Shown piece after piece: positions 1 to 64,000 of a DNA stretch of 64,000 bases. Each line of letters begins with the position of its first letter. The first letter of the stretch is position 1. The position numbers were made by a program, and so were the translations under genes. The DNA is taken from assembly GCA_027030245.1 (NCBI GenBank), contig JALVFE010000017.1, positions 1 to 64,000 of the forward strand, given 5' to 3'. The notes beneath the pieces were generated by a model. The model worked only from the letters and a program-made list of their open reading frames with translations, did no database searches and was not told the origin of the DNA. The stretch is from Melioribacteraceae bacterium. Its GTDB lineage: Bacteria > Bacteroidota > Ignavibacteria > Ignavibacteriales > Melioribacteraceae.

Positions 1-1
1 T

Positions 2-184
2 AACGAGCATAACTCCGGGTTTTCCAAGTCCACCAAAGCCGGTATTCCATGGAAACTTGTCTGTTCGTTTGAATTTACGTCAAAAGCAGAAGCTGTTAGG
101 TTTGAGAATAAAATAAAGAAAATGAAAGTAGAAAATTTATCGAACGGCTTATTTCCGATTGCTAGCGCGTCCCGATTCGGCTGA
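2..184 (+). CDS. GIY-YIG nuclease-family protein, 3' fragment (5' end outside window)
   Basis: An open frame enters from the left edge and stops at TGA 182-184. Its 60 visible residues begin NEHNSG and contain STKAGIPWKLV, a run of alternating charged residues, and ENKIKKMK. This is the usual C-terminal half of the small URI/YhbQ-type GIY-YIG proteins; the catalytic GIY and YIG motifs would lie outside the window. The last eight residues (IASASRFG) are encoded by DNA that also reads as the D-arm and anticodon arm of a tRNA, so the gene tail overlaps tRNA-derived sequence. Family members are structure-specific or homing-type endonucleases; activity here is unknown. The family call is fairly secure, the function is not. 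Confidence 0.75.
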   Translation, partial: NEHNSGFSKSTKAGIPWKLVCSFEFTSKAEAVRFENKIKKMKVENLSNGLFPIASASRFG

Positions 185-246
185 ATCGGGAAGGTCGTAG
201 GTTCTGCCAAAGGCATCCCTTCGGGAGAATCCTATCACCCCGACTA
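161..246 (+). pseudogene. Disrupted proline-type tRNA 3' portion
   Basis: Read on the plus strand, the segment has the D-arm 3' side (TAGCGC, 163-168), an anticodon-arm-like block (TCCCG at 170-174, CGGGA at 187-191) enclosing TTCGG, a variable region AGGTC (192-196), T-stem GTAGG (197-201) with TTC (202-204), then GAAT (227-230), CCTAT (231-235) and acceptor strand CACCCCG plus A (236-243). With bases 205-226 removed, the T arm reads GTAGGTTCGAATCCTAT, a normal T arm. The 5' acceptor strand and first half of the D arm are missing because GIY-YIG coding sequence sits there. The match to a CGG-type tRNA-Pro is from memory of tRNA-Pro sequences, so the isotype is less certain than the tRNA origin. 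It cannot be a functional tRNA. Confidence 0.6.
205..226 (+). repeat. 22-nt insert of two adjacent mini-hairpins inside the tRNA T loop
   Basis: The 22 bases between TTC and GAAT of the T loop consist of two perfect 11-nt hairpins back to back: TGCC-AAA-GGCA (205-215) and TCCC-TTC-GGGA (216-226). A third palindrome, CCCGATTC-GGCT-GAATCGGG (171-190), occupies the anticodon arm. This looks like insertion or expansion of small palindromic units into a tRNA sequence. Confidence 0.6.
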
Positions 247-350
247 ACTTCCTTTTCTTATCCCATGACTTTCTACGTTTAAATTTTATTCTTCCTTTTA
301 ACTTAAATGTTGCTCTGATAACGTTGAAGCTTATAAAAATTTGTTGATTT

Positions 351-386
351 AAAAATAAAAGAGCCGCTTCATAATTAAAGCGGCTC
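351..386 (-). terminator. Rho-independent terminator of the OmpA-family gene
   Basis: Perfect 9-bp stem GAGCCGCTT (361-369) / AAGCGGCTC (378-386) with an 8-nt loop. On the minus strand it is followed by TTTTATTTTT (351-360). It lies about 25 bases past the stop of the minus-strand OmpA-family gene. The rest of 185-350 shows no convincing gene. Confidence 0.85.
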
Positions 387-410
387 TGAGTCATACTTGA
401 ATTATGTCTT

Positions 411-1955
411 TTATTTTATAACTCTGAATTCAATCCTTCGATTCAATGCTCTTCCTTCTTTTGTTGAATTATCTCCGATAGGATTGCTTTCGCCCATTCC
501 TTTTCCAATCATACGTGATGAATCGATTCCTTTGGAAACCAAATAGTTTATCACGGATTTAACTCTTCTGTTTGATAATTCCAAATTATAATTTTCATCT
601 CCCAAGCTATCGGTGTAACCCAGCACTTCTACTTTAATATCCGAATGTTTTTTCAAGACCTCTGCCACATCATCCAAAATTTCGGTTGATTCGGGAGTTA
701 ATTCATCACTATCAAATTTGAAGTGAACACCTTCCAAAACAAATTGTCCGTTTTCAACGAATAATTTTTCCAATGCTTTTTTCCTTCCCACAAAGCCCGT
801 GATTAAAGTTTTACCGGGTTTAATTTCTACCTTGCTCTGCTTAATCGATTCGGTCGGAGCTTCAATTACAACAAATTCAATCCTTCTGTTCATTGCTCTT
901 CCCTCAGGAGTTCCGTTATCAGCAATCGGTTTGATTTCTCCAAAACCCACAGCAACCAATCTTTCCGGTTTCACACCTTTTCCGATCAAATAATTTTTAA
1001 CGGCAACAGCCCTCTTAGCAGAAAGTTCTTTATTATACATATCATTTCCGATACTGTCGGTATGTCCTTCTATTCGAATAAATACATTGGGATACTTTAA
1101 CAAGGTAGCGGCAACGCTACCTAGTATAACTTTTGCTTCCGGTGTCAATCTGTCGCTGTCAAATTCAAAATTAACACCCGGGAAAATAAACGATTTTTTC
1201 TGAGCAATTGATTCTTCGACCTTTTTCTCAATATAAACGGTATCAATTTTTATTTTTTCAACTTTTACCGGTACTTCTTTAATTACCTCTTTAATACCCG
1301 GAGCTTCGCAAATATGAGATTTTTCTCCCCTATCGAAATACCACATAATTCCAACACGCGCATTCATATAAGAATCACCGTTGCTATAAAGCAAACCTTT
1401 CTGTTCATTCAAGCTCCAGTTACCATCTATTCTGTTGTTAGAAGCGGTTACGTAATTGAATTCGGCATTAATACTAAAATCATCCCAAAAATTAAATTCC
1501 CCACCGGCGCCTAACTCCAGTTGGTACCCGTCTTTCTGACCTTCCAACTCTTTGCTGTACGGTTGGTCGCCTTTATAAATTGAATAGCCCCATCCCAACA
1601 TCAAATACGGTGAAATAATTTCGCAGGGCAATATGGTATAAATCGCTTCCAAATTGATTGTACCCATATTCACTCTATTATGGATTTCAACATGATTCTT
1701 AAAGTAGTAAGAATCGAGAGATACAAAATACGGAGAAACTCTAAATCCGATATGTTCGGTGACGTTATAACCTAAAGTTAAAAATCCTCCGTAGTTTGCA
1801 TGATCCGCAATAGAAGTAGATGTTATGCTCATATACCTCGGATAAATTCCTCCTCCTCCGATGTACCATTCCGTTTTATATACATCTTGAGCATTCAGAT
1901 TCATTCCGAGAAGCAGAACGGAAAAAACAATTATTTTTAATAATTTAAACTTCAT
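411..1955 (-). CDS. Outer-membrane beta-barrel protein with two tandem OmpA-like domains
   Basis: 514 aa. An N-terminal signal peptide (MKFKLLKIIVFSVLLLG, cleavage near NAQ) is followed by a beta-barrel-like region (about 20-215, ending MWYFDRG). A charged linker (about 225-260) with a VKEVPVKVEK run leads to a first OmpA peptidoglycan-binding domain (about 260-370; FEFDSDRLTPEA, GHTD, NRRIEFVV) and a second (about 405-514; FKFDSDELTPES, GYTD, NRRIEFRV). OmpA domains hold the outer membrane to peptidoglycan. ATG at 1955 is preferred over an in-frame GTG at 1970, because GGAGG lies 8 nt before the ATG and overlaps the GTG. A strong terminator follows. The tandem arrangement is unusual; the overall call is firm. 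Confidence 0.9.
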   Translation of the reverse strand: MKFKLLKIIVFSVLLLGMNLNAQDVYKTEWYIGGGGIYPRYMSITSTSIADHANYGGFLTLGYNVTEHIGFRVSPYFVSLDSYYFKNHVEIHNRVNMGTINLEAIYTILPCEIISPYLMLGWGYSIYKGDQPYSKELEGQKDGYQLELGAGGEFNFWDDFSINAEFNYVTASNNRIDGNWSLNEQKGLLYSNGDSYMNARVGIMWYFDRGEKSHICEAPGIKEVIKEVPVKVEKIKIDTVYIEKKVEESIAQKKSFIFPGVNFEFDSDRLTPEAKVILGSVAATLLKYPNVFIRIEGHTDSIGNDMYNKELSAKRAVAVKNYLIGKGVKPERLVAVGFGEIKPIADNGTPEGRAMNRRIEFVVIEAPTESIKQSKVEIKPGKTLITGFVGRKKALEKLFVENGQFVLEGVHFKFDSDELTPESTEILDDVAEVLKKHSDIKVEVLGYTDSLGDENYNLELSNRRVKSVINYLVSKGIDSSRMIGKGMGESNPIGDNSTKEGRALNRRIEFRVIK

Positions 1956-2091
1956 TCGTTCATCCTCCACTGTTGTTATCGTTTCCCAGCCAAAAACAGT
2001 TTAGCTGAGAATATTGAAGAGTAAAATAAAAAATATAACAATAAATAAAAATAGGATTTTTACGACACGCGTCACCATTTAAGTTACTTTA

Positions 2092-3768
2092 TCAAACATA
2101 TGCTTTCAGCAACCGGGGGCGGTTCAGCATTTCCGTCAAGTGAAATTCTTCTTCGCTTACTTTTTCAACATCCCCGAAATATTTATTTTCCGCACTATCT
2201 TTTTGCATCATAGTTTTGATTTGCACTTTTGAAAGTATATTCAATTTCTCCACAATTATATTGCCCGGATTTTCCGTTTCCACTTTGCCTTCTAAAAGAT
2301 ATGGACCCATGGAAAACGTAAGCTCGGCATATTTTTCGTAAGTTTCAGGAAAAAGTACCGCTTCGAATGTACCCGTTAGATCTTCCAACGAAAGGAATTT
2401 CATTATTTTCCCCTTGCGGGTTTTAATTCTTTTCGACGTCATCAACCATCCCACCATTTTAATTTTCCGTTTGTAATATTTCGCCATATCTTTTGACGGG
2501 ACAATATCTTCACGTGAAATTATTTCATCGAAAAATTCTAGCGGGTGACGCGTAACCATGTACCCGAACACTTCGTATTCTGCCGAGCAAATTTCTTCTA
2601 TTGTGTATTGCCGTTTTGTTTTCACTTCACGCTCGAGGTTAAAAGATTCGTTTACGAAAAGCGACAAATAATTTTCTTCCAGAATTTTTCTATGGCGGTA
2701 ATAAACATCCAACAAACGCATTAACGCCGGGCGTGTTTCCCCGAAGCAATCCATGGCGCCGCATTTGATTAAGAGCGCCGTTTCTTCGTAACCGAGTTTA
2801 GTGCGCACCAAAAAATCGGCAAGTGAGACAAATTTGCCGTTTGTTTTTCTTTCTTTAATAATTTCGTCACAGGATTTTTGGGGAAAGTTTTTGATTGCCA
2901 TAAATCCTATACGAATAGTTTTTCCGCTTCCGCGATATTCGTAAACACTTTCGTTTACCGAAGGCAAAAGTATTTTCAACCCCATTCTTTTTGCCTCTTG
3001 GATATAAACCGCAGCCGAATAATAACCGCCGCCGTTGCTCAGCACGCTTGCCATAAATTCGGCAGGATAATGAGCTTTCAGATAAGCAACCTGGAAAGAG
3101 AGCAATGCAAACGAAGCGCTATGCGCTTTACAAAATGCATAACCGGCAAACGATTCAATTTGATGCCAGAGTTGTTTTGTTACTTTTGCTGAAAACCCGC
3201 TACGTTCGCATGATGTAAAGAATTTATTTTTTATTCTCTCCATTGCTTTGTGGGATCTCATTTTGCCGCTCATTGCCCGCCGTAAGAGGTCGGCTTCTTC
3301 TAACGTTAAACCCGCAATGTGATGAGCCACTTTAATCACATCTTCCTGGTAAATCATAACTCCGTAAGTTTCGCCCAAATATTTTTCCATTTCGGGAACA
3401 AGATACTTACGGCGTCCGGGATTTTTGTGGCGGGCAATAAATTCTTGCATCATTCCGCTTTCGGCAACGCCAGGGCGTATAACCGAGCTGGCGGCCGTGA
3501 GCATTTCAAAAGTATCGCACGAAAGCTTTTTTAAAAGCGCTCTCATCCCCGGAGATTCTATATAAAAACACCCGATGGTTTTACCGCGGCGCAATAATTC
3601 TTTTGTTGCTTCGTCGTTAAAAAGCATATCGTAATCGAAAATATCAAAATTCACCCGGGAGGTTTTGCGGGGTAACGATAAATATATTTTGTGTATTGCC
3701 GATTTACGGGGAAATGTTTCCGGTAATTCCTTTTTCTCGCGCTGTGGGGATAGTTTTAGTACATGCAT
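2092..3768 (-). CDS. dnaE: DnaE-type DNA polymerase III alpha, C-terminal half only
   Basis: 558 aa matching the fingers and C-terminal part of bacterial Pol III alpha (full proteins are about 1000-1160 aa). Seen in order: TIGCFYIESPGMRALLKKL (from about residue 65), the RPG segment (VIRPGVAESGMM), MIYQEDV, LLRRAMSGK, FAGYAFCKAHSASFALLS (fingers), then a helix-hairpin-helix-like stretch (FLVRTKL, CGAMDCFG) and an OB fold near 430-505 (VGWLMTSKRIKTRKGKIM). The PHP domain, thumb, and palm with its three catalytic aspartates are absent. The first 40 residues resemble nothing I recognise. The frame is intact over 558 codons. It is either a decayed gene, a split gene whose other half lies elsewhere, or a non-catalytic derivative. 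An operator-like palindrome lies just upstream. Confidence 0.8.
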   Translation of the reverse strand: MHVLKLSPQREKKELPETFPRKSAIHKIYLSLPRKTSRVNFDIFDYDMLFNDEATKELLRRGKTIGCFYIESPGMRALLKKLSCDTFEMLTAASSVIRPGVAESGMMQEFIARHKNPGRRKYLVPEMEKYLGETYGVMIYQEDVIKVAHHIAGLTLEEADLLRRAMSGKMRSHKAMERIKNKFFTSCERSGFSAKVTKQLWHQIESFAGYAFCKAHSASFALLSFQVAYLKAHYPAEFMASVLSNGGGYYSAAVYIQEAKRMGLKILLPSVNESVYEYRGSGKTIRIGFMAIKNFPQKSCDEIIKERKTNGKFVSLADFLVRTKLGYEETALLIKCGAMDCFGETRPALMRLLDVYYRHRKILEENYLSLFVNESFNLEREVKTKRQYTIEEICSAEYEVFGYMVTRHPLEFFDEIISREDIVPSKDMAKYYKRKIKMVGWLMTSKRIKTRKGKIMKFLSLEDLTGTFEAVLFPETYEKYAELTFSMGPYLLEGKVETENPGNIIVEKLNILSKVQIKTMMQKDSAENKYFGDVEKVSEEEFHLTEMLNRPRLLKAYV

Positions 3769-3781
3769 TTTTTATTTGCCA

Positions 3782-3805
3782 TATAGTGAGCTTTTGTTCA
3801 CTATA
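3782..3805. promoter_or_regulatory. 24-bp operator-like inverted repeat upstream of the dnaE fragment
   Basis: Arms TATAGTGAGC (3782-3791) and GTTCACTATA (3796-3805) pair over 10 bases with one mismatch around a 4-nt centre. Read on the minus strand the core is TGAAC-N4-GCTCA, one base away from a symmetric GAAC-N4-GTTC type SOS box. The site ends 14 bases before the ATG at 3768, a usual place for a repressor site. That it binds LexA is inference only. Confidence 0.4.
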
Positions 3806-3890
3806 ATATAAAAATTTGGTGTGATTTAGGCAAGCAACATAATTGTAGCACAACCAGCCGGGTTATCCGGAAATGACAATTTCATTTGCC

Positions 3891-3910
3891 GTCGAGGCCC
3901 ACGCCTCGAC
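3891..3910. repeat. Inverted repeat GTCGAGGC...GCCTCGAC
   Basis: Perfect 8-bp arms (3891-3898 and 3903-3910) around CCAC, in a GC-rich patch of the intergenic region. It probably belongs to the same repeat cluster as the palindrome at 3958-3985; both share a GAGGC/GCCTC core. Confidence 0.55.
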
Positions 3911-3957
3911 GCGTTTGCTACATCTGCCGAGGTGTGGATCTCAGCAGCTATGAGAAC

Positions 3958-3985
3958 GTAGGGACGAGGCATGCCTCGTCCCTAC
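3958..3985. repeat. 28-bp perfect palindrome, REP-like
   Basis: The half GTAGGGACGAGGCA (3958-3971) is followed directly by its exact reverse complement (3972-3985). There is no loop, so it can form a cruciform. I recall similar GAGGCATGCCTC-centred units as dispersed intergenic repeats, but copy number cannot be tested from this window. Confidence 0.65.
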
Positions 3986-4031
3986 AATCCCATTTATCTT
4001 AAAAATAAAAAACCCAGTTCTAAATCTCTTC

Positions 4032-4052
4032 AGTCAACATAGCATGTTGACT
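4032..4052 (-). terminator. Stem-loop downstream of kdsC, possible terminator
   Basis: Perfect 9-bp stem AGTCAACAT (4032-4040) / ATGTTGACT (4044-4052) with a 3-nt loop, about 40 bases past the kdsC stop on the minus strand. The T-rich tract (GGGTTTTTTATTTTT on the minus strand) begins only about 18 nt after the stem, so termination is plausible but not textbook. Confidence 0.4.
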
Positions 4053-4090
4053 TACAAAATATACAACTTCATTCAGGAAAAGATGTATAT

Positions 4091-4597
4091 CTACATTTGG
4101 GCTTCAATAAGCAAATCAGCAAATTCTCTGAAAGCACCTTCACCGCCTTTTGCTTTAAGGATGAGATCAACATTTTGTTTGACGGCATTTACTGCATCGG
4201 AAGGAGCGGCGGAAAATCCGACCACTTTTATAATAGAAAGGTCATTTACATCATCACCGACAAAAGCTATATTCTCAAACCCGATCTTAAATTCCTCGCA
4301 CAATTCATGTAATTTTTCTTCTTTTTGCCAAACACCCGTAAAGAGGAAATCGAGTTTTAATCTTTCAGCTCTTTTTCTTAAAATTTTATCCGTTTCACCA
4401 TCGGTGGTAATAATACCAACCAAAATTCCCTTTTCCCGTAAAAGCCTTGTCCCCATACCGTCTTTAACATTAAACTTTTTCATGACCAGCCCATCAGAAG
4501 AATAATATAACCCTCCGTCGGTCAAAACCCCGTCTACGTCGGTAATTACCAATTTAATATTTTTTAATTTGTTTAATTTGACTTGAGAGAGATTCAA
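4091..4597 (-). CDS. kdsC: KDO 8-phosphate phosphatase (HAD family, KdsC-like)
   Basis: 168 aa, normal length for KdsC, which removes phosphate from 3-deoxy-D-manno-octulosonate 8-phosphate in the cytoplasm to make KDO for LPS inner core. HAD motifs are visible: DVDGVLTDGG (nucleophile D20, acid/base D22), a TTDGE motif II, an invariant Lys in the EKLHEL region, and GDDVND (motif IV). The C-terminal GGEGAFRE loop is typical of KdsC. The start appears to be TTG at 4597: a TAG stop precedes it directly, no ATG follows before the first motif, and GGAG lies about 9 nt upstream. Related HAD phosphatases on sialic-acid paths look similar, so the substrate is likely rather than proven. Confidence 0.85.
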   Translation of the reverse strand: MNLSQVKLNKLKNIKLVITDVDGVLTDGGLYYSSDGLVMKKFNVKDGMGTRLLREKGILVGIITTDGETDKILRKRAERLKLDFLFTGVWQKEEKLHELCEEFKIGFENIAFVGDDVNDLSIIKVVGFSAAPSDAVNAVKQNVDLILKAKGGEGAFREFADLLIEAQM

Positions 4598-4947
4598 CTA
4601 AAAATACTCCGGAAATGATTAATGAGGATTTCAAACCTTTTAAAATACTTAAAAAATATCTATTATAAAAAGGAAAAAAATTTCGTAATAATTCCCGAGA
4701 TTTTTATTTTTAAAAGTTCTTTATCAAATTAGGGTTTTCGTATAAATTTTATTGAATAAGGTAGGGGTACTAAAAAAGTAACGTAAGTTTTGGTAAAAGT
4801 GTAATATTAAATTTTAATTAAATTCTTAAAAAAATTGTACGAATAACACCTAGTTATTATTATAATTTCACTGTTAATAAAGTAGCTTTTATGAAATTTA
4901 CAACAATATTAATTAACTAATTTACCAAACAAACAGAGGGAGATCTT
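4598..4947. other. 350-bp AT-rich divergent intergenic region
   Basis: Lies between kdsC (minus) and the TonB receptor (plus) and should carry both promoters. It is very A+T rich with runs of A and T. I see no ORF, hairpin terminator or clear TAnnTTTG promoter box. A GGGAG Shine-Dalgarno ends the region, 6 nt before the receptor ATG. Confidence 0.6.
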
Positions 4948-7707
4948 ATGCTAAAGGTCTACAAATACCTTGCTTTAATCCTCTTAGTAGCATCAACAAC
5001 TCTATTTGCTCAAAAGTATACCATTTCGGGCGTTGTTAAAGATGCCGCTACCGGGGAAAAACTAATTGGCGCTAATGTTTATGTAAAAGGAACAACATTC
5101 GGTGCCGCTTCCGATGCAAACGGAAGGTATAAAATTACCTTGAATAAAGGTAAATACACCGTTGTTTGCAGTTATGTCGGCTTCCAAACTCAAGAAGTTA
5201 ATGTTAACTTAACAAACGACATCACTCTCGATTTCGACATGGTTGAACGAGAGTTTTCTTTATCGGTTACCGTTTTAGCAGACAGAGCCAGAGAACGGGA
5301 AACTCCTGTTGCTTTTTCTAATATTGAAAAAAAGGAAATGGAACAAGTGTTAGCATCTCGCGATATTCCATTAGTATTAAATAGTACGCCTAGCGTTTAC
5401 GCTACTCAACAAGGCGGTGGCGCCGGCGACGCAAGAATAAACGTTCGCGGTTTTAACCAAAGAAACGTTGCCATCATGATTAATGGTGTTCCCGTGAACG
5501 ATATGGAAAATGGTTGGGTTTACTGGTCAAACTGGGACGGGGTCTCCGATGCTACTGCTTCGATTCAGATGCAAAGAGGTTTGAGTGCTGTTAACTTGGC
5601 AACCCCATCTATCGGCGGTACTATGAATATAATTACAGATCCGGCCGCACAAGATGGCGGTATTTATTTTAAGCAAGAATACGCGACAGGATCTTTTTCC
5701 AAATCTTCATTTTTCTTTAATTCAGGTCTCGTAGATAACAAATGGGCAGTGAGCGGCGGTATTGTGAGAAAAACAGGTGATGGTATTGTAAACGGTACAT
5801 GGACTGATGCATGGGCATATTATTTAGGCGCCGCTTATAATGTAAATGACAAAAACAGAATAGAATTATATGCTTTAGGCGCGCCTCAAAGACATGGAAA
5901 TAATTACTATCAACAAAACATTGCAGTTTATAACACAGAATTTGCAAAAAATCTCGATTCTTATGATCAAGAGGCGTTAAAAAAATATCATGAAGCAGGA
6001 CGTTTATTCAATCAGAATTGGTCTGGCGTTTCCCCAAGCTATAGAGCTAAACAATGGTTAGGCGATGAAATAGGTGATAGATATGCACGTAATTTTATTA
6101 ATGAACGAGAGAATTTCTTTCACAAGCCTCAGGTTAATTTAAACTGGTACTCAAATTTGTCCGAAAAATTAAGTCTTTTCTCCACTATTTACTATTCAGG
6201 AGGACATGGAGGAGGAACCGGTCCGTATGGAAAAATTAGAAGAAATTCTTGGGAAGGTCCGTTCGACAATGAACATGGAAAATTTTATTATTTCGGCGCA
6301 CCATGGACATATAATTGGGATGAAACAATTGCAATTAACCAAGCTGATTCCGGTACATATTTCATTGATAAAAAACCAATAACAAAAGATGATCATCAAT
6401 CAGTTGGTATAATCCGAAACAGTAGAAATAATCAATGGACTATTGGAGCTATCGCAAAAGCTTTATATAAGTTAAATAAAAATATTAACTTAACTTTTGG
6501 TATTGACTGGAGAACAGCTGAAATAGACCATTTTAAAGAAGTTAGAGATTTGTTAGGCGGCACTTACTATGTTGATTATTCTTCTGAATTTTGGGGACCT
6601 GAAGGGAAAGCCGTAAAACTTGGAGATAAAATTGATTATAACTTTACTAATAATGTTAATTGGTTAGGAGGATTTACCCAGTTCGAATACACTTCGCCGT
6701 TATGGAGCACATATGTTACAGCTGGATATTCAATGATTAAATACAAACATACAAACTATTTCAAAAAAGATATCGCAACCGGTAAAACACTTGTTATCGA
6801 AGCAGACCCGAATACTGGATTTCAACTGAAAGGCGGGTTAAGTCACAGATTCTCAAACAATTTTAATGTTTACGTAAACGGTGGATATATTGCTAAAGTT
6901 CCTATCTTTGATGCAGTTATTAATGATAGAACCGGGCAGCTGATAGAAAACCCTCAAACTGAAAACTTCATATCCGGTGAATTGGGTTTAAACTATAACT
7001 CGCAAAACAGAGAATTTAATACTAATATTAACCTTTATTACACTCTTTGGCAAAATCGCGTTGTAACTGTTAATGATTTTGATCAATTAAGTGGAACAGA
7101 AGGATTATTTGTAATTTCTGATATGGATCAATTACACGCCGGAATTGAACTTGATTTCGCATGGCAACCAACAAAATTATTTAGGTTGGACGGTGCGGCA
7201 TCAGTTGGCAATTGGAAAAATACAAATGATGCTAAATTTACTTACAAAGATTATGAACAAAGTACTGCAGATAGTGTAGGAGTTGTTTATACAGATGGTT
7301 TGAAAGTAGGTGATGCGCCTCAAACACAACTAGCATTAGCAGCTTCTCTATTTCCCACAAAAGGACTATCTGTAATGTTATCTTACAGATATTATGCAGA
7401 TTTCTATGCTAACTGGAACGTTTCTACAAGATTGGATCCAAATGATAGAACACAAAGTTGGAAAACCCCCGCTTATGGCGTAATGGATTTGCATATTAAT
7501 TACACTCTACCATTGAATTTACCAGGAGTTGAAAGAATAAAATTATTTGCTCATGCATTTAATTTATTAAATACGCTATATATCCAAGATGCTACTGATA
7601 ACAGTAAATACAATGGATTTGACAAAGATCATGACGCAGATGATGCATCAGTATTTTTTGGCTTACCAAGATATTTTAACGTCGGCTTTAGTATTAATTT
7701 ATTATAA
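4948..7707 (+). CDS. TonB-dependent outer-membrane receptor with N-terminal carboxypeptidase-regulatory-like domain
   Basis: 919 aa. The signal peptide MLKVYKYLALILLVASTTLFA is followed by a carboxypeptidase-regulatory-like Ig domain (about 25-105; ISGVVKDAATGEKLIGANV, GRYKITLNKGKYTV), a plug domain (about 115-230; NVRGFNQRNVAIMINGVPVND, GLSAVNLATPSIGGTMNII) and a 22-strand-type barrel ending RYFNVGFSINLL, with a C-terminal hydrophobic signature for Bam insertion. These receptors take up a large or scarce substrate using TonB energy. No SusD partner or degradative enzyme is adjacent, so the substrate is unknown. GGGAG lies just upstream and a strong terminator just downstream, so it is probably monocistronic. 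Confidence 0.9.
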   Translation: MLKVYKYLALILLVASTTLFAQKYTISGVVKDAATGEKLIGANVYVKGTTFGAASDANGRYKITLNKGKYTVVCSYVGFQTQEVNVNLTNDITLDFDMVEREFSLSVTVLADRARERETPVAFSNIEKKEMEQVLASRDIPLVLNSTPSVYATQQGGGAGDARINVRGFNQRNVAIMINGVPVNDMENGWVYWSNWDGVSDATASIQMQRGLSAVNLATPSIGGTMNIITDPAAQDGGIYFKQEYATGSFSKSSFFFNSGLVDNKWAVSGGIVRKTGDGIVNGTWTDAWAYYLGAAYNVNDKNRIELYALGAPQRHGNNYYQQNIAVYNTEFAKNLDSYDQEALKKYHEAGRLFNQNWSGVSPSYRAKQWLGDEIGDRYARNFINERENFFHKPQVNLNWYSNLSEKLSLFSTIYYSGGHGGGTGPYGKIRRNSWEGPFDNEHGKFYYFGAPWTYNWDETIAINQADSGTYFIDKKPITKDDHQSVGIIRNSRNNQWTIGAIAKALYKLNKNINLTFGIDWRTAEIDHFKEVRDLLGGTYYVDYSSEFWGPEGKAVKLGDKIDYNFTNNVNWLGGFTQFEYTSPLWSTYVTAGYSMIKYKHTNYFKKDIATGKTLVIEADPNTGFQLKGGLSHRFSNNFNVYVNGGYIAKVPIFDAVINDRTGQLIENPQTENFISGELGLNYNSQNREFNTNINLYYTLWQNRVVTVNDFDQLSGTEGLFVISDMDQLHAGIELDFAWQPTKLFRLDGAASVGNWKNTNDAKFTYKDYEQSTADSVGVVYTDGLKVGDAPQTQLALAASLFPTKGLSVMLSYRYYADFYANWNVSTRLDPNDRTQSWKTPAYGVMDLHINYTLPLNLPGVERIKLFAHAFNLLNTLYIQDATDNSKYNGFDKDHDADDASVFFGLPRYFNVGFSINLL

Positions 7708-7729
7708 TAATCCTGGGGTTATTTTAAAC

Positions 7730-7756
7730 AAAAACCGCCTTCGGGCGGTTTTTTAT
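7730..7756 (+). terminator. Rho-independent terminator after the TonB receptor
   Basis: ACCGCC (7734-7739), tetraloop TTCG (7740-7743), GGCGGT (7744-7749), then TTTTTTA. A-rich on the 5' side, so the stem extends. It lies 26 bases past the receptor stop. Confidence 0.92.
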
Positions 7757-7924
7757 TTAACCTCAATAATTTTTGGGTTTGGGAAAATATTTAATTAACA
7801 ATAAAAGAAGAAGAACGAAAAATAAATCGACTAGCAATATGTTAAGTATAAATTGATAATATTATCACAATTAAATAACCCATATAGAAAATAACAAAAT
7901 GTTTGATAATGTAAGATTAAGTAA

Positions 7925-8048
7925 ATATATGTATTTATAAAGTTATTCTTAACTTACCGAGATCTTTCAACTTGGGTATCTCTGTAACTTTCTAATCTTT
8001 ACCCAAAATTTTATTCGAAAAGTCCGGCTGAGGCCGGACTTTTTTTAT
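7925..8048 (+). ncRNA. Candidate small RNA ending in an orphan terminator
   Basis: The region between the receptor terminator at 7756 and the next terminator at 8048 has no ORF, yet ends in a strong intrinsic terminator: AAAAGTCCGGC / GCCGGACTTTT, 11-bp stem, TGAG loop, then Ts. Just before it, TTGGGTA (7972-7978) can pair with TACCCAA (8000-8006). An upstream terminator already ends the receptor transcript, so this one implies a separate transcript. The 5' end is a guess from the AT-rich TATATGTAT stretch near 7926. No known RNA family is recognised. Confidence 0.3.
8016..8048 (+). terminator. Orphan rho-independent terminator
   Basis: AGTCCGGC (8021-8028), loop TGAG (8029-8032), GCCGGACT (8033-8040), followed by a T run from 8040. 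Flanking A and T runs lengthen the stem and could let it work in both directions. No gene precedes it within 260 bases on the plus strand. Confidence 0.85.
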
Positions 8049-8098
8049 CTACATGATATTCAGACTATGTCGAATCCTTTTTTAATACATGAAAATTT

Positions 8099-8146
8099 TC
8101 CCGTAATATTTGAACTTGGATTGCAAATTTTACGGGATTTTTTTTC
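8099..8146 (+). terminator. Terminator-like hairpin in the leader of the phosphodiesterase gene
   Basis: TCCCGTAATATTT (8099-8111) pairs with AAATTTTACGGGA (8125-8137), 13 bp with one mismatch, followed directly by eight Ts. It lies 47 bases before the phosphodiesterase start. It could be an attenuator if the promoter is upstream, or a stop for read-through. A TATCTTTAG box (8149-8157) just after it could be a promoter -7 element. Confidence 0.55.
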
Positions 8147-8192
8147 TTATCTTTAGTTCTCTAAACCAATTAAATAAATAAAAGTGTTTTCA

Positions 8193-9413
8193 ATGAAAAA
8201 ATTATTACTCTTTTCCCTGTTTATTTTTGTTATTTTATCAAACTCCTTTGCACAATCCCAGCCTTACGTTTTACTGGTTTCGTTCGACGGTTTCAAGTGG
8301 GATTATTTGAACAGAGGGCTTACGCCCAATCTAAACGAAATTGCAAATAACGGCGTGCGGGCTCTTGCTCTTAAGCCTGTGTTTCCGTCGAAAACTTTCC
8401 CCAACCATTTATCGATAATTACCGGAATGTATCCGGAAAACCACGGGATTATTGCAAACCATTTCGAAAATCCATTTACCGGCGAAGTTTACAAAGTCGC
8501 TAAAAACTCCAAATCCGTAAAACAAAGCAAATGGTACTTGGGCGAAGCGTTTTGGACCACCGCAAAGAGAAACAATATAATAACCGCTTCATATTTTTGG
8601 CCCGGTTCGGAGCTCGAATTAGATTACCGCCGTCCGGATTATTACAAACCTTATGAGCATAACAAACCATACATAGCAAGGATCGACGGCGTAATCGACT
8701 GGTTGCAATTACCCCAAGCCGAACGCCCGCATTTTATCACACTTTATTTTCATGAAACCGATTCATACGGACATGGTTACGGTCCGAATTCATCTGAAGT
8801 AAACAAAGCAATATCTTTGCTTGATAGCATGACAGGTTACCTTACGTCAAAGCTTAAAGAAATTGGGATGATTGATAGCGTAAATATTATTTTTGTTTCG
8901 GATCATGGAATGACGGAAATATCTACAGAGAAAACGGTGAACATCGAAAAAATCCTTAATGGTTTCAAATATAAAATGGGCGGAGAAAAACCGTTTGTGA
9001 TGATCGATCCGGAAAATAAAAATGATATCGAATTAATTTATCAAACATTAAAAAAACACGATAATCATTTCAAAGTTTATAAAAAAGAAGATTTACCGGA
9101 ATACTTTCATTATTCAAGGCATCCTTTCATTTCGCCGATTATTTTAATTGCCGACTTGGGTTGGTCGTTAGTAAATGACAAATGGTTAGAGCGCTTCAAA
9201 CGCAATAAGAGCAAAGGGAATCACGGATACGCCAATTACGAAATGGATATGCATGGCATTTTTATTGCAAGTGGTCCTGCATTTAAAAAAGGATTAAAAA
9301 CGGGCACATTGCAGAATATTGATATTTACCCTTTGCTTTGTAAAATTTTTAACATACAACCACGAAGCAATATCGACGGTAAGCTGGAGAGAATAGGATT
9401 CATATTGAAATAA
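8193..9413 (+). CDS. Secreted ectonucleotide pyrophosphatase/phosphodiesterase (alkaline phosphatase superfamily)
   Basis: 406 aa from ATG 8193 (an in-frame GTG at 8184 would only add three residues before the signal peptide). The signal peptide MKKLLLFSLFIFVILSNSFA is followed by one type I phosphodiesterase domain with all metal and catalytic motifs: SFDGFKWDYL (D32), FPSKTFPNH with nucleophile T68, the HETDSYGHGYGP metal site, DHGM, and the GNHGY histidine. NPP enzymes hydrolyse nucleotide pyrophosphate or phosphodiester bonds outside the cytoplasm. It probably acts in the periplasm to recover nucleotides or phosphate. Substrate choice (ATP, sugar nucleotides, phosphocholine) cannot be read from sequence. 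It stands alone with its own leader. Confidence 0.9.
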   Translation: MKKLLLFSLFIFVILSNSFAQSQPYVLLVSFDGFKWDYLNRGLTPNLNEIANNGVRALALKPVFPSKTFPNHLSIITGMYPENHGIIANHFENPFTGEVYKVAKNSKSVKQSKWYLGEAFWTTAKRNNIITASYFWPGSELELDYRRPDYYKPYEHNKPYIARIDGVIDWLQLPQAERPHFITLYFHETDSYGHGYGPNSSEVNKAISLLDSMTGYLTSKLKEIGMIDSVNIIFVSDHGMTEISTEKTVNIEKILNGFKYKMGGEKPFVMIDPENKNDIELIYQTLKKHDNHFKVYKKEDLPEYFHYSRHPFISPIILIADLGWSLVNDKWLERFKRNKSKGNHGYANYEMDMHGIFIASGPAFKKGLKTGTLQNIDIYPLLCKIFNIQPRSNIDGKLERIGFILK

Positions 9414-9545
9414 TTGAAAGCGTGCTGTCGTGAACAAAAGAAATGAACCTTCCGTTTCACTCCGCCAGAGCTTATATTTTACATTGTTATATTATTTTAT
9501 TGATATTTCACGCCGATGGCGTTTATGTGATAGAATAACGAGTTA

Positions 9546-9602
9546 TTTTTAGGTCCCGAAACTATCCGCCGTGGCGGACGGGATGACATGTTCTATTCTG
9601 TG
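9546..9602. repeat. TCCCGAAACTA repeat, copy A, carrying an inner TCCGCC/GGCGGA palindrome
   Basis: Bases 9579-9602 are identical to 9699-9722, exactly 120 bases apart. In copy A the hairpin loop after TCCCGAAACTA holds TCCGCCGTGGCGGA, which replaces the GTT found in copy B before CGGGA. Confidence 0.8.
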
Positions 9603-9634
9603 TAAAGCTCTCCCAAATACTTAATTTATGTGTC

Positions 9635-9655
9635 ATGCTGAATTCATTTCAGCAT
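9635..9655. repeat. Short hairpin ATGCTGAA-TTCAT-TTCAGCAT
   Basis: Perfect 8-bp arms with a 5-nt loop between the two TCCCGAAACTA copies. It looks like another dispersed palindromic unit of the mosaic; no T-tract, so not a terminator. Confidence 0.5.
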
Positions 9656-9675
9656 CTAATTCAAAATACGCATTC

Positions 9676-9722
9676 TTTTTTAGATCCCGAAACTAGTTCG
9701 GGATGACATGTTCTATTCTGTG
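9676..9722. repeat. TCCCGAAACTA repeat, copy B (plain hairpin form)
   Basis: Contains the perfect hairpin TCCCGAA-ACTAG-TTCGGGA followed by the 24-bp block identical to copy A. I recall GATCCCGAAACNAGTTCGGGATGACA as a dispersed intergenic repeat in several bacterial genomes; its number in this genome is unknown. Confidence 0.8.
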
Positions 9723-9892
9723 AAAATCTGTGTTTAATCTGTGCATATCCTCCTTCGGCGGACAGGTCTGTGGTTTTTTTTACCACAATTAACACAAAGG
9801 GAAAATCACTAAGAATCCAGAGTAAACAAATCACAAAATCCATACAGTAAATTTTACCCGCAATTAAAGCTCTCCGTTAATTTTAATTTTAG

Positions 9893-9900
9893 TAGTTTTG
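9893..9900 (+). promoter_or_regulatory. Candidate Bacteroidota -7 promoter element TAGTTTTG
   Basis: Fits TAnnTTTG, the primary sigma factor -7 consensus known for Bacteroidota, 43 bases before the first M16 peptidase ATG. No good TTG -33 box sits at the right distance, so confidence is limited. Confidence 0.35.
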
Positions 9901-9943
9901 TGCAATCGCAAATTAAATTTTTACAAAAAATTCTCATTCACTT

Positions 9944-11209
9944 ATGAAAAACGTTTTAAATATTAATTACGAGAGATTTAAGCTAAAAAATAATCTCGAT
10001 GTTGTTCTATACAAAGATGAATCATTACCTATTGTTGCTGTTAACCTTTGGTATAAAGTCGGTTCGGCAAACGAAAAACCGGGTAAAACCGGATTGGCTC
10101 ATTTATTTGAACATATGATGTTTCAAGGTTCGGAACATGTTCCCAAAGAAATGCACTTCAGGTATATTCAAGAAGCCGGCGGTACGCTAAACGGTTCGAC
10201 GAGCATCGACAGAACAAACTATTATGAGTCTGTTCCCAAAACCGCTCTTGAGATGGTGTTGTGGCTTGAATCCGATAGAATGGGCTTTTTCTTGCCTGCT
10301 CTTACTCAAGAAAAACTGGATAATCAAAAAGGGGTTGTTGCAAACGAGAGAAGGCAAAATTACGAAAATCAACCTTACGGCTTGGCTTGGGAAAAATTAT
10401 TTGCGGCGTTATATCCGCCCGAATATCCTTATTATTGGCCGACTATCGGTTGGATGCAAGATATTCAAAGCTATACCTTGGAAGATGTAAGAAATTTTTT
10501 TGAGACTTTTTACAGTCCCCAAAACGCAAGTCTGGTAATAGGCGGAAATTTCGATCCCGCTGAAGCCAAAGAGCTTGTAGAAAGTTATTTTGCGGAAATC
10601 CCCAACAATGCTAAGGTTCCCGCTCTTAACGTCCCGTTTCCCGTTTTGAATGAAACGAAAAAAATTATTCATGAAGATAATGTCCAACTTCCGCGAATTT
10701 ATTTAGCATGGATTTCCGATAAGTTATACGGTCCGGATGATGCGGCTCTCGATATCCTTTCGGATATTTTAACCGGAACCAAAAGTTCCAGAATATACAA
10801 ATCGTTATTGTTCGATAAACAAATTGCTCAAGACGTAAATTCGTTTCAATATTCAGCCAGATTAAACGGCTCATTTATAATTAGTTCCACGCCAAAACCC
10901 GGAATTGAGCTTCACACCATTAGGGAAGAAATTTTCAAACAAATACAAGGCGTTGTTGAAAACGGAGTTACCGAAGAAGAACTTAAACGATCGGTTAACA
11001 GCTTCAAATCGTCTTACATTTACTCCTTGCAAAATCTCAATAATTTGGTCGATCAGATTAACAATTACACTTGTCATTTGGATGAGCCCAACTCGTTTCT
11101 TTACGATATCGGCAGATACGAAGCCGTTACAACCGAAGACGTTGTTAACGCAGCGGAAAAATACTTAAATACAAATTTCGTCGAATTAAACATTGTGCCT
11201 AAGAAATAA
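9944..11209 (+). CDS. M16 zinc metallopeptidase, catalytic subunit
   Basis: 421 aa with the inverted zinc motif HxxEH (H53, E56, H57 in LAHLFEHMMFQGSEH) and the third ligand E135 in VANERRQNY, as in the M16B (mitochondrial processing peptidase / PqqL-like) family. Two M16 domains follow the usual order, about 10-200 and 215-400. There is no signal peptide, so it is probably cytoplasmic, though some relatives act in the envelope. The gene sits 14 bases before a second M16 gene lacking the zinc motif; the two probably form a heterodimer in which this chain cuts. No Shine-Dalgarno is visible, common in this phylum. The natural substrate is unknown. Confidence 0.9.
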   Translation: MKNVLNINYERFKLKNNLDVVLYKDESLPIVAVNLWYKVGSANEKPGKTGLAHLFEHMMFQGSEHVPKEMHFRYIQEAGGTLNGSTSIDRTNYYESVPKTALEMVLWLESDRMGFFLPALTQEKLDNQKGVVANERRQNYENQPYGLAWEKLFAALYPPEYPYYWPTIGWMQDIQSYTLEDVRNFFETFYSPQNASLVIGGNFDPAEAKELVESYFAEIPNNAKVPALNVPFPVLNETKKIIHEDNVQLPRIYLAWISDKLYGPDDAALDILSDILTGTKSSRIYKSLLFDKQIAQDVNSFQYSARLNGSFIISSTPKPGIELHTIREEIFKQIQGVVENGVTEEELKRSVNSFKSSYIYSLQNLNNLVDQINNYTCHLDEPNSFLYDIGRYEAVTTEDVVNAAEKYLNTNFVELNIVPKK

Positions 11210-11223
11210 AAGGATTTTATAAT

Positions 11224-12594
11224 ATGATTATCGATAGAACAAAACGACCGGAAGAAAAAGGGCAAATAAAGTTTAAATTGCCGGAAATTCAAAGGTTTGA
11301 ATTGAAAAACGGATTGAAAGTAATATTTGTGGAAAAAAACAATCTGCCTATTGTACAAATGTTGCTTTACGTAAACGACGGCAGCAAATCGGATCCCAAA
11401 GGGAAAAAGGGTCTTGCTTTTTTAACAAGTTTGTTAATGGACGAAGGCGCCGGTAACCTTGATGCTTTACAACTCGATGATGAAATAGAATCGCTCGGTT
11501 CAATATTAAGATGCTCAAGTAATCAGGATTATTCAACTATATCAATGCTTACGCTAACAGAAAATTTTGTGCGTTCGCTTGAATTATTTTCGATGGTTGT
11601 AAGTTCGCCTTTGTTTTCGGAAAAAGATTTTATTCGTGAAAAGAAAAAACAACTAACAAAAATAATTCAACTCCAAGATGATCCCGAATTTATTGCAAAT
11701 ACCGCTTTCCGGAAAATTTTATTCAAAGAGACTCCGTACGAATCCCCCGTTATGGGATACCGCCCGGAAGTTGAGAATATAAATTTAGACGACGTAAAAA
11801 ACTTTTACGATAAAATTTACACTGTTAAAAACTCAACACTAATTGTTGTCGGTAACATAACTCAATCCGAATTGGAAAAGCGCTTAAATAATATTCTTGG
11901 AAATTGGAATAATCAAAATGAATATAAAACCGGCTTACCGGACTTCCAAAAACCGCAAAAGAGATTTTATTTCGTTCACAAAGAAGGTTCGGCACAAAGT
12001 GAATTGCGGATTGGAACAACTTCGGGAGTTAGAAATGCACCCGACTTTTACGCAAAAACATTAATGAACTCTATTTTGGGTGGACAATTTTCGAGCAGAA
12101 TAAATTTAAATCTCCGGGAAGACAAAGGTTTTACTTACGGGGCGCATTCAAGTTTCAGCTACAACCGGAAAGGAAGTTCGTTCGTAGTTTCCACCGGCGT
12201 TGAAAGCGCTCATACCGCCGAATCGGTAACCGAAATTTTTAAAGAGTTCGAAGGAATAAAGAAATTCATCAAACCGGAAGAATTGGATTTCAGTAAATCT
12301 TACTTAATAAAACGATATCCCTCGATGTTCGAAACTTACACGCAAATCGCCGGTAATCTTTCCTTGCTTCCTCAATTTGATTTGCCGGATAATTACTTTA
12401 ACACTTACATAGAAAAATTGGAAAGGGTTACTCTCGATGAAGTACTGGAATCGGCACGAAAAACTTTAAACGAAAACAACATGGTAACGGTAATTGTCGG
12501 GGACGAACAAATTATCGATTCTCAATTTAACGAATCAGCGGGTGAAATTATAAAACTCTCGTCCGGAGATGTTCTTTCGGAAAAAGTTATTTAA
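11224..12594 (+). CDS. M16 peptidase-like, non-catalytic partner subunit
   Basis: 456 aa, same two-domain fold as its neighbour, but the zinc motif position reads GLAFLTSLLMDEGA with no HxxEH, so it cannot bind catalytic zinc. The R/Y motif is present around residues 297-305 (LREDKGFTYGAHSSF); in heterodimeric M16B enzymes this subunit supplies the Arg/Tyr pair that holds the substrate. An AGGA site lies about 8 nt upstream of the ATG. Co-transcribed with the catalytic subunit. Its last 8 bases overlap the end of the minus-strand gene that follows, with no terminator between them. Confidence 0.88.
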   Translation: MIIDRTKRPEEKGQIKFKLPEIQRFELKNGLKVIFVEKNNLPIVQMLLYVNDGSKSDPKGKKGLAFLTSLLMDEGAGNLDALQLDDEIESLGSILRCSSNQDYSTISMLTLTENFVRSLELFSMVVSSPLFSEKDFIREKKKQLTKIIQLQDDPEFIANTAFRKILFKETPYESPVMGYRPEVENINLDDVKNFYDKIYTVKNSTLIVVGNITQSELEKRLNNILGNWNNQNEYKTGLPDFQKPQKRFYFVHKEGSAQSELRIGTTSGVRNAPDFYAKTLMNSILGGQFSSRINLNLREDKGFTYGAHSSFSYNRKGSSFVVSTGVESAHTAESVTEIFKEFEGIKKFIKPEELDFSKSYLIKRYPSMFETYTQIAGNLSLLPQFDLPDNYFNTYIEKLERVTLDEVLESARKTLNENNMVTVIVGDEQIIDSQFNESAGEIIKLSSGDVLSEKVI

Positions 12595-13600
12595 GCATTT
12601 GCGACGGAAAGCGGACTTCGTTTCCCTTTTTGGTAAATGTTAAAATATTGCTTAACAACCCTTCAAAATCGGAAGCGTTTACGTAAAAAACTTTTTTCGG
12701 GTTTTTATCAATGTTCTTCAAATAAAATTCGAACAAAGAATTTATATCTTCGGGACTTTCACCTTTCAGAGCAATAAAATCTTGCACCGTATATAATTTT
12801 TTGCCGTTCCTTCTAAGCTCTTTGGCAATAAACTCGAAAGCAAGCGAACGGTAAAGCTCCGATTTTTTATCTATAACGAAAAATTTATTTTGCTTGTAAA
12901 AATTGAACAGATGTTTCAAATGCAAGCGTAGAACCGATTTAGTAAATTCTTCGTTCAACTCATATCTTTCGTCATCAATATTTTCGCTAAGCAACAGATA
13001 AAATTGTTTGTTTGCATCCGATATTTCATCGACCAATTGTTCGGTATCTCTATCCGGAAGCAATACTATCCCGAAATTCAACGGAATGCGCAGCAATTCC
13101 CGTAAATCATCTTCCGCTAAATCCTCAATTCCGTATAAAATAAAGCCGATATTCAGCTTTGGCGTTTTTAAATCTTTTGAATAAATGAATTCGGCTATTA
13201 ATTTTGTTTGCTTTCCCGAAACGATTTTAATCGTGGAATTTCCGTAATTGGTTTTCTCTTCGGAAATAATTTTAATATCGGCGGAAGTGAATTTTTTATT
13301 TAAATCTTTAATCAAATTCGGAATTAAAACGGATTTAGGAATTTTAATTTTGTAATAATAATCGAGCGAATCGCTCTTTTTCTTTTTTAACTTTCCTTTT
13401 CGAATCCACTCAGGCTTAATTCCATAAAGACTTAGAATATCTTTGAATTCGTTTTCAACTTCCGGGATTGAGATAGCGGAATCGCTTTGTGCAGCAGGCT
13501 CGGGAGCGGTTGAGCTGTATTTTTCGAAAAGCAAATTAACGATTAGTAAAAATACAGTTACGGCTGTTAATAAATAAATAAGTTTCTTTTTGATCAACAT
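12587..13600 (-). CDS. Membrane-anchored protein of unknown function, possibly degenerate divergent polysaccharide deacetylase
   Basis: 337 aa. N-terminal membrane anchor (LIYLLTAVTVFLLIVNLLF), a low-complexity stretch (about 28-45), then an alpha/beta region. The piece LNIGFILYGIEDLAEDDLR followed by PLNFGIVLLPDRD resembles the start of divergent polysaccharide deacetylase (YibQ-like) domains, which begin with a beta strand plus a 'leading to low-complexity values in P-x-T-x-A-x-x-P' pattern, but the catalytic Asp/His residues are not recognisable. ATG at 13600 is preferred over TTG at 13615. Last gene of the run from truA. I do not claim a function. Confidence 0.5.
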   Translation of the reverse strand: MLIKKKLIYLLTAVTVFLLIVNLLFEKYSSTAPEPAAQSDSAISIPEVENEFKDILSLYGIKPEWIRKGKLKKKKSDSLDYYYKIKIPKSVLIPNLIKDLNKKFTSADIKIISEEKTNYGNSTIKIVSGKQTKLIAEFIYSKDLKTPKLNIGFILYGIEDLAEDDLRELLRIPLNFGIVLLPDRDTEQLVDEISDANKQFYLLLSENIDDERYELNEEFTKSVLRLHLKHLFNFYKQNKFFVIDKKSELYRSLAFEFIAKELRRNGKKLYTVQDFIALKGESPEDINSLFEFYLKNIDKNPKKVFYVNASDFEGLLSNILTFTKKGNEVRFPSQMLK

Positions 13601-13632
13601 CTTTCCACTAAACAAGCATAATAATCATTAAA

Positions 13633-14415
13633 TTACTTTCCCTTGAATTCCGGTTTTCTTTTTTCGAGAAATGCGGAAGTTCCTTCTTTGAAATCTTCGG
13701 TTCCCATACAAAGCGAAAAAAGTGAAGCTTCGTATTTTAATCCGTCTTCCACCGGAAGATTATTTGAAGCAACCACCGCTTGAAGAGCATAGCGAACGGC
13801 AATTTGTCCTTTGGATGCAATTGTTCGTGCAATTTCTTTTGCCTTATCCAATAATTCATTTTGCGGGAAGACTTTGTTTACCAGACCGATGCGGTAAGCT
13901 TCATTGGCATCAATCATCTCGCCCGTTAAAATTATTTGCATTGCCCTTCCGCTGTTAATTTGGCGGGCTAATCTTTGGGTTCCTCCGTAGCCCGGAATGA
14001 TACCCAAATTCACTTCGGGCTGACCGAACTTTGCGTTCTCGGATGCAACGCGGAAATGGCACGCCAACGCCAGTTCACACCCTCCGCCGAGCGCAAACCC
14101 GTTTACCGCAGCAATTACGGGTTTTCCGAGATTTTCTATCAGGTTAAAAACGCCTTGTCCGAATTCGGCAAACTTTTTAGCGGAAATAACATCCAGTTTG
14201 TTCAATTCGTTAATATCCGCGCCGGCAACAAAAGCTTTTTCGCCCTCGCCGGTTAAAATTGCAACATAAATCCGCTCGTTGTTTTGAATTTCATTAAAAA
14301 CTTCTTGTAATTCTTTAAGCGTTTGTTCGTTGAGCGCATTAAGTTTATTAGGTCTGTTAATTTTAACAACCGCAATACTTTCTTCAACCTCGAAGACAAT
14401 ATTTTGAAATTCCAT
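13633..14415 (-). CDS. Enoyl-CoA hydratase/isomerase family protein (crotonase)
   Basis: 260 aa, normal crotonase length. Seen: GADINEL (oxyanion-hole region), VNGFALGGGCELALACH with the first catalytic Glu, and FGQPEVNLGIIPGYGGTQRL with the second catalytic Glu, matching short-chain enoyl-CoA hydratases such as 3-hydroxybutyryl-CoA dehydratase (Crt). Both acidic residues present suggests hydratase rather than pure isomerase. It acts on acyl-CoA in the cytoplasm, in fatty acid oxidation or butanoate-type paths; no other beta-oxidation gene is adjacent. It lies 12 bases after the barrel-protein gene and before the unknown membrane-anchored gene, all minus strand. Confidence 0.88.
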   Translation of the reverse strand: MEFQNIVFEVEESIAVVKINRPNKLNALNEQTLKELQEVFNEIQNNERIYVAILTGEGEKAFVAGADINELNKLDVISAKKFAEFGQGVFNLIENLGKPVIAAVNGFALGGGCELALACHFRVASENAKFGQPEVNLGIIPGYGGTQRLARQINSGRAMQIILTGEMIDANEAYRIGLVNKVFPQNELLDKAKEIARTIASKGQIAVRYALQAVVASNNLPVEDGLKYEASLFSLCMGTEDFKEGTSAFLEKRKPEFKGK

Positions 14416-14427
14416 AATTACCTCGAA

Positions 14428-15015
14428 TTATATTGTTGCAAAAATTGGTATTCTGATTCTTAAATCAAAAGAGATAAATTGTTGATCGGGCGAAAAATGA
14501 TAATATCCGATAACATCCAACAGAAACATAGAAAAACCGGCTCCGGCATGGAAACCGAATTTTGTTAAAGTTTCAATCATATCATCTTTATGCAAATCCG
14601 CTTTGTATTGATGAAGATTTTCCAAAACCGAAAAAGACAAACCCGCTTCGAGTATCGGCATAAGCAACACAACGTTTTTTAATACCGGTTCGAAATAATA
14701 TCTGACGCCCACATCCATACCAATCACGTTAGAGCTGAAATTACTGTAATCCGAAATTCTGTAAAAATCGGAATCGCCAGCATAATGTTGATATCCGAAC
14801 TTCGAATAAAGGAAAACGGGAAGCACTTTGTTATCCGTATAGGAAAAAGCTACGTCGATACCTTCGCCCATACTTAATTTTTCTGCAAATGAACCGACGG
14901 GAAAACGCGGACCGACGCCGATAGACATAAACAATCCCTTAGCTTCCCCAAATTTTAAAACTTGTGCATTGATGGAAATACAAACAAAAAATAAAATCAA
15001 AATTTGTTTTTTCAA
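14428..15015 (-). CDS. Small outer-membrane beta-barrel protein, unknown function
   Basis: 195 aa. The signal peptide MKKQILILFFVCISINA is followed by alternating hydrophobic strands with Gly/aromatic turns (GVGPRFPVGSF, VFLYSKFGYQHYA, MDVGVRYYFEP, FGFHAGAGFSMF) and a C-terminal strand SFDLRIRIPIFATI. This is the pattern of an 8-10 stranded barrel with no recognised family. Located 14 bases after the DUF2231 membrane gene and 12 before the crotonase gene, so it is probably in the truA operon. Confidence 0.7.
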   Translation of the reverse strand: MKKQILILFFVCISINAQVLKFGEAKGLFMSIGVGPRFPVGSFAEKLSMGEGIDVAFSYTDNKVLPVFLYSKFGYQHYAGDSDFYRISDYSNFSSNVIGMDVGVRYYFEPVLKNVVLLMPILEAGLSFSVLENLHQYKADLHKDDMIETLTKFGFHAGAGFSMFLLDVIGYYHFSPDQQFISFDLRIRIPIFATI

Positions 15016-15029
15016 TGATGCGTTATCCC

Positions 15030-15488
15030 TTAGTGAAACAATTCCGTGCCGATTCCCAAACCGTAAACCAGTTCCCCGCCGTGTTCGCCGGTTTCGTAAA
15101 TTAAAAACATACCGATTAACGCTAATATAACAAAAGTTACTTTCAACAATTTGTTAAACTTTTTCTTTGTAGTAAGATAAAACCGCGCGGCAAGCAAAAC
15201 AGCAAAAAACCAAAGTGTAATTGTGGCATAGCTTTCATGTTCTTCTACAGCTTCAACTATATTAGATGAAACGTTTTGAAAATTTTGTTGAAGACTTGCC
15301 GCGGCTTGGTTTCCGGTAAGTACGGCGGTAATTCCGCCCAGTACGCCGATTAATAAAATCAAGTTTATCCATTTATGAAATTTTTCGTCTTGTAAAAAGA
15401 GATTAATCACTTCAAACAAAACATAAACCGAAAACAAAGCAACGGGAAAATGAACAACCAACGGATGCAGTTTTGATAATGTTTCCAT
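15030..15488 (-). CDS. DUF2231-type four-helix inner-membrane protein
   Basis: 152 aa with four predicted membrane helices and the N-terminal signature LHPLVVHFPVALFSVYVLFE typical of DUF2231 proteins. Conserved histidines (HPLVVHF, VEEHESYA, GEHGG) could bind haem or metal; this is inference from composition. The family is often found near respiratory or redox genes but has no settled function. Starts 2 bases past the truA stop, so translational coupling with truA is likely. Confidence 0.75.
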   Translation of the reverse strand: METLSKLHPLVVHFPVALFSVYVLFEVINLFLQDEKFHKWINLILLIGVLGGITAVLTGNQAAASLQQNFQNVSSNIVEAVEEHESYATITLWFFAVLLAARFYLTTKKKFNKLLKVTFVILALIGMFLIYETGEHGGELVYGLGIGTELFH

Positions 15489-15489
15489 G

Positions 15490-16224
15490 TTAATACTCTA
15501 TTTTGTAAAGAAATAAACCTTGAGCCGGAGCTGCTTGTCCGGCTAATTCTCTGTTTTTGTTTTCCAACAATTCTTTCAATTTTCCGGCGGCATCAGGCTC
15601 GGATGAAAATTCAAGCAATGTTCCCACGACTGTTCTTACCATACCGCGCAGAAATCTATTAGCCGTAATTCTGAAAATAACGAAATTTTTATTTCCGCTC
15701 CATCTTATTTGATATACGTTGCAAATTCTATTCGGCGTTTCGATTTTTTTTCTGGTGAACGAAGTAAAATCGTGTTCCCCGCTTAACGTTTGTGAAATTT
15801 CGTTAAGCTTCGTTATATCCAAATCATTAAACGTTGTGTTATACCAAGAATATTTCGCATAGAACGGTGATTTAAATTTTGCCAACAGATAAAAATAAGT
15901 TCTTTTCTTCGCATAAAATCTTGCGTGAAAATTCCAATGAGCTTTTTCCAATTTGGTAACGGAAATATCCGCGGGCAAAACCGCGTTTAAGGAATGCTGA
16001 AATTTATACACATCCAACTCAATCGGGATTCTGAAATTGGCTACTTGTCCCAAAGCATGCACGCCGGCATCGGTTCTGCCCGAACCCACGACGTTAACAT
16101 CTTCGTTTGTTATTTGCCGTATTGCTTCGGTAATTTTATCTTGTACGGTATTACCGTCCGGCTGCGATTGCCAACCGTTGTACTTGGTTCCGTCGTATTG
16201 TATTGTAAGTTTATAATTATACAT
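15490..16224 (-). CDS. truA: tRNA pseudouridine(38-40) synthase
   Basis: 244 aa, standard length. Converts uridines 38-40 in the anticodon stem of many tRNAs to pseudouridine. The catalytic Asp lies in GSGRTDAGVHALGQ near residue 53; the N-terminal strand YKLTIQYDGTKYNGWQSQ and the C-terminal FLRGMVRTVVGTLLE are family hallmarks. First gene of a minus-strand run with the DUF2231, barrel, crotonase and unknown genes. Confidence 0.96.
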   Translation of the reverse strand: MYNYKLTIQYDGTKYNGWQSQPDGNTVQDKITEAIRQITNEDVNVVGSGRTDAGVHALGQVANFRIPIELDVYKFQHSLNAVLPADISVTKLEKAHWNFHARFYAKKRTYFYLLAKFKSPFYAKYSWYNTTFNDLDITKLNEISQTLSGEHDFTSFTRKKIETPNRICNVYQIRWSGNKNFVIFRITANRFLRGMVRTVVGTLLEFSSEPDAAGKLKELLENKNRELAGQAAPAQGLFLYKIEY

Positions 16225-16310
16225 AGCAGATTTCCGGTTACGTAAATCTACAAAAAGGAATGAAAAGTTTAAGTTAAATTTGTGGAAATAGATTGGTTAT
16301 TAAGTGAATT

Positions 16311-16357
16311 ACTTTATTATTGCCGAAAATTAACATCCGGCAACTAAGTAATAAAGT
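16311..16357. repeat. Long imperfect stem-loop between truA and the DUF5683 gene
   Basis: ACTTTATTATTGCCG (16311-16325) pairs with CGGCAA (16338-16343) and, past a 5-nt bulge, TAATAAAGT (16349-16357). It lies about 45 bases past the end of the DUF5683 gene on the minus strand, but no T-tract follows on that strand, so it is not a standard terminator. It may protect the mRNA end or be a repeat unit. Confidence 0.45.
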
Positions 16358-16402
16358 TCCTCTTAAAATTAACTTGATATATTTTGGCTACCGTTTTCGA
16401 TT

Positions 16403-17128
16403 TTAAAATTTCGCAATGAAATTCACGTTAAAACTCGAAGGCAAGTTTGGATATCCTCCTACTCCGAACGAAACATTCCAACTTAAAGCTTCTTGATGTT
16501 TTTTATTGTAAGCCGAAACCAGTCTTACTGCATTGATTGCGCTGATAATTCTGTTCAAAACAAGAGCGCCTACGGCAAAGCGGATATTATTAAATGCATT
16601 TTCGCTCGAAAGCCAAATACTACGGAATTCTTTCCTTCTTGCATCGCTATCCCATTGCCAATAGTAGGTTTCCGGATTATATGTTTCATCGAACCGGCGG
16701 TTAAGTTCCTTTTCCGAATTAAATTGATTGATATCATCGTAATAACCGATATCGGCATAAAACTGATCGTCTTTGTTGGTTGGGTCAATTCCTGCGTAGG
16801 ATTGGGCAAACGCTATATAATTATCTTTTTGATAGTTTCCGTAAATATTAAATCCGGCAACGGTTCCCCACAAAACAGCATCGGCAATTGTAAAATATTT
16901 ACCTTTGTCGAAAGATTCCGCATACAATTCACCCATTCCGGGAAGTAACAAAGAATAAAGAATTGCAAGAATGGGCTTTTTCTTTTCGAATTTTACGCCG
17001 AGCAGTCCGTTGTTATCTTCTTTCAGTTCAATATTGATTTTACTTTTAAGTTTAAGCAGACTTTCTTTCGGCAATTGTGCAAAAACTAAAGATGAGAAAA
17101 TTAGTAAAAGGAAAAACGCTTTTTTCAT
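16403..17128 (-). CDS. DUF5683-type secreted/membrane protein
   Basis: 241 aa. The signal peptide MKKAFFLLLIFSSLVFA, then KKPILAILYSLLLPGMGELYAE followed by a hydrophobic helix with IADAVLWGTVAGFNIYG, is the DUF5683 signature seen across Bacteroidota and Ignavibacteria. The middle is polar and Tyr/Asp-rich, and a further hydrophobic segment sits near 190-210 (AVGALVLNRIISAINAV). Function unknown; probably envelope-associated. It starts 3 bases past the mtaB stop, so the two are likely one transcript. Confidence 0.75.
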   Translation of the reverse strand: MKKAFFLLLIFSSLVFAQLPKESLLKLKSKINIELKEDNNGLLGVKFEKKKPILAILYSLLLPGMGELYAESFDKGKYFTIADAVLWGTVAGFNIYGNYQKDNYIAFAQSYAGIDPTNKDDQFYADIGYYDDINQFNSEKELNRRFDETYNPETYYWQWDSDARRKEFRSIWLSSENAFNNIRFAVGALVLNRIISAINAVRLVSAYNKKHQEALSWNVSFGVGGYPNLPSSFNVNFIAKF

Positions 17129-17131
17129 TTT

Positions 17132-18460
17132 TTATCCGTTCGATATTTCGGTAACTAAATTACCGCCGGTTAATTCCACCAAGCAGCCGTTATTTGTTAT
17201 TTCCGTAATATTAACGGTTTTAAAATTATTAACCAAGTCAAAATTAAAGGGATATTTAACACGGATATAGTTTGAAGTAAATCCGTAAATATAACCTTCT
17301 TTTTCCGCCGCTTCGAACAATACTTCCAAATTTTTCCCAATCATTTTTCTATGAAATTCGTTTCTTTTTTTCTCACTTAGAATTCTAAGCATATTATTTC
17401 TTCTTTTGCGTTCATTAACAGGTACTTGGTTTTCCATTTTTATTGCTTCCGTGCCCGGTCTTTCGGAATAGGTAAAAACGTGCAAGTAAGAAACCGGTAA
17501 CGATTTGATAAACTCGTAAGTTTCAAGAAAGTCGCTTTCGGTTTCTCCCGGCGAACCGACAATAACATCCACGCCGATACCCAAGTCAGGTATTTTATCC
17601 ACCGCTTTGTAAATCAAATTTTCGTAATCGGCTGTTTTGTATCTTCTGTGCATCAACCGTAAAACCTTATCGCTCCCGCTTTGCAACGGAATATGGAAAT
17701 GATCGGCAATTTTATCTGTAGATGCGGCAAGCTCAAGAATTTCATCGGAAAGTAAATTCGGTTCTATTGAACTTATTCTGATTCTGAATTTTCCCTCAAT
17801 CTTAACAAACTCCTCCAGCAAATCGATTAACCTTGCGTCAATATTTTTTCCGTAATCGCCAACGTTTACACCGGTAAGAACAATTTCCTTGTAACCTTCA
17901 TCCAGCAAGGATTTGAAATTATCCACGGCGCTTTTCAAATCAACGCTTCTGCTTTTCCCGCGTGCCATCGGAATCGTACAAAACGAACATTTATAATCGC
18001 AACCGTCCTGAACTTTCAGAAAAGCCCTTGTACGCGAATCGGCATCGGTAGAATAGGCAGTGTGAAATTGGCTTAGTTTATCTGTCGGCGTAACGTGAAC
18101 GCAAGATGTATTTCCTTCCGAGAGCAGATGCAAATGATTCAGAATCTCGAATTTTTCGTTACTTCCGAGCACCAAATCAACGCCACCGATGGAAGCGATT
18201 TCTTCGGGTCGAAGTTGCGCGTAACATCCCGTTACCACTATTTTAGCGCCGGGATTGGTTTTAAGCGCACGACGGACGATTTGCCGGCATTCTTTTTCGG
18301 CATTTTCGGTTACGGTACATGTATTAATTACGTAAACATCCGCTTCTTTCCGGAAATCAACAATCTCGTAACCTTCAACGAGAAATTGCTTTCCTATCGA
18401 AGAAGTTTCCGCAAAATTCAGTTTACAACCGAGTGTATAAAACGCTACTTTATTTGACAT
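17132..18460 (-). CDS. mtaB: tRNA t6A37 methylthiotransferase MtaB
   Basis: 442 aa radical SAM methylthiotransferase that adds a methylthio group to t6A at position 37 of tRNAs reading ANN codons. N-terminal UPF0004 domain with cluster cysteines C12 (TLGCKLN), C48 (NTCTVT) and C79 (VTGCYAQ); radical SAM CxxxCxxC in GCDYKCSFCTIP; C-terminal TRAM-like end. CKLNFAET and KVQDGCDYKCSFC separate it from RimO and MiaB. It follows the rpsA terminator and precedes the DUF5683 gene by 3 bases. Confidence 0.93.
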   Translation of the reverse strand: MSNKVAFYTLGCKLNFAETSSIGKQFLVEGYEIVDFRKEADVYVINTCTVTENAEKECRQIVRRALKTNPGAKIVVTGCYAQLRPEEIASIGGVDLVLGSNEKFEILNHLHLLSEGNTSCVHVTPTDKLSQFHTAYSTDADSRTRAFLKVQDGCDYKCSFCTIPMARGKSRSVDLKSAVDNFKSLLDEGYKEIVLTGVNVGDYGKNIDARLIDLLEEFVKIEGKFRIRISSIEPNLLSDEILELAASTDKIADHFHIPLQSGSDKVLRLMHRRYKTADYENLIYKAVDKIPDLGIGVDVIVGSPGETESDFLETYEFIKSLPVSYLHVFTYSERPGTEAIKMENQVPVNERKRRNNMLRILSEKKRNEFHRKMIGKNLEVLFEAAEKEGYIYGFTSNYIRVKYPFNFDLVNNFKTVNITEITNNGCLVELTGGNLVTEISNG

Positions 18461-18483
18461 TTGCTCTAAGTGTTAATTTTAAT

Positions 18484-18522
18484 ATAAAAAAGGCTGCAAA
18501 AGAAAAGTTCCATTGCAGCCTT
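18484..18522 (-). terminator. Rho-independent terminator of rpsA
   Basis: Perfect 10-bp stem AAGGCTGCAA (18490-18499) / TTGCAGCCTT (18513-18522). On the minus strand it is followed by TTTTTTATA. It begins 20 bases past the rpsA stop. Confidence 0.93.
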
Positions 18523-18541
18523 AATTTACAAATAAATGAGA

Positions 18542-20560
18542 TTATTTACTTTCGTCTTCGCTTGCTTCTTCCGAATCCCCTTTTTCTTCGGATTCTGCGG
18601 AAGATTGTGCTTCCTCAGCTTTTCCGGATTCCGCTTCGGTTTTTTCAGCTTCAGGTTCTGCTTTTGCGGTTTCCTGTTCTGATTTTTCAGCTTCGGAAGT
18701 TTTTGCTTCAGATTCTGTTTTCTTTTCTTCTTTCGCTTCTTCCGATTTTTCGGCTTTTTCTTCGGCAGGTTTTTGCTCGTTATGCTCGTAAGCGTTAAAG
18801 ACCGAAGAATCGAAATTCTGGGTTTCAGCGTTTCTGATATCTTCCACTTTCACTTTATCCAACTTGTGCGTTTTCAGATATTCTTCTATTTCCTCATCGG
18901 ATTTTTCTTTAAGAGCGGCAAGCGAACTTAGCACAATTCTCTTTTTATCTTTATTGAATTCGATAACTATCAAATCCAATTCGGTACCGACGGGGAAATT
19001 GAACGAAAGGTTTTTAATTTTCGCCGTGGAAAGTTGAGTTGCCGGAACAAATCCGTCAACACCTTCCGGTAATTCGGCTATCACACCTTTTTCGATAATC
19101 CGAACAACTTTTCCGGTAACCCTTGTTCCAACCGCATAAAGACTTTCGAATTTATCCCAAGGATTTTCTTCCACTTGTTTATGACCGAGAGAAATTTTTC
19201 GTTGTTCGGCATCAATGCTCAGCACAACTACTTCGAGTTTTTCTCCTTTTTTAACGATTTCTCCGGGATGTCGAACTTTCTTCGTCCAAGACAAATCGGA
19301 AATATGAACCAAACCGTCTATTCCGGGTTCGAGTTCAACGAAGACTCCGAAATTAGTCAAGTTCCTAACGGTTCCAACATGTTTCGATCCGATAGGATAT
19401 TTTTTCATCAGCTCTTGCCAAGGATCCGGAGTAAGTTGTTTCATTCCCAACGAAATTTTCTTTTCGTTTTTATCCAGACTTAAAATCACCGCTTCGACAA
19501 CTTGTCCCATAGAAACGAATTGCGAAGGATGGCTGATGTGTTGAGTCCAGCTCATTTCCGAAATATGAATCAATCCCTCAATTCCTTTTTCGATTTCGAT
19601 AAATGCGCCGTAATCCGTTAGTGAAACAACACGACCGGAAACCTTATCGCCGATTTTATATTTCTCGTCGATATTTTCCCAAGGATGCGGAACCAACTGT
19701 TTCAGACTAAGCGAAATACGTTTTTTCTCTTTGTCGAAATCCGTAACGACGACTTTAATTTTTTCATCGAGTTTTACGATTTCGCTCGGATGGTTAATTC
19801 TTCCCCAACTTAAATCGGTAATATGAATCAAACCGTCCACTCCACCGAGATCTACGAACACACCGAAATCGGTAATGGCTTTAACTATACCTTCCAAAAT
19901 TTGACCTTTCTCGAGTTTTTCGAGAATTTCCCTTCTCTGATCGGAAATCGTTTCTTCGATAAGAGCTTTATGAGAAACAACAACGTTTTCGGTCGGTATA
20001 TTTATCTTAACGATTTTGAAATCCATTGTACGTCCAACAAACGCATCGAAATCCCTAACGGGACGAATATCGATTTGCGAGCCAGGTAAAAATGCTTCGA
20101 TTCCCATCAAATCGACTACCATTCCGCCTTTAATTCTTTTAAGAATTTTTCCGGTAAGAATAGTTTCGTTTTCGTAGGCTTTAATAATTTCAGCCCATAC
20201 CTTCAAGAAATCGGCACGCTTTTTACTTAAAACAAGATTTCCTTCGTCGTCTTCCACACTTTCGATAACAACATCGACTTTGGCGCCGATTGTTAAATCT
20301 TCGGTGGAATTAAAATCGGATTTGGGAATAGTGCCGTCGGACTTAAACCCTACATCGATTACAACATTATCTCCGGCAAATCCCACAATCGTACCGGTTA
20401 TAATTTCACCTTCGGTAAAGTCTTTAAAGGATTCGTCGTATAATTTTGCGAGTGTTTGTAATTCTTCTTCCGAATATTCTTCGGCATTCATGAATTTCAT
20501 ATTTTCCAGAGTCGTTTCCTTTTTTTCATCGAGAGCTTTTTCTTTTTCTGCTTCGCTCAT
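18542..20560 (-). CDS. rpsA: 30S ribosomal protein S1 with six S1 domains and a long acidic tail
   Basis: 672 aa. Six S1 RNA-binding domains at about 52-118, 136-205, 222-290, 307-376, 394-463 and 481-550. Repeats 3-5 are the most canonical (FGVFVDLGGVDGLIHITDLSW, GAFIEIEKGIEGLIHISEMSW, FGVFVELEPGIDGLVHISDLSW). The tail after residue 590 is almost entirely Glu, Lys, Ala and Ser. S1 unwinds and recruits mRNA to the 30S subunit, which matters in a phylum with weak Shine-Dalgarno sites. This gene itself has a full AGGAGG (20565-20570) 4 nt before the ATG, and a long hairpin in its leader. It follows cmk, as in many bacteria. Confidence 0.96.
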   Translation of the reverse strand: MSEAEKEKALDEKKETTLENMKFMNAEEYSEEELQTLAKLYDESFKDFTEGEIITGTIVGFAGDNVVIDVGFKSDGTIPKSDFNSTEDLTIGAKVDVVIESVEDDEGNLVLSKKRADFLKVWAEIIKAYENETILTGKILKRIKGGMVVDLMGIEAFLPGSQIDIRPVRDFDAFVGRTMDFKIVKINIPTENVVVSHKALIEETISDQRREILEKLEKGQILEGIVKAITDFGVFVDLGGVDGLIHITDLSWGRINHPSEIVKLDEKIKVVVTDFDKEKKRISLSLKQLVPHPWENIDEKYKIGDKVSGRVVSLTDYGAFIEIEKGIEGLIHISEMSWTQHISHPSQFVSMGQVVEAVILSLDKNEKKISLGMKQLTPDPWQELMKKYPIGSKHVGTVRNLTNFGVFVELEPGIDGLVHISDLSWTKKVRHPGEIVKKGEKLEVVVLSIDAEQRKISLGHKQVEENPWDKFESLYAVGTRVTGKVVRIIEKGVIAELPEGVDGFVPATQLSTAKIKNLSFNFPVGTELDLIVIEFNKDKKRIVLSSLAALKEKSDEEIEEYLKTHKLDKVKVEDIRNAETQNFDSSVFNAYEHNEQKPAEEKAEKSEEAKEEKKTESEAKTSEAEKSEQETAKAEPEAEKTEAESGKAEEAQSSAESEEKGDSEEASEDESK

Positions 20561-20583
20561 TTAACCTCCTAAAAAAATGGTTT

Positions 20584-20626
20584 ACTGTAATTCCAATTTC
20601 CGCCATCTAAAAATCGGTATTACAGT
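20584..20626 (-). promoter_or_regulatory. Leader hairpin of rpsA, possible S1 autoregulatory element
   Basis: On the minus strand, ACTGTAATACCGATTT can pair with AAATTGGAATTACAGT over 16 positions with one mismatch and one G-U pair, loop about 11 nt. It ends 24 bases before the rpsA ATG, followed by AAACCATTTTTTT and AGGAGG. Position just before the ribosome site suggests translational control. In other bacteria S1 is known to repress its own mRNA; that it does so here is inference. Confidence 0.5.
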
Positions 20627-20663
20627 TATGGTTTTAGTTTAACATAACGTTTAATGATGGCTT

Positions 20664-21353
20664 TTAATTTTGAATTTCTTTTTTAGCTTTTAATTCTTCT
20701 ACCTTTTTAATAATATTTTCAATTTCCTGATCAATTGTCAAATCCGTCGTATCCAGTTCGTAAGCATCTTCTGCTTTTGAAAGCGGGCTTACTTTTCTCT
20801 GACTGTCTATTCTGTCGCGTTTCTGTAAATTTTCTTTTACTTCCTCAAAACTTACATTGTTTCCCTTTGCTTGGTATTCAAGATGTCTGCGCGTTGCTCT
20901 TTCGTCAAGTTCGGCGGTTAAATAAATTTTCAAATCAGCGTTAGGAAAAACAACGGTTGTAGTATCCCTTCCTTCGGCAACCAGATTACCATTTTCACCC
21001 ATTTGGCGTTGAATTTTAACCAATTCCTCTCTTACTTCGGGGATACGACTAATTTCACTAACTTTTGAGTTAACTTCCGGGGTACGAATATGTTCGGTTA
21101 CTTCTTCCCCGTTTACAAAAACTCTGGTTTCGCCGTTTTCAAATTTCAATTCAATTTCTATATTCTTCACCAAATCAATAACGGCGTTTGTATCATCCAC
21201 AATATTATTGCGGAGAGCAAGATAAGTAATTGCGCGGTACATTGCACCGGTATCAACGTATGTAAAACCGAGTTTTTCTGCCAAATGCTTGGCTACGGAG
21301 CTTTTACCGGATGCTGCCGGCCCGTCTATTGCTATAATTATTTTTTTACACAT
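20664..21353 (-). CDS. cmk: Cytidylate kinase
   Basis: 229 aa, normal length. Phosphorylates CMP and dCMP with ATP. P-loop AIDGPAASGKSSVAKHL at 8-24, GFTYVDTGAMYRAIT, VAEGRDTTTVVFPNADLKIYL and RDRIDSQRKVSPLSKAEDAYELDTT are all characteristic of Cmk. The GRDTTT form (rather than GRDIGT) is a mild variation. Starts at ATG 21353; rpsA lies 103 bases downstream on the same strand, the classic cmk-rpsA pairing. Confidence 0.95.
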   Translation of the reverse strand: MCKKIIIAIDGPAASGKSSVAKHLAEKLGFTYVDTGAMYRAITYLALRNNIVDDTNAVIDLVKNIEIELKFENGETRVFVNGEEVTEHIRTPEVNSKVSEISRIPEVREELVKIQRQMGENGNLVAEGRDTTTVVFPNADLKIYLTAELDERATRRHLEYQAKGNNVSFEEVKENLQKRDRIDSQRKVSPLSKAEDAYELDTTDLTIDQEIENIIKKVEELKAKKEIQN

Positions 21354-21471
21354 AGACTTTAAAGTTAACTATTTCTTTTTTGAGTATCAATAAAAAATTG
21401 TCTAAATTTATTTGCTATCTATTTGTAAAATAATAACTTAGTTTTACTAAAACAAAATAAAGAATTTCAGA

Positions 21472-21723
21472 ATGAGTTTACTCAGTTGGATTTTAGTCGG
21501 TGCCATTTCGGGATGGTTGGCAAACATAATTACAAACAATAAAAAACGACCCGGATGTTTTTTTAACATTGTTTTGGGAATTATAGGTGCATTTGTTGGC
21601 GGTTTTCTAATGAAAGTGATGGGCGGACAGGGGGTTACCGGTTTTAATTTATGGAGCATAATCGTTGCAACTTTGGGCGCCGTTGTTTTGATTTGGGTTG
21701 TTCGCTCGATAAGAGCGGATTAA
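21472..21723 (+). CDS. GlsB/YeaQ/YmgE-family small membrane protein
   Basis: 83 aa with three hydrophobic segments: ILVGAISGWLANII, FFNIVLGIIGAFVGGFLM and LWSIIVATLGAVVLIWVV. The pattern and the GAxxGxxGGF motif match the transglycosylase-associated / YeaQ family, linked elsewhere to stress response. Divergent from cmk; its stop codon overlaps the stop of suhB on the other strand. Confidence 0.88.
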   Translation: MSLLSWILVGAISGWLANIITNNKKRPGCFFNIVLGIIGAFVGGFLMKVMGGQGVTGFNLWSIIVATLGAVVLIWVVRSIRAD

Positions 21724-22487
21724 TTTTCCAATAAAATTTTCATCATTTTATCGTGAATGTATCCGTTTGACGCTAAAAATTGTGGGGAAAATATTGAAAC
21801 TTGTTCACCTTTGAAATTTGTTACTTTTCCTCCGGCTTCTTCTATAATAAGTTTGCCTGCGCAAATATCCCACGGGTTTAACGATACTTCCCAAAATCCG
21901 TCGAATACACCTTCTGCTACGAAACAGCAATCGATTGCCGCGGAACCCAAACGCCTAACCGCACGGGACGATTTCAAAAATGCGACAAATTTTTCATAAA
22001 CATTATCAGGATTTTCCGCCACATTATACGGAAAACCTGTTACCAACAAACTTTTTCTTAAATCGTCATTTTTGCTTACGTTCAGTTTACGACCGTTCCC
22101 GAACGAACCGCTACCATTTTCCGCCGAATAGATAACGTTTCGCATAATATCGTAAACTACTCCAGCTATAATTTCATCCTTCTTCATAACTCCGATAGAT
22201 ACCGAAAAAATCGGTAGTCCGTGGGCAAAATTGGTAGTTCCGTCAATCGGATCGATAACCCATAAATAATCTGAATTTCCCTCTTTTCTGCTTCCCTCTT
22301 CCGCAAGTATGTTGTGAGAAGGAAATTCTTTTTTAATAAAACCGGTTATAATTTTTTCCGCTTTTTTATCCGTATCGGTTACAATATTGGAAAGATTCGT
22401 TTTGTATTCAACCAAATGATGTTTTCCGAAATCTTCTTTTATTACTTCCCCGACCTCCTTCGAAATCTCAATTATTTTATCCAGCAT
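21720..22487 (-). CDS. suhB: Inositol-1-monophosphatase family protein
   Basis: 255 aa, usual size. Hydrolyses myo-inositol phosphate or related sugar phosphates with Mg2+. Metal site: EEGSRKEG (Glu), WVIDPIDGTTNFAHG (DPIDGTTNF signature) and WEVSLNPWDICAG (C-terminal Asp). ATG at 22487, with GGTGG 5 nt upstream, is preferred over an in-frame GTG at 22526. It could also act as a nucleotide or histidinol phosphatase; the family is clear, the substrate is not. Confidence 0.9.
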   Translation of the reverse strand: MLDKIIEISKEVGEVIKEDFGKHHLVEYKTNLSNIVTDTDKKAEKIITGFIKKEFPSHNILAEEGSRKEGNSDYLWVIDPIDGTTNFAHGLPIFSVSIGVMKKDEIIAGVVYDIMRNVIYSAENGSGSFGNGRKLNVSKNDDLRKSLLVTGFPYNVAENPDNVYEKFVAFLKSSRAVRRLGSAAIDCCFVAEGVFDGFWEVSLNPWDICAGKLIIEEAGGKVTNFKGEQVSIFSPQFLASNGYIHDKMMKILLEN

Positions 22488-22705
22488 TTTTCCACCTGAT
22501 TTGTTTTTCAAAAATATTTCTTTCACAGAGAATAAACAACAATTATCTAATCGACTCCGATTTTACAACCGTTTTCTATCCGGATGTTTCCGAAAATCCG
22601 CCCGGTATTGTTTTACACCGGAATTAAAAATCAAAATCACCAACGAAATTTTATTATATTAAACCTTCAAAAAAGTCATTCTTTTCAATTAACAATCCTG
22701 TGAAA

Positions 22706-24001
22706 ATGAACAAAAGAAAAAACATAGAAATAATTACTTTAGGCTGCGCGAAAAATTTGGTTGACTCGGAAAGGCTAATTAAACAATTGGACGCCAACAA
22801 TTTCAACATTGTAACCGATTCCGAACAAGCGGATACAATCATAATAAACACTTGCGGTTTTATAAATCCTGCCAAAGAAGAATCAATTAATACAATTTTG
22901 AATGCAATCGAGTTGAAAAAAAACAAAAAAATCGAAAAAGTAATTGTTGCCGGTTGCCTTTCCGAACGATATAAAGAAGAACTTAAAAAAGAAATTCCCG
23001 AAGTCGATGCATTTCTCGGAACCGAAGATTACTCGGGAATATTAAAAGAATTAAACCTTAATCTTAAAAATGATTTGTTAGGCGAAAGGATAATTTCCAC
23101 GCCTTCGCATTATGCGTATTTAAAAATATCGGAAGGATGCGATAATCCTTGTTCTTTCTGCGCAATTCCCCTAATGCGGGGAAAACACAAATCTTTTCCG
23201 ATGGAAAAACTGATAAACGAATCGCGGTCATTGGTGGCTAACGGCGTTAAAGAGTTAATTATAATTGCTCAAGATACTACGGATTACGGAAAAGATATTT
23301 ACGGGAAAAGAAAGCTTGCCGGACTTTTAAGAAAATTAAGCGAGATTGAAAATTTGGAGTGGATACGTTTGTTATACGCTTATCCTTCGCATTTTCCGGA
23401 AGATGTGATGGATGAAATATCCCAAAACCCGAAAATTTGTAATTATATCGATTTGCCTTTGCAACACATATCGGATAATGTTTTGAAATCGATGCGCAGA
23501 GGTATCACCAAAAATTCGACATTAAAATTAATCGAAAAATTAAGGAATAAAATTCCGGATTTAACTTTACGAACAACATTTATCGTCGGATATCCGAATG
23601 AGGGAGAAAAAGAATTCAATGAGTTGTATAATTTTATAGAGGAAACGGAATTCGATCGAATCGGTGTTTTTAAGTATTCGCAAGAAGACGATACGCACAG
23701 TTACGATTTGGGCGATCCGGTTCCCGACGAAATAAAAGAAGAGCGGTTAGCTTCTTTAATGGAACTGCAGAAGGAAATTTCTCTGAAAAAAAACAGAGAA
23801 TTAATAGGAAAGGAGCTAAAAATTATCATTGACGAAGTTCGCGATAATTATTACATTGGAAGAAGCGAACGAGATACGCCCGAAGTAGACGGCGAAGTTT
23901 TAATCGATAAAAATAAATCAACTTTGCAAGAAGGTAAGTTTTACAAAGCTAAAATAATCGACGCCGGAGAATATGACCTTTACGCCGAAATACCTTCTTA
24001 G
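22706..24001 (+). CDS. rimO: Ribosomal protein S12 methylthiotransferase RimO
   Basis: 431 aa. Radical SAM methylthiotransferase that modifies an aspartate of ribosomal protein S12. UPF0004 cysteines at C14 (LGCAKN), NTCGFI and AGCLSERY; radical SAM GCDNPCSFCAIPLMRGKHKS; C-terminal TRAM domain ending AEIPS. The LGCAKNLVDSE start and RGKHKS favour RimO over MiaB/MtaB. An in-frame GTG lies two codons upstream; ATG 22706 is chosen. It heads a plus-strand run with the GWxTD gene 14 bases downstream. Confidence 0.94.
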   Translation: MNKRKNIEIITLGCAKNLVDSERLIKQLDANNFNIVTDSEQADTIIINTCGFINPAKEESINTILNAIELKKNKKIEKVIVAGCLSERYKEELKKEIPEVDAFLGTEDYSGILKELNLNLKNDLLGERIISTPSHYAYLKISEGCDNPCSFCAIPLMRGKHKSFPMEKLINESRSLVANGVKELIIIAQDTTDYGKDIYGKRKLAGLLRKLSEIENLEWIRLLYAYPSHFPEDVMDEISQNPKICNYIDLPLQHISDNVLKSMRRGITKNSTLKLIEKLRNKIPDLTLRTTFIVGYPNEGEKEFNELYNFIEETEFDRIGVFKYSQEDDTHSYDLGDPVPDEIKEERLASLMELQKEISLKKNRELIGKELKIIIDEVRDNYYIGRSERDTPEVDGEVLIDKNKSTLQEGKFYKAKIIDAGEYDLYAEIPS

Positions 24002-24014
24002 CGGGAGAAATAAA

Positions 24015-25283
24015 ATGAAAAAATTAGTTTTGTTGTTATGTATTTTTTATGCTTCAATATCATTTGCTCAAGTGGAAGCTTCGAGGCACGAAACGATATT
24101 TAAACCCCGTTTTTATTTCGACATTGCAAATTATAAAAGCGATAAATTAGGAAAAACAAAAGTAGCGGTTTTTTTGGCGGTTCCTTATTCAAACATTCAA
24201 TTTGTTAAATCCAACAAAGGATTTGAAGCAAATTATTTCTTAACCATTACTTTTTACGATGAAGACGAAAACATTGTAACCGAACGGACTTGGAAAGAAA
24301 AGGTTATAACTCCTCAATTCAACCGTACCATTTCCAGAACAAGTTCGAATTTGAGTTATAAAACGTTTGATCTTACTCCCGGCAAATATACTTTGGGTTG
24401 TTCAATAGAGGATAACGACTCCAAAAAGAATTTTCAGATTAAAACGCCCATTGAAGTGCTGAATTTCAAAGACAGTGTTGAAGTAAGCGATTTGGTATTG
24501 GCGGAAAAAATCGTTAGAACAAAAACCGGTGATAGAATTTTACCGAACATTTCCCAAATTGTTACTACGCGGGACTCAACGATTCTTTTCTTCTTCGAAG
24601 TTTATTCCGATAAAGACCGCACCGTTCAAATAGAATATTCGTTAAGAGACCAAAAGAAAAATCTGGTTGCCCGGAAAAGCAACACATTGAAATTAGACAA
24701 AGGCAAAAACGTTATTTATCAAAATTTTGAACATCAAAACTTTACGCTTGGCAATTACGATTTGCTTGTTCAAATAAAGAACGAGGAAGGGAAAAATATA
24801 AAAGGTATCGGAAAACGTTTTGTCTCCAAAATTTACGGATTCCCAAGCAACATTACCGATTTGGATAAGGCAATAGAACAAATGATATACATAGCTTCAC
24901 ATTCGGAAATTAACTACATAAATGAAGCAAAGACATACAAAGAAAAGCTTGCCAGGTTTATCTCATTTTGGAAGAAAAAAGACCCTTCGCCCAACACTCT
25001 TGAAAATGAAGTTTTAAACGAATATTTCCGCAGAGTGGCATATGCAAATGCACACTTCAAAAGTTATTACGAAGGTTGGAAAACGGATATGGGCATGATT
25101 TATATTACTCTCGGTCCGCCGAACCAAGTAGAACGCCAGCCGGTAGCAATAGATTCAAAACCTTACGAAGTTTGGCTTTATTACGATTTAAACAAAACAT
25201 TCGTTTTTGTCGACAAAACAAATTTCGGCGATTATTATTTGGTAAACCCGATATTCGGCGATTGGTACAGATACAGACAATAA
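24015..25283 (+). CDS. Secreted GWxTD-domain protein
   Basis: 422 aa. The signal peptide MKKLVLLLCIFYASISFA leads to Ig-like or beta-sandwich regions (about 20-270), then a helical C-terminal domain with EGWKTDMGMIYITLGPP near residue 354, the GWxTD motif that names the family. The final part (YEVWLYYDLNKTFVFVD ... WYRYRQ) is also typical. Function is unknown; the family is frequent in Ignavibacteria, Chlorobi and Acidobacteria. ATG 24015 with GGGAG upstream gives a clean signal peptide. Placed between rimO and a PfkB kinase with 13-14 base gaps, so the three are likely co-transcribed. Confidence 0.85.
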   Translation: MKKLVLLLCIFYASISFAQVEASRHETIFKPRFYFDIANYKSDKLGKTKVAVFLAVPYSNIQFVKSNKGFEANYFLTITFYDEDENIVTERTWKEKVITPQFNRTISRTSSNLSYKTFDLTPGKYTLGCSIEDNDSKKNFQIKTPIEVLNFKDSVEVSDLVLAEKIVRTKTGDRILPNISQIVTTRDSTILFFFEVYSDKDRTVQIEYSLRDQKKNLVARKSNTLKLDKGKNVIYQNFEHQNFTLGNYDLLVQIKNEEGKNIKGIGKRFVSKIYGFPSNITDLDKAIEQMIYIASHSEINYINEAKTYKEKLARFISFWKKKDPSPNTLENEVLNEYFRRVAYANAHFKSYYEGWKTDMGMIYITLGPPNQVERQPVAIDSKPYEVWLYYDLNKTFVFVDKTNFGDYYLVNPIFGDWYRYRQ

Positions 25284-25297
25284 AAATTTAAAACCGG

Positions 25298-26266
25298 ATG
25301 ATACTTACTGTAACACTCAATCCTTTACTCGAACAGCGTTTTTCTTACGATACGGTAAAATGGGGTGCCGTAAACCGTAGTGCGGAATTACAGTTTGCCG
25401 CGGGCGGAAAAGGAATAAACGTAAGCAGGCAACTAAATAAACTTGGAATAAAAAATCTTTCAATGACTTTTCTCGGCGGTAACAACGGTAAAATTGTGCG
25501 TAAAATTTTGGATGAAGAAAAAATCAATTTCTCCGTTATCCCAACAAAATCGGAAACACGCACTGCAGCTTTGATTATTGAAAAAAAGAAAAAAAGGCTT
25601 TCCACATTTTTCGGACCGGATTCCGAAATTTCCGAAAAGGAAGCCGAACATTTCCTCGAAAAATTGGAAAAGGCAATAAAAAATTATTCGATTATCGTTT
25701 TCTCCGGGAGTTCACCTAATCAATTCACCGATAAAATTTTTCCGCGCGGAATCGAATTGGCAAAAAAATACGATAAAATTTCAGTTTTGGATACATACGG
25801 AAAACACTTAGCCGAATGCATAGAAAAAGAACCTACGGTTTACCACGGTAATGTTTCCGAAGTCTCGGCATCGCTCGGAATACCGCTAAAGACCGAAGAA
25901 GAAAAAATCGGATTCCTTGAATTTCTCTATTCCAAAAATATTAAACTCGGTTTTTTAACCGACGGCGCAAATACCGGTTATGCACATAAATTTAATTTTC
26001 ACTATAAAATTGAAAATCCGAAAGTTACGGAAATAGACGGAACGGGAAGCGGCGATGCGTTTGTAGCCGGAATTGTTTACGGTCTTGCCAAATCAATGGT
26101 GTTCGACGATTTCACGAAATTCGCCGCATCACTCGGAGCGCTAAACGCTTCGCGCTGGGACGTTTGCAACTCCGGTCTGGAAGATGCGCAAAGTCTGTCC
26201 GCAAAAGTTTTGCTTTCCCCGATCGGCAAAAAAATGAAATTGATTGATGATTCGCCTACAGTTTAA
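25298..26266 (+). CDS. PfkB-family sugar kinase, 1-phosphofructokinase-like
   Basis: 322 aa ribokinase-fold kinase. N-terminal MILTVTLNPLLEQRF, GGKGINVSRQLNKLG near 36-50 and the catalytic GTGSGDAFVAG near 248-258 with the base Asp match the FruK/LacC subgroup that phosphorylates fructose 1-phosphate or tagatose 6-phosphate. The substrate-binding Asp usual after LNPxx (LNPxxD) is Glu here, and no PTS or aldolase gene is nearby, so the substrate is open. Its last 20 bases overlap the Omp85 gene. Confidence 0.8.
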   Translation: MILTVTLNPLLEQRFSYDTVKWGAVNRSAELQFAAGGKGINVSRQLNKLGIKNLSMTFLGGNNGKIVRKILDEEKINFSVIPTKSETRTAALIIEKKKKRLSTFFGPDSEISEKEAEHFLEKLEKAIKNYSIIVFSGSSPNQFTDKIFPRGIELAKKYDKISVLDTYGKHLAECIEKEPTVYHGNVSEVSASLGIPLKTEEEKIGFLEFLYSKNIKLGFLTDGANTGYAHKFNFHYKIENPKVTEIDGTGSGDAFVAGIVYGLAKSMVFDDFTKFAASLGALNASRWDVCNSGLEDAQSLSAKVLLSPIGKKMKLIDDSPTV

Positions 26267-28025
26267 ATATCTCCTCATTTTTTTCTTTTTTGCATCAGTT
26301 ATTCCGGCTCAAACCGTAAATCATATATCAATCGAAGGAACCCGCATTTTCGATAAGCAAACTTATCTTGATTGGTTGAAAATTAAAACCGTGGATAAAA
26401 TTAAAAATCCCACAGCTTTAAACGATTCGCTTCGCAACCGGATTTCCAAATATCTTGCAGCCGAAGGTTATTACGATTTCGACATTAAAAAAATATCCCT
26501 TACACCGGCAAAGGATTCGGCAAATTTTACTCTTACTATTCAGATCGCAGAAAACGAACCGACATACATAAAACAAATAAAACTAAAAGCAGAAAACTTG
26601 GATGGAAATGATTCCCTAAATGTTTTGCCGGAATTGGAATCTTTAAAAGACAAAATTTTCAAAAAATCACTTGTGGAAAAATCCGTTGCCCGCGTATTAA
26701 ATTATTACGAAGAAAACGGTTTTCCTTTCGCAAAGGTAAAAATTTATTCGGTTTCATTTTCATATGATTCCCTTACAAACAAATATTTTGCCGATATAAT
26801 TTTCCGTATAGATAAAAATCGAATAAGTAAAATTGATAAAATTGAAATTAAAGGTAATACAAAAACAAAACCGGAAGTAATCATCAGGAATTTGAGAATC
26901 GAGCCCGGTGAAATTTATTCCGAAGAGAAAATAGCGGACATTCCGCGCAAATTAAACCGCTTGCAATTCTTTGAGAAAGTTGATAAACCACAGTTTTACT
27001 TTAACTCGAAGAACGAAGGAATTTTATTAATCAAAGTAAAAGAAAAACAAACAAATTTCTTTGACGGCATACTTGGATTTGTGCCCGGCAAAAACAAAAA
27101 CGAAAAAGGATATTTCACCGGCTTCGTAAATGTTAATTTGCGCAATTTATTCGGAACGGGTCGTGCTTTCGCGGTTAAGTGGCTTCAGGAAAACAGGTTC
27201 TCGCAGGAATTGGAATTAAATTATCTTGAGCCTTGGATTTTCAATTATCCGTTCAATTTTGAAGCCGGTCTCTACCAACGCAAACAAGATACAACTTACA
27301 TAAAAAGAAAAATTGAAGGCAGCATCGAATATCTTACTACGGAAAATATTTCCGCATCTGTTTTCGTAACAAGCGGTTCCACTTTTCCGATACTGAACGA
27401 CGAAAATAAATTTACGGTTTTCAATTCATCTTCGCTTTCCACCGGCGTTAAATTAAGGATTGATACGCGGAATAATCCGCTTGCTCCGAAAAGCGGAATT
27501 TTATTTATAAACTCGTACGCTTTTACCGCAAAAAAGATTAATGGACCCGAGCAATTTTTAACTGAACAAACTCCAAAAGAAATTAATCTTCAACGTTTGG
27601 AATTGGATTTTGCTTTTTACTACGAATTTCTCCAAAATCAGGTTGCGCAACTTTCAGTTCACGGCAAAGAATTGCGGGGTAGCTCTTTTGAGATAAGCGA
27701 CCTTTATAAATTCGGCGGCACCAACTCGATACGCGGTTACCGGGAAAAGCAATTTTCCGCAAACCGTATTTTGTGGTCGAATATCGAATACAGATATTTG
27801 ATTTCCGAATTTTCTTATGCGTTTCTCTTCTTTGATATCGGCTATTATTTAAGAACCGAAAATCAATACTTAAAAACAGAAAAGGTTTCGGAAGTATTGA
27901 AGAGTTTCGGAATCGGTTTCAGTCTGGAATCCGCGTTAGGAATTTTGAACATCAGCTATGCGGTGCCGCAAGGTTCATCAATCGGTAAAGGATTGATTCA
28001 CTTCGGAATATTGAATAACTTTTAG
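26247..28025 (+). CDS. Omp85/BamA-superfamily outer-membrane protein with POTRA domains
   Basis: 592 aa. The signal peptide RLQFKYLLIFFFFASVIPA precedes about three POTRA domains (roughly 22-265; repeated pattern as in ISKIDKIEIKGNTKTKPEVIIRNL) and a C-terminal barrel (about 270-592) with the FGGTNSIRGYRE motif of the Omp85 surface-antigen domain. It is shorter than BamA (usually five POTRA, about 800 aa) and closer in layout to TamA. Likely role is assembly or export of envelope proteins or lipids. Start ATG 26247 (TTG at 26244 also possible) overlaps the kinase gene by 20 bases, so translation is coupled. Confidence 0.85.
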   Translation: MIRLQFKYLLIFFFFASVIPAQTVNHISIEGTRIFDKQTYLDWLKIKTVDKIKNPTALNDSLRNRISKYLAAEGYYDFDIKKISLTPAKDSANFTLTIQIAENEPTYIKQIKLKAENLDGNDSLNVLPELESLKDKIFKKSLVEKSVARVLNYYEENGFPFAKVKIYSVSFSYDSLTNKYFADIIFRIDKNRISKIDKIEIKGNTKTKPEVIIRNLRIEPGEIYSEEKIADIPRKLNRLQFFEKVDKPQFYFNSKNEGILLIKVKEKQTNFFDGILGFVPGKNKNEKGYFTGFVNVNLRNLFGTGRAFAVKWLQENRFSQELELNYLEPWIFNYPFNFEAGLYQRKQDTTYIKRKIEGSIEYLTTENISASVFVTSGSTFPILNDENKFTVFNSSSLSTGVKLRIDTRNNPLAPKSGILFINSYAFTAKKINGPEQFLTEQTPKEINLQRLELDFAFYYEFLQNQVAQLSVHGKELRGSSFEISDLYKFGGTNSIRGYREKQFSANRILWSNIEYRYLISEFSYAFLFFDIGYYLRTENQYLKTEKVSEVLKSFGIGFSLESALGILNISYAVPQGSSIGKGLIHFGILNNF

Positions 28026-28069
28026 TTTGTTTTGTCAGCTTACAATTAAATTTACTAAATAAGGTTTTG

Positions 28070-28927
28070 ATGAATTCCGGCAGAAAAGTTTTTGCGGTTT
28101 TTAAAATTATCAGACCCGCAAACGTTTTAATTACTTTTGTTACAATTTTTTTAGCGGGAGTAATTTGCGCGCCCGGAACTTTCCCGGCGGTAAAAATTTT
28201 ACTCGCTTCCTTTTCCGGTGCATTTGTAGCCGCGGCAGGAAACGTAATTAACGATTATTTTGATGTTGAAATCGACAAAATAAACAGACCCGAAAGGGTA
28301 ATTCCGCAAAACATTCTTACCAAAAAGGATGCTTTGATTTTATTTGCGGTTCTTAAATTTTTCGCATTCTTTCTTTCATTACAGATAAACTTGATTGCAT
28401 TTGCAATTGTAATCGTAACAAGCATTTTGCTTTTTCTTTATTCATTAAAATTAAAGAGAATTGCGCTCATCGGTAATCTGACGGTAGCTTTTTTAACCGG
28501 CTTGGCATTCATTTACGGCGCCGTGGCGGTCGGGAATTGGTCGGGCGGAATTTTCCCTGCGTTATTCGCCTTTTTGGTTAATTTTGCCAGAGAAATTCTA
28601 AAAGATATAGAAGATATTGAAGGCGACGCCAAAATGGGAATAGCCACGTTCCCGATTAAAGCCGGAATTGCCAAAAGTAATTTTTTAATTTCAGCCACTT
28701 TAATATTACTGATTTTATTAACTCCGGTTCCCTATTTTATGAAAATTTATAATATTCAATATTTTATATTTGTGTTGATAATTGTCGACTCATTGTTTGT
28801 CTTTTTTCTAAAAGAGTTGAACAGTAAAGAAGAAAAGAAAAATTTGCGCAAACTCGGGAATCTGTTAAAAATCAACATGATATTGGGATTAACGGCAATT
28901 TACTTGGGCAGTAATCTTTTCGGATAA
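28070..28927 (+). CDS. UbiA-family prenyltransferase
   Basis: 285 aa, about eight to nine membrane helices. First Asp-rich motif NDYFDVEIDKINRPER (about 63-78) and second DIEDIEGDAKMG (about 180-191) bind the prenyl diphosphate via Mg2+. NRPERVIP resembles bacterial geranylgeranylglyceryl-phosphate geranylgeranyltransferase-like members more than MenA. With a menaquinone operon in the same window, MenA-type prenylation of DHNA remains an alternative. ATG 28070 with AGG 7 nt upstream is chosen over a TTG one codon earlier. rnhB starts 4 bases after the stop. Confidence 0.85.
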   Translation: MNSGRKVFAVFKIIRPANVLITFVTIFLAGVICAPGTFPAVKILLASFSGAFVAAAGNVINDYFDVEIDKINRPERVIPQNILTKKDALILFAVLKFFAFFLSLQINLIAFAIVIVTSILLFLYSLKLKRIALIGNLTVAFLTGLAFIYGAVAVGNWSGGIFPALFAFLVNFAREILKDIEDIEGDAKMGIATFPIKAGIAKSNFLISATLILLILLTPVPYFMKIYNIQYFIFVLIIVDSLFVFFLKELNSKEEKKNLRKLGNLLKINMILGLTAIYLGSNLFG

Positions 28928-28931
28928 ATCA

Positions 28932-29528
28932 ATGAAAAAGTTCGATAATAAATTTCTAACGGATGAAATAAAATTAATTGCGGGCGTAGACGAAGCCGGG
29001 CGCGGTCCTTTGGCGGGACCTGTAGTAGCAGCGGCGGTAATTTTCGATCCCGGTTTTTATTTAGATGAAGTAAACGACTCAAAACAATTATCGCCCCGAT
29101 TAAGAGAATCGGTTTTTCCGAAAATTCTGGACAATGCAATTTCTTACGGAATTGGTATTGTTGATAATTTGGAAATAGACGAAATAAATATCCTTCAAGC
29201 ATCCCTTAAAGCAATGAAAATTGCCGTTTCCAAATTACAATATGAACCGGATTTAGTTTTAATTGACGGGAATAAATCATTCTTTTCCGAATTAAATACC
29301 AAAACCGTAGTTAAAGGAGATTCAAAATCTTTTGCAATTGCCGCGGCTTCCATAATTGCAAAAGTTACGCGCGACCGTCTTATGATTAAAGCTTCGAAAA
29401 AATTTCCCGAATACGGTTGGGAGAAAAATAAAGGCTACGGAACAAAACAACATATTTCCGCAATTCAAAAACATGGTATTACGCCTTTGCACAGAAAAAG
29501 TTTTTTAAGTAATATTTTAGCTACGTAA
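28932..29528 (+). CDS. rnhB: Ribonuclease HII
   Basis: 198 aa. Cuts RNA in RNA-DNA hybrids and removes misincorporated ribonucleotides. IAGVDEAGRGPLAGPVVAAAVIF gives the catalytic Asp/Glu pair (DE of GVDEAGRG); LVLIDGNK supplies the third acid and SIIAKVTRDR the last. Compact gene directly after the UbiA gene and before yraN, an order shared by many bacteria (rnhB-yraN). Confidence 0.95.
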   Translation: MKKFDNKFLTDEIKLIAGVDEAGRGPLAGPVVAAAVIFDPGFYLDEVNDSKQLSPRLRESVFPKILDNAISYGIGIVDNLEIDEINILQASLKAMKIAVSKLQYEPDLVLIDGNKSFFSELNTKTVVKGDSKSFAIAAASIIAKVTRDRLMIKASKKFPEYGWEKNKGYGTKQHISAIQKHGITPLHRKSFLSNILAT

Positions 29529-29554
29529 ATATCCTTAATTGAAGATTAACCGAC

Positions 29555-29914
29555 ATGAGCAGATATAAAAAATCTTTCGGGGAAAAAGGCGAAGAGCTTG
29601 CAGCGGAATACTTGAAAAGTCTCGGATATGAAATTATACAAAGAAACTACCGGTTCGGTCACGGCGAAATCGATATAATCGCGAAAGACAAAGAAACGCT
29701 TGTTTTTGTGGAAGTGAAAACCCGGGAAAATCTTAAATTCGGTCCGCCCGAACTAGCGATAACCAAAAAGAAACAAAGGCAAATAAAAAAAATCGGCGAA
29801 GCATATTTGTACGAAAATAATATTTCCGATACTCAATGCAGAATAGACGTAATTGCAATTTTGATGGAACGCAACAAACAGCCCAAACTTAATCACATTA
29901 TCAACGCATTTTAA
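29555..29914 (+). CDS. yraN: YraN/UPF0102 endonuclease-fold protein
   Basis: 119 aa, standard for UPF0102. G..GEELAAEYLKSLGYEI, GEIDIIAKD and LVFVEVKTRE form the PD-(D/E)xK-like nuclease core. Usually beside rnhB, as here; biochemical role unsettled. Confidence 0.92.
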   Translation: MSRYKKSFGEKGEELAAEYLKSLGYEIIQRNYRFGHGEIDIIAKDKETLVFVEVKTRENLKFGPPELAITKKKQRQIKKIGEAYLYENNISDTQCRIDVIAILMERNKQPKLNHIINAF

Positions 29915-29980
29915 TTGTCACACGGATAAAATCTTATTTCTATAATCGTTATATTAGTGAATAATAAAATTTCATAAAAA

Positions 29981-30784
29981 ATGAATTTACCGCGACTGTT
30001 AATAAAACGTAACCTTACATTTTCGGAATTTCTATATAATTTTTTCGCAACCATTTCCGGATTAACAATCTTCAACTTGCAATTTTTCAAAGAAGTTTTT
30101 CTTCCGCCGTATGAAATTCCGGAAATAAAAAAGCATATGAACGAGCTTGGAGTAAAAACTTTTCCCATTGTAAGCGTTACCGGTTTGATTATCGGTTTGG
30201 TAATGGCAATGCAAAGTTTACCGGTTTTTATGAGATTCGGCGCTACCGATTATTTGCCCGGTACCGTTGCATTGTCGGTCGTGAGAGAATTAGGTCCTGT
30301 TATAACAGCTTTAATTTTTGCGGGAAGAGTCAGTTCCGGTATCGGAGCGGAGCTCGGTTCGATGAGAGTTACCGAACAAATCGACGCCATGGAAGTTTCG
30401 GGAATTAATCCGTTCAAATATTTGGTGGTTACCAGAATCATCGCAACTACATTTACATTACCTTTATTAACCGTTTACGTTATTGCAATCGCACTATTCG
30501 GAAGCTTTTTCGCAATCACTATCGAACAAGGAACGAATTTCGAATATTACAAAAACGCCGTTATCGATATGCTGCAATTCAGCGATTTTATTCCCGGAAT
30601 TGCCAAAACGTTTGTTTTCGGTTACATAGTAGGACTTGTAGGCGCGTACAAAGGATATACAGCGGAAGGCGGAACAGAAGGCGTCGGTAAAGCTTCCACA
30701 ACTTCGGTTGTGCTTTCTTCCTTATTGATATTGCTTTTCGATACAATTTTAGTAAAAATTACTTTGTGGTTATGGCCGACGTAA
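29981..30784 (+). CDS. mlaE: Lipid-transport ABC permease MlaE
   Basis: 267 aa MlaE (DUF140) permease with about six membrane helices. Signature pieces: VVRELGPVITALIFAGRVSSGIGAELGSMRVTEQIDAMEV and VFGYIVGLVGAYKGYTA. With MlaF (ATPase) and MlaD (MCE) it moves phospholipids between inner and outer membrane. It overlaps mlaF by 13 bases. A TTGTCA (29915) ... TATAAT (29941) pair lies upstream but with a 20-nt spacer, so promoter assignment is doubtful. Confidence 0.93.
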   Translation: MNLPRLLIKRNLTFSEFLYNFFATISGLTIFNLQFFKEVFLPPYEIPEIKKHMNELGVKTFPIVSVTGLIIGLVMAMQSLPVFMRFGATDYLPGTVALSVVRELGPVITALIFAGRVSSGIGAELGSMRVTEQIDAMEVSGINPFKYLVVTRIIATTFTLPLLTVYVIAIALFGSFFAITIEQGTNFEYYKNAVIDMLQFSDFIPGIAKTFVFGYIVGLVGAYKGYTAEGGTEGVGKASTTSVVLSSLLILLFDTILVKITLWLWPT

Positions 30785-31524
30785 ACATAATCAGAATAGA
30801 AAATTTAACTAAGCGATTCGACGATTTTACGGTATTGGACAATGTTTCCATTAATGTTAAAGAAGGCGAAAATCTTATTGTTTTCGGACGAAGCGGTACG
30901 GGTAAAAGTGTTTTGCTGAAATGCACAATCGGTTTGCTGAAACCCGACGGCGGTAATATTTTTATTAAAGACAAAAACATTCTTGAACTTTCCACTAAGG
31001 AATTGAATAAAGTGCGCAAACATACAAGTTTCCTTTTTCAAAGCGCGGCGCTTTACGATTCCATGACCGTCCGCGAAAACTTGGAATTCCCTTTGAGAAA
31101 AGGCGGCTACAACTTAACGGAAGAAGAAATAGAAGAACGGGTATATAAAAATTTGGAACTCGTATCCTTGGTTGAAGCAATAGACAAAATGCCTTCGGAG
31201 CTTTCCGGTGGAATGAGAAAACGGATTGGGCTTGCCCGGGCAATAATTACCGAACCGGAAATTATGTTTTACGACGAGCCGACCACCGGACTCGATCCGA
31301 TAACATCGAAGGAAATAAGCGAATTGATTATTAACTTGCAGAAACAATTGAATATGACGTCCATTGTTGTTACCCACGATTTAATTTGCGCAAAGATTAT
31401 TGCCGACCGTGCAATATTTCTTAAAGATGCAAAAGTTGCTTACGAAGGAACTTTGGACGAATTGATTCACTCTAAAGATAAATTTTTACAGAACTTTTTC
31501 AGCGTTGATTTAATAAATGCTTAA
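30772..31524 (+). CDS. mlaF: Lipid-transport ABC ATPase MlaF
   Basis: 250 aa. Walker A GRSGTGKSVLLK near 39-50, Q-loop FLFQSAAL, signature LSGGMRKRIGLARAI, Walker B IMFYDEPTTGLD, H-loop VTHD. The LSGGMRKR form of the signature is typical of Mla/Ttg2 ATPases. ATG 30772 (GTG 30766 also possible) overlaps the mlaE end, giving translational coupling. Confidence 0.94.
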   Translation: MADVNIIRIENLTKRFDDFTVLDNVSINVKEGENLIVFGRSGTGKSVLLKCTIGLLKPDGGNIFIKDKNILELSTKELNKVRKHTSFLFQSAALYDSMTVRENLEFPLRKGGYNLTEEEIEERVYKNLELVSLVEAIDKMPSELSGGMRKRIGLARAIITEPEIMFYDEPTTGLDPITSKEISELIINLQKQLNMTSIVVTHDLICAKIIADRAIFLKDAKVAYEGTLDELIHSKDKFLQNFFSVDLINA

Positions 31525-31535
31525 AGGAAAAAATT

Positions 31536-32591
31536 ATGTTTAAACATTTGGAAGGCGCCCGCCTCGGTATTTTTATTTTTCTCGGAACGGTATTGTTCGT
31601 TGTTGCAATTTTCATGATTGGCAGCAAGAAATCGATTTTTGTTAAAACATACACCGTAAAAACTTATTTCTCCGATGTGCAAGGACTGAAAACCGGAGCC
31701 GCCGTACGTTTAAGCGGAATCAACGTTGGTAGCGTGCAAAGTATAAAATTAACGGGCGATTCCGCCAGCGTTGTCGAAGTAACAATGAGCATCGATAAAG
31801 AACTAAGCAAATTTATACGCCTTGATAGCGAAGCCTCAATAGAAACGGAAGGTTTAATCGGCAGCAAAATAGTTGCCATTACACCCGGTTCACCAAATCT
31901 AGCGGAAATTGAAAACGGCGGAATTATTAAATCCAAAGCTCCGGTGAACTTCGGGAAAATAATCGAAGAAACACAAGGGATAATGGCTTACACAAAAGAA
32001 ATCACGAAAAACTTTTCCGAAATAGTTGAAAAAGTTAATAAAGGTAACGGAACGCTTGGCAAAATTGTTAACGACGACGACCTTTATTATGCAAGTGTGG
32101 ACATTATCAGAACTGCGGATACAACGTTAACCGCATTAACCGAACAATTCGACAAAGTTTCGGATATTATTCTGAAAATGGGAGAAGGCACTTACAGTAT
32201 TTTGGCAAATGTGGACAGCGTAACACTGGATGTTAAAAAATTAATTACTCACGTTGAAAAGGGCGAAGGCGTTTTAGGAGCGCTTATCTCCGACAGAAGC
32301 GCCTATGATTCAATCAAAACCGTAATTAATAAACTGGCGAACACGATGGAAGCCGCACGGCTTGGAACCGAAGCATTTTGGGAAAACATGGAAGCTTTGA
32401 AGCATAATTGGTTATTTAAAAGCTACTTCGAAGAAAGGGGTTATTGGGACAGACCAAAATACGAAAAAGAATTGGACGAAAAACTAAAACAGCTTAAAGA
32501 ACAAGAAGAAAAAATCGATAAAAAATTAAAAGAACTTAAAGCCCTCGAAGAAAAATTATCTTCGCTTCAACGGGAAACTACGGGGGAATAA
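31536..32591 (+). CDS. mlaD: MCE-domain substrate-binding protein MlaD
   Basis: 351 aa. N-terminal membrane anchor (LGIFIFLGTVLFVVAIFMIG), MCE domain about 35-130 (YFSDVQGLKTGAAVRLSGINVG, IETEGLIGSK), then a long helical region ending in a Lys/Glu coiled coil (about 305-345). MlaD hexamers guide lipid through the periplasm. An AAAGGA site precedes the ATG. It is longer than E. coli MlaD (about 180 aa), as usual in this phylum. No mlaB or mlaC follows; the next gene is uvrA. Confidence 0.92.
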   Translation: MFKHLEGARLGIFIFLGTVLFVVAIFMIGSKKSIFVKTYTVKTYFSDVQGLKTGAAVRLSGINVGSVQSIKLTGDSASVVEVTMSIDKELSKFIRLDSEASIETEGLIGSKIVAITPGSPNLAEIENGGIIKSKAPVNFGKIIEETQGIMAYTKEITKNFSEIVEKVNKGNGTLGKIVNDDDLYYASVDIIRTADTTLTALTEQFDKVSDIILKMGEGTYSILANVDSVTLDVKKLITHVEKGEGVLGALISDRSAYDSIKTVINKLANTMEAARLGTEAFWENMEALKHNWLFKSYFEERGYWDRPKYEKELDEKLKQLKEQEEKIDKKLKELKALEEKLSSLQRETTGE

Positions 32592-32773
32592 CTCTCGAGC
32601 TGAGATGTCAGCTGGAGTAATTTAGTACCGCAACCTTATTAAAAAGTGTGTTTCACTTTTAGCCGGTTACAATGAACCCATTCGGCACGTCCCTTCTTTT
32701 TTGATTACCGAAGAATTACAACATATTCTGAAATTTTTACTATCTTTTTTGTTTGCACTAAAAATCTTTTACA
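32592..32773. other. Intergenic region between mlaD and uvrA
   Basis: Holds a short hairpin AGCTGA-GATG-TCAGCT (32598-32613) and a weak terminator-like AAAAGTG/CACTTTT (32642-32660). A TATCTTTTTTG box near 32741 could be part of a uvrA promoter. No gene seen. Confidence 0.4.
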
Positions 32774-35554
32774 ATGGAAGCTAAGCGAAGAAAATATTCA
32801 AAAGATAAAATTTTAATAAAGGGCGCAAGGGAACACAACCTAAAAAACCTCGATGTTGAAATACCCAAAAACAGCCTTGTTGTTTTTACCGGTGTAAGCG
32901 GAAGCGGTAAATCATCCCTTGTTTTCGATACACTTTATGCCGAAGGTCAGCGCAGATTTGTGGAAAGTCTTTCGTCCTACGCCCGTCAATTTCTCGAAAG
33001 GATGAACAAACCCGATGTGGATTACATATCCGGAATTTCTCCCGCCGTTGCGATAGAACAAAAAGCGGGAGTAAAAAATCCGCGTTCAACCGTTGGCACA
33101 ACTACTGAAATTTACGATTACCTCCGGTTGCTTTTTGCCCGCATAGGTAAAACAATTTGTTTTAATTGCGGAAAAGAAGTAACAAAAGACACGGTCGGTA
33201 CGATTTCCGAATTCCTGGAAAAATTTGAAGAAGGCAGAAAATTTTATCTCGGTTTTCCAATCCACGCACATCCCGATAGAACAATTGAGGAAGAGCTTTC
33301 ATTACTAAAGCAAAGAGGATTTTTCAGGATATTTTATAAAGGTAAATTAATTAATTTAAACGAACCGGAAGATATTCCAGAAAAGAAAGAAGAAATAACT
33401 GTTATAGTTGACCGTTTCAAAATTCATAAAGAGCGCGTCAGGGAAACCCTTGCCGATTCGATAGAAACAACATTCAAAGAAGGAGAAGGTAAAGTAAGGA
33501 TAATAGATTTTGAAACTAGCGAGCAATATGATTTTACAAATTCTTACGAATGTTGCGGAATAAAATACGAAGAGCCCGAACCGAGATTTTTTTCGTTCAA
33601 TAATCCTTTCGGCGCTTGCCCGGTTTGCCAAGGTTTCGGAAGGACAATTGGTTACGATATGAACCTTGTTGTGCCTAATCCCAATTTATCTATATTGGAA
33701 GGTGCAATCGCACCATGGCGAACCGTGAAGTTTAGCAAATATCTACGGGATTTAATAAGAGTCGCAAAAAACAAAAAAATACCGCTCGATGTTCCCTTTA
33801 AAAAATTAACGGAAGAACAAGTAAAATTAATTAAAGAAGGCTTTGACGGTTTTGCCGGTATCGACGGTTATTTTGCAAAACTAGAACAAAAAACTTACAA
33901 AATGCATATCCGTATTTTGCTGAGTAAATACAGAGGGTATACAACTTGTTCGGCTTGTAAAGGTTCGCGGTTAAGACGGGAAGCCCTGCAGGTGAAAATT
34001 AACGGTAAGTCGATTCATGATATTGTGAAATTATCCATTGAAGATGCCCGGGAATTTTTTAATAACATTAAATTGACAGAGTACGAACTGGAAATTGGGA
34101 GTAATATTTTAAAAGAAATACGGAACCGTTTAAACTTTTTATATAACGTGGGATTGGGATATTTAACACTCGACCGTTTAAGCAACACGCTCTCCGGCGG
34201 AGAATCCCAAAGGATTAATCTCGCAACATCGCTGGGCGCGGCATTAATCGGCACGCTTTACGTTCTGGACGAACCGAGTATCGGACTTCACCCGCGGGAT
34301 AACAGCAGACTGATAAAAATATTGAAATCGCTACGTGACTTAGGTAATACCGTTGTGGTTGTTGAACACGATGCCGAAATGATTAGGGAAGCCGATATGA
34401 TTTTTGATATGGGTCCCGCCGCGGGAATAAACGGCGGTGAAATAATCGCTTCGGGAACTATTGCGGATATTTTACAATCAGAAAATTCGTTAACGGGTAA
34501 ATACCTTTCCGGCAAAATGGAAATTCCGGTTCCGGAAAAACGGAACACAAAAAAAACCAAATCCATTTTAATCAATGGCGCTCGCGAACATAATCTAAAA
34601 AATATCGACGTTGAATTTCCGCTTAACAAGTTTGTGGTGGTAACCGGGGTTAGCGGTTCGGGCAAAAGCACTTTGGTTCATGATATTCTCTACGGCGGAA
34701 TTGCAAAGAATATGGGACTAGCGCCCAAGCGTGTCGGTAAATACGATTCAATAGACGGAATAAAATATATTTCCGATGTTGAAATTGTTGACCAATCGCC
34801 TATAGGTAAATCCCCGCGTTCCAATCCTATTAGTTACGTCAAAGGCTTCGAAGCAATCAGGGAACTGTTTGCTTCCACTCCGCAGGCTAGAATGAAAGGA
34901 TACAGACCCGGTTACTTTTCTTTTAACGTTCCCGGTGGAAGATGCGAAACTTGTCAAGGCGAAGGTTATGTAAAAATCGAAATGCAATTTTTAGCCGACC
35001 TGTATTTGGAATGCGAAGATTGTAACGGAACAAGATACAAAAAGGAAACACGCGAGATAACTTACCGCGGTAAAAACATCGTGGATGTTTTAAATTTAAC
35101 GGTGGACGAAGCAATCGAATTTTTCGACAATAACCCGAATGTTTTGAAATATTTGCAAGTACTAGCCGATGTGGGACTCGGTTACATTAAACTCGGGCAA
35201 CCTTCCAATACGCTTTCCGGCGGCGAAGCCCAAAGGATTAAACTCGCAAAACATTTAATTGCTAAAAAGAAAAAGAAAAACACATTATTTATTTTCGACG
35301 AGCCGACTACCGGCTTGCATTTCGACGATATAAAAAAATTGCTTAAAAGCTTTAACGCATTGCTGGAAACGGGTAATTCTCTGGTAATAATCGAACATAA
35401 TTTGGATGTTATAAAATGCGCCGATTATATAATCGATTTGGGACCCGAAGCGGGTGATAAAGGCGGTAGAATTGTAGCTACCGGCACACCCGAAGAAATA
35501 GCCCGAAATAAAAAATCGATTACCGGTAAATATTTGCGGAAGGTATTAAATTAA
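32774..35554 (+). CDS. uvrA: Excinuclease ABC subunit A
   Basis: 926 aa, near full length (E. coli 940). Two ABC ATPase modules: Walker A GVSGSGKSSLVFDTLYAEG and VSGSGKSTLVHDIL; signatures LSGGESQRINLA and LSGGEAQRIKLA; Walker B VLDEPSIGLHPRD and DEPTTGLH. Zinc finger 2 is intact (CETCQGEG ... CEDCNGTR). At zinc finger 1 the first pair reads YECCGI instead of CxxC, while ACPVC is kept, a change I recall from other Bacteroidota UvrA. Recognises bulky DNA lesions with UvrB. Its stop overlaps the end of the opposing glycosidase-like gene. Confidence 0.96.
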   Translation: MEAKRRKYSKDKILIKGAREHNLKNLDVEIPKNSLVVFTGVSGSGKSSLVFDTLYAEGQRRFVESLSSYARQFLERMNKPDVDYISGISPAVAIEQKAGVKNPRSTVGTTTEIYDYLRLLFARIGKTICFNCGKEVTKDTVGTISEFLEKFEEGRKFYLGFPIHAHPDRTIEEELSLLKQRGFFRIFYKGKLINLNEPEDIPEKKEEITVIVDRFKIHKERVRETLADSIETTFKEGEGKVRIIDFETSEQYDFTNSYECCGIKYEEPEPRFFSFNNPFGACPVCQGFGRTIGYDMNLVVPNPNLSILEGAIAPWRTVKFSKYLRDLIRVAKNKKIPLDVPFKKLTEEQVKLIKEGFDGFAGIDGYFAKLEQKTYKMHIRILLSKYRGYTTCSACKGSRLRREALQVKINGKSIHDIVKLSIEDAREFFNNIKLTEYELEIGSNILKEIRNRLNFLYNVGLGYLTLDRLSNTLSGGESQRINLATSLGAALIGTLYVLDEPSIGLHPRDNSRLIKILKSLRDLGNTVVVVEHDAEMIREADMIFDMGPAAGINGGEIIASGTIADILQSENSLTGKYLSGKMEIPVPEKRNTKKTKSILINGAREHNLKNIDVEFPLNKFVVVTGVSGSGKSTLVHDILYGGIAKNMGLAPKRVGKYDSIDGIKYISDVEIVDQSPIGKSPRSNPISYVKGFEAIRELFASTPQARMKGYRPGYFSFNVPGGRCETCQGEGYVKIEMQFLADLYLECEDCNGTRYKKETREITYRGKNIVDVLNLTVDEAIEFFDNNPNVLKYLQVLADVGLGYIKLGQPSNTLSGGEAQRIKLAKHLIAKKKKKNTLFIFDEPTTGLHFDDIKKLLKSFNALLETGNSLVIIEHNLDVIKCADYIIDLGPEAGDKGGRIVATGTPEEIARNKKSITGKYLRKVLN

Positions 35555-37194
35555 TTTTTAACTTTTAACAAAAATCTTTTTCCGTTCAGCTCAACCAAAA
35601 TCTCATTAAATTTTTCCATCGCTGAAATACGGTAAACGTTAATTCCCCTTTTCGCAATCGGTCTCTTAACCAAATTAAAATTACCGTTTGCTTTGGAAAA
35701 TATTTTTATTTCTTCGTCTCGCGGCGACCTGACAATAATTTGATATTCATCCTTCGTTTTTAACATTAACGGTTTGCCTGCACCAAACGTAAATTTGCTT
35801 AACAAAGGATTGACAATTTTCACTTCGTTTACAAAACATTCCAACGGTTTCCAAAACCGGTTAAGCGGTTGAACCTTAACATAATAAACCGAACTGTTTA
35901 ATAAATTTTTTCTAATCTCCACACTGTCAGTATTCCGGTTTAATAAATTCACAGATTCGAAGCCGGGTTTGACCCCATCTTGCAAGGAAATTAAAATTGC
36001 CCTCACATAATTTTTTACGCTGTCGGGAATTTCCCATTTTATACTGATTTTATTTTGTTTAATTCCCGCTCCGGTGAACCTAATAAATATTTTTTTATCA
36101 AGTTCAAATCCCGCTACATTTCTTTGCGGTAAAGCAACTTCAGAATAATTCCGGAATTTCAAATCCTTAATATTTTCAAAACGGAAGAACGCCGCCCCGG
36201 AAATTCTTTTTCTGCGGGTTATTTTAATTATTTCATCAATCTGATTTTTAACATCATTTTTATAAGCAGCAATTCCGGCAATAAGATTCACTTCCCCTTT
36301 TATTTTCAACCATTCGTCAAGCACATCTTCAAATTTCGGTTGCTCTTGTAAATTCCAATAGATTTGCGGAACCAGGTAATCCACTATTCCCCTCTTTGCC
36401 CATTCCTCCGCATCCTGGTAAACCTCGCCGTAGCCTTCCATTCCTCTAAACTTTTCCGAATTTTTATTTATACCAACCGGTGTAACACCCACTTCAACAA
36501 AGGGCTTTATTTTTTTTACTTCATAAAATATTTCCTCGAGAAGTTTTGTGATGTTTTGCCTTTTTATTTCAGCCGTTGATTTGTTCACGCCGTATTTTTC
36601 CCAATTCGTTATACTGTTTGAATACCTTAAGAAATCAAGGTGAACGCCGTCAACATCATAATTCCGGACCAACTCACTTATAAGTTTAACAACATAATTC
36701 CGGGCTTCCGGCAATGCAGGATTCATCCAATATGAAGTAACACCTTCTTCTTCCGTTTTGTAAAGCCAGGCGGGATGTTTGTTCAACAAATGCTTTTGCG
36801 AAACCGGTTTCTTTTTAAACCGGGAGCTGAAAACCTTCAACACATTCACCCAAGCATGTATTTCCAAATTTCTTTCGCGGGCAAGTTTAACAGCATATTG
36901 AAGCGGGTCGAACTTTTGTTCCAGATTGTTTCGGGTTAAAAAGGGTGAATAATCTTCGTAGGAAGAGCGGAACATTACATATCCGTTCCCTCTTACTTGA
37001 AAGTAAACCGTATTAAGATTTTTCGCTTTAACCGAATCGAAAATTTCACGGAGAGAGACTTTTTGCCGGGTGGAATCCAAACTGCGTGGCCAATCCAATC
37101 CGTAATTTGTGGCAATCCATACCGCTCTTGTTTCGTAATTAATTTGAGCTATCAGCGGAATGCTAATGAAAATAAAGATTAAGAAAGATTTCAT
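35551..37194 (-). CDS. Secreted glycosyl hydrolase-like protein (GHL10 / YngK family)
   Basis: 547 aa. The signal peptide MKSFLIFIFISIPLIA precedes a TIM-barrel-like domain (about 20-330): ETRAVWIATNYGLDWP, NTVYFQVRGNGYVMF, HAWVNVLKVFS, YDVDGVHLDFLRYS, YLVPQIYWN. This matches the GHL10 (DUF187/YngK) family. The C-terminal third (about 335-547) is a beta-sandwich that may bind carbohydrate. Likely acts on an envelope or extracellular polysaccharide; the substrate is unknown. ATG 37194 is chosen over GTG 37221, which would overlap aroB. It starts 4 bases past the aroB stop. Confidence 0.88.
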   Translation of the reverse strand: MKSFLIFIFISIPLIAQINYETRAVWIATNYGLDWPRSLDSTRQKVSLREIFDSVKAKNLNTVYFQVRGNGYVMFRSSYEDYSPFLTRNNLEQKFDPLQYAVKLARERNLEIHAWVNVLKVFSSRFKKKPVSQKHLLNKHPAWLYKTEEEGVTSYWMNPALPEARNYVVKLISELVRNYDVDGVHLDFLRYSNSITNWEKYGVNKSTAEIKRQNITKLLEEIFYEVKKIKPFVEVGVTPVGINKNSEKFRGMEGYGEVYQDAEEWAKRGIVDYLVPQIYWNLQEQPKFEDVLDEWLKIKGEVNLIAGIAAYKNDVKNQIDEIIKITRRKRISGAAFFRFENIKDLKFRNYSEVALPQRNVAGFELDKKIFIRFTGAGIKQNKISIKWEIPDSVKNYVRAILISLQDGVKPGFESVNLLNRNTDSVEIRKNLLNSSVYYVKVQPLNRFWKPLECFVNEVKIVNPLLSKFTFGAGKPLMLKTKDEYQIIVRSPRDEEIKIFSKANGNFNLVKRPIAKRGINVYRISAMEKFNEILVELNGKRFLLKVKN

Positions 37195-37198
37195 ATCT

Positions 37199-38290
37199 CT
37201 AAACGAAAAACTCCGAACCACTTCTCATAGCTTTCAAGACTTGTTGTTTCTCCGCTTCCACATCCAATAAAATATTCCCGAAATCTTTCAGCAACACAAA
37301 CCGGATTTTATTCAACCGGTTCTTTTTATCAATATGCATTGCTTTATAAAGCCGGTTAAAATCGGGCGAAGGCAATGAAATATAATTGCGGAACTTGTCA
37401 AGTAACTTTAAATATTCGCGTAATTGATTTTCGCTTATCAAATTTAATTCAGCGGAAAGATAAAAAGACATAGCTAAACCCGCAACAACAGCTTGCCCGT
37501 GTTTTATTTTATGTTTATAAACCGATTCGATTGCATGCGCGAAAGTATGCCCGAGATTTAATACTTTTCTCAATCCGCTTTCCTTTTCGTCCTCTTCAAC
37601 GACGCACCTTTTGTAGTTAACGGATTCCGAAATCACTTTGTTCAGAACGGCATTATTCAGATTGATAATTTTATCGAAGTTTCGCAGAAAGTAATCGTAA
37701 AATGTTTTATTTGTTAAGAATGAGTATTTGGCAATTTCTCCCATTCCGCAAATTATTTCTTCTCTGTTTAATGTGCGAAGAAAATTCAAATCACAAAAGA
37801 CCGCCCGCGGTTGGTGAAAAGCTCCGATAATATTTTTTGCCGTATCGAGATTAATTCCGGTTTTTCCGCCGACCGAACTATCAACCATTGCCAAAAGCGT
37901 AGTGGGAATTTGGATATAATCGACTCCGCGCATGTAAGTAGCAGCGGCAAATCCCGTAACATCTCCTATTATACCACCGCCAAGCGCAATAACCAAGCAA
38001 TCCCTTCCGCAATTTGCTCTCATCATTTTACGGTGTATCCGGGTCAATGTATCGTAAGTTTTATTTTTTTCGGTTGCGGAAATTAATATTTTACTCTTTT
38101 TATTTTTAATTTTTGAAAATAACCCGTCGATTATACCGGAATTGAGCTTGTACATTTTTTTATCGATAACAAAAAATAATTGTCTCTCAGGGAAATCGGA
38201 CTTTAGCTTTGCCGGAAAATGATTAAATACGTTTTTCCCGATTACCACTTCGTACGGCTTCGGTTTAACATTTACGGAAACTTTATTCAT
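37199..38290 (-). CDS. aroB: 3-dehydroquinate synthase
   Basis: 363 aa. Converts DAHP to 3-dehydroquinate, step two of the shikimate path. NAD-binding ALGGGIIGDVTGFAAATYMRG, DSSVGGKTGIN, and the metal site in RKVLNLGHTFAHAIE (His) with a further His in IKHGQAV. Overlaps aroK by 8 bases, a usual aroK-aroB coupling. Confidence 0.95.
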   Translation of the reverse strand: MNKVSVNVKPKPYEVVIGKNVFNHFPAKLKSDFPERQLFFVIDKKMYKLNSGIIDGLFSKIKNKKSKILISATEKNKTYDTLTRIHRKMMRANCGRDCLVIALGGGIIGDVTGFAAATYMRGVDYIQIPTTLLAMVDSSVGGKTGINLDTAKNIIGAFHQPRAVFCDLNFLRTLNREEIICGMGEIAKYSFLTNKTFYDYFLRNFDKIINLNNAVLNKVISESVNYKRCVVEEDEKESGLRKVLNLGHTFAHAIESVYKHKIKHGQAVVAGLAMSFYLSAELNLISENQLREYLKLLDKFRNYISLPSPDFNRLYKAMHIDKKNRLNKIRFVLLKDFGNILLDVEAEKQQVLKAMRSGSEFFV

Positions 38291-38825
38291 AAATAAATCT
38301 CTTAATTAATTTTGCTAATTTATCAACTGTAATTCCAACCGGTCTGTTATCCGTATCCAAAATTATATCGGCTTTGTTGTAATATTTTTCTCTTTTTTCA
38401 AGTAAATCGTTTATTCGCTTTATAAAATCTTCGGGAGCGCTTTCCCCTAAAACCAAATCTCTGAAAAGCGGGCGGTCAATTTTGTTTTTAATTCTTTTAT
38501 AAATCATCTCGGGCGTTGCCCTCAAGTAAATTATTTTGCCGGTTTTTTGCATCAACTCAATATTTTTTTCCGAAGCAATGGTTCCACCGCCCAAAGCTAT
38601 TATTACTTCATCAAGTTGTGAATACTTTCGTAAAAATTCATTTTCTATTTGTCTGAATTTTTCTTCCCCGAGTTCGTTAAAGATTTCAACGATAGTTTTG
38701 CCGTATTCTTCTTCAATCGATTTATCAAGATCGTAAAAATCCCATCCCAAAACATTTGCAAGAATGGGACCGATTGTACTTTTTCCGCTCGTCATAAATC
38801 CGGTTATGTAAAATCGTTTTGTCAT
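38283..38825 (-). CDS. aroK: Shikimate kinase
   Basis: 180 aa. Walker A GFMTSGKSTIG at 9-19, shikimate-binding DLDKSIEEEYGKTI and FRQIENEFL, and the GGGT loop (IALGGGTI), then RPLFRD of the lid. Phosphorylates shikimate at position 3. Upstream of and overlapping aroB. No terminator separates it from the barrel-protein gene upstream. Confidence 0.95.
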   Translation of the reverse strand: MTKRFYITGFMTSGKSTIGPILANVLGWDFYDLDKSIEEEYGKTIVEIFNELGEEKFRQIENEFLRKYSQLDEVIIALGGGTIASEKNIELMQKTGKIIYLRATPEMIYKRIKNKIDRPLFRDLVLGESAPEDFIKRINDLLEKREKYYNKADIILDTDNRPVGITVDKLAKLIKRFIYE

Positions 38826-38880
38826 TCTATAATTTAATGCATTGAAAATTCAAAAAGTTGTTCGGAATATATAAAATTAT

Positions 38881-39609
38881 TCAGAAAGGTAAATCGAAAT
38901 TAAAGGCAAAACCGAGCGTGAACGTAACGCCGTTAATGTTTATGCGGGTATCAAAATCGGATAGGTCGACTTTATAAAGTTGACCGTTGTAGTTTACTAT
39001 TTCTTTGGAATATCTGCTTGTTACCACTACTTCGGGATCTCGGAATCTCATTTCGAAACGGGAAGAAAAATAATCCGTTATCATATAATCGGCGCCTACC
39101 AAAACTTGAATTCCGTATGCAAATTTCTGTTTAACTTTTATCAGCCTCGCATCACCGAAATTCCGGACATGTTTCCCTAAGTAATAACCGAAACCACCGC
39201 CCATAAAAAATTTAAAATCATCTGTAGAGAACGGTAAATAATAATATCCCGAAAGTTCAACCGGTATCACTTCAAATCCGTCATCAACAATAAATCTAGG
39301 ATCCGTAAGATTTCTACCCAATTCTGTTTTTTTAATAAACTCAACCCTTAGCCCGATTAATATCGATTCGGAAATTTTATAACGGACTTCCCCGGCATAA
39401 CTAAAAATATCGTGAAAAGGTACATTCGATTCTTTGAGAATTACACTTGTAGAATTAGGAAATAAAAACATTTTTCCGACGTTCGTATAACTATAAGATG
39501 CGGAAACGGAAAAATCCCGGATTCCGTTTTGAGAATAAACATGACTATATGACAAAAGAATAATCAAAAAAATAATGAATCTTTTATTGTTTTTATTTTT
39601 TTTCGACAT
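38881..39609 (-). CDS. Outer-membrane beta-barrel protein, unknown function
   Basis: 242 aa. A Lys/Asn-rich N terminus and signal peptide (RFIIFLIILLSYSHVYS) precede about eight amphipathic strands (SASYSYTNVGKMF, LIGLRVEFIKK, FFMGGGFGYYLGK, YGIQVLVGADYM, SSRFEMRFRDPEVV) and a terminal strand TFTLGFAFNFDLPF, which ends in Phe as Bam substrates do. No specific family recognised. It lies between the ppiD terminator and aroK. Confidence 0.75.
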   Translation of the reverse strand: MSKKNKNNKRFIIFLIILLSYSHVYSQNGIRDFSVSASYSYTNVGKMFLFPNSTSVILKESNVPFHDIFSYAGEVRYKISESILIGLRVEFIKKTELGRNLTDPRFIVDDGFEVIPVELSGYYYLPFSTDDFKFFMGGGFGYYLGKHVRNFGDARLIKVKQKFAYGIQVLVGADYMITDYFSSRFEMRFRDPEVVVTSRYSKEIVNYNGQLYKVDLSDFDTRININGVTFTLGFAFNFDLPF

Positions 39610-39682
39610 TAAACATTAACCGGTTTTGCGTGAATGCGTTAATATATAAAAGAGAAACGTGAAATTCTATGCAGAAACAGAT

Positions 39683-39710
39683 ATAAAAAAACCCCTCGGG
39701 CGGAGGGGTT
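39683..39710 (-). terminator. Rho-independent terminator of the PpiD-like gene
   Basis: AACCCCTC (39690-39697), loop GGGCG, GAGGGGTT (39703-39710). On the minus strand the stem is followed by a run of seven Ts. It lies about 23 bases past the stop. Confidence 0.93.
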
Positions 39711-39732
39711 TAATTTATTACTTCGCAAAACT

Positions 39733-41826
39733 TTATCTATAAAACATATAACGGTTATCCACAATATCCGCTTCTTCTTTTAATTTTTTAATCCACTCGC
39801 TGAAAAAGCGGGCTTTCTTTTGCTTAAGTAAATTATCCCGTAAGAATTTCTTTTGAAGGGAATACATAGTAGAATCGAATTTCGTTCGCTGTGTAACTTT
39901 AATCAAGTAACTACCGATATTACTTTTAATAGGGTCTGAAACTTTACCGATTTCTGCCGTTAAAGCATAATTGATAAATGCATAATCCCTGCCGACTCCG
40001 GGAATGGTACCCGTTGCCGTAAAGTCCTTAACGTTACTTACCCTCGCTTTCGGATAATATGTTTTAACCATGGTAACGTCTCCGTTATCACCGCCAATTT
40101 TTTTCTTGGCATCCGCAGCCATTTCGAGAGTTTTTTCTATTTTCTTTTCTTTTTTCAGCTTTCTCGAAATCTGGGTTTTTACTTCTTCCAATGGTTTATA
40201 TCCGGCAGGTAAAATTTCGGAAATCATCGCAACAACATATCCGGCGGGAACTTTATAAACATCGCTAACGTCTCCCACACCGTTTTCAAAGGTGAATTTC
40301 AACAGTGCCTTGCTGTTTCCTATTCCCGGTATGGAACGGGCGTCTTCGGTAAAAGGTAAAGATTCAACCACTTTATATTTCATCAATTTTGCTTCGTTTT
40401 CAAAATCATTTTTTTGTGCAAGATAAGCAAAATCCTTTGCCGCATTATAAATTTCGTCAAGCGTAGTGGCTGAAGGTTTGATTTGATTTACTATTTTTTC
40501 AATTACATATTTATTATTTGTTCTTCCCGTAACCTTTATTACATGATAACCGAATTGAGTTCTAACAGGTTTTAAAATTTCTCCTATTCTGCCTTTGAAC
40601 GCAACACGTTCGAATTCCGGTACCATCAACCCTTTTGAAAACCAACCCAAGTCACCGCCAAAACGCGATGTACCGTCATCCGATTTTTCACGGGCAAGCT
40701 CTTCGAAATTGGCACCCTTTTTAAGTTCATTATAAATTTCATAAATTTTCTTTTTTGCTTCGTCTTCATTATTATCTTTTACCTTAACTAAAATATGGGA
40801 AGCACGTACAACCGGTTCTTTGCTTTTAACTTTCTTGACCAAACGGTAAACAACATAACCTTCGTCGGTCAACACCGGACCAACAACCGTACCGGGTTTA
40901 GCTTTATACAACAAGTTTGCCGCTTCTTCCGGCAACTCATCTAATGCAACCGTTTGTTGCGCATAAGGTTTATCGGAATAAATTTCAACGTAAGTTTTGA
41001 ATGTACCGGTATCGTTTTGCAATTTGGAAACTATTGCTTCCAAATTTTTTCTGATGTACATCGAATCATCCGCCGAAGGTTGTTTTTTGAAGAGGACGTA
41101 TTTTAATTTTCTTCGTTCTTCTAATTTGTAATCCTCTTTATGCTCATCGTAATAATTTTGAATTTCGTCATCCGAAACGGAAACTAGGGAATCCGGAACA
41201 ATTAAAAAGCTGAACAAAGCCCAATCGGCGCTAATTTTAATATTTTGATCGATAAATTTTCTTTTAATTTCACCTTCCGAAACAATGACCGAAGCTGCCA
41301 GATAATCTTGAAGTTTTTGTTGAAGCAATTGTTGACGTATTAAATTTTCCGCTTCAATCATTGCTTGTTTATTTTTCGGATCCATAATAGCGGCATCGTA
41401 AGCTTCGCGGTTGAAATTGCCTGTGGAATCTATGAAATATTGTTTCAATATTTGAGGCGGATTAGGTCCTTTAATCGCATCAACTATTTCCTGATCAGTA
41501 ACTGTAATACCGTATTCTTTCATTTTCTCGTCAATCAGTTTTTGAGTTACCAACGCATCCCAAACTTGATCTCTAAAAGCGTCCATTTGGTCTTCGCTTA
41601 TATCTTTTCCGGTCTGAGCAACTTGATTTTTCCGGTATTGTTCAACCATTTTGGCAAAATCTTGATAAGTTATCTCTTCACCGTTTATCTCTCCAACTAT
41701 ATTATTGTTGGCTCTAGCCAATGTTGTTATTTTAGAGTCGGACAAAACCATAAAAAGCACAAACAATCCGCCCACCGATAAAATAAACCAAGGAGCTAAA
41801 CTCCGCATCTTAGCCATCATACCCAT
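39733..41826 (-). CDS. PpiD/SurA-type periplasmic peptidyl-prolyl isomerase and chaperone
   Basis: 697 aa. One N-terminal membrane helix (LAPWFILSVGGLFVLFMVL) anchors it in the inner membrane. A SurA N-like chaperone domain follows (about 40-200; VGEINGEEITYQDFAKMV), then a parvulin domain at about 340-440 (VRASHILVKVKDN ... GGDLGWFSKGLMVPEFE ... FGYHVIKV) and a second degenerate PPIase-like region near 470-660. PpiD helps newly exported outer-membrane proteins fold. AGGAGG lies 11 nt before the first ATG; in-frame ATGs two and three codons later could also serve. Strong terminator downstream. Confidence 0.9.
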   Translation of the reverse strand: MGMMAKMRSLAPWFILSVGGLFVLFMVLSDSKITTLARANNNIVGEINGEEITYQDFAKMVEQYRKNQVAQTGKDISEDQMDAFRDQVWDALVTQKLIDEKMKEYGITVTDQEIVDAIKGPNPPQILKQYFIDSTGNFNREAYDAAIMDPKNKQAMIEAENLIRQQLLQQKLQDYLAASVIVSEGEIKRKFIDQNIKISADWALFSFLIVPDSLVSVSDDEIQNYYDEHKEDYKLEERRKLKYVLFKKQPSADDSMYIRKNLEAIVSKLQNDTGTFKTYVEIYSDKPYAQQTVALDELPEEAANLLYKAKPGTVVGPVLTDEGYVVYRLVKKVKSKEPVVRASHILVKVKDNNEDEAKKKIYEIYNELKKGANFEELAREKSDDGTSRFGGDLGWFSKGLMVPEFERVAFKGRIGEILKPVRTQFGYHVIKVTGRTNNKYVIEKIVNQIKPSATTLDEIYNAAKDFAYLAQKNDFENEAKLMKYKVVESLPFTEDARSIPGIGNSKALLKFTFENGVGDVSDVYKVPAGYVVAMISEILPAGYKPLEEVKTQISRKLKKEKKIEKTLEMAADAKKKIGGDNGDVTMVKTYYPKARVSNVKDFTATGTIPGVGRDYAFINYALTAEIGKVSDPIKSNIGSYLIKVTQRTKFDSTMYSLQKKFLRDNLLKQKKARFFSEWIKKLKEEADIVDNRYMFYR

Positions 41827-41982
41827 ATTAAAACATTCCTCCTGTGTTACTTTATTTCTTTAAAAAGTTTAAGACTCTAAAATTAGACAGACAAAGCGTG
41901 AAAATCAATCTATTTTATAATAAACATTACATTTGGGAATTTTGCGCGACCCGTAAAAACTTTCAATATTTATCATATTTAA

Positions 41983-42014
41983 TTTGCAAGTATGTGTTCC
42001 GTTACTTAATTTTT
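41983..42014 (+). promoter_or_regulatory. Candidate promoter for the two-TM protein / symporter pair
   Basis: TTG (41984-41986), a 20-nt spacer, then TAATTTTTAG starting at 42007 resembles a Bacteroidota -33/-7 pair (TTG ... TAnnTTTG). It lies about 50 bases before the ATG at 42062. Based on pattern only. Confidence 0.25.
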
Positions 42015-42061
42015 AGTTCAATTTAGTGTTACCTTATGCAAAATTAAATAACGGTTTAATT

Positions 42062-42274
42062 ATGCCTTCAATAACTCACACCTGGTTACCTTTAATTTAT
42101 CTGTACGGCGTCGGCGGAATTTTCTTTTTAATCGGTATGATAATAATAAAGAAAAGCGGCGCACTTAATTTGCAAAGGAAACGGCACCGTTACTGGTACA
42201 GAGTTTTGATTCTCGGTTACTTTTATTTTGTAGCCATTCATACTTTTTTCACACTAATCGCAATTTATTGGTGA
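42062..42274 (+). CDS. Small two-TM membrane protein coupled to a sodium/solute symporter
   Basis: 70 aa from ATG 42062 (MPSITHTWLPLIYLYGVGG). Two hydrophobic helices (about 8-26 and 47-66) flank a basic cytoplasmic loop (KSGALNLQRKRHRYWYR). The stop lies 3 bases before the symporter ATG, so both come from one message. It may be a small accessory subunit, as DUF4212 proteins are for some acetate/solute symporters, but I do not recognise the family. An upstream ATG at 42026 gives a polar extension and is not favoured. Confidence 0.65.
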   Translation: MPSITHTWLPLIYLYGVGGIFFLIGMIIIKKSGALNLQRKRHRYWYRVLILGYFYFVAIHTFFTLIAIYW

Positions 42275-42277
42275 TAT

Positions 42278-44398
42278 ATGGAAACACATGCTCAAAATAT
42301 TCATCAAACGTTTCACAGTATAGGTTCATCAACCGATTGGATTGTAATGGTTGTGTACTTCCTTTTCGTAATGTTTTTCGGAAGTTATTTCGGGAAGTAT
42401 AACAGAAGTACAAAAGACTTCTTTTTCGGCGGAAGAAGATTTGCCTGGTGGTTAATTGCATTTTCCATTGTTGCAACCGGTGTAGGGAGTCACAGTTTTA
42501 TAAAATATTCGGCAAAAGGGTTCCAATACGGTTTTTCCTCAACAATGACGTACATAAACGATTGGTTTTTCATTCCCTTTTTCCTTTTCGGTTGGTTACC
42601 TATTATTGTTTATACCCGCATTCAATCTATTCCCGAATATTTTGAAAAGAGATTCAGTCCTTCGGCAAGATTTCTTGCAACAATCTTACTTTTATTTTAC
42701 ATGATCGGTTACATCGGGATAGGGTTTTTAACGCTCGGCAAAGCCGCAATGCCCATGCTGCCGCAAAGCTTTAATATTTTCGGGATGGAATTTCATACAA
42801 CATTAATGGGCGTAATTATTGTTATCGCCGTGATAACCGGGATTTACATTACCTTCGGCGGACAAACGGCGGTTATATTCACCGATTTACTACAAGGATT
42901 CATTCTGCTATTTGCCGGTTTCCTTTTATTCTTTTTGGGAATCTCTTACGTGGGCGGTTTAGATACTTTTTGGAATTTACTCCCCACTGAATGGAAATTA
43001 CCTCTTGCGGATTTTAATAAACCACCGGATTTTAACTTCGTGGGGATATTTTGGCAAGACGGTGTTGCGGGCTCCGTAGGATTTTTGTTTATGAACATGG
43101 GATTGATTATGCGGTTTATGGCGACGAAAAGCGTTGACGAAGGAAGAAAAGCTGCTGCGTTTAATATTTTGTTTATGCTTCCGCTTTCCGCAATTGTAGT
43201 GGGAAATGCCGGTTGGATAGGGAAAGCAATTTCCGTTGCACATCCCGATATTGTTCCGCCTAATACTTCTCCCGATCAAATTTTTGTAGTTGTTGCAAAC
43301 ATAGTAGCAACACCGGGTGTTTTCGGTTTTATAATGGCTGCGCTTACGGCTGCTCTTATGTCAACGGTTGATACATTAATTAACGCAACGGCTGCAATTT
43401 ACATTAACGATATTCACCGACCTATCAAGCAATTTTTAAAAATAAAAGAAAAGACGCAACGCGAAACCGACAAGAAAGAATTAGCTGCGGCAAGATGGTC
43501 TTCAATCATTGTTACGGCATTAGGCGTAGTATCGGTTTTGGCATTCAAAAGTTTCCCGACCGTTTACGAAGCGCACGGTTATTTTCACTCAACACTCACT
43601 CCGCCTTTGGTAGTAGCAATATTTCTTGGAATATTCTGGAAAAGATTCACTCCGGCAGCGGTGATTACAACTTTTATCGGCGGTGTTGCTTTGATGATTT
43701 TGGGCGCTGAGTATCCTAATTACTTAATTGCACCTTTCGACCATGGGATTAAAATGAATCCGGTACACCCGTATTCTTACATAAGAGCACTTTACAATTT
43801 GGTAGTTTGTTCCGTAATCGGAGTGGGAGTTACTTACGCGGACGTAAAGATAATGAACTTTGTTAACCGTTTGAGAAAAAACGGAAATCACAAACAAATT
43901 GTTATAGCATTTACAGCTATTGCGGTTCTTCTTTTTGTGTTTATTGTACTTAACTTATTCAGCCTTTCAGTTCTTCTTGCATTTGAAGTTGTTTTGGTTG
44001 TACTCGTTGCAATTGTATCTTATTACTACATTGATTACGATCCCGAAGCACAAACAACAGGATTAACAGTATGGTCGATTAGAAAAGCTAAAGAAATGTT
44101 CAAAGGAAGAAAGCTTAACGAAGAAGAAGGCGAAAAAGTGCTGGTAAACTGGAAATTGAAAAAAGAAGAAGACGGTACGATTAACTTTTCCAAGCGGGAT
44201 ATGGAAAGGATGAAAGCACAACCCGGAGATCTTGTTTACATTAGCGATAAAAGAAAATGGCTCGGCGGATTAAAATCAATCCATTCGGTTTACGGTGAAC
44301 CGCATGATGAAGACGGGGTTGTTTATATAAGCGAAGAAGATTTGAAAAACGGTGTATTTATAGAAGGCATTCAACTTGAAGCCGAAAAGGAAATGTAA
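42278..44398 (+). CDS. Sodium/solute symporter (SSS family)
   Basis: 706 aa, 13 or more membrane helices in the LeuT-like fold. SSS hallmarks: DWIVMVVYFLFVMFFGSYFGK, STKDFFFGGRRFAWWLIAFSIVATGVG, and ALMSTVDTLINATAAIYINDI (Na2 site region). The last about 110 residues are a cytoplasmic domain (NEEEGEKVLVNWKL ... GDLVYISDKRKWLGG) not seen in short SSS members. Imports a solute with Na+; substrate (sugar, amino acid or carboxylate) cannot be told. A strong terminator follows. Confidence 0.9.
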   Translation: METHAQNIHQTFHSIGSSTDWIVMVVYFLFVMFFGSYFGKYNRSTKDFFFGGRRFAWWLIAFSIVATGVGSHSFIKYSAKGFQYGFSSTMTYINDWFFIPFFLFGWLPIIVYTRIQSIPEYFEKRFSPSARFLATILLLFYMIGYIGIGFLTLGKAAMPMLPQSFNIFGMEFHTTLMGVIIVIAVITGIYITFGGQTAVIFTDLLQGFILLFAGFLLFFLGISYVGGLDTFWNLLPTEWKLPLADFNKPPDFNFVGIFWQDGVAGSVGFLFMNMGLIMRFMATKSVDEGRKAAAFNILFMLPLSAIVVGNAGWIGKAISVAHPDIVPPNTSPDQIFVVVANIVATPGVFGFIMAALTAALMSTVDTLINATAAIYINDIHRPIKQFLKIKEKTQRETDKKELAAARWSSIIVTALGVVSVLAFKSFPTVYEAHGYFHSTLTPPLVVAIFLGIFWKRFTPAAVITTFIGGVALMILGAEYPNYLIAPFDHGIKMNPVHPYSYIRALYNLVVCSVIGVGVTYADVKIMNFVNRLRKNGNHKQIVIAFTAIAVLLFVFIVLNLFSLSVLLAFEVVLVVLVAIVSYYYIDYDPEAQTTGLTVWSIRKAKEMFKGRKLNEEEGEKVLVNWKLKKEEDGTINFSKRDMERMKAQPGDLVYISDKRKWLGGLKSIHSVYGEPHDEDGVVYISEEDLKNGVFIEGIQLEAEKEM

Positions 44399-44424
44399 AA
44401 AACTCTACTCAAAATATTTGATAC

Positions 44425-44449
44425 AAAGGGCTCTTGGGAGCCCTTTTTT
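44425..44449 (+). terminator. Rho-independent terminator after the symporter
   Basis: GGGCTC (44428-44433), loop TTGG, GAGCCC (44438-44443), then TTTTTT. Flanking AAA/TTT extends the stem. Begins about 27 bases past the stop. Confidence 0.93.
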
Positions 44450-44526
44450 GATTATTATTTTTATAAAACAATATCTATCCGGCTTTAACAAAAACACAGG
44501 TTGCTTAAGCAAAGCAATAACGGAAC

Positions 44527-44970
44527 TTATCTGTAGATTTTTTCTTTGTAAACAATACAACTATCATAATCACAATAAAATACATATTCGTTTCCGGTGA
44601 GTCCGGTCATTTCCAAGTGAATTGTATAATTACACATACAGCGGCATAGATTTTCCGCGGTATCGGCAACGGTCACATAAATGGTATCCGAATTAATCTT
44701 GTAGTCCGTTACGAATCTGTTGGAATCCGGACAACAATTACCCATTACGCAAAAATCGATTTTTAAAGTATCGTTAAAACTGTACGAAAAACATGAATCA
44801 GGAACTGCGTATTTAGCCAAATGATGATTGATGCAACCTCCCAACTGATAAGCTTTGAACGAAATTCCATTTTCACCCGGGGTGATGGAGTCTTCGTTAT
44901 TGCAAGAAAGGTTCAAAAGAGTTAAAAGAATTATGAAGAAAAAAGAACCGAATTTAATTCCAGTTTTCAT
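44527..44970 (-). CDS. Cysteine-rich lipoprotein of unknown function
   Basis: 147 aa. Lipoprotein signal peptide with lipobox LNLSC (C23 lipidated), so it is membrane-anchored and periplasmic or surface-exposed. The mature part holds ten more cysteines (46, 60, 74, 79, 80, 109, 111, 113, 133, 138), including CC and CRCMC clusters. Disulfides or metal binding are possible. No family recognised. It has its own leader (44971-45197) and no close partner. Confidence 0.75.
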   Translation of the reverse strand: MKTGIKFGSFFFIILLTLLNLSCNNEDSITPGENGISFKAYQLGGCINHHLAKYAVPDSCFSYSFNDTLKIDFCVMGNCCPDSNRFVTDYKINSDTIYVTVADTAENLCRCMCNYTIHLEMTGLTGNEYVFYCDYDSCIVYKEKIYR

Positions 44971-45056
44971 TTTACCTCCCGGAAAACTTAGTGAACTACG
45001 GCTAATCTATTTCAAAATATTTCAGTTCTTTTAATAGCAGGAAGTTGCAGTAAGTT

Positions 45057-45087
45057 ATTTTATAATTTAAACTTCACATTATAAAAT
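45057..45087. repeat. AT-only stem-loop between coaD and the lipoprotein gene
   Basis: ATTTTATAAT (45057-45066) and ATTATAAAAT (45078-45087) are perfect complements with an 11-nt loop. No T-tract follows on the minus strand, so it is not a standard terminator of coaD. The surrounding 44971-45197 holds no gene. Confidence 0.4.
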
Positions 45088-45197
45088 AATAACTTTTGAA
45101 AATTTGTCAAGGAAAAATTATTTGACCTACATTGTGGGGCGGTAAATAAAAAATGTGATTACTCGAACTTAAACTTAAAAGGTGGTATGAAAAAACT

Positions 45198-45707
45198 TCA
45201 ATCGCCCACTTCTTGGAATCTATTTGTCATTCCCGAATATTTTTCCCGCAATTTTTCCACAACGATCGGCGGCACAAAATCTTTAATATTTCCGTCGAAT
45301 TGGGCAAGGTTTCGTATAATCGTGGAATTTAAATAAGTATATTTTTCATTCGGCATAAGGAAAATGGTTTTTAGCGAACCGTTTAATCTTCTGTTCATCA
45401 ATGCCATTTGGAATTCAAATTCAAAATCACTGATTGCACGCAAGCCTCTAATAATTCCCACAGCGCCGATTTCTTGCGCATGATCCACAACCAAACCACC
45501 GAAACTATCCACAAAAACATTGGGAATATCCTTCAAACTTATTTCCAACATTTCAATTCTTTCTTTCACCGTAAATAACGGCGTTTTAGACGGGTTCTTT
45601 GCAACGGTTACGACAACTTCGTCGAACAGCTCGGTTGCTCTTTTAATTACATCTATATGTCCGTTCGTAACAGGATCGAATGTGCCGGGGTAAATTACTC
45701 TTTTCAT
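45198..45707 (-). CDS. coaD: Phosphopantetheine adenylyltransferase
   Basis: 169 aa. Joins AMP to 4'-phosphopantetheine in coenzyme A synthesis. Nucleotidyltransferase motif YPGTFDPVTNGHID at 6-19, RGLRAISDFEFEFQMALMNR, and the NSTIIR loop near residue 126. Standard length. It follows rsmD on the same strand, the common rsmD-coaD pair. Confidence 0.96.
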   Translation of the reverse strand: MKRVIYPGTFDPVTNGHIDVIKRATELFDEVVVTVAKNPSKTPLFTVKERIEMLEISLKDIPNVFVDSFGGLVVDHAQEIGAVGIIRGLRAISDFEFEFQMALMNRRLNGSLKTIFLMPNEKYTYLNSTIIRNLAQFDGNIKDFVPPIVVEKLREKYSGMTNRFQEVGD

Positions 45708-45767
45708 AATTCTCCCAATTTTCTTTAGCTATATCTTGATTTCCAATATAATAAAAATACAAGAAAA

Positions 45768-46316
45768 TTAATCATTGGTTAATTTATAAATTAAGCTGTC
45801 GCCCAATTGTTTAAATGGTACGGTTCCGAAATTTGCAACATCCTTTTCTTTTGTTTGAACCGAACGTTCAATCAAAAAAATTCCGCCGGGGACAAGAAAA
45901 CCGTTGTCCAAAATATTTTTTGCAACGATGTGAATATCATCTTTAAAAAAAGGCGGATCGGCAAATATTAAATCGTATTGCTCATGATTTTTCATTTTAG
46001 AAAACCGGACGGCGGGAAGTTTAAATATTTTGGTTTTATCGCCGGCGTTTAACATGGAGATATTTTGCTGTAATACTTTAACAACGGAAAAATTTTTCTC
46101 CACGAAATGAACTTCCGCCGCTCCCCTGCTCAATGCCTCTAACCCTAGCGAACCCGAACCCGCATAAATATCGCACATTAAAATTCCCTCGAAATCAATG
46201 ATATTATTCAGATAGTTAAAGATCGCCTCTTTGGTTTTGTCGGTTGTCGGCCGGGTTAACTTTGCCGGGGGATTTTTTAATATTCTGCCTTTATATTTTC
46301 CGGCAATAATTCTCAT
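45768..46316 (-). CDS. rsmD: 16S rRNA (guanine966-N2)-methyltransferase RsmD
   Basis: 182 aa. MRIIAGKYKGRIL, RPTTDKTKEAIFNYL, CDIYAGSGSLGLEALSRGA (SAM site) and FADPPF (catalytic N/D-PP-F/Y) are diagnostic. Methylates G966 in 16S rRNA. Directly before coaD, and 3 bases after the PilM-like gene. Confidence 0.95.
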   Translation of the reverse strand: MRIIAGKYKGRILKNPPAKLTRPTTDKTKEAIFNYLNNIIDFEGILMCDIYAGSGSLGLEALSRGAAEVHFVEKNFSVVKVLQQNISMLNAGDKTKIFKLPAVRFSKMKNHEQYDLIFADPPFFKDDIHIVAKNILDNGFLVPGGIFLIERSVQTKEKDVANFGTVPFKQLGDSLIYKLTND

Positions 46317-46319
46317 TCG

Positions 46320-47216
46320 CTAAATCAATCTCATTGCCATTCCGGTCGGCGCTGCAAAATTAAAATAACTTTGAGTGGCAAACGCGTTATCTTTAATTCT
46401 TTGGTTTAACTTAAGCAATTTGAAAGGATTGACGGTATTAAAGTAAACACCGTTTTCCCGGTTTAACTCTTCTATAATATTTTGTTGAAGCCCGTCGCCG
46501 AAGATATAATAATCGGAGAAATCCGTTTTTTCGAAATGTTTTGCTTTCAGTTCATTTACAACATTGTATATGTGTTCTTTACTCCCTTCGTTTCCGGTAA
46601 ATACTTTATAAAAAACGGGCACGTGGTTTTTGACGAAAGTAACGGCAAAATAATTTTTATTCAAAAACACGGAAACGTAATTCTTTTTACCCGGTTCGCT
46701 CAGGTAAGGTAAAAGAATCAATCCGGCAATTACCGAGTTGTCAACGTATTTAAGCAAAAGATTATTCCTAAAACAAAATTTGTGAATTGTCTGTAAAATT
46801 TTTCTTTCGACAGCGAAAAAAAACAATTCGTTAGATTCATCGCCGAGAGTAAATTTATCGATTACGAAATCATCGGGATTGTCATTAGGGAACAACACTC
46901 CGAATTCCCATTTCAGATGTGTCTCCAAATCTTTGGAGATTAAATTCGGGTCGTATGGAATTTTAGCCGACTTGAAAAAAAATGCCGGCAAAGCGAACGA
47001 TACGATGTCGGTTTTTAAATTTTTCCTCGCAATAATTTTATCGTATGCATCTTGCAATGCGGTTAGTAATTTGGAAGAAGAGATTTGTGCGTCAATTTCA
47101 AACGGAAAAGGTTCCTCATCGATGTTTTCGATAAGGAACCTTCCATCGTTAAAATCTATTTCAACCAACTGCAATTTTCGGGAAGATATACTGAAACCGG
47201 CGTGATTAACAAACAC
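46320..47216 (-). CDS. PilM-like actin-fold protein (type IV pilus / secretion assembly family)
   Basis: 298 aa. The overall run of actin-like strands, a mid region DLETHLKWEFGVLFP, and the end FNFAAPTGMAMRLI match the cytoplasmic PilM/FtsA-fold proteins of type IV pili. The N terminus (NHAGFSISSRKLQLVEID) fits the first actin strand pair. Phosphate-binding loops are weak. Start is GTG at 47216 with AAGGGA 6-7 nt upstream. The neighbour upstream has a single TM and pseudopilin-like pattern. PilN/PilO-like and PilQ genes are not in the window. Assignment by fold pattern, so moderate. Confidence 0.6.
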   Translation of the reverse strand: MFVNHAGFSISSRKLQLVEIDFNDGRFLIENIDEEPFPFEIDAQISSSKLLTALQDAYDKIIARKNLKTDIVSFALPAFFFKSAKIPYDPNLISKDLETHLKWEFGVLFPNDNPDDFVIDKFTLGDESNELFFFAVERKILQTIHKFCFRNNLLLKYVDNSVIAGLILLPYLSEPGKKNYVSVFLNKNYFAVTFVKNHVPVFYKVFTGNEGSKEHIYNVVNELKAKHFEKTDFSDYYIFGDGLQQNIIEELNRENGVYFNTVNPFKLLKLNQRIKDNAFATQSYFNFAAPTGMAMRLI

Positions 47217-47231
47217 GGATCGGATTCCCTT

Positions 47232-47792
47232 TTATTCCCACGAAGCAGTATTTTTCAACGCATCGTTATCAAGCGAACCGATAGTTCCATAGCCATCGGG
47301 GTCTTCAACGTAATATCTCGTTCCGATTACAATGTTAGTATCTATTTTTGAAATTTTACCGGTTCTAAAGTTGATTACAGTATCGATTGACGTTGTTGTA
47401 TCGACTTGCAAAATATACAAGCTATGTGTTTTCGGAGTGAATTTAATCGAATCCGGAATAAACTCACCTACGGTTAATTTCTTAAACGGATTGGTTGATT
47501 TTCCGGTTATTGTATCAACGCCCGTCATTACGGCGGCAACGGTGGAATCCGTTTTGATGAACATTATTAAGCTGTCCAAATCATCCGTATATCTTTTATG
47601 TTGTTTTTGCCAAAGAATTTCGGCTTGCCTTATATTATCCATTCTAAGTCTGGATTCGGTTCTATAATAATTTTCTTTTTCGATGTAATTTGTCGGGTCT
47701 ATTATAGCGACTTTGATTAGGATATAGGTCAATATTGCTATAACAACATAAAGTGCAGCATGAATATACCAAGGTTCGGACCGTTTTGTCAT
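47232..47792 (-). CDS. Single-pass membrane protein, pseudopilin-like, unknown
   Basis: 186 aa. One N-terminal helix (HAALYVVIAILTYILIKVAII) followed by YRTESRLRMDNIRQAEILWQ and HKRYTDDLDSLI, a spacing like the helix and first loop of type II pseudopilins, then a Thr/Ser-rich beta region ending SLDNDALKNTASWE. No prepilin peptidase site (G-F) is evident before the helix, so it may be only pilin-like. AGGT lies just before the ATG. It sits between the ComEA-like and PilM-like genes with 15-29 base gaps. Confidence 0.5.
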   Translation of the reverse strand: MTKRSEPWYIHAALYVVIAILTYILIKVAIIDPTNYIEKENYYRTESRLRMDNIRQAEILWQKQHKRYTDDLDSLIMFIKTDSTVAAVMTGVDTITGKSTNPFKKLTVGEFIPDSIKFTPKTHSLYILQVDTTTSIDTVINFRTGKISKIDTNIVIGTRYYVEDPDGYGTIGSLDNDALKNTASWE

Positions 47793-47821
47793 TTTACCTC
47801 CAAGAGTTGAAAATGCAATTT

Positions 47822-48313
47822 TTAATCTATTATAATAAACTTCTCAAATTTAGCTAATTTTTTCTTTCCGATTCCCTTAATTTTAAGCAAATCGTTTACG
47901 GATTTAAATTTTCCATGTAAGTTACGAAATTCAATAATTTTTTGTGCGGTTTTTCTTCCTATACCGGGTAATTTTATCAGAGCATCCAAATCGGCAGAAT
48001 TTACCCGGATTTTTTCTCCCGCAGTTAATTTTTTCTTCTTTTTAAATTTTTCCTTACTAAAATCTGAAAGTTCTTGTTCAGAATCAACAATTTTTTCTTT
48101 ATTTATTAATTTTTGTTTTACGGTTTTATTAATTTCGAGTAAAAGACTGTCCCCTCCCGCAAAACTTAACTTTTGCTCATTCGGTAAAACATTATGATAT
48201 TTTGTGTAATAAGCAATTATTCCGCCGGCGAGCGAGACCGTTAAAAAAGAAATTACGGAAAACTCGGTTAGTGTTAATCCGAATTTACGCGATATTTCGT
48301 TAAAGAGTTTAAT
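47822..48313 (-). CDS. ComEA-like helix-hairpin-helix protein with no standard start codon
   Basis: A 163-aa frame in the gap between dnaJ and the pseudopilin-like gene. It has a membrane helix near the start (FSVISFLTVSLAGGIIAYY), a polar linker with KFKKKKK, and tandem HhH motifs at the C terminus: VNSADLDALIKLPGIGRKTA, IIEFRNLHGKF, DLLKIKGIGKKKL. ComEA binds incoming DNA during transformation. The frame has no ATG, GTG or TTG before the membrane helix. The best start is ATT at 48313 (IKLFNEISRKFGL), which has AGG 2 nt upstream. The only in-frame stop before it is the dnaJ TAA (48335-48337), so read-through from dnaJ is formally possible. Domain call firm, start unsure. Confidence 0.75.
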   Translation of the reverse strand: MKLFNEISRKFGLTLTEFSVISFLTVSLAGGIIAYYTKYHNVLPNEQKLSFAGGDSLLLEINKTVKQKLINKEKIVDSEQELSDFSKEKFKKKKKLTAGEKIRVNSADLDALIKLPGIGRKTAQKIIEFRNLHGKFKSVNDLLKIKGIGKKKLAKFEKFIIID

Positions 48314-48334
48314 GGCCTTACTTTTCTTTTTAGT

Positions 48335-49462
48335 TTACCTTGGCGGTTGAATATTTGGCATTCTGCTCAATTCTTTCAACAATTCTTTTTCTCTTGAATT
48401 TATTTTCTTCGGAACATAAACATTTACTTTAACAAGTTGATCTCCGGCGCCGTGACTATGCAAATGCGGAATCCCCTTTTCGCGCATCTTCAGATATTTT
48501 CCGGGCTGCAAGCCGGGCTCAATTTTTAATTTTGCCCGTCCGGTTAAGGTCGGAACTTCCACTTCCGTTCCCAGCACCAAATCGGGATAACTCAAATATA
48601 AATTGTAAATGATGTTATCTTCTTCCCTTGTAAAATACGGGTGCGGCAACTCTCTGAAAATCACGATGATATCGCCGGACGGACCGCCGTTTTTGCCGGC
48701 ATTGCCTTCGCCGCGTAACGTCATATAACTGTTATCGGTTACCCCGGGCGGAACGTTGATGTTTATCATCGCTTCGGTATAAATCCTTCCTTCGCCTTTA
48801 CATTTTTTACACGGATCGGAAATTACTTTTCCCGTTCCGTTACAGTTTTTACACGGCGCTATGTTTACAAATTGTCCGAAGATTGATCTTGACACTTGTC
48901 TTACTTCACCCGAGCCGCCGCAAACCTGACAAGTTTTAAATGCTGAAGGACCGCTGGCGCCGGTACCGCCGCAAACGTCGCAAACCTCATATCTTTTAAG
49001 TTTTACTTTTTTGGTTGTTCCTTTGGCAATTTCTTCCAAAGTCAATTTTAATGTAATTCTTAAATCGGAGCCCGGCGTTCCCGTTGCCGTTCTTTGTGAA
49101 GAATATCCTCCCGTTCTTCCTCCGCCGAAGAAATCATCGAATATCGATCCACCGCCGCCGAAAGAGCCTCCGAAAATATCGGAGAAATGACTGAAGATAT
49201 CGTTAATATCCGTAAATCCGTGGAAACTCGGATCACCTTTCAAGCCGCCGTGACCGAATTTATCGTATTTGGCTCTTTTATCCGGATCGCTCAAAACTTC
49301 GTAAGCTTCGGCAGCTTCTTTAAATTTTTCCTCCGCTTCTTTATCGCCCGGATTTCTATCGGGATGATATTTCATTGCCAATTTTCTGTATGCTTTTTTA
49401 ATTTCATCTTGCGATGCGTCTTTCGAAACTCCCAAAACTTCATAATAATCTCTTTTTGCCAT
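48335..49462 (-). CDS. dnaJ: Chaperone protein DnaJ
   Basis: 375 aa. J domain (1-70) with HPD in [11 protein letters not shown], Gly/Phe-rich linker (about 75-120), four CxxCxGxG zinc repeats ([32 protein letters not shown]), and the C-terminal substrate domain. Stimulates DnaK ATPase. AGGAG precedes the ATG. Third gene of hrcA-grpE-dnaJ; dnaK is not in this window. Confidence 0.97.
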
Positions 49463-49485
49463 AATCTCCTTTTACTCCTTTTCGC

Positions 49486-50121
49486 TTAATTTGATTCCTC
49501 TCCGTTCCCTTCGCTTCCGGGTGTTTCGGAGTTATCTTCGCTTACAATAACTTTAGCGTGCTTCAAAACTTTGTCTTTATAAATATATCCGGGTTCTATT
49601 TCGGAAATAACGGTATGCGGCGGAACTCCTTCCACATTTTGCTGCATCAAAGCTTCGTGGTAATTGTAATCGAATTGTTTGTCTTTCGTCTCGATTTTTT
49701 TTACGCCGATTTCTTCCAAAGTTTTTCTGAATTTTTCGGCAACCATTTTCAATCCTTCTTTGATTGATTCTACGTTATCGGTCTCGGCAATATGCTCTAA
49801 CGAACGGTTAAGGTCGTCGTAAACCGGAATAATTTTTAACAGAACCGATTCAGCGGCATATTCGATTAAATTCAATTGATCTTTTTCGGTACGCCGTTTG
49901 TAATTTTCGAATTCGGCAATTTTCCTTAAAAGTGAATCTTTCAATTCCTCGTTTTGTTTTTCGAGTTCTTCAACTTTTTCCAAAACAACATCTAATTCTT
50001 TTTTTATAGCTTCCAGTTCTTTTTTACTCCTTGTGCTTTTCTTTTCTTTTTTTGTTTTATGTTCTTCTTTTTCTTGGGCTTTTTTGTTTTCTTCATTCAT
50101 CGTATTCTTTTTCTCCTTCAT
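49486..50121 (-). CDS. grpE: Nucleotide exchange factor GrpE
   Basis: 211 aa. A Lys/Glu-rich N terminus and coiled coil (about 30-75), then the GrpE core: LLRKIAEFENYKRRTEKD, IIPVYDDLNRSLEH, GVKKIETKDKQFDYNYHEALMQ and GYIYKDKVLKHAKVIVSE. Releases ADP from DnaK. GGGGGA lies just before the first ATG; a second ATG seven codons in has AGGAG 12 nt upstream. Between hrcA (11-base gap) and dnaJ (23-base gap). Confidence 0.96.
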   Translation of the reverse strand: MKEKKNTMNEENKKAQEKEEHKTKKEKKSTRSKKELEAIKKELDVVLEKVEELEKQNEELKDSLLRKIAEFENYKRRTEKDQLNLIEYAAESVLLKIIPVYDDLNRSLEHIAETDNVESIKEGLKMVAEKFRKTLEEIGVKKIETKDKQFDYNYHEALMQQNVEGVPPHTVISEIEPGYIYKDKVLKHAKVIVSEDNSETPGSEGNGEESN

Positions 50122-50132
50122 TTTTTCCCCCG

Positions 50133-51179
50133 TTAATTATTTCTTTGTAATGCTTTGGATAGTAACTCGGCTACGTAAATAACCGAAGCTACGGCTTTGG
50201 AATATTCCATCCGTTTCGGACCTACAATTCCGATACTTCCGGCAAGATCGCCGATTTTGTACTCTTTTACAATCAGACTGTAATCATTCAGTTTCCGGTC
50301 TTTTAACTCGCTTCCGATTGAAACCAAAACATCACCTTTTTGCATCTTTAACTGATCATCCATTATATGAATTATTACATCCTTATCTTCAATTAGTTCT
50401 ATAATACTGTGCAAATGTTCATGCTCTTCGAATTCCGGATGTTGCAAAATATGCTTTGCGCCGGTAATTATCGATTTTTCGTATTCTTTCACATCGGTAA
50501 AGATTTCATCCACGGATGCAAGAAAAACTCTGATAATCGGTTTATATTCCGATTTATAATCTTTTATCCTTTTTCTGAACGATTTTCTGATTTCCGAAAA
50601 AGTAAGTCCCGCAAGTCTCTCGTTTAACAATTGTTGAATCGAAGTTAATTTTTTCTGATCGATCTCGGAATTAATTTCCAGCGTTATGGTTTTAACGAGA
50701 CCGGAGCTTACCGTCAACACAACTAATATTCTTTTAGAAGATAAACTTACCAGTTGAATTTTCTCGAGTTTAGCTTTGTCGAATTTCGGATAAGTAACAC
50801 ACGCAAGCTGTTTGGTAATATCGCTTAAAATGGTAGAAGTAACCCTCAGCAATTCATCCGTTTCTTTTGAAGTAGATGAAATGCTTGTTTCGATTAAATT
50901 TTTAACGGACGGCGATAACCGCGGGGTTCCCATTAATGAATCGACATAATATCTATAACCTTTATCCGTGGGCACTCTGCCGGCGGAAGTATGCGGATGA
51001 CCAAGATAACCCGATTCTTCCAAATCCGCCATTATATTTCTTATCGTTGCCGAAGAATACCCAAGGTTATATTTTTTCGAAATCACGCGCGAACCCACGG
51101 GATTAGCCGTAAGAATAAATTGGTGGATTACATACCGTAATACGGCTTTTTCCCTTTCCGTTAATTCGTTCAAACTCAT
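50133..51179 (-). CDS. hrcA: Heat-inducible transcription repressor HrcA
   Basis: 348 aa, normal for HrcA. Winged-helix N terminus (LTEREKAVLRYVIHQFI, SATIRNIMADLEESGYLGHPHTSAGRVPTDKGYRYYV) and a long dimerisation/IDD domain ending KRMEYSKAVASVIYVAELL. It represses heat-shock operons by binding CIRCE. ATG 51179 with GGAAG is chosen; a TTG at 51227 would add 16 residues. No TTAGCACTC-N9-GAGTGCTAA site is visible in the 226 bases before it. Confidence 0.94.
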   Translation of the reverse strand: MSLNELTEREKAVLRYVIHQFILTANPVGSRVISKKYNLGYSSATIRNIMADLEESGYLGHPHTSAGRVPTDKGYRYYVDSLMGTPRLSPSVKNLIETSISSTSKETDELLRVTSTILSDITKQLACVTYPKFDKAKLEKIQLVSLSSKRILVVLTVSSGLVKTITLEINSEIDQKKLTSIQQLLNERLAGLTFSEIRKSFRKRIKDYKSEYKPIIRVFLASVDEIFTDVKEYEKSIITGAKHILQHPEFEEHEHLHSIIELIEDKDVIIHIMDDQLKMQKGDVLVSIGSELKDRKLNDYSLIVKEYKIGDLAGSIGIVGPKRMEYSKAVASVIYVAELLSKALQRNN

Positions 51180-51405
51180 ATCTTCCAATAAACTTAATTT
51201 TTCCGTTACAATTTTAAAATTTACCAAAAAAAAGAATATTTTACCTACTATACGATGCTTTACACTCCGTTTCGTTCCTTAATTTCAGCCGTTCCCTCTT
51301 ACAAAAAAAGTATGATTTTGTTTCATTGCATTTTGTGGGTATACATTGTTTAACTATTTGTAAAAATATGTTATTTTACCGGATAGAAAATTAATCGGGG
51401 ATAAA

Positions 51406-52401
51406 TTGAGCGAATCTTACAAAAATGCCGGTGTTGACCTAAACGCCGGGGATGAAACCGTAGAAAGAATTAAGAAACATATTAAATCCACTTTTAACGA
51501 AAACGTTCTGGCGGGAATAGGCCACTTCGGAGCATTTTATGAATTGAATACTTCCGGCTATAAAAACCCCGTGCTTGTATCAAGCGTAGACGGAGTCGGC
51601 ACTAAACTCAAAATCGCAATAGAAATGAATGTTCACGATACTATCGGTCAGGATTTGGTAAACCATTGCGTAAACGATATAGCCGTTTGCGGCGCCAAAC
51701 CCCTTTATTTTATGGATTATTTGGCATTCGGAAAATTATACCCTTCAACAGCGGAAGCGATTATCAAGGGATTTTCAATCGCATGTAGGGAAAACGGAAT
51801 TTCGTTAATAGGCGGCGAGACGGCGGAAATGCCGGGAGTTTATGCGGAAACGGATTACGATATTTCCGGAACAATTGTAGGGATCGTGGAAAAGGAAAAA
51901 ATTTTGGACGGCAAAAACGTTAAGAGCGGAGATATTTTGATCGGTTTTAAATCAAACGGACTTCACACGAACGGATATTCGCTCGCAAGAAAAGTTTTAC
52001 TTGAGAAGTTCGCTCTTGATGATACGCCGGAAGGTCTGAACATATCTCTCGGGAAAGAACTTTTACGTGTTCACAAATCTTATTTGAAATTAATTCAAGA
52101 ATTACGCTCTCAAGGCATTGTAAAAGCCTTTTCGCATATTACGGGCGGCGGAATTTTAGGAAATACCGCTCGGGTTGTTCCGGAACATTTATCGATTAAT
52201 ATCGATTGGAACTCTTGGGAACAACCACCTATTTTCAAGTTAATACAAAATACGGGAAATATTTCCGGCGATGAAATGAGACGCGTATTTAATTTGGGAA
52301 TCGGATTAATTGCCATTTGCGATAAAGAGTATGTGGATGAAGTTGTTTCCGTTTCCAACCAATTAAACGAAGAAAGTTTTATCATCGGCGAAATCGGATA
52401 A
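51406..52401 (+). CDS. purM: Phosphoribosylformylglycinamidine cyclo-ligase
   Basis: 331 aa AIR synthetase, fifth step of purine synthesis, ATP-dependent. SESYKNAGVDLNAGDETVERIK, SSVDGVGTKLKIA, CVNDIAVCGAKPLYFMDYLAFG, IGGETAEMPG and SHITGGGILGN are diagnostic. Start is TTG 51406 with GGGG 5 nt upstream; no ATG exists in that frame near it. A lipoprotein gene begins 6 bases after the stop. Confidence 0.96.
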   Translation: MSESYKNAGVDLNAGDETVERIKKHIKSTFNENVLAGIGHFGAFYELNTSGYKNPVLVSSVDGVGTKLKIAIEMNVHDTIGQDLVNHCVNDIAVCGAKPLYFMDYLAFGKLYPSTAEAIIKGFSIACRENGISLIGGETAEMPGVYAETDYDISGTIVGIVEKEKILDGKNVKSGDILIGFKSNGLHTNGYSLARKVLLEKFALDDTPEGLNISLGKELLRVHKSYLKLIQELRSQGIVKAFSHITGGGILGNTARVVPEHLSINIDWNSWEQPPIFKLIQNTGNISGDEMRRVFNLGIGLIAICDKEYVDEVVSVSNQLNEESFIIGEIG

Positions 52402-52407
52402 AACGGC

Positions 52408-52905
52408 ATGAAAAATTTGCTGAAAATTTTCTTAATCGGGATATTAATTTCCGCATGCGACGGCGGAATTCAACCCGGAATGGAAGAACCAGGTTTCAGC
52501 GGAACTATTTATTTTATCGGCGAATGGCCAGACAGCGTAAAACGGACGCATATTGTCTTATTCAAAGAACCGTTGTTGGATACTTCCGATTTCAGCGCGG
52601 AAAATTTACAATACGTTAGCAACGAAATTCCTTACGGCGTTAGAGAATACAAATACACAACGCTAAACAATTCACTCTTCGGCGTTATAAAACCCGGCGA
52701 ATACGGTTACCTTGCCGTTGCACAATCCACTCTTGAAACAATTTCGCTGAAACGGGAAGACTGGACAATTGCGGGATTGTATTATAATCCCGGAGATTCC
52801 ACAAAACCGGGAAGACTGATAATTCCGGAAAACACATTCTTGCGAAACATTAATATCGTTTGCGATTTTAATCATCCGCCCGTTCAACCGCCCGGAGGGA
52901 AATAA
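52408..52905 (+). CDS. Lipoprotein of unknown function, partner of a TonB receptor
   Basis: 165 aa. Lipobox LISAC with C17 lipidated (MKNLLKIFLIGILISAC). The mature part is a beta-rich domain (FSGTIYFIGEWPDSVKRTHIVLF, EYGYLAVAQSTLETISLKREDW, GRLIIPENTFLRNINIVCDF) ending PPVQPPGGK, of a transthyretin/Ig-like look. No family recognised. The next gene, a TonB receptor, starts 1 base after its stop, so the two likely act together in uptake. Confidence 0.75.
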   Translation: MKNLLKIFLIGILISACDGGIQPGMEEPGFSGTIYFIGEWPDSVKRTHIVLFKEPLLDTSDFSAENLQYVSNEIPYGVREYKYTTLNNSLFGVIKPGEYGYLAVAQSTLETISLKREDWTIAGLYYNPGDSTKPGRLIIPENTFLRNINIVCDFNHPPVQPPGGK

Positions 52906-52906
52906 A

Positions 52907-55078
52907 ATGAAAACCGGAATGAAAATACTTTTTATTTTCCTTTTCGCGCTTCCCGTTGTTGCTTACGCTCAAAAAGGAAGCATAAACGGAAAAGTAACGG
53001 ATAAAAACGGAGAACCGTTAATAGGCGTAAATATACTTCTCGAAAACACCAACATTGGAACGGCAACGGATGCGGAAGGAAAATTTATATTAAAATCAAT
53101 CCCTTACGGTAAATACAATCTAATCGCATCCATGATTGGTTACAAAAAGTTCACAAAAAAAATAGAACTGAATAAAAAAATAATTTCCTTGAATATTGTA
53201 TTGTACGAAACCACAATCTCTTTTGACGAAGTAGTGGTTACCGCCGGAAAACATTCACAGAAAATTTCGGATTTGCCCGTCAGCGCCGCGGTAATTTCGC
53301 CGTATTTTATTTCAAAGAAAAATTTCATCAAAATGGACGATGTGTTGAGATATGCACCCGGCGTGAACGTTATACTCGATCAAGTAAGCATTCGCGGATC
53401 GAGCGGTTACAGTAGGGGCGCGGGAACACGTGTGCTTGTAGCAATCGACGGGATACCGGCTTTTACCGGCGATACGGGCGAAATCATTTGGGAATTGGTT
53501 CCGATAAGCGATTTAAACCGCGTGGAAATAATTAAAGGAGCAGCCAGTTCGCTTTACGGCTCCAGCGCAATCGGCGGTGTGATAAACATAATCACAAAAG
53601 ATATTCCAACTAAACCGGTAACAATGATTAAAAGCCAATTGGGAATTTACGATAAACCTTTTCACAAAGAATGGGATTGGTCGGATAAATACAGAACGTT
53701 CAACAACTTCACAATAAGTCATTCCAATAAATTCGGTAATTTGGGAATAGCGGTTTCGCTTACCCGTTACGAAGATATGAGCTACAGAATGAACGATTGG
53801 CAGAACCGTTATTCGGGATATTTCAAAGGATTATATAAATTTTCCGGATCGTCATCACTTTCTTTTATGGCAACCGGTTTTTACCGCGATAAAGCAACAT
53901 TCGACTATTGGAAAAATTCAAGGGAAGCTTTAATTCCTTCGCAAAACCAAATCGGGAATATAGTTCACTCGGAAAGGTTTTTGTTCGGTTCCATCTTCAA
54001 AAATAAATTTACGAATAGATTTAACTTAACCGTTAAATCGAGTTTATACCGATCTTTCTGGAAAGATAAATCGGAAAGCAGTAATTTCTCCGGTTCGAAT
54101 CAATACAGAATTGAAGGAATTACAAATTACAAAGTCACCGGAAAATTATTTTTGGTTTCCGGCGGTGAATTGAATTACGGAACGGTCAACTCGAATATTT
54201 TCGGGGATAGAAACTCAACCGCGTTTGCGTTTTATTCGCAAGCGGAATACAAACTTTCCGGTCATCTAAAACTTTCAGCCGGTGCGCGTTTCGATTATAA
54301 CAAACTACACAATCTATCGCCGGAGTTTTCCTTATCTCCTAAATTGGGCGCAAATTATAAATTAAATCCGAGCACAATTTTAAGAGCAAACATCGGTAAA
54401 GGATTCAGAGCTCCCACGCTTGCCGAAACATTTACATCAACAATTACAAGCGGCATAAAAGTAAAGCCCAATCCGGAATTAAAATCGGAAACAAACTACA
54501 ACTTCGAAATTGGAATAAATAAAAACATCGGTAGAAATATTAATTTGGATTTGGCTCTGTTCAACAACGAATTTTATGATATGATTGAACCCGCTATAGA
54601 TATTACGGACGGACAAGTAACTTTCAACAACCTAACGCGCGCAAGGATTACCGGAGCGGAAATTGTAAGCCAATTCGATTTTCCGGAAATAAATTTCACT
54701 TCAACGGTTAATTATACTTTTCTTTTAACGAAAGATTTGAATAAAAACAAACCTTTAAAATACCGCCCCAAACATACGGCTAACATAAGCGCGGAATACT
54801 CTCCCGCTTCTTTTACTTTCGGATTGGACTTCAGGTATTGGAGTCGCGTTGAAGAAATTGATATGGAACTAGTCGATTTGGGATTAGTTCCCAACGGCGA
54901 CGAACGCGTTCCGGTTTACGTGCTTGATTTAAGAGCCGGATACAATTTCTTTTCGCTCGGTTTCCCCGCAAATTTGTTTCTTACCGCAAACAACGTTTTA
55001 AATTACAATTACGTTGAAATGATTGGCAACATTTCACCCATAAGAAATATTTCGTTAAATTTAGAACTAATATTTTAA
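52907..55078 (+). CDS. TonB-dependent outer-membrane receptor with carboxypeptidase-regulatory-like domain
   Basis: 723 aa. The signal peptide MKILFIFLFALPVVAYA precedes a regulatory domain (about 24-105; GSINGKVTDKNGEPLIGVNILLEN), a plug (about 115-225; DDVLRYAPGVNVILDQVSIRGSSGYS, LNRVEIIKGAASSLYGSSAIGGVINIITKD) and a 22-strand barrel, ending RNISLNLELIF with a terminal Phe. The plug is close to colicin I/siderophore/cobalamin receptors. Substrate unknown; the upstream lipoprotein is the best clue. Co-transcribed after purM and the lipoprotein gene. Confidence 0.92.
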   Translation: MKTGMKILFIFLFALPVVAYAQKGSINGKVTDKNGEPLIGVNILLENTNIGTATDAEGKFILKSIPYGKYNLIASMIGYKKFTKKIELNKKIISLNIVLYETTISFDEVVVTAGKHSQKISDLPVSAAVISPYFISKKNFIKMDDVLRYAPGVNVILDQVSIRGSSGYSRGAGTRVLVAIDGIPAFTGDTGEIIWELVPISDLNRVEIIKGAASSLYGSSAIGGVINIITKDIPTKPVTMIKSQLGIYDKPFHKEWDWSDKYRTFNNFTISHSNKFGNLGIAVSLTRYEDMSYRMNDWQNRYSGYFKGLYKFSGSSSLSFMATGFYRDKATFDYWKNSREALIPSQNQIGNIVHSERFLFGSIFKNKFTNRFNLTVKSSLYRSFWKDKSESSNFSGSNQYRIEGITNYKVTGKLFLVSGGELNYGTVNSNIFGDRNSTAFAFYSQAEYKLSGHLKLSAGARFDYNKLHNLSPEFSLSPKLGANYKLNPSTILRANIGKGFRAPTLAETFTSTITSGIKVKPNPELKSETNYNFEIGINKNIGRNINLDLALFNNEFYDMIEPAIDITDGQVTFNNLTRARITGAEIVSQFDFPEINFTSTVNYTFLLTKDLNKNKPLKYRPKHTANISAEYSPASFTFGLDFRYWSRVEEIDMELVDLGLVPNGDERVPVYVLDLRAGYNFFSLGFPANLFLTANNVLNYNYVEMIGNISPIRNISLNLELIF

Positions 55079-55105
55079 TCTCAATTCAGTATCAAAGGAA
55101 ACTTT

Positions 55106-56464
55106 ATGTTTGTTGATTCTCATGCTCATCTTTTCTATCCTAATTTTAACGGGGAAGTCGATCAAGTAATAGAAAGAGCCAAAACCGCAGGTGTGGATTA
55201 CATTTTAGTTCCCGCAACCGATCTCGCATCTTCGGCACAGGCAATAGATTTAGCCGAACAATACGATATGGTTTACGCGGCAGTGGGTGTTCATCCACAC
55301 GATACTAACGAGTGGGAAGATTCACTCATTCCCAAACTTGAAGAAATTGCCAAACACCCGAAAGTTGTTGCCATCGGTGAAATAGGTCTTGATTATTACT
55401 ATGACTTTTCCCCGAAAGAAAAACAAATTCATGCTTTCAAAATGCAAATCGATTTGGCGTTAAAACTCAATAAGCCCATAATTGTACATAACCGTCAATC
55501 CGATGAAGATATTATGAGTATTATCAGAGAATATAAAGACACAAAACTTAAAGCCCATTTCCATTGCTTTGCGGGAAATGCGGACGAAGCAAAAGAGTTG
55601 ATAGCGATGCGCCATTTTGTTTCTTTTACTGGAAATATTACTTTCAAAAAAGCAGACGACATAAGAAAGATTGTAAAACAACTAAGCGTTGAAGATATGC
55701 TTTTGGAAACCGATTCCCCGTTTCTTACTCCCGTTCCGTATCGCGGGAAACGGAATGAACCGTCGTATGTTACTTTTATTGCCGAAAAACTTGCGGAATT
55801 ACATAATTTAAGGATAGAAGATGTGGCAAGAACAACTTCATACAATGCGTACCGTTTATACGGCATTGGGAAGAAACCACCTTTAAGTTTTACTTATCAA
55901 ATCGGAAATTCCCTTTACATCAACGTTACAAACCGTTGTAATGCCGATTGTGTTTTTTGCGACAGAAAAGGCGAAGCTGTAATTAGCGGTTATAATTTGA
56001 AGATGGATAAATCTCAAGAACCGCCGGCTTCAAAATATATTGAAGAAATCGGCGATCCCACAAAATATAAGGAAATTGTGTTTTGCGGTTACGGCGAACC
56101 TACAATCCGTTGGGAAGTTGTTAAAGAAATTGCAAAATATGTAAAAGAACACGGCGGCAAAACGAGACTAAACACAGACGGACACGGGAATTATATTAAC
56201 AAAAGGGATATAACTCCGGAACTTAAAGGATTAATCGATACCGTTTCCATAAGCTTAAATTCGACCGATCCGCAACAATACGCAAAATTGATGAGAGTCG
56301 ACCCCAAACTTCATCAAGAGATGCTCGACTTTGCAAAGAAATCCAAAAAGTATTCAAAAGTTATTATGACAATCGTAGGAATGAACGAGGTTGATACGGA
56401 AAAAGCTAAAAAATTCGTTACCGAAGAACTTGGCGTAGAATTCAGGGAACGGGTCTATTTCTAA
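55106..56464 (+). CDS. TatD-family deoxyribonuclease fused to a TatD-associated radical SAM domain
   Basis: 452 aa in two parts. Residues 1-255 are a TatD metal hydrolase: FVDSHAHLFYP (HxH), GVHPHDT, GEIGLDYYYDFSP, IVHNRQSDED, HCFAG, LETDSPFL. Residues about 270-452 are a small radical SAM domain with NRCNADCVFCDRKG (CxxxCxxC), VFCGYGEPTIRW and RLNTDGHGN, as in the 'TatD family-associated radical SAM' group. TatD is a 3'-5' exonuclease or D-aminoacyl-tRNA-type hydrolase; the radical SAM partner's reaction is unknown. AAAGGA precedes the ATG. Fusion is natural in this group, not a sequencing artefact. Confidence 0.9.
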   Translation: MFVDSHAHLFYPNFNGEVDQVIERAKTAGVDYILVPATDLASSAQAIDLAEQYDMVYAAVGVHPHDTNEWEDSLIPKLEEIAKHPKVVAIGEIGLDYYYDFSPKEKQIHAFKMQIDLALKLNKPIIVHNRQSDEDIMSIIREYKDTKLKAHFHCFAGNADEAKELIAMRHFVSFTGNITFKKADDIRKIVKQLSVEDMLLETDSPFLTPVPYRGKRNEPSYVTFIAEKLAELHNLRIEDVARTTSYNAYRLYGIGKKPPLSFTYQIGNSLYINVTNRCNADCVFCDRKGEAVISGYNLKMDKSQEPPASKYIEEIGDPTKYKEIVFCGYGEPTIRWEVVKEIAKYVKEHGGKTRLNTDGHGNYINKRDITPELKGLIDTVSISLNSTDPQQYAKLMRVDPKLHQEMLDFAKKSKKYSKVIMTIVGMNEVDTEKAKKFVTEELGVEFRERVYF

Positions 56465-56488
56465 ATAAATTTCAGAGGGGTTACAAAT

Positions 56489-57907
56489 ATGAAAAAGTTC
56501 TTGCTTTGGTTATTTCTCTGCATAACCTTAAACGTAACCGCTCAAAATGAAAATGTAATCAATCAAATTGAAGAAATTCTTTCCGATGATTTTTTTGAAT
56601 CGACAAACATTTCCATCGATATTTACGATTTAACCGCAAACAAACCGGTTTATAAAAAAAACGAAAAACTTTTAATGCATCCCGCATCAAATATGAAAAT
56701 CCTTACGAGTACAGCGGCTTTGCTGGCTTTGGACAGTTCATTTACATTTAAAACATCTGCGTATTATTCCGGACTTTTAATGGATTCGATTTGTTACGGC
56801 GATTTATACATAGTTGGCGGCGGCGATCCCGATTTCACTACCGAAGATTTGGATTCGCTAATTAAATCGATAAAAGAATTCGGAATAAGCGAAATCAGAG
56901 GGAATCTTTACGGCGACGTTTCTCTTTTCGATTCTTTGTTTTGGGGCAACGGTTGGATGTGGGACGACGATCCGAGCACCGATTTTCCGTATATGACACC
57001 GTTGATTATTAACGATGCCGCAGTGAAAATTGCTTACGAGCCGAACTTAATTGACAAACCGGTTGTGGTTAAAACCATTCCCGAATCAAAATTTTTCGAT
57101 ATTGAAAATACGTCGGTTACGATTATCGAAGATACATCGGATTTAACAATAACAAGGGATTGGATAAACCGCAATAACACAATTATCGTAAAAGGCACGC
57201 TTTCATATAAAGCCGAACCCGATACGGTATCGCTTAATTTGGTTCATCCCGAAAAATATTTTCTTACTTTAACCGAAGAGAGCTTGAGACGAAATAATAT
57301 CGCTTTCGAAGGATTTCTTGATACTGCGACGATGCCTTATTTTACTCACCCCATTGCAACATTCGAGAGAAGTTTGGATTCAGTTTTAATAAACTTGAAT
57401 AAAGAAAGCGACAACCTTAGCGCCGAAATGTTGTTGAGAGCTCTTGCCTACACTTATTTCGGCAAACCGGCTAAAGCCGAAAACGGATTGAAATTAATTG
57501 ACAGTTTGGTAATAATGATTGGCTTGGATCCGGATGATTATAAATTTGCGGACGGTTCGGGTGTTTCGAGATATAATTTGGTTACAACCGAATTAATTTT
57601 AGAAGTATTAAAATTCATTTATTACAACTATCCGGAAAAATATAAACTTTTATACGAATCGTTTCCCGTTGCGGGCGTGGACGGAACTTTAGAAAAAAGA
57701 ATGACCAATTCTACTTCTTTCAATAATGTGCATGCAAAAACCGGTTCGCTTAGCGGCGTCAGCTCTCTTTCTGGTTATCTCACTACTAAAAACAACCATC
57801 AGCTTGCATTCTCGATTTTCATTCAAAATTTTATCGAAAGTTCGAAAGTGCCGCATATAATTCAAGATAAAATATGTGATATATTAACATCTTCAACAAT
57901 TAAATAA
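56489..57907 (+). CDS. dacB: D-alanyl-D-alanine carboxypeptidase/endopeptidase (PBP4 family)
   Basis: 472 aa, peptidase S13. The signal peptide MKKFLLWLFLCITLNVTA targets the periplasm. Penicillin-binding motifs: SxxK as HPASNMKIL (S67, K70), SxN as SDNLSAE, KTG as HAKTGSLSG. Trims or cuts peptidoglycan cross-links. GAGGGG lies 9 nt before the ATG. prmA begins 1 base after the stop. Confidence 0.94.
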   Translation: MKKFLLWLFLCITLNVTAQNENVINQIEEILSDDFFESTNISIDIYDLTANKPVYKKNEKLLMHPASNMKILTSTAALLALDSSFTFKTSAYYSGLLMDSICYGDLYIVGGGDPDFTTEDLDSLIKSIKEFGISEIRGNLYGDVSLFDSLFWGNGWMWDDDPSTDFPYMTPLIINDAAVKIAYEPNLIDKPVVVKTIPESKFFDIENTSVTIIEDTSDLTITRDWINRNNTIIVKGTLSYKAEPDTVSLNLVHPEKYFLTLTEESLRRNNIAFEGFLDTATMPYFTHPIATFERSLDSVLINLNKESDNLSAEMLLRALAYTYFGKPAKAENGLKLIDSLVIMIGLDPDDYKFADGSGVSRYNLVTTELILEVLKFIYYNYPEKYKLLYESFPVAGVDGTLEKRMTNSTSFNNVHAKTGSLSGVSSLSGYLTTKNNHQLAFSIFIQNFIESSKVPHIIQDKICDILTSSTIK

Positions 57908-57908
57908 A

Positions 57909-58763
57909 ATGGAAAATTTCAAAAAATTTATTATTAAATCCGAACCCTTTAATACGGAATTATTAAGCGGAATTCTTTGGGAACTCGATATTCTCGGAAT
58001 TGAAGAAGAAGACGATTTTATTTCCGTTTATTGTAAACAAGAATCTCAATTAACAAAAGAAAAAGTAGCTTCGACTCTTTCAAAACTGAAAAAAGAAAAT
58101 TTGTTGGAATCATTTCAAATTGCGGAAGAAGAAGTAGAGAATAAAAATTGGAACGAGGAATGGGAAAGGAAACAGGAGATAATTAAAATCCCGCCGCGAA
58201 TTGTAATCCGCCCTTCTTTCAAAGAGTACTCACCTGCAAACGACGAAATAGTGATAATTATAAATCCCCAAATGTCATTCGGTACCGGGAGACACGAAAC
58301 AACGAGACTAATGTTGGAATTATTACAGAAATACACTCGTCCGGATGATGAAGTTTTGGACGTTGGAAGCGGTACGGGAATTTTGGGAATAGCTGCGGCA
58401 AAAATGGGTGCGGGTCGAGTTCTGGCAATTGATAATGATGAATGGTGTTATATCAATGGTGTTGAAAATGCTAAAATTAACGGTGTTTCCGAAAAAGTAG
58501 TAATACAGCATTCGGAAATCGCTTCCGTTTCCAACCAAAAATTCGATTTGGTTTTGGCAAACATCAATAAAAACATTTTACTATCGATACAAAAAGAACT
58601 CGCCCGCACTGTAAAAGATAACACAGGCAGATTAATTCTTTCGGGAATATTGAATTCCGATGAAAAAGAATTAATCGCAACCTTTGAAAACCTATCGTTT
58701 AACTTACTCGAAACAAAAAGATTAAACGAATGGTCTGCATTAGTTTTCGAAAAACGAAATTAA
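57909..58763 (+). CDS. prmA: Ribosomal protein L11 methyltransferase
   Basis: 284 aa. The N-terminal substrate-recognition domain (1-100) with NWNEEWERK is followed by the SAM domain: MSFGTGRHETTRLMLELL, EVLDVGSGTGILGIAAAKMGA, LANINKNIL. Trimethylates L11. ATG 57909 directly follows the dacB stop. Its last 4 bases overlap the end of the opposing MarR gene. Confidence 0.95.
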   Translation: MENFKKFIIKSEPFNTELLSGILWELDILGIEEEDDFISVYCKQESQLTKEKVASTLSKLKKENLLESFQIAEEEVENKNWNEEWERKQEIIKIPPRIVIRPSFKEYSPANDEIVIIINPQMSFGTGRHETTRLMLELLQKYTRPDDEVLDVGSGTGILGIAAAKMGAGRVLAIDNDEWCYINGVENAKINGVSEKVVIQHSEIASVSNQKFDLVLANINKNILLSIQKELARTVKDNTGRLILSGILNSDEKELIATFENLSFNLLETKRLNEWSALVFEKRN

Positions 58764-59188
58764 GAAGCCAGTTTATTCAACAATTTCAGTAATTGCTTCA
58801 ATTCGTTATCGGACAATTTGCTTGTAAAACTTTGTAAAGTTTTAACATGCTCTGGGAAAAGTTTCTCGAATTTTTGTTTTCCTTTAGGAGTAATTTCCGC
58901 GTTAATAACTCTGCGGTCTTCCTTCGAAGGATTTCTTCTTACGAGATCTTCCTTTTCCAAATTGTCGATAACACATGTGATATTTGCACCGGTCACATGC
59001 ATTTGCTCGCTAATTCTTTTCAAAGGAATACTTCCCTTTTCAGTTAGAATTTCAAGAACGCTAAATTGGGGACTTGTAAGCTTATGAGCATATACTTGTT
59101 GAGAGTGAGCTCTCTTAAGTACTTCGTAAGCTTTGTTCATTGTTTCCCACAATTCAAGCGCTGCTTGAGCTTTTGTTTGTTTAGCCAT
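58760..59188 (-). CDS. MarR-family transcriptional regulator
   Basis: 142 aa winged helix. LTSPQFSVLEILTEKGSIPLKRISEQMHVTGANITCVIDNLEKEDLVRRNPSKEDRRVINAEITPKGK is the classic MarR DNA-binding core. Probably senses a small ligand or oxidant. GGGAG precedes the ATG. The YgjP-like gene lies 18 bases upstream on the same strand, so the two may be co-regulated. Confidence 0.93.
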   Translation of the reverse strand: MAKQTKAQAALELWETMNKAYEVLKRAHSQQVYAHKLTSPQFSVLEILTEKGSIPLKRISEQMHVTGANITCVIDNLEKEDLVRRNPSKEDRRVINAEITPKGKQKFEKLFPEHVKTLQSFTSKLSDNELKQLLKLLNKLAS

Positions 59189-59206
59189 GTTTCTTTCTCC
59201 CTTCCA

Positions 59207-59872
59207 TTAGTTAAGAAATAAGCCTAATTGATATTTGTGGTTTTTGTAGTCGGGCATTATAGCCTCCACTAGTTTCCAAAAATTATTTGAATGATTCATC
59301 TCTTTCAGGTGGCACAATTCGTGCACAACTACATAATCAATAATTTTACTGTTAAAATACATAAGTTTATAATTAAAAGAAAGGGTTCCGTTGCTGGAAC
59401 AACTTCCCCATCTGCTTTTTTGAGCCCTAATTATGACTTTATTGTATAAAAATCCGAATTTACCGGCAAAATATTCAACCCTTTTAGGAATGTATTCTTT
59501 TGCTTTACCCTTCAACCAAGTATTATACAGTTCCCTAATATTTTTATCTTTACTAGACTTTAATAATAATAATTTGTCGTTAAATATCAAAGCTGGTTTT
59601 ACTAATTCCCTATCGTCTGTTTTAACTTCCAACTCGTTACCTAAAAAATAAAACTTTTGTAGTTTATTCTGAATATTTTGGTAATTTTTGAGTATAGATT
59701 CTTTTTTATTGAACATTAGTTCTTCGGCGCGGGAAATACTGACGAATCTTGGCACTATTAATTGTATTTCACCGTCCAAGTTTATTTTCAGTCTAACATA
59801 TTTGGCTCTGTTGCTCTTTTTAACCGAATATGTTATTTTAGCGCCGTTTATGTTAACACATTTATTATTCAA
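59207..59872 (-). CDS. YgjP/SprT-like zinc metallopeptidase-fold protein (DUF45)
   Basis: 221 aa. The HExxH motif appears as VVHELCHLKEMNHS, preceded by RWGSCSSNGTLSFNYKLMYF, the pair that marks YgjP/DUF45 proteins. Start is TTG at 59872, directly after an in-frame TAA; ATG triplets nearby are out of frame. Zinc peptidase activity is likely by family but a substrate is unknown. Confidence 0.88.
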   Translation of the reverse strand: MNNKCVNINGAKITYSVKKSNRAKYVRLKINLDGEIQLIVPRFVSISRAEELMFNKKESILKNYQNIQNKLQKFYFLGNELEVKTDDRELVKPALIFNDKLLLLKSSKDKNIRELYNTWLKGKAKEYIPKRVEYFAGKFGFLYNKVIIRAQKSRWGSCSSNGTLSFNYKLMYFNSKIIDYVVVHELCHLKEMNHSNNFWKLVEAIMPDYKNHKYQLGLFLN

Positions 59873-59964
59873 TTATTACGATATAGTAAAATACAAGTTT
59901 GAAATTAAATTTAACTCTTTTAATTTGAAAGTTCAAGAAGAAACATTATATTTATAAACAATTT

Positions 59965-61386
59965 TTGAGACTGGAAAAATTGACTGATATTCTACAAAAA
60001 TTAAATAAATTCAACGCTTTTCACGGTTTACAGTCCGAAAAACCCCTTAAAACACCGAATTTGATGAGTTTTGCAATCGAAATTGAACCAATAAATTTTT
60101 ATTGTTTGACCCGGGACTTAAACAAAAAAAACGATTTTTTTTATTGGAGCATTGCCGAACAACAAATCACTTTTCTTGCCTACAATCCTATCTATAATAT
60201 AAAAGTAAACGGAGAGCAGAGGGTTGAATTAACGGGCGAGCAAATTAACTCCCTAAAAGAAAATTTTATTAAAAACTGGGAAGAATATGATTTAACCGAT
60301 ATTCCGCTGTTTTTCGGTGGACTTAAATTCGCTCCCAACCAAAAAAGCGAAGTATGGAAAGACTTTTCGGATTCGGATTGGTTTATCCCAAGATTTTTAT
60401 TCTTGAATAAAAACGGTAAATATTACTTAATTGTAAATTATTTTTACAACGAGATTGGTGAAAGCGGTTTCGAAAATGAATTGCGCGAGATATTGAATAC
60501 GATAGAAAACTGTAAAACTTACTCCACAGCTAACGTATTAAACAACGTAAGCATAATAAATTACAAAGAGCATAACAGTTGGAACGAAAAAGTTTTATTG
60601 GCGCTCGAAAATATTTCCAAAGGGGCAATCAAAAAAATTGTGCTTTCCCGCGAAGTTGAATGGGATTTATCCGGTTCGATTAATTTAAGTTCCATTCTTA
60701 AAATTTTAGGCGAACGATATCCCAAGTGTTACGTTTTTGCTTTCAAAAGAAACGATTCAATTTTTTTCGGTGCTTCCCCCGAAAAGTTGGCGAAAATTTC
60801 AAAAGGATGGATTGAAGCCGATGCTCTCGCCGGTTCTATCTCAAGAGGGAAAACGGATGAAGAGGATAAACGTTTGGAATCCGAATTACTCAACAGCAAA
60901 AAAAATCTGCATGAGCAATACGCAGTAGTTGAATTTATAACTTCTTCTTTGGAAAAAATTTCCGATGAAATAATTTATAACGAACAACCCGTTATCCGCA
61001 AACTGCCGAACATTCAGCATTTATGGACTCCGATACGGGCGAAGATAAAAAATAAAATGCCGTTGTTTTCAATTTTAAAAGAGCTTCATCCAACGCCGGC
61101 AATTTGCGGCGCACCTTGGATGAATGCGTTAAAATCGATTACGGAAATGGAAGAGCACGACAGAGGCTTGTATGCCGGAATAGTCGGTTGGTTAAGTTTT
61201 GAAAACGAAGCGGAATTTGCCGTTGCAATCAGAACGGCACTTTACAAAGAGAAGAAGATCTTCGCTTACGCAGGCTGCGGAATTGTAGAAGGCTCCGAAC
61301 CGCAAGAAGAATTTAACGAGACCGAACTGAAATTAAAACCGATTAAAAATCTCTTCGTTCATGAAAATTCCTATCAATCGCAATAG
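59965..61386 (+). CDS. menF: Isochorismate synthase MenF
   Basis: 473 aa chorismate-binding enzyme. IKKIVLSREVEWDLSG, YVFAFKRNDSIFFGASPEKLAKI, ALAGSISRGKTDEEDKRLESELL, KNLHEQYAVVEFI and HPTPAICGAPWMNAL are typical of MenF/EntC. Converts chorismate to isochorismate for menaquinone. No ATG precedes residue 30; start is TTG 59965, or TTG 59980 which has TGGA a few bases upstream. Overlaps menD by 26 bases. First gene of the men run. Confidence 0.93.
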   Translation: MRLEKLTDILQKLNKFNAFHGLQSEKPLKTPNLMSFAIEIEPINFYCLTRDLNKKNDFFYWSIAEQQITFLAYNPIYNIKVNGEQRVELTGEQINSLKENFIKNWEEYDLTDIPLFFGGLKFAPNQKSEVWKDFSDSDWFIPRFLFLNKNGKYYLIVNYFYNEIGESGFENELREILNTIENCKTYSTANVLNNVSIINYKEHNSWNEKVLLALENISKGAIKKIVLSREVEWDLSGSINLSSILKILGERYPKCYVFAFKRNDSIFFGASPEKLAKISKGWIEADALAGSISRGKTDEEDKRLESELLNSKKNLHEQYAVVEFITSSLEKISDEIIYNEQPVIRKLPNIQHLWTPIRAKIKNKMPLFSILKELHPTPAICGAPWMNALKSITEMEEHDRGLYAGIVGWLSFENEAEFAVAIRTALYKEKKIFAYAGCGIVEGSEPQEEFNETELKLKPIKNLFVHENSYQSQ

Positions 61387-63124
61387 CTTATGGTCGGAAC
61401 TGTTTGTCGATCAACTCACCGAAAACGGAATTAAGTATGCGTGCATTTCACCGGGGTCGCGAAACACACCGTTAACATTGGCTTTTGCGGGTAATAAAAA
61501 AATTAAAACATTCGTTAATCCCGACGAACGTTCTTCCGGCTTTTTCGCTTTGGGACTTGCGGAAAAAATTTCCGGACCGGTTGTTCTGGTTACAACATCG
61601 GGAACCGCAGTTGCGGAACTTTATCCTGCAATCATAGAAGCTTACCAACGCAGAATACCTTTAATTGTTTGCACAGCCGACAGACCGCCGGAATTGCAAA
61701 ACTGCGGCGCCAACCAAACAATTAATCAAAAAAATATTTACAGAAATCACATCCGTAAATTTTTCGATGCCGGTTTACCTTCGTTAAATTTTGCAAAGCT
61801 CGAAAAAATTAAACAAATAGCAGTCGATGCGGTTGCAATCAGTAAACACGTCAATCGCGGTCCGGTCCATATAAATTTTCCTTTCAGAAAACCGTTGGAA
61901 CCGGAAAGTTACACGGACTTTATAGATTCCAATTTATTGAAAAAAATAAAATCGAAAAAAATCCGGAAAGCCTTTACAGGCAATGCAAAACCGCACTCCA
62001 AAGAAATTAATAATATTGTTCAAACAATTAAGAAAAGCCCCGAAGGTTTAATTCTCTGCGGTTGGGATATGTTCGACGAAGATTTCCCCAAGTTATTAAA
62101 CATGTTTTCTCGACTCACGGGTTATCCTGTAATTGCCGATGGAATTTCAGGTTTGAGATTCGGAAAGATCAGCAGACATAATTTAATTGTGAACGCCAGC
62201 GCGTTTTTACATTCGGAAGCATTTAACTTTCTGCTCGATACAAAAACCATCTTTATGTTCGGCAGCGCGCCTACTTCCAATATCATGCTTGACTTTATTA
62301 AAAAATCGCATGCGCAAAAATTTTTGATTAACGAATACGGCGATTATAAAGATCCTTCCAAAACTGCGGAAAAAATTATCCCGTTGAATCCTTCGGTGTT
62401 TTTAAAAGAAATAATTGCCCGACTACAAAAATCCGGTAACCCGATTAATAATTCTTGGAGAAAGAAAATTAACCGTTTCGATGCGGCTACAGAAAAAATT
62501 AAAAAACACAAAATCCTAAATGCCGCTTTTCCTTTCGAGGGCAGAATCATTCCCGAAGTGATTAAAATTATTCCATCTAATTCCAATTTGGTAATTTCCA
62601 ACAGCATGCCCGTAAGGGATTTGGATTATTTCGCTTCACATTCCCGGAAAAAAATTAACGTTTATACAAACCGCGGTGCCAGCGGAATAGACGGGATTAT
62701 TTCCACGGCAGCAGGAATTGCAGTCTCTTCCAAACGCCCAACATATTTGGTGATTGGCGATTTGGCTTTTTTACATGATGCAAACGGAATGAATATTTTA
62801 CGTAACTATAAAATTCCACTCGTAATAATTTTAATAAACAACAACGGCGGCGGAATTTTCAGAATGCTTCCGGTTGCAAAAAATCGAGCTCATTTTACCG
62901 AATATTTTCAAACTCCGCAATCGGTAAACTTTAGTTCCCTTACAGATGCTTACGGCGGCATTTTCCGCAGAATTAAAAGCTGGAGAGCTTTTGAAAAATT
63001 ACCGGACGAAAAATCATCGGGGAATTTTACAGTTTACGAAATTAAAACCGATGCCGAAAAATCGGTTGAACACCGGAGAAAATATTGGGAAACCGTTAAA
63101 AAAGAAATTAACTCGCAGCTTTGA
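61361..63124 (+). CDS. menD: SEPHCHC synthase MenD
   Basis: 587 aa thiamine diphosphate enzyme that joins isochorismate and 2-oxoglutarate. The N-terminal YACISPGSRNTPLTLAF and DERSSGFFALGLAEK form the substrate site; the C-terminal ThDP motif is GDLAFLHDANGMN ... NNNGGGIF. Overlap with menF and direct abutment with menH indicate one operon. Confidence 0.95.
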   Translation: MKIPINRNSLWSELFVDQLTENGIKYACISPGSRNTPLTLAFAGNKKIKTFVNPDERSSGFFALGLAEKISGPVVLVTTSGTAVAELYPAIIEAYQRRIPLIVCTADRPPELQNCGANQTINQKNIYRNHIRKFFDAGLPSLNFAKLEKIKQIAVDAVAISKHVNRGPVHINFPFRKPLEPESYTDFIDSNLLKKIKSKKIRKAFTGNAKPHSKEINNIVQTIKKSPEGLILCGWDMFDEDFPKLLNMFSRLTGYPVIADGISGLRFGKISRHNLIVNASAFLHSEAFNFLLDTKTIFMFGSAPTSNIMLDFIKKSHAQKFLINEYGDYKDPSKTAEKIIPLNPSVFLKEIIARLQKSGNPINNSWRKKINRFDAATEKIKKHKILNAAFPFEGRIIPEVIKIIPSNSNLVISNSMPVRDLDYFASHSRKKINVYTNRGASGIDGIISTAAGIAVSSKRPTYLVIGDLAFLHDANGMNILRNYKIPLVIILINNNGGGIFRMLPVAKNRAHFTEYFQTPQSVNFSSLTDAYGGIFRRIKSWRAFEKLPDEKSSGNFTVYEIKTDAEKSVEHRRKYWETVKKEINSQL

Positions 63125-63961
63125 ATGATTTTACGATTCGATAAAATCAAGTTCCACATTCTTACAGACAAAGAAAAAGCAAAAGGTAAAACGCCTGTTG
63201 TTTTTCTTCACGGTTTTACGGGCAGTTCCGAAGAATGGCAGCCGCTGTTCAGTAAAATCAGTCCGGAATTTTTTCCACTCGCAATTGATTTAATCGGTCA
63301 CGGTAAAAGCTCTTCACCGGAGGAAATCAATTTTTATTCTGTTGAATCCATTACCAACCATATTATGCAAATATTTAATTATTTAGAATTTAACAAAGTG
63401 ATTTTGGTCGGATATTCGATGGGCGGGCGTGCCGCCTTATCTTTTGCGGTAAGATTTCCGGATAAGATTGAAAAACTAATACTTGAAAGCTCGACAGCGG
63501 GAATAGAAAATGAAGACGAAAGAAAACAGCGTCAAATAAGCGATAACAAACTCGCCGGATTAATTTTGCGTGATGGAATCGAAAAATTTACGGAGTATTG
63601 GCTATCGCTTCCATTATTCGAATCGTTAAAAAATATTTCCGCAAACGATTACGAAAAATTGAGGTTGCGAAAACTCCGGAACAATCCGGTTGGGTTATCG
63701 AATATGTTGAAAGGTTTCGGAACTGGAATAATGCCGCCCTTGTGGAAGAATCTGAAAGATTTAAGATTTCCTGTTCTGTTAATTACCGGTTCATTAGACG
63801 AAAAATTTACGCGCATTAACAGAAGAATGAAAAAATTATTACCTTCCGCACAACATAAAATAATTGAAGGAGCCGGACATAACGTTCATATAGAAAAATC
63901 TGAGGATTTTATTATTTTGGTAAACGAATTTTTATCAAAAAACAGCAAGAGAGAAATATGA
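63125..63961 (+). CDS. menH: SHCHC synthase MenH (alpha/beta hydrolase)
   Basis: 278 aa. VVFLHGFTGSSEEWQPL, nucleophile Ser in VGYSMGGRAAL, acid in TGSLDEKF, and GAGHNVHIE base His. Removes pyruvate from SEPHCHC. Starts immediately after the menD TGA; its own TGA overlaps the next ATG (ATGA). Confidence 0.92.
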   Translation: MILRFDKIKFHILTDKEKAKGKTPVVFLHGFTGSSEEWQPLFSKISPEFFPLAIDLIGHGKSSSPEEINFYSVESITNHIMQIFNYLEFNKVILVGYSMGGRAALSFAVRFPDKIEKLILESSTAGIENEDERKQRQISDNKLAGLILRDGIEKFTEYWLSLPLFESLKNISANDYEKLRLRKLRNNPVGLSNMLKGFGTGIMPPLWKNLKDLRFPVLLITGSLDEKFTRINRRMKKLLPSAQHKIIEGAGHNVHIEKSEDFIILVNEFLSKNSKREI

Positions 63962-64000
63962 GTTTCAATTGGCAAAAAGCAAAAGATTACCAAGATATCA
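63958..64000 (+). CDS. menB: Naphthoate synthase MenB, 5' fragment (runs off window)
   Basis: Starts ATG 63958, overlapping the menH stop by ATGA. The first 14 residues, MSFNWQKAKDYQDI, agree with the MenB N terminus (W-x-x-A-K-x-Y-x-D-I). The position after menH supports it. The rest, with the crotonase core, lies outside the window. Confidence 0.75.
   Translation, partial: MSFNWQKAKDYQDI

Follow-up and report, generated by a model that had tools for sequence, protein, structure and literature searches.

Autogenous control of rpsA, the gene for ribosomal protein bS1, has been described for the gammaproteobacteria, where the bS1 of E. coli acts as a repressor of its own mRNA, which has no canonical Shine-Dalgarno (SD) sequence (PMC10931766, section 2.1.2). 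According to the same source the absence of a canonical SD is essential, and repression by S1 is abolished when the E. coli gene is given one. E. coli S1 binds pseudoknots with nanomolar affinity (PMC7708055; its affinity for pseudoknots is also noted in PMC10931766), and the pseudoknots that it binds include examples from SELEX, tmRNA, preQ1 and tisB (PMC7708055). On the 30S subunit it melts the rpsO pseudoknot, probably via the AU-rich connecting loop, and the need for S1 in docking depends on the strength of the SD (PMC3858243). Pseudoknots also act on the translation start in the E. coli rpsO (S15) and S4 alpha-operon leaders, where they include the ribosome binding site, and in the mycobacterial rpsO leader a pseudoknot upstream of the initiation site is required for autogenous control (PMC10931766). 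In the Bacteroidota, a lineage with many SD-less genes, the bS21 gene rpsU has an unusually strong SD and is controlled through loss of bS21, which frees the anti-SD; the passages of that article drawn on here mention no leader fold (PMC9976891). Lineage-limited leaders of ribosomal protein genes have been found by covariation, the Chlorobi S6:S18 leader among them and some in related bacteria, and none of the 20 in the table of that survey is an S1 leader (Eckert and Weinberg 2020, PMC7247131).

In the stretch of 64,000 nucleotides analysed here (the window), the region between cmk and rpsA is predicted to encode a pseudoknotted mRNA leader, which we think is probably an S1-responsive ribosomal leader for bS1. 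Like the leader of E. coli it precedes rpsA, is structured with AU-rich single strands and has bS1 as its proposed ligand. The E. coli leader is described as stacked hairpins and may thus differ in fold from the H-type pseudoknot predicted here; in contrast to the E. coli leader, the one here is followed by GGAG or GGAGG in all 57 of the leaders compared below, or in 51 of 57 when the start is chosen blind to the SD. It shares with the rpsO and S4 alpha-operon leaders the use of a pseudoknot, but here the pseudoknot lies wholly 5' of the SD and the genes differ. In its position upstream of the initiation site it resembles the pseudoknot of the mycobacterial rpsO leader, which belongs to S15 and to another phylum. 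With rpsU it has in common a strong SD in front of a ribosomal protein gene, and with the leaders of Eckert and Weinberg its restriction to a lineage and its detection by covariation. The pseudoknots known to be bound by S1 are not rpsA leaders and vary in topology. No rpsA or S1 leader was found for these bacteria in the literature searched, and Rfam 15 gave no match at the gathering score in the window, none with an E value up to 5 in 20400–20800 and none in 20 leader loci from this and related genomes. An earlier note on this DNA had thought the leader undescribed, and it appears to be so, an earlier description elsewhere being possible.

All elements of the leader lie on the minus strand. 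rpsA is an ORF at 18542–20560, with six matches to the S1 domain (PF00575) inside it and an acidic tail, and the same-strand gene upstream, at 20664–21353, was named cmk (cytidylate kinase) by sequence recognition. Further upstream, on the opposite strand, positions 21472–21723 hold an 83-residue, glycine-rich, membrane-like ORF, which we take to resemble a GlsB/YeaQ-type protein. Two bases 3' of the cmk stop is strand A (GCCAUC, 20656–20661), and it is followed by a linker, L1 (20627–20655), which is drawn single stranded and contains the conserved motif AUGUUAAACUAAA at 20645–20633. The 5' strand (20609–20626) and 3' strand (20584–20601) of hairpin B read ACUGUAAU.A.CCGAUUUUU, loop AGAUGGC and GGAAAUUGG.A.AUUACAGU from 20626 to 20584, making 8 + 9 = 17 pairs around a single A-A mismatch; drawn in this way the hairpin has an energy of −15.2 kcal/mol. 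Strand A' (GAUGGC, 20602–20607) takes up six of the seven positions of the loop and pairs with strand A, 48 bases further 5'. This pairing of A with the loop makes the fold an H-type pseudoknot. A spacer with a U-run (20571–20583) then leads to a full SD, AGGAGG (20565–20570).

The hairpin itself had been reported in the earlier note as a near-perfect one of 16 pairs ending 24 bases before the ATG; it exists, with a count of 17 pairs and one mismatch and with 23 bases to the ATG. The U-run (UUUUUUU) and the AGGAGG at 20570–20565 lie within those 23 bases as that note had described. The interval that it gave, 20558–20626, holds the hairpin and misses the 5' part of the element, namely strand A (20661–20656) and the linker (20655–20627). 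Folding of these 69 bases gave −18.6 kcal/mol compared with a mean of −8.6 for shuffled sequences (z −4.23, with none of 200 shuffles as good), and with other flanks the z value of the hairpin region was −3.83 (70 bases), −2.86 (91), −2.29 (141) and −1.91 (114).

rpsA was searched for in 58 genomes, the genome of the window and 57 relatives; G023 gave weak matches only and was dropped, leaving 57 usable leaders (our own and 56 others). These were aligned with MAFFT; L032, L045 and L054 had their 5' ends placed by hand, and L053 is probably out of register at A'. The leaders have a common order: A, the linker with AUGUUAAACUAAA, the 5' strand of B, A' in the loop, the 3' strand of B, a spacer rich in U (with medians of 13 bases for its length and one half for its U content), the SD and the start codon, the element ending a median of 22 bases before the start. 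The linker is the best conserved sequence of the element, with nine of the 13 motif columns at 1.3–2.0 bits and two columns invariant. In the A/A' helix 93.6% of the cells in the alignment are paired, and changes on both sides are seen at all six pairs, in 11, 10, 5, 13, 12 and 7 sequences, respectively. Compensatory changes of the kind that the earlier note had proposed to look for are thus present in the relatives. The outer four pairs of hairpin B are paired in 85.4% of cells and also have both-side changes; a shifting register kept the inner part of the hairpin out of the alignment test. Over the whole structure (A/A' and outer B) pairing amounts to 90.4%, falling to 25–54% when the partners are slid by one to three columns. 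Neither the covariation score nor the percentage paired was reached by any of 500 shuffles, while on weaker control measures the count of pairs with both-side changes was reached by 61 of the 500 and the count of pair types by six. Unguided, RNAalifold predicted five of the A/A' pairs.

The 57 leaders contain 21 distinct A cores, and in every one of them its own A/A' combination is better than the median swap with a different core (means −15.2 and −8.9 kcal/mol). Placed on a quick tree of the rpsA protein, built on 146–220 residues, the pair types have changed at least 11, 6, 5, 11, 9 and 6 times at the six A/A' positions and the five-base A/A' core at least 28 times. With A' blocked, hairpin B still folds in 57 of 57 leaders, at −4.1 to −18.5 kcal/mol (the A/A' of L032 being set by hand), so the two helices are compatible on paper. 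In the predicted fold, therefore, the loop pairs with a flanking strand and both helices covary, the arrangement expected of an H-type pseudoknot. A pseudoknot energy score put 49 of 57 leaders past the 5% level of 114 shuffles in one test, and in a second test 52 of the 57 outscored 19 or all of the 20 shuffles made from each, compared with one of 15 leaders of other classes. Because these energy scores are only moderate, the case rests on the covariation, and by this comparative measure the pseudoknot leader is a conserved, covarying RNA.

The earlier note had seen in the hairpin a structure that could block the ribosome site. Of its proposal of a regulatory rpsA leader, the conservation, the covariation and the tie to rpsA stand, while blocking of the SD by the hairpin is unsupported as written, the SD lying outside the hairpin and the conserved feature being the pairing of the loop with an upstream strand. 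A simple occlusion of the SD would have in its favour that in the fold of the window GGUU of the SD region is taken up in pairs with AACC, and that the SD has a predicted openness of 0.27 in the window and a median of 0.48 over the 57 leaders, just 23 of which exceed 0.5. These SD-covering pairs are not, by inspection, common to the 57 leaders, and we regard a simple occluding hairpin as very improbable, although, with the predicted openness so variable, some local occlusion of the SD may still occur. Nor is the hairpin readily seen as an intrinsic terminator or attenuator. An AU-rich hairpin and a UUUUUUU tract are both present in the window, but a terminator would be expected to have a GC-rich stem running straight into the U-run, whereas here stem and U-run are six bases apart; UUUU occurs in 25 of the 57 spacers, and the A/A' pairing would go unexplained; we give this reading almost no credence. 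The candidate was rejected after a terminator scan, which gave no minus-strand site in 20400–21500. As strand A covaries, the transcripts that matter must include it, and the main transcription start is accordingly unlikely to lie downstream of the hairpin.

The distribution of the element ties it to rpsA. A covariance model (R1) of A/A' had one strong match in the genome of the window, the rpsA leader, the next best having an E value of 2.6. At an E value of 0.01 the model matched 58 of 294 genomes of the class, with exactly one match in each; 55 of these belong to the same order and three to other orders, and 25 had not been used in building the model. Four genomes of the order are listed without a match, all from the model-building set and missed under the stricter filters. 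The 216 further matchless genomes are apparently of other orders, judged by listing order, which would give 55 of 59 within the order and three of 235 outside it. In 30 of 30 loci checked rpsA is just downstream on the same strand, its first codon lying 31–68 bases from the midpoint of the match. A scan of named genomes with an exact pattern gave 35 matches, of which 18 precede rpsA, in records titled Ignavibacteriales, Ignavibacteriaceae, Ignavibacteria(e), Melioribacter(aceae) or Bacteroidetes bacterium, and these names place the order with the Ignavibacteriales. No rpsA is within reach of the remaining 17, a number close to what a rough estimate gives for chance matches.

The gene upstream is less constant. 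A tblastn match to cmk was found in the fetched loci of 43 of the 57 leaders; two of the other 14 loci have too little upstream sequence, and of the remaining 12 the upstream frames of 11 were read, nine being ispH-like, one nucleotidyltransferase-like and one uninterpretable by sequence recognition. Since the leader is kept whether cmk or an ispH-like gene lies upstream, it belongs to rpsA. What is seen is thus a covarying structure 5' of a ribosomal protein gene that is consistently associated with that gene, rpsA, and not with the neighbour, the pattern by which ribosomal leaders are recognised. This also bears on a role in mRNA stability or processing at the junction of cmk and rpsA. The placement of the element would suit such a role, since 54 leaders have an upstream ORF and in 49 of these its stop is no more than 27 bases from strand A, but such a role would predict neither the conserved linker nor the tie to rpsA after a change of the upstream gene, and we consider it hardly credible. 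Ribosomes terminating upstream may interfere with the pairing of A, and compaction of the gene junction explains the position of the stop equally well; as in five leaders the stop is at least 72 bases away, a coupling through the upstream stop can only be suggested.

A leader tied to rpsA might instead be read by a different ligand, another ribosomal protein or a small molecule, that controls the gene. The combination of a conserved linker with a pseudoknot would seem to resemble riboswitches and ribosomal leaders in general, and the evidence is comparative in kind. On the other hand, rpsA is the only downstream gene seen tied to the leader, and the 'Only' rule would assign a leader with a single ribosomal protein gene to that protein, the rule set being partly uncertain according to its authors (PMC7247131, section 5). 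Control by another ligand we therefore hold to be improbable, and bS1 itself is the ligand that we prefer.

Beyond the order the picture is more varied. Leaders from the other orders of the class have diverged in sequence and often keep the same layout: among 60 class leaders scored outside the order (L109 was left out), 32 outscored 19 or all of the 20 shuffles made from each, compared with one of 15 leaders of other classes, the automatically picked helix not always being the preferred one. By eye, A/A' is clear in families f4, f5, f9, f10, f13, f14 and f16–f22, several of which consist of one leader each. In f6, f7, f8, f11, f12 and f15 of the same class it is absent or doubtful by eye though rpsA is present, which counts against the reading as an S1 leader. 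Three leaders of f7 (L097, L190 and L191) have a conserved UCCACUAAA(C/U)CAAUAACC and, shortly before AGGAGG, a hairpin; no A/A' pairing is clear in them. Elsewhere in the phylum the pseudoknot layout was not seen by eye in any of 20 leaders (L149–L168), two of which have five or more SD bases, the chosen start being uncertain in some.

Other rpsA leaders of different construction were noticed during the comparison. L137–L140 and L142–L148, of a group (L137–L148) that we guess is probably the Chlorobia, carry another kind of conserved leader roughly 60 bases before rpsA, with AACC(n)UAAAACC followed by a covarying hairpin. The loop of this hairpin, CUCUC, is invariant and complementary to GAGAG at the SD in 11 of 11 leaders aligned, possibly forming a pseudoknot over the SD; as the loop pairing never varies in the 11 leaders, it is a putative one. 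The eight of these loci that were scanned gave no Rfam match. L155, L156 and L158 have in common AACCUUAUCCCAC...GUUGUGAGGUAAAAC before rpsA without a clear SD, and perhaps carry another structured leader.

The SD that follows the pseudoknot is unusually strong. Full SD sites had been called uncommon in the window by the earlier note, and this is borne out, GGAGG preceding six of 51 simple ORFs and AGGAGG two, with rpsA among both. The only other simple ORF of the window with a full AGGAGG is at 39736–41826 (minus). In a sample of about 464 kb of the same genome GGAGG precedes 18 of 351 simple ORFs. The duplex at the rpsA start site has an energy of −11.1 kcal/mol, calculated with an anti-SD that we take to be canonical; a search of the genome for the 3' end of the 16S rRNA gave no match to SSU rRNA. 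This energy is matched or exceeded in eight of the 351 ORFs, rpsA included, and in none of 351 control positions. SD-like pairing is found in a minority of the genes of this genome, 25–26% reaching −6 or better compared with 7% of controls. Among the 57 leaders GGAGG is present in 51 and GGAG in six, mostly four bases from the start, the starts having been chosen partly by the SD. With starts chosen blind to the SD, as the most upstream in-frame ATG, GGAGG is retained in 45 and GGAG in six, and the two ways of choosing agree in 51 of 57. The rpsU gene (bS21) of the same genome, at about 1640–1690 on the minus strand of C32 (L189), also has an extended SD, of eight bases, GAGGUGAU, upstream of what is apparently a TTG start. 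This matches the strong-SD signature of rpsU in the Bacteroidota and Chlorobia (PMC9976891) and is consistent with autoregulation by bS21.

The strength of the SD is also relevant to a role for the leader as a standby site or enhancer, in which the pseudoknot and the AU-rich linker would recruit the 30S subunit via bound S1 and raise translation of rpsA with no feedback. The upstream edge of a 30S subunit at the start codon is expected near the end of the element, as such a role would require. There is also a precedent in tisB mRNA, where S1-dependent standby requires a pseudoknot (PMC7708055). However, an aid to recruitment seems least needed next to SDs as strong and closely spaced as these, and the element occurs once in each matching genome, at rpsA where checked, and not before other highly translated genes. 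We think a standby site unlikely, while giving it some weight.

The reading that we prefer is that the leader most likely senses the level of S1 and adjusts the production of S1. We infer autoregulation by bS1 from the arrangement of the leader and from the behaviour of S1 in E. coli, and the same holds for the binding of S1, for the sign of the control and for what the SD does. In this scheme bS1 would bind the pseudoknot through the AU-rich linker. With free S1 in abundance, the protein would hold the fold on or beside the platform of the 30S subunit, docking of the start site would be blocked and translation of rpsA would fall. When S1 is scarce the strong SD would let 30S subunits, even those poor in S1, dock without its help, so that synthesis of S1 could recover. 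Ribosomes ending translation of cmk or ispH beside strand A might delay the pairing of A and so couple both genes. The competition mechanism of E. coli cannot simply carry over, since repression is lost there when a canonical SD is supplied and the SD here is strong. Moreover, as S1 can melt a pseudoknot on the 30S subunit, it can also activate, which counts against a fixed repressive sign.

A wider and doubtful proposal is that rpsA in the Ignavibacteria is a new type of S1 gauge, in which the strong SD would reserve the gene for ribosomes that dock through the SD, being poor in S1 or having a freed anti-SD, and the pseudoknot would sense free or ribosome-bound S1. Together with rpsU it would then exemplify ribosomal protein genes translated by ribosomes that lack the encoded protein, the differently built leaders elsewhere in the phylum, probably in the Chlorobia, being variants. 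Autoregulation of S1 is a classic example of how a protein that hardly discriminates between sequences can find its own mRNA. A leader for S1 that combines deep covariation with a strong SD suggests at least one other solution to this, in a lineage where the use of the SD is in flux. With six covarying pairs, the leader would provide a compact, mutable RNA in which to study how S1 recognises pseudoknots and how ribosomes that lack a protein may be sensed.
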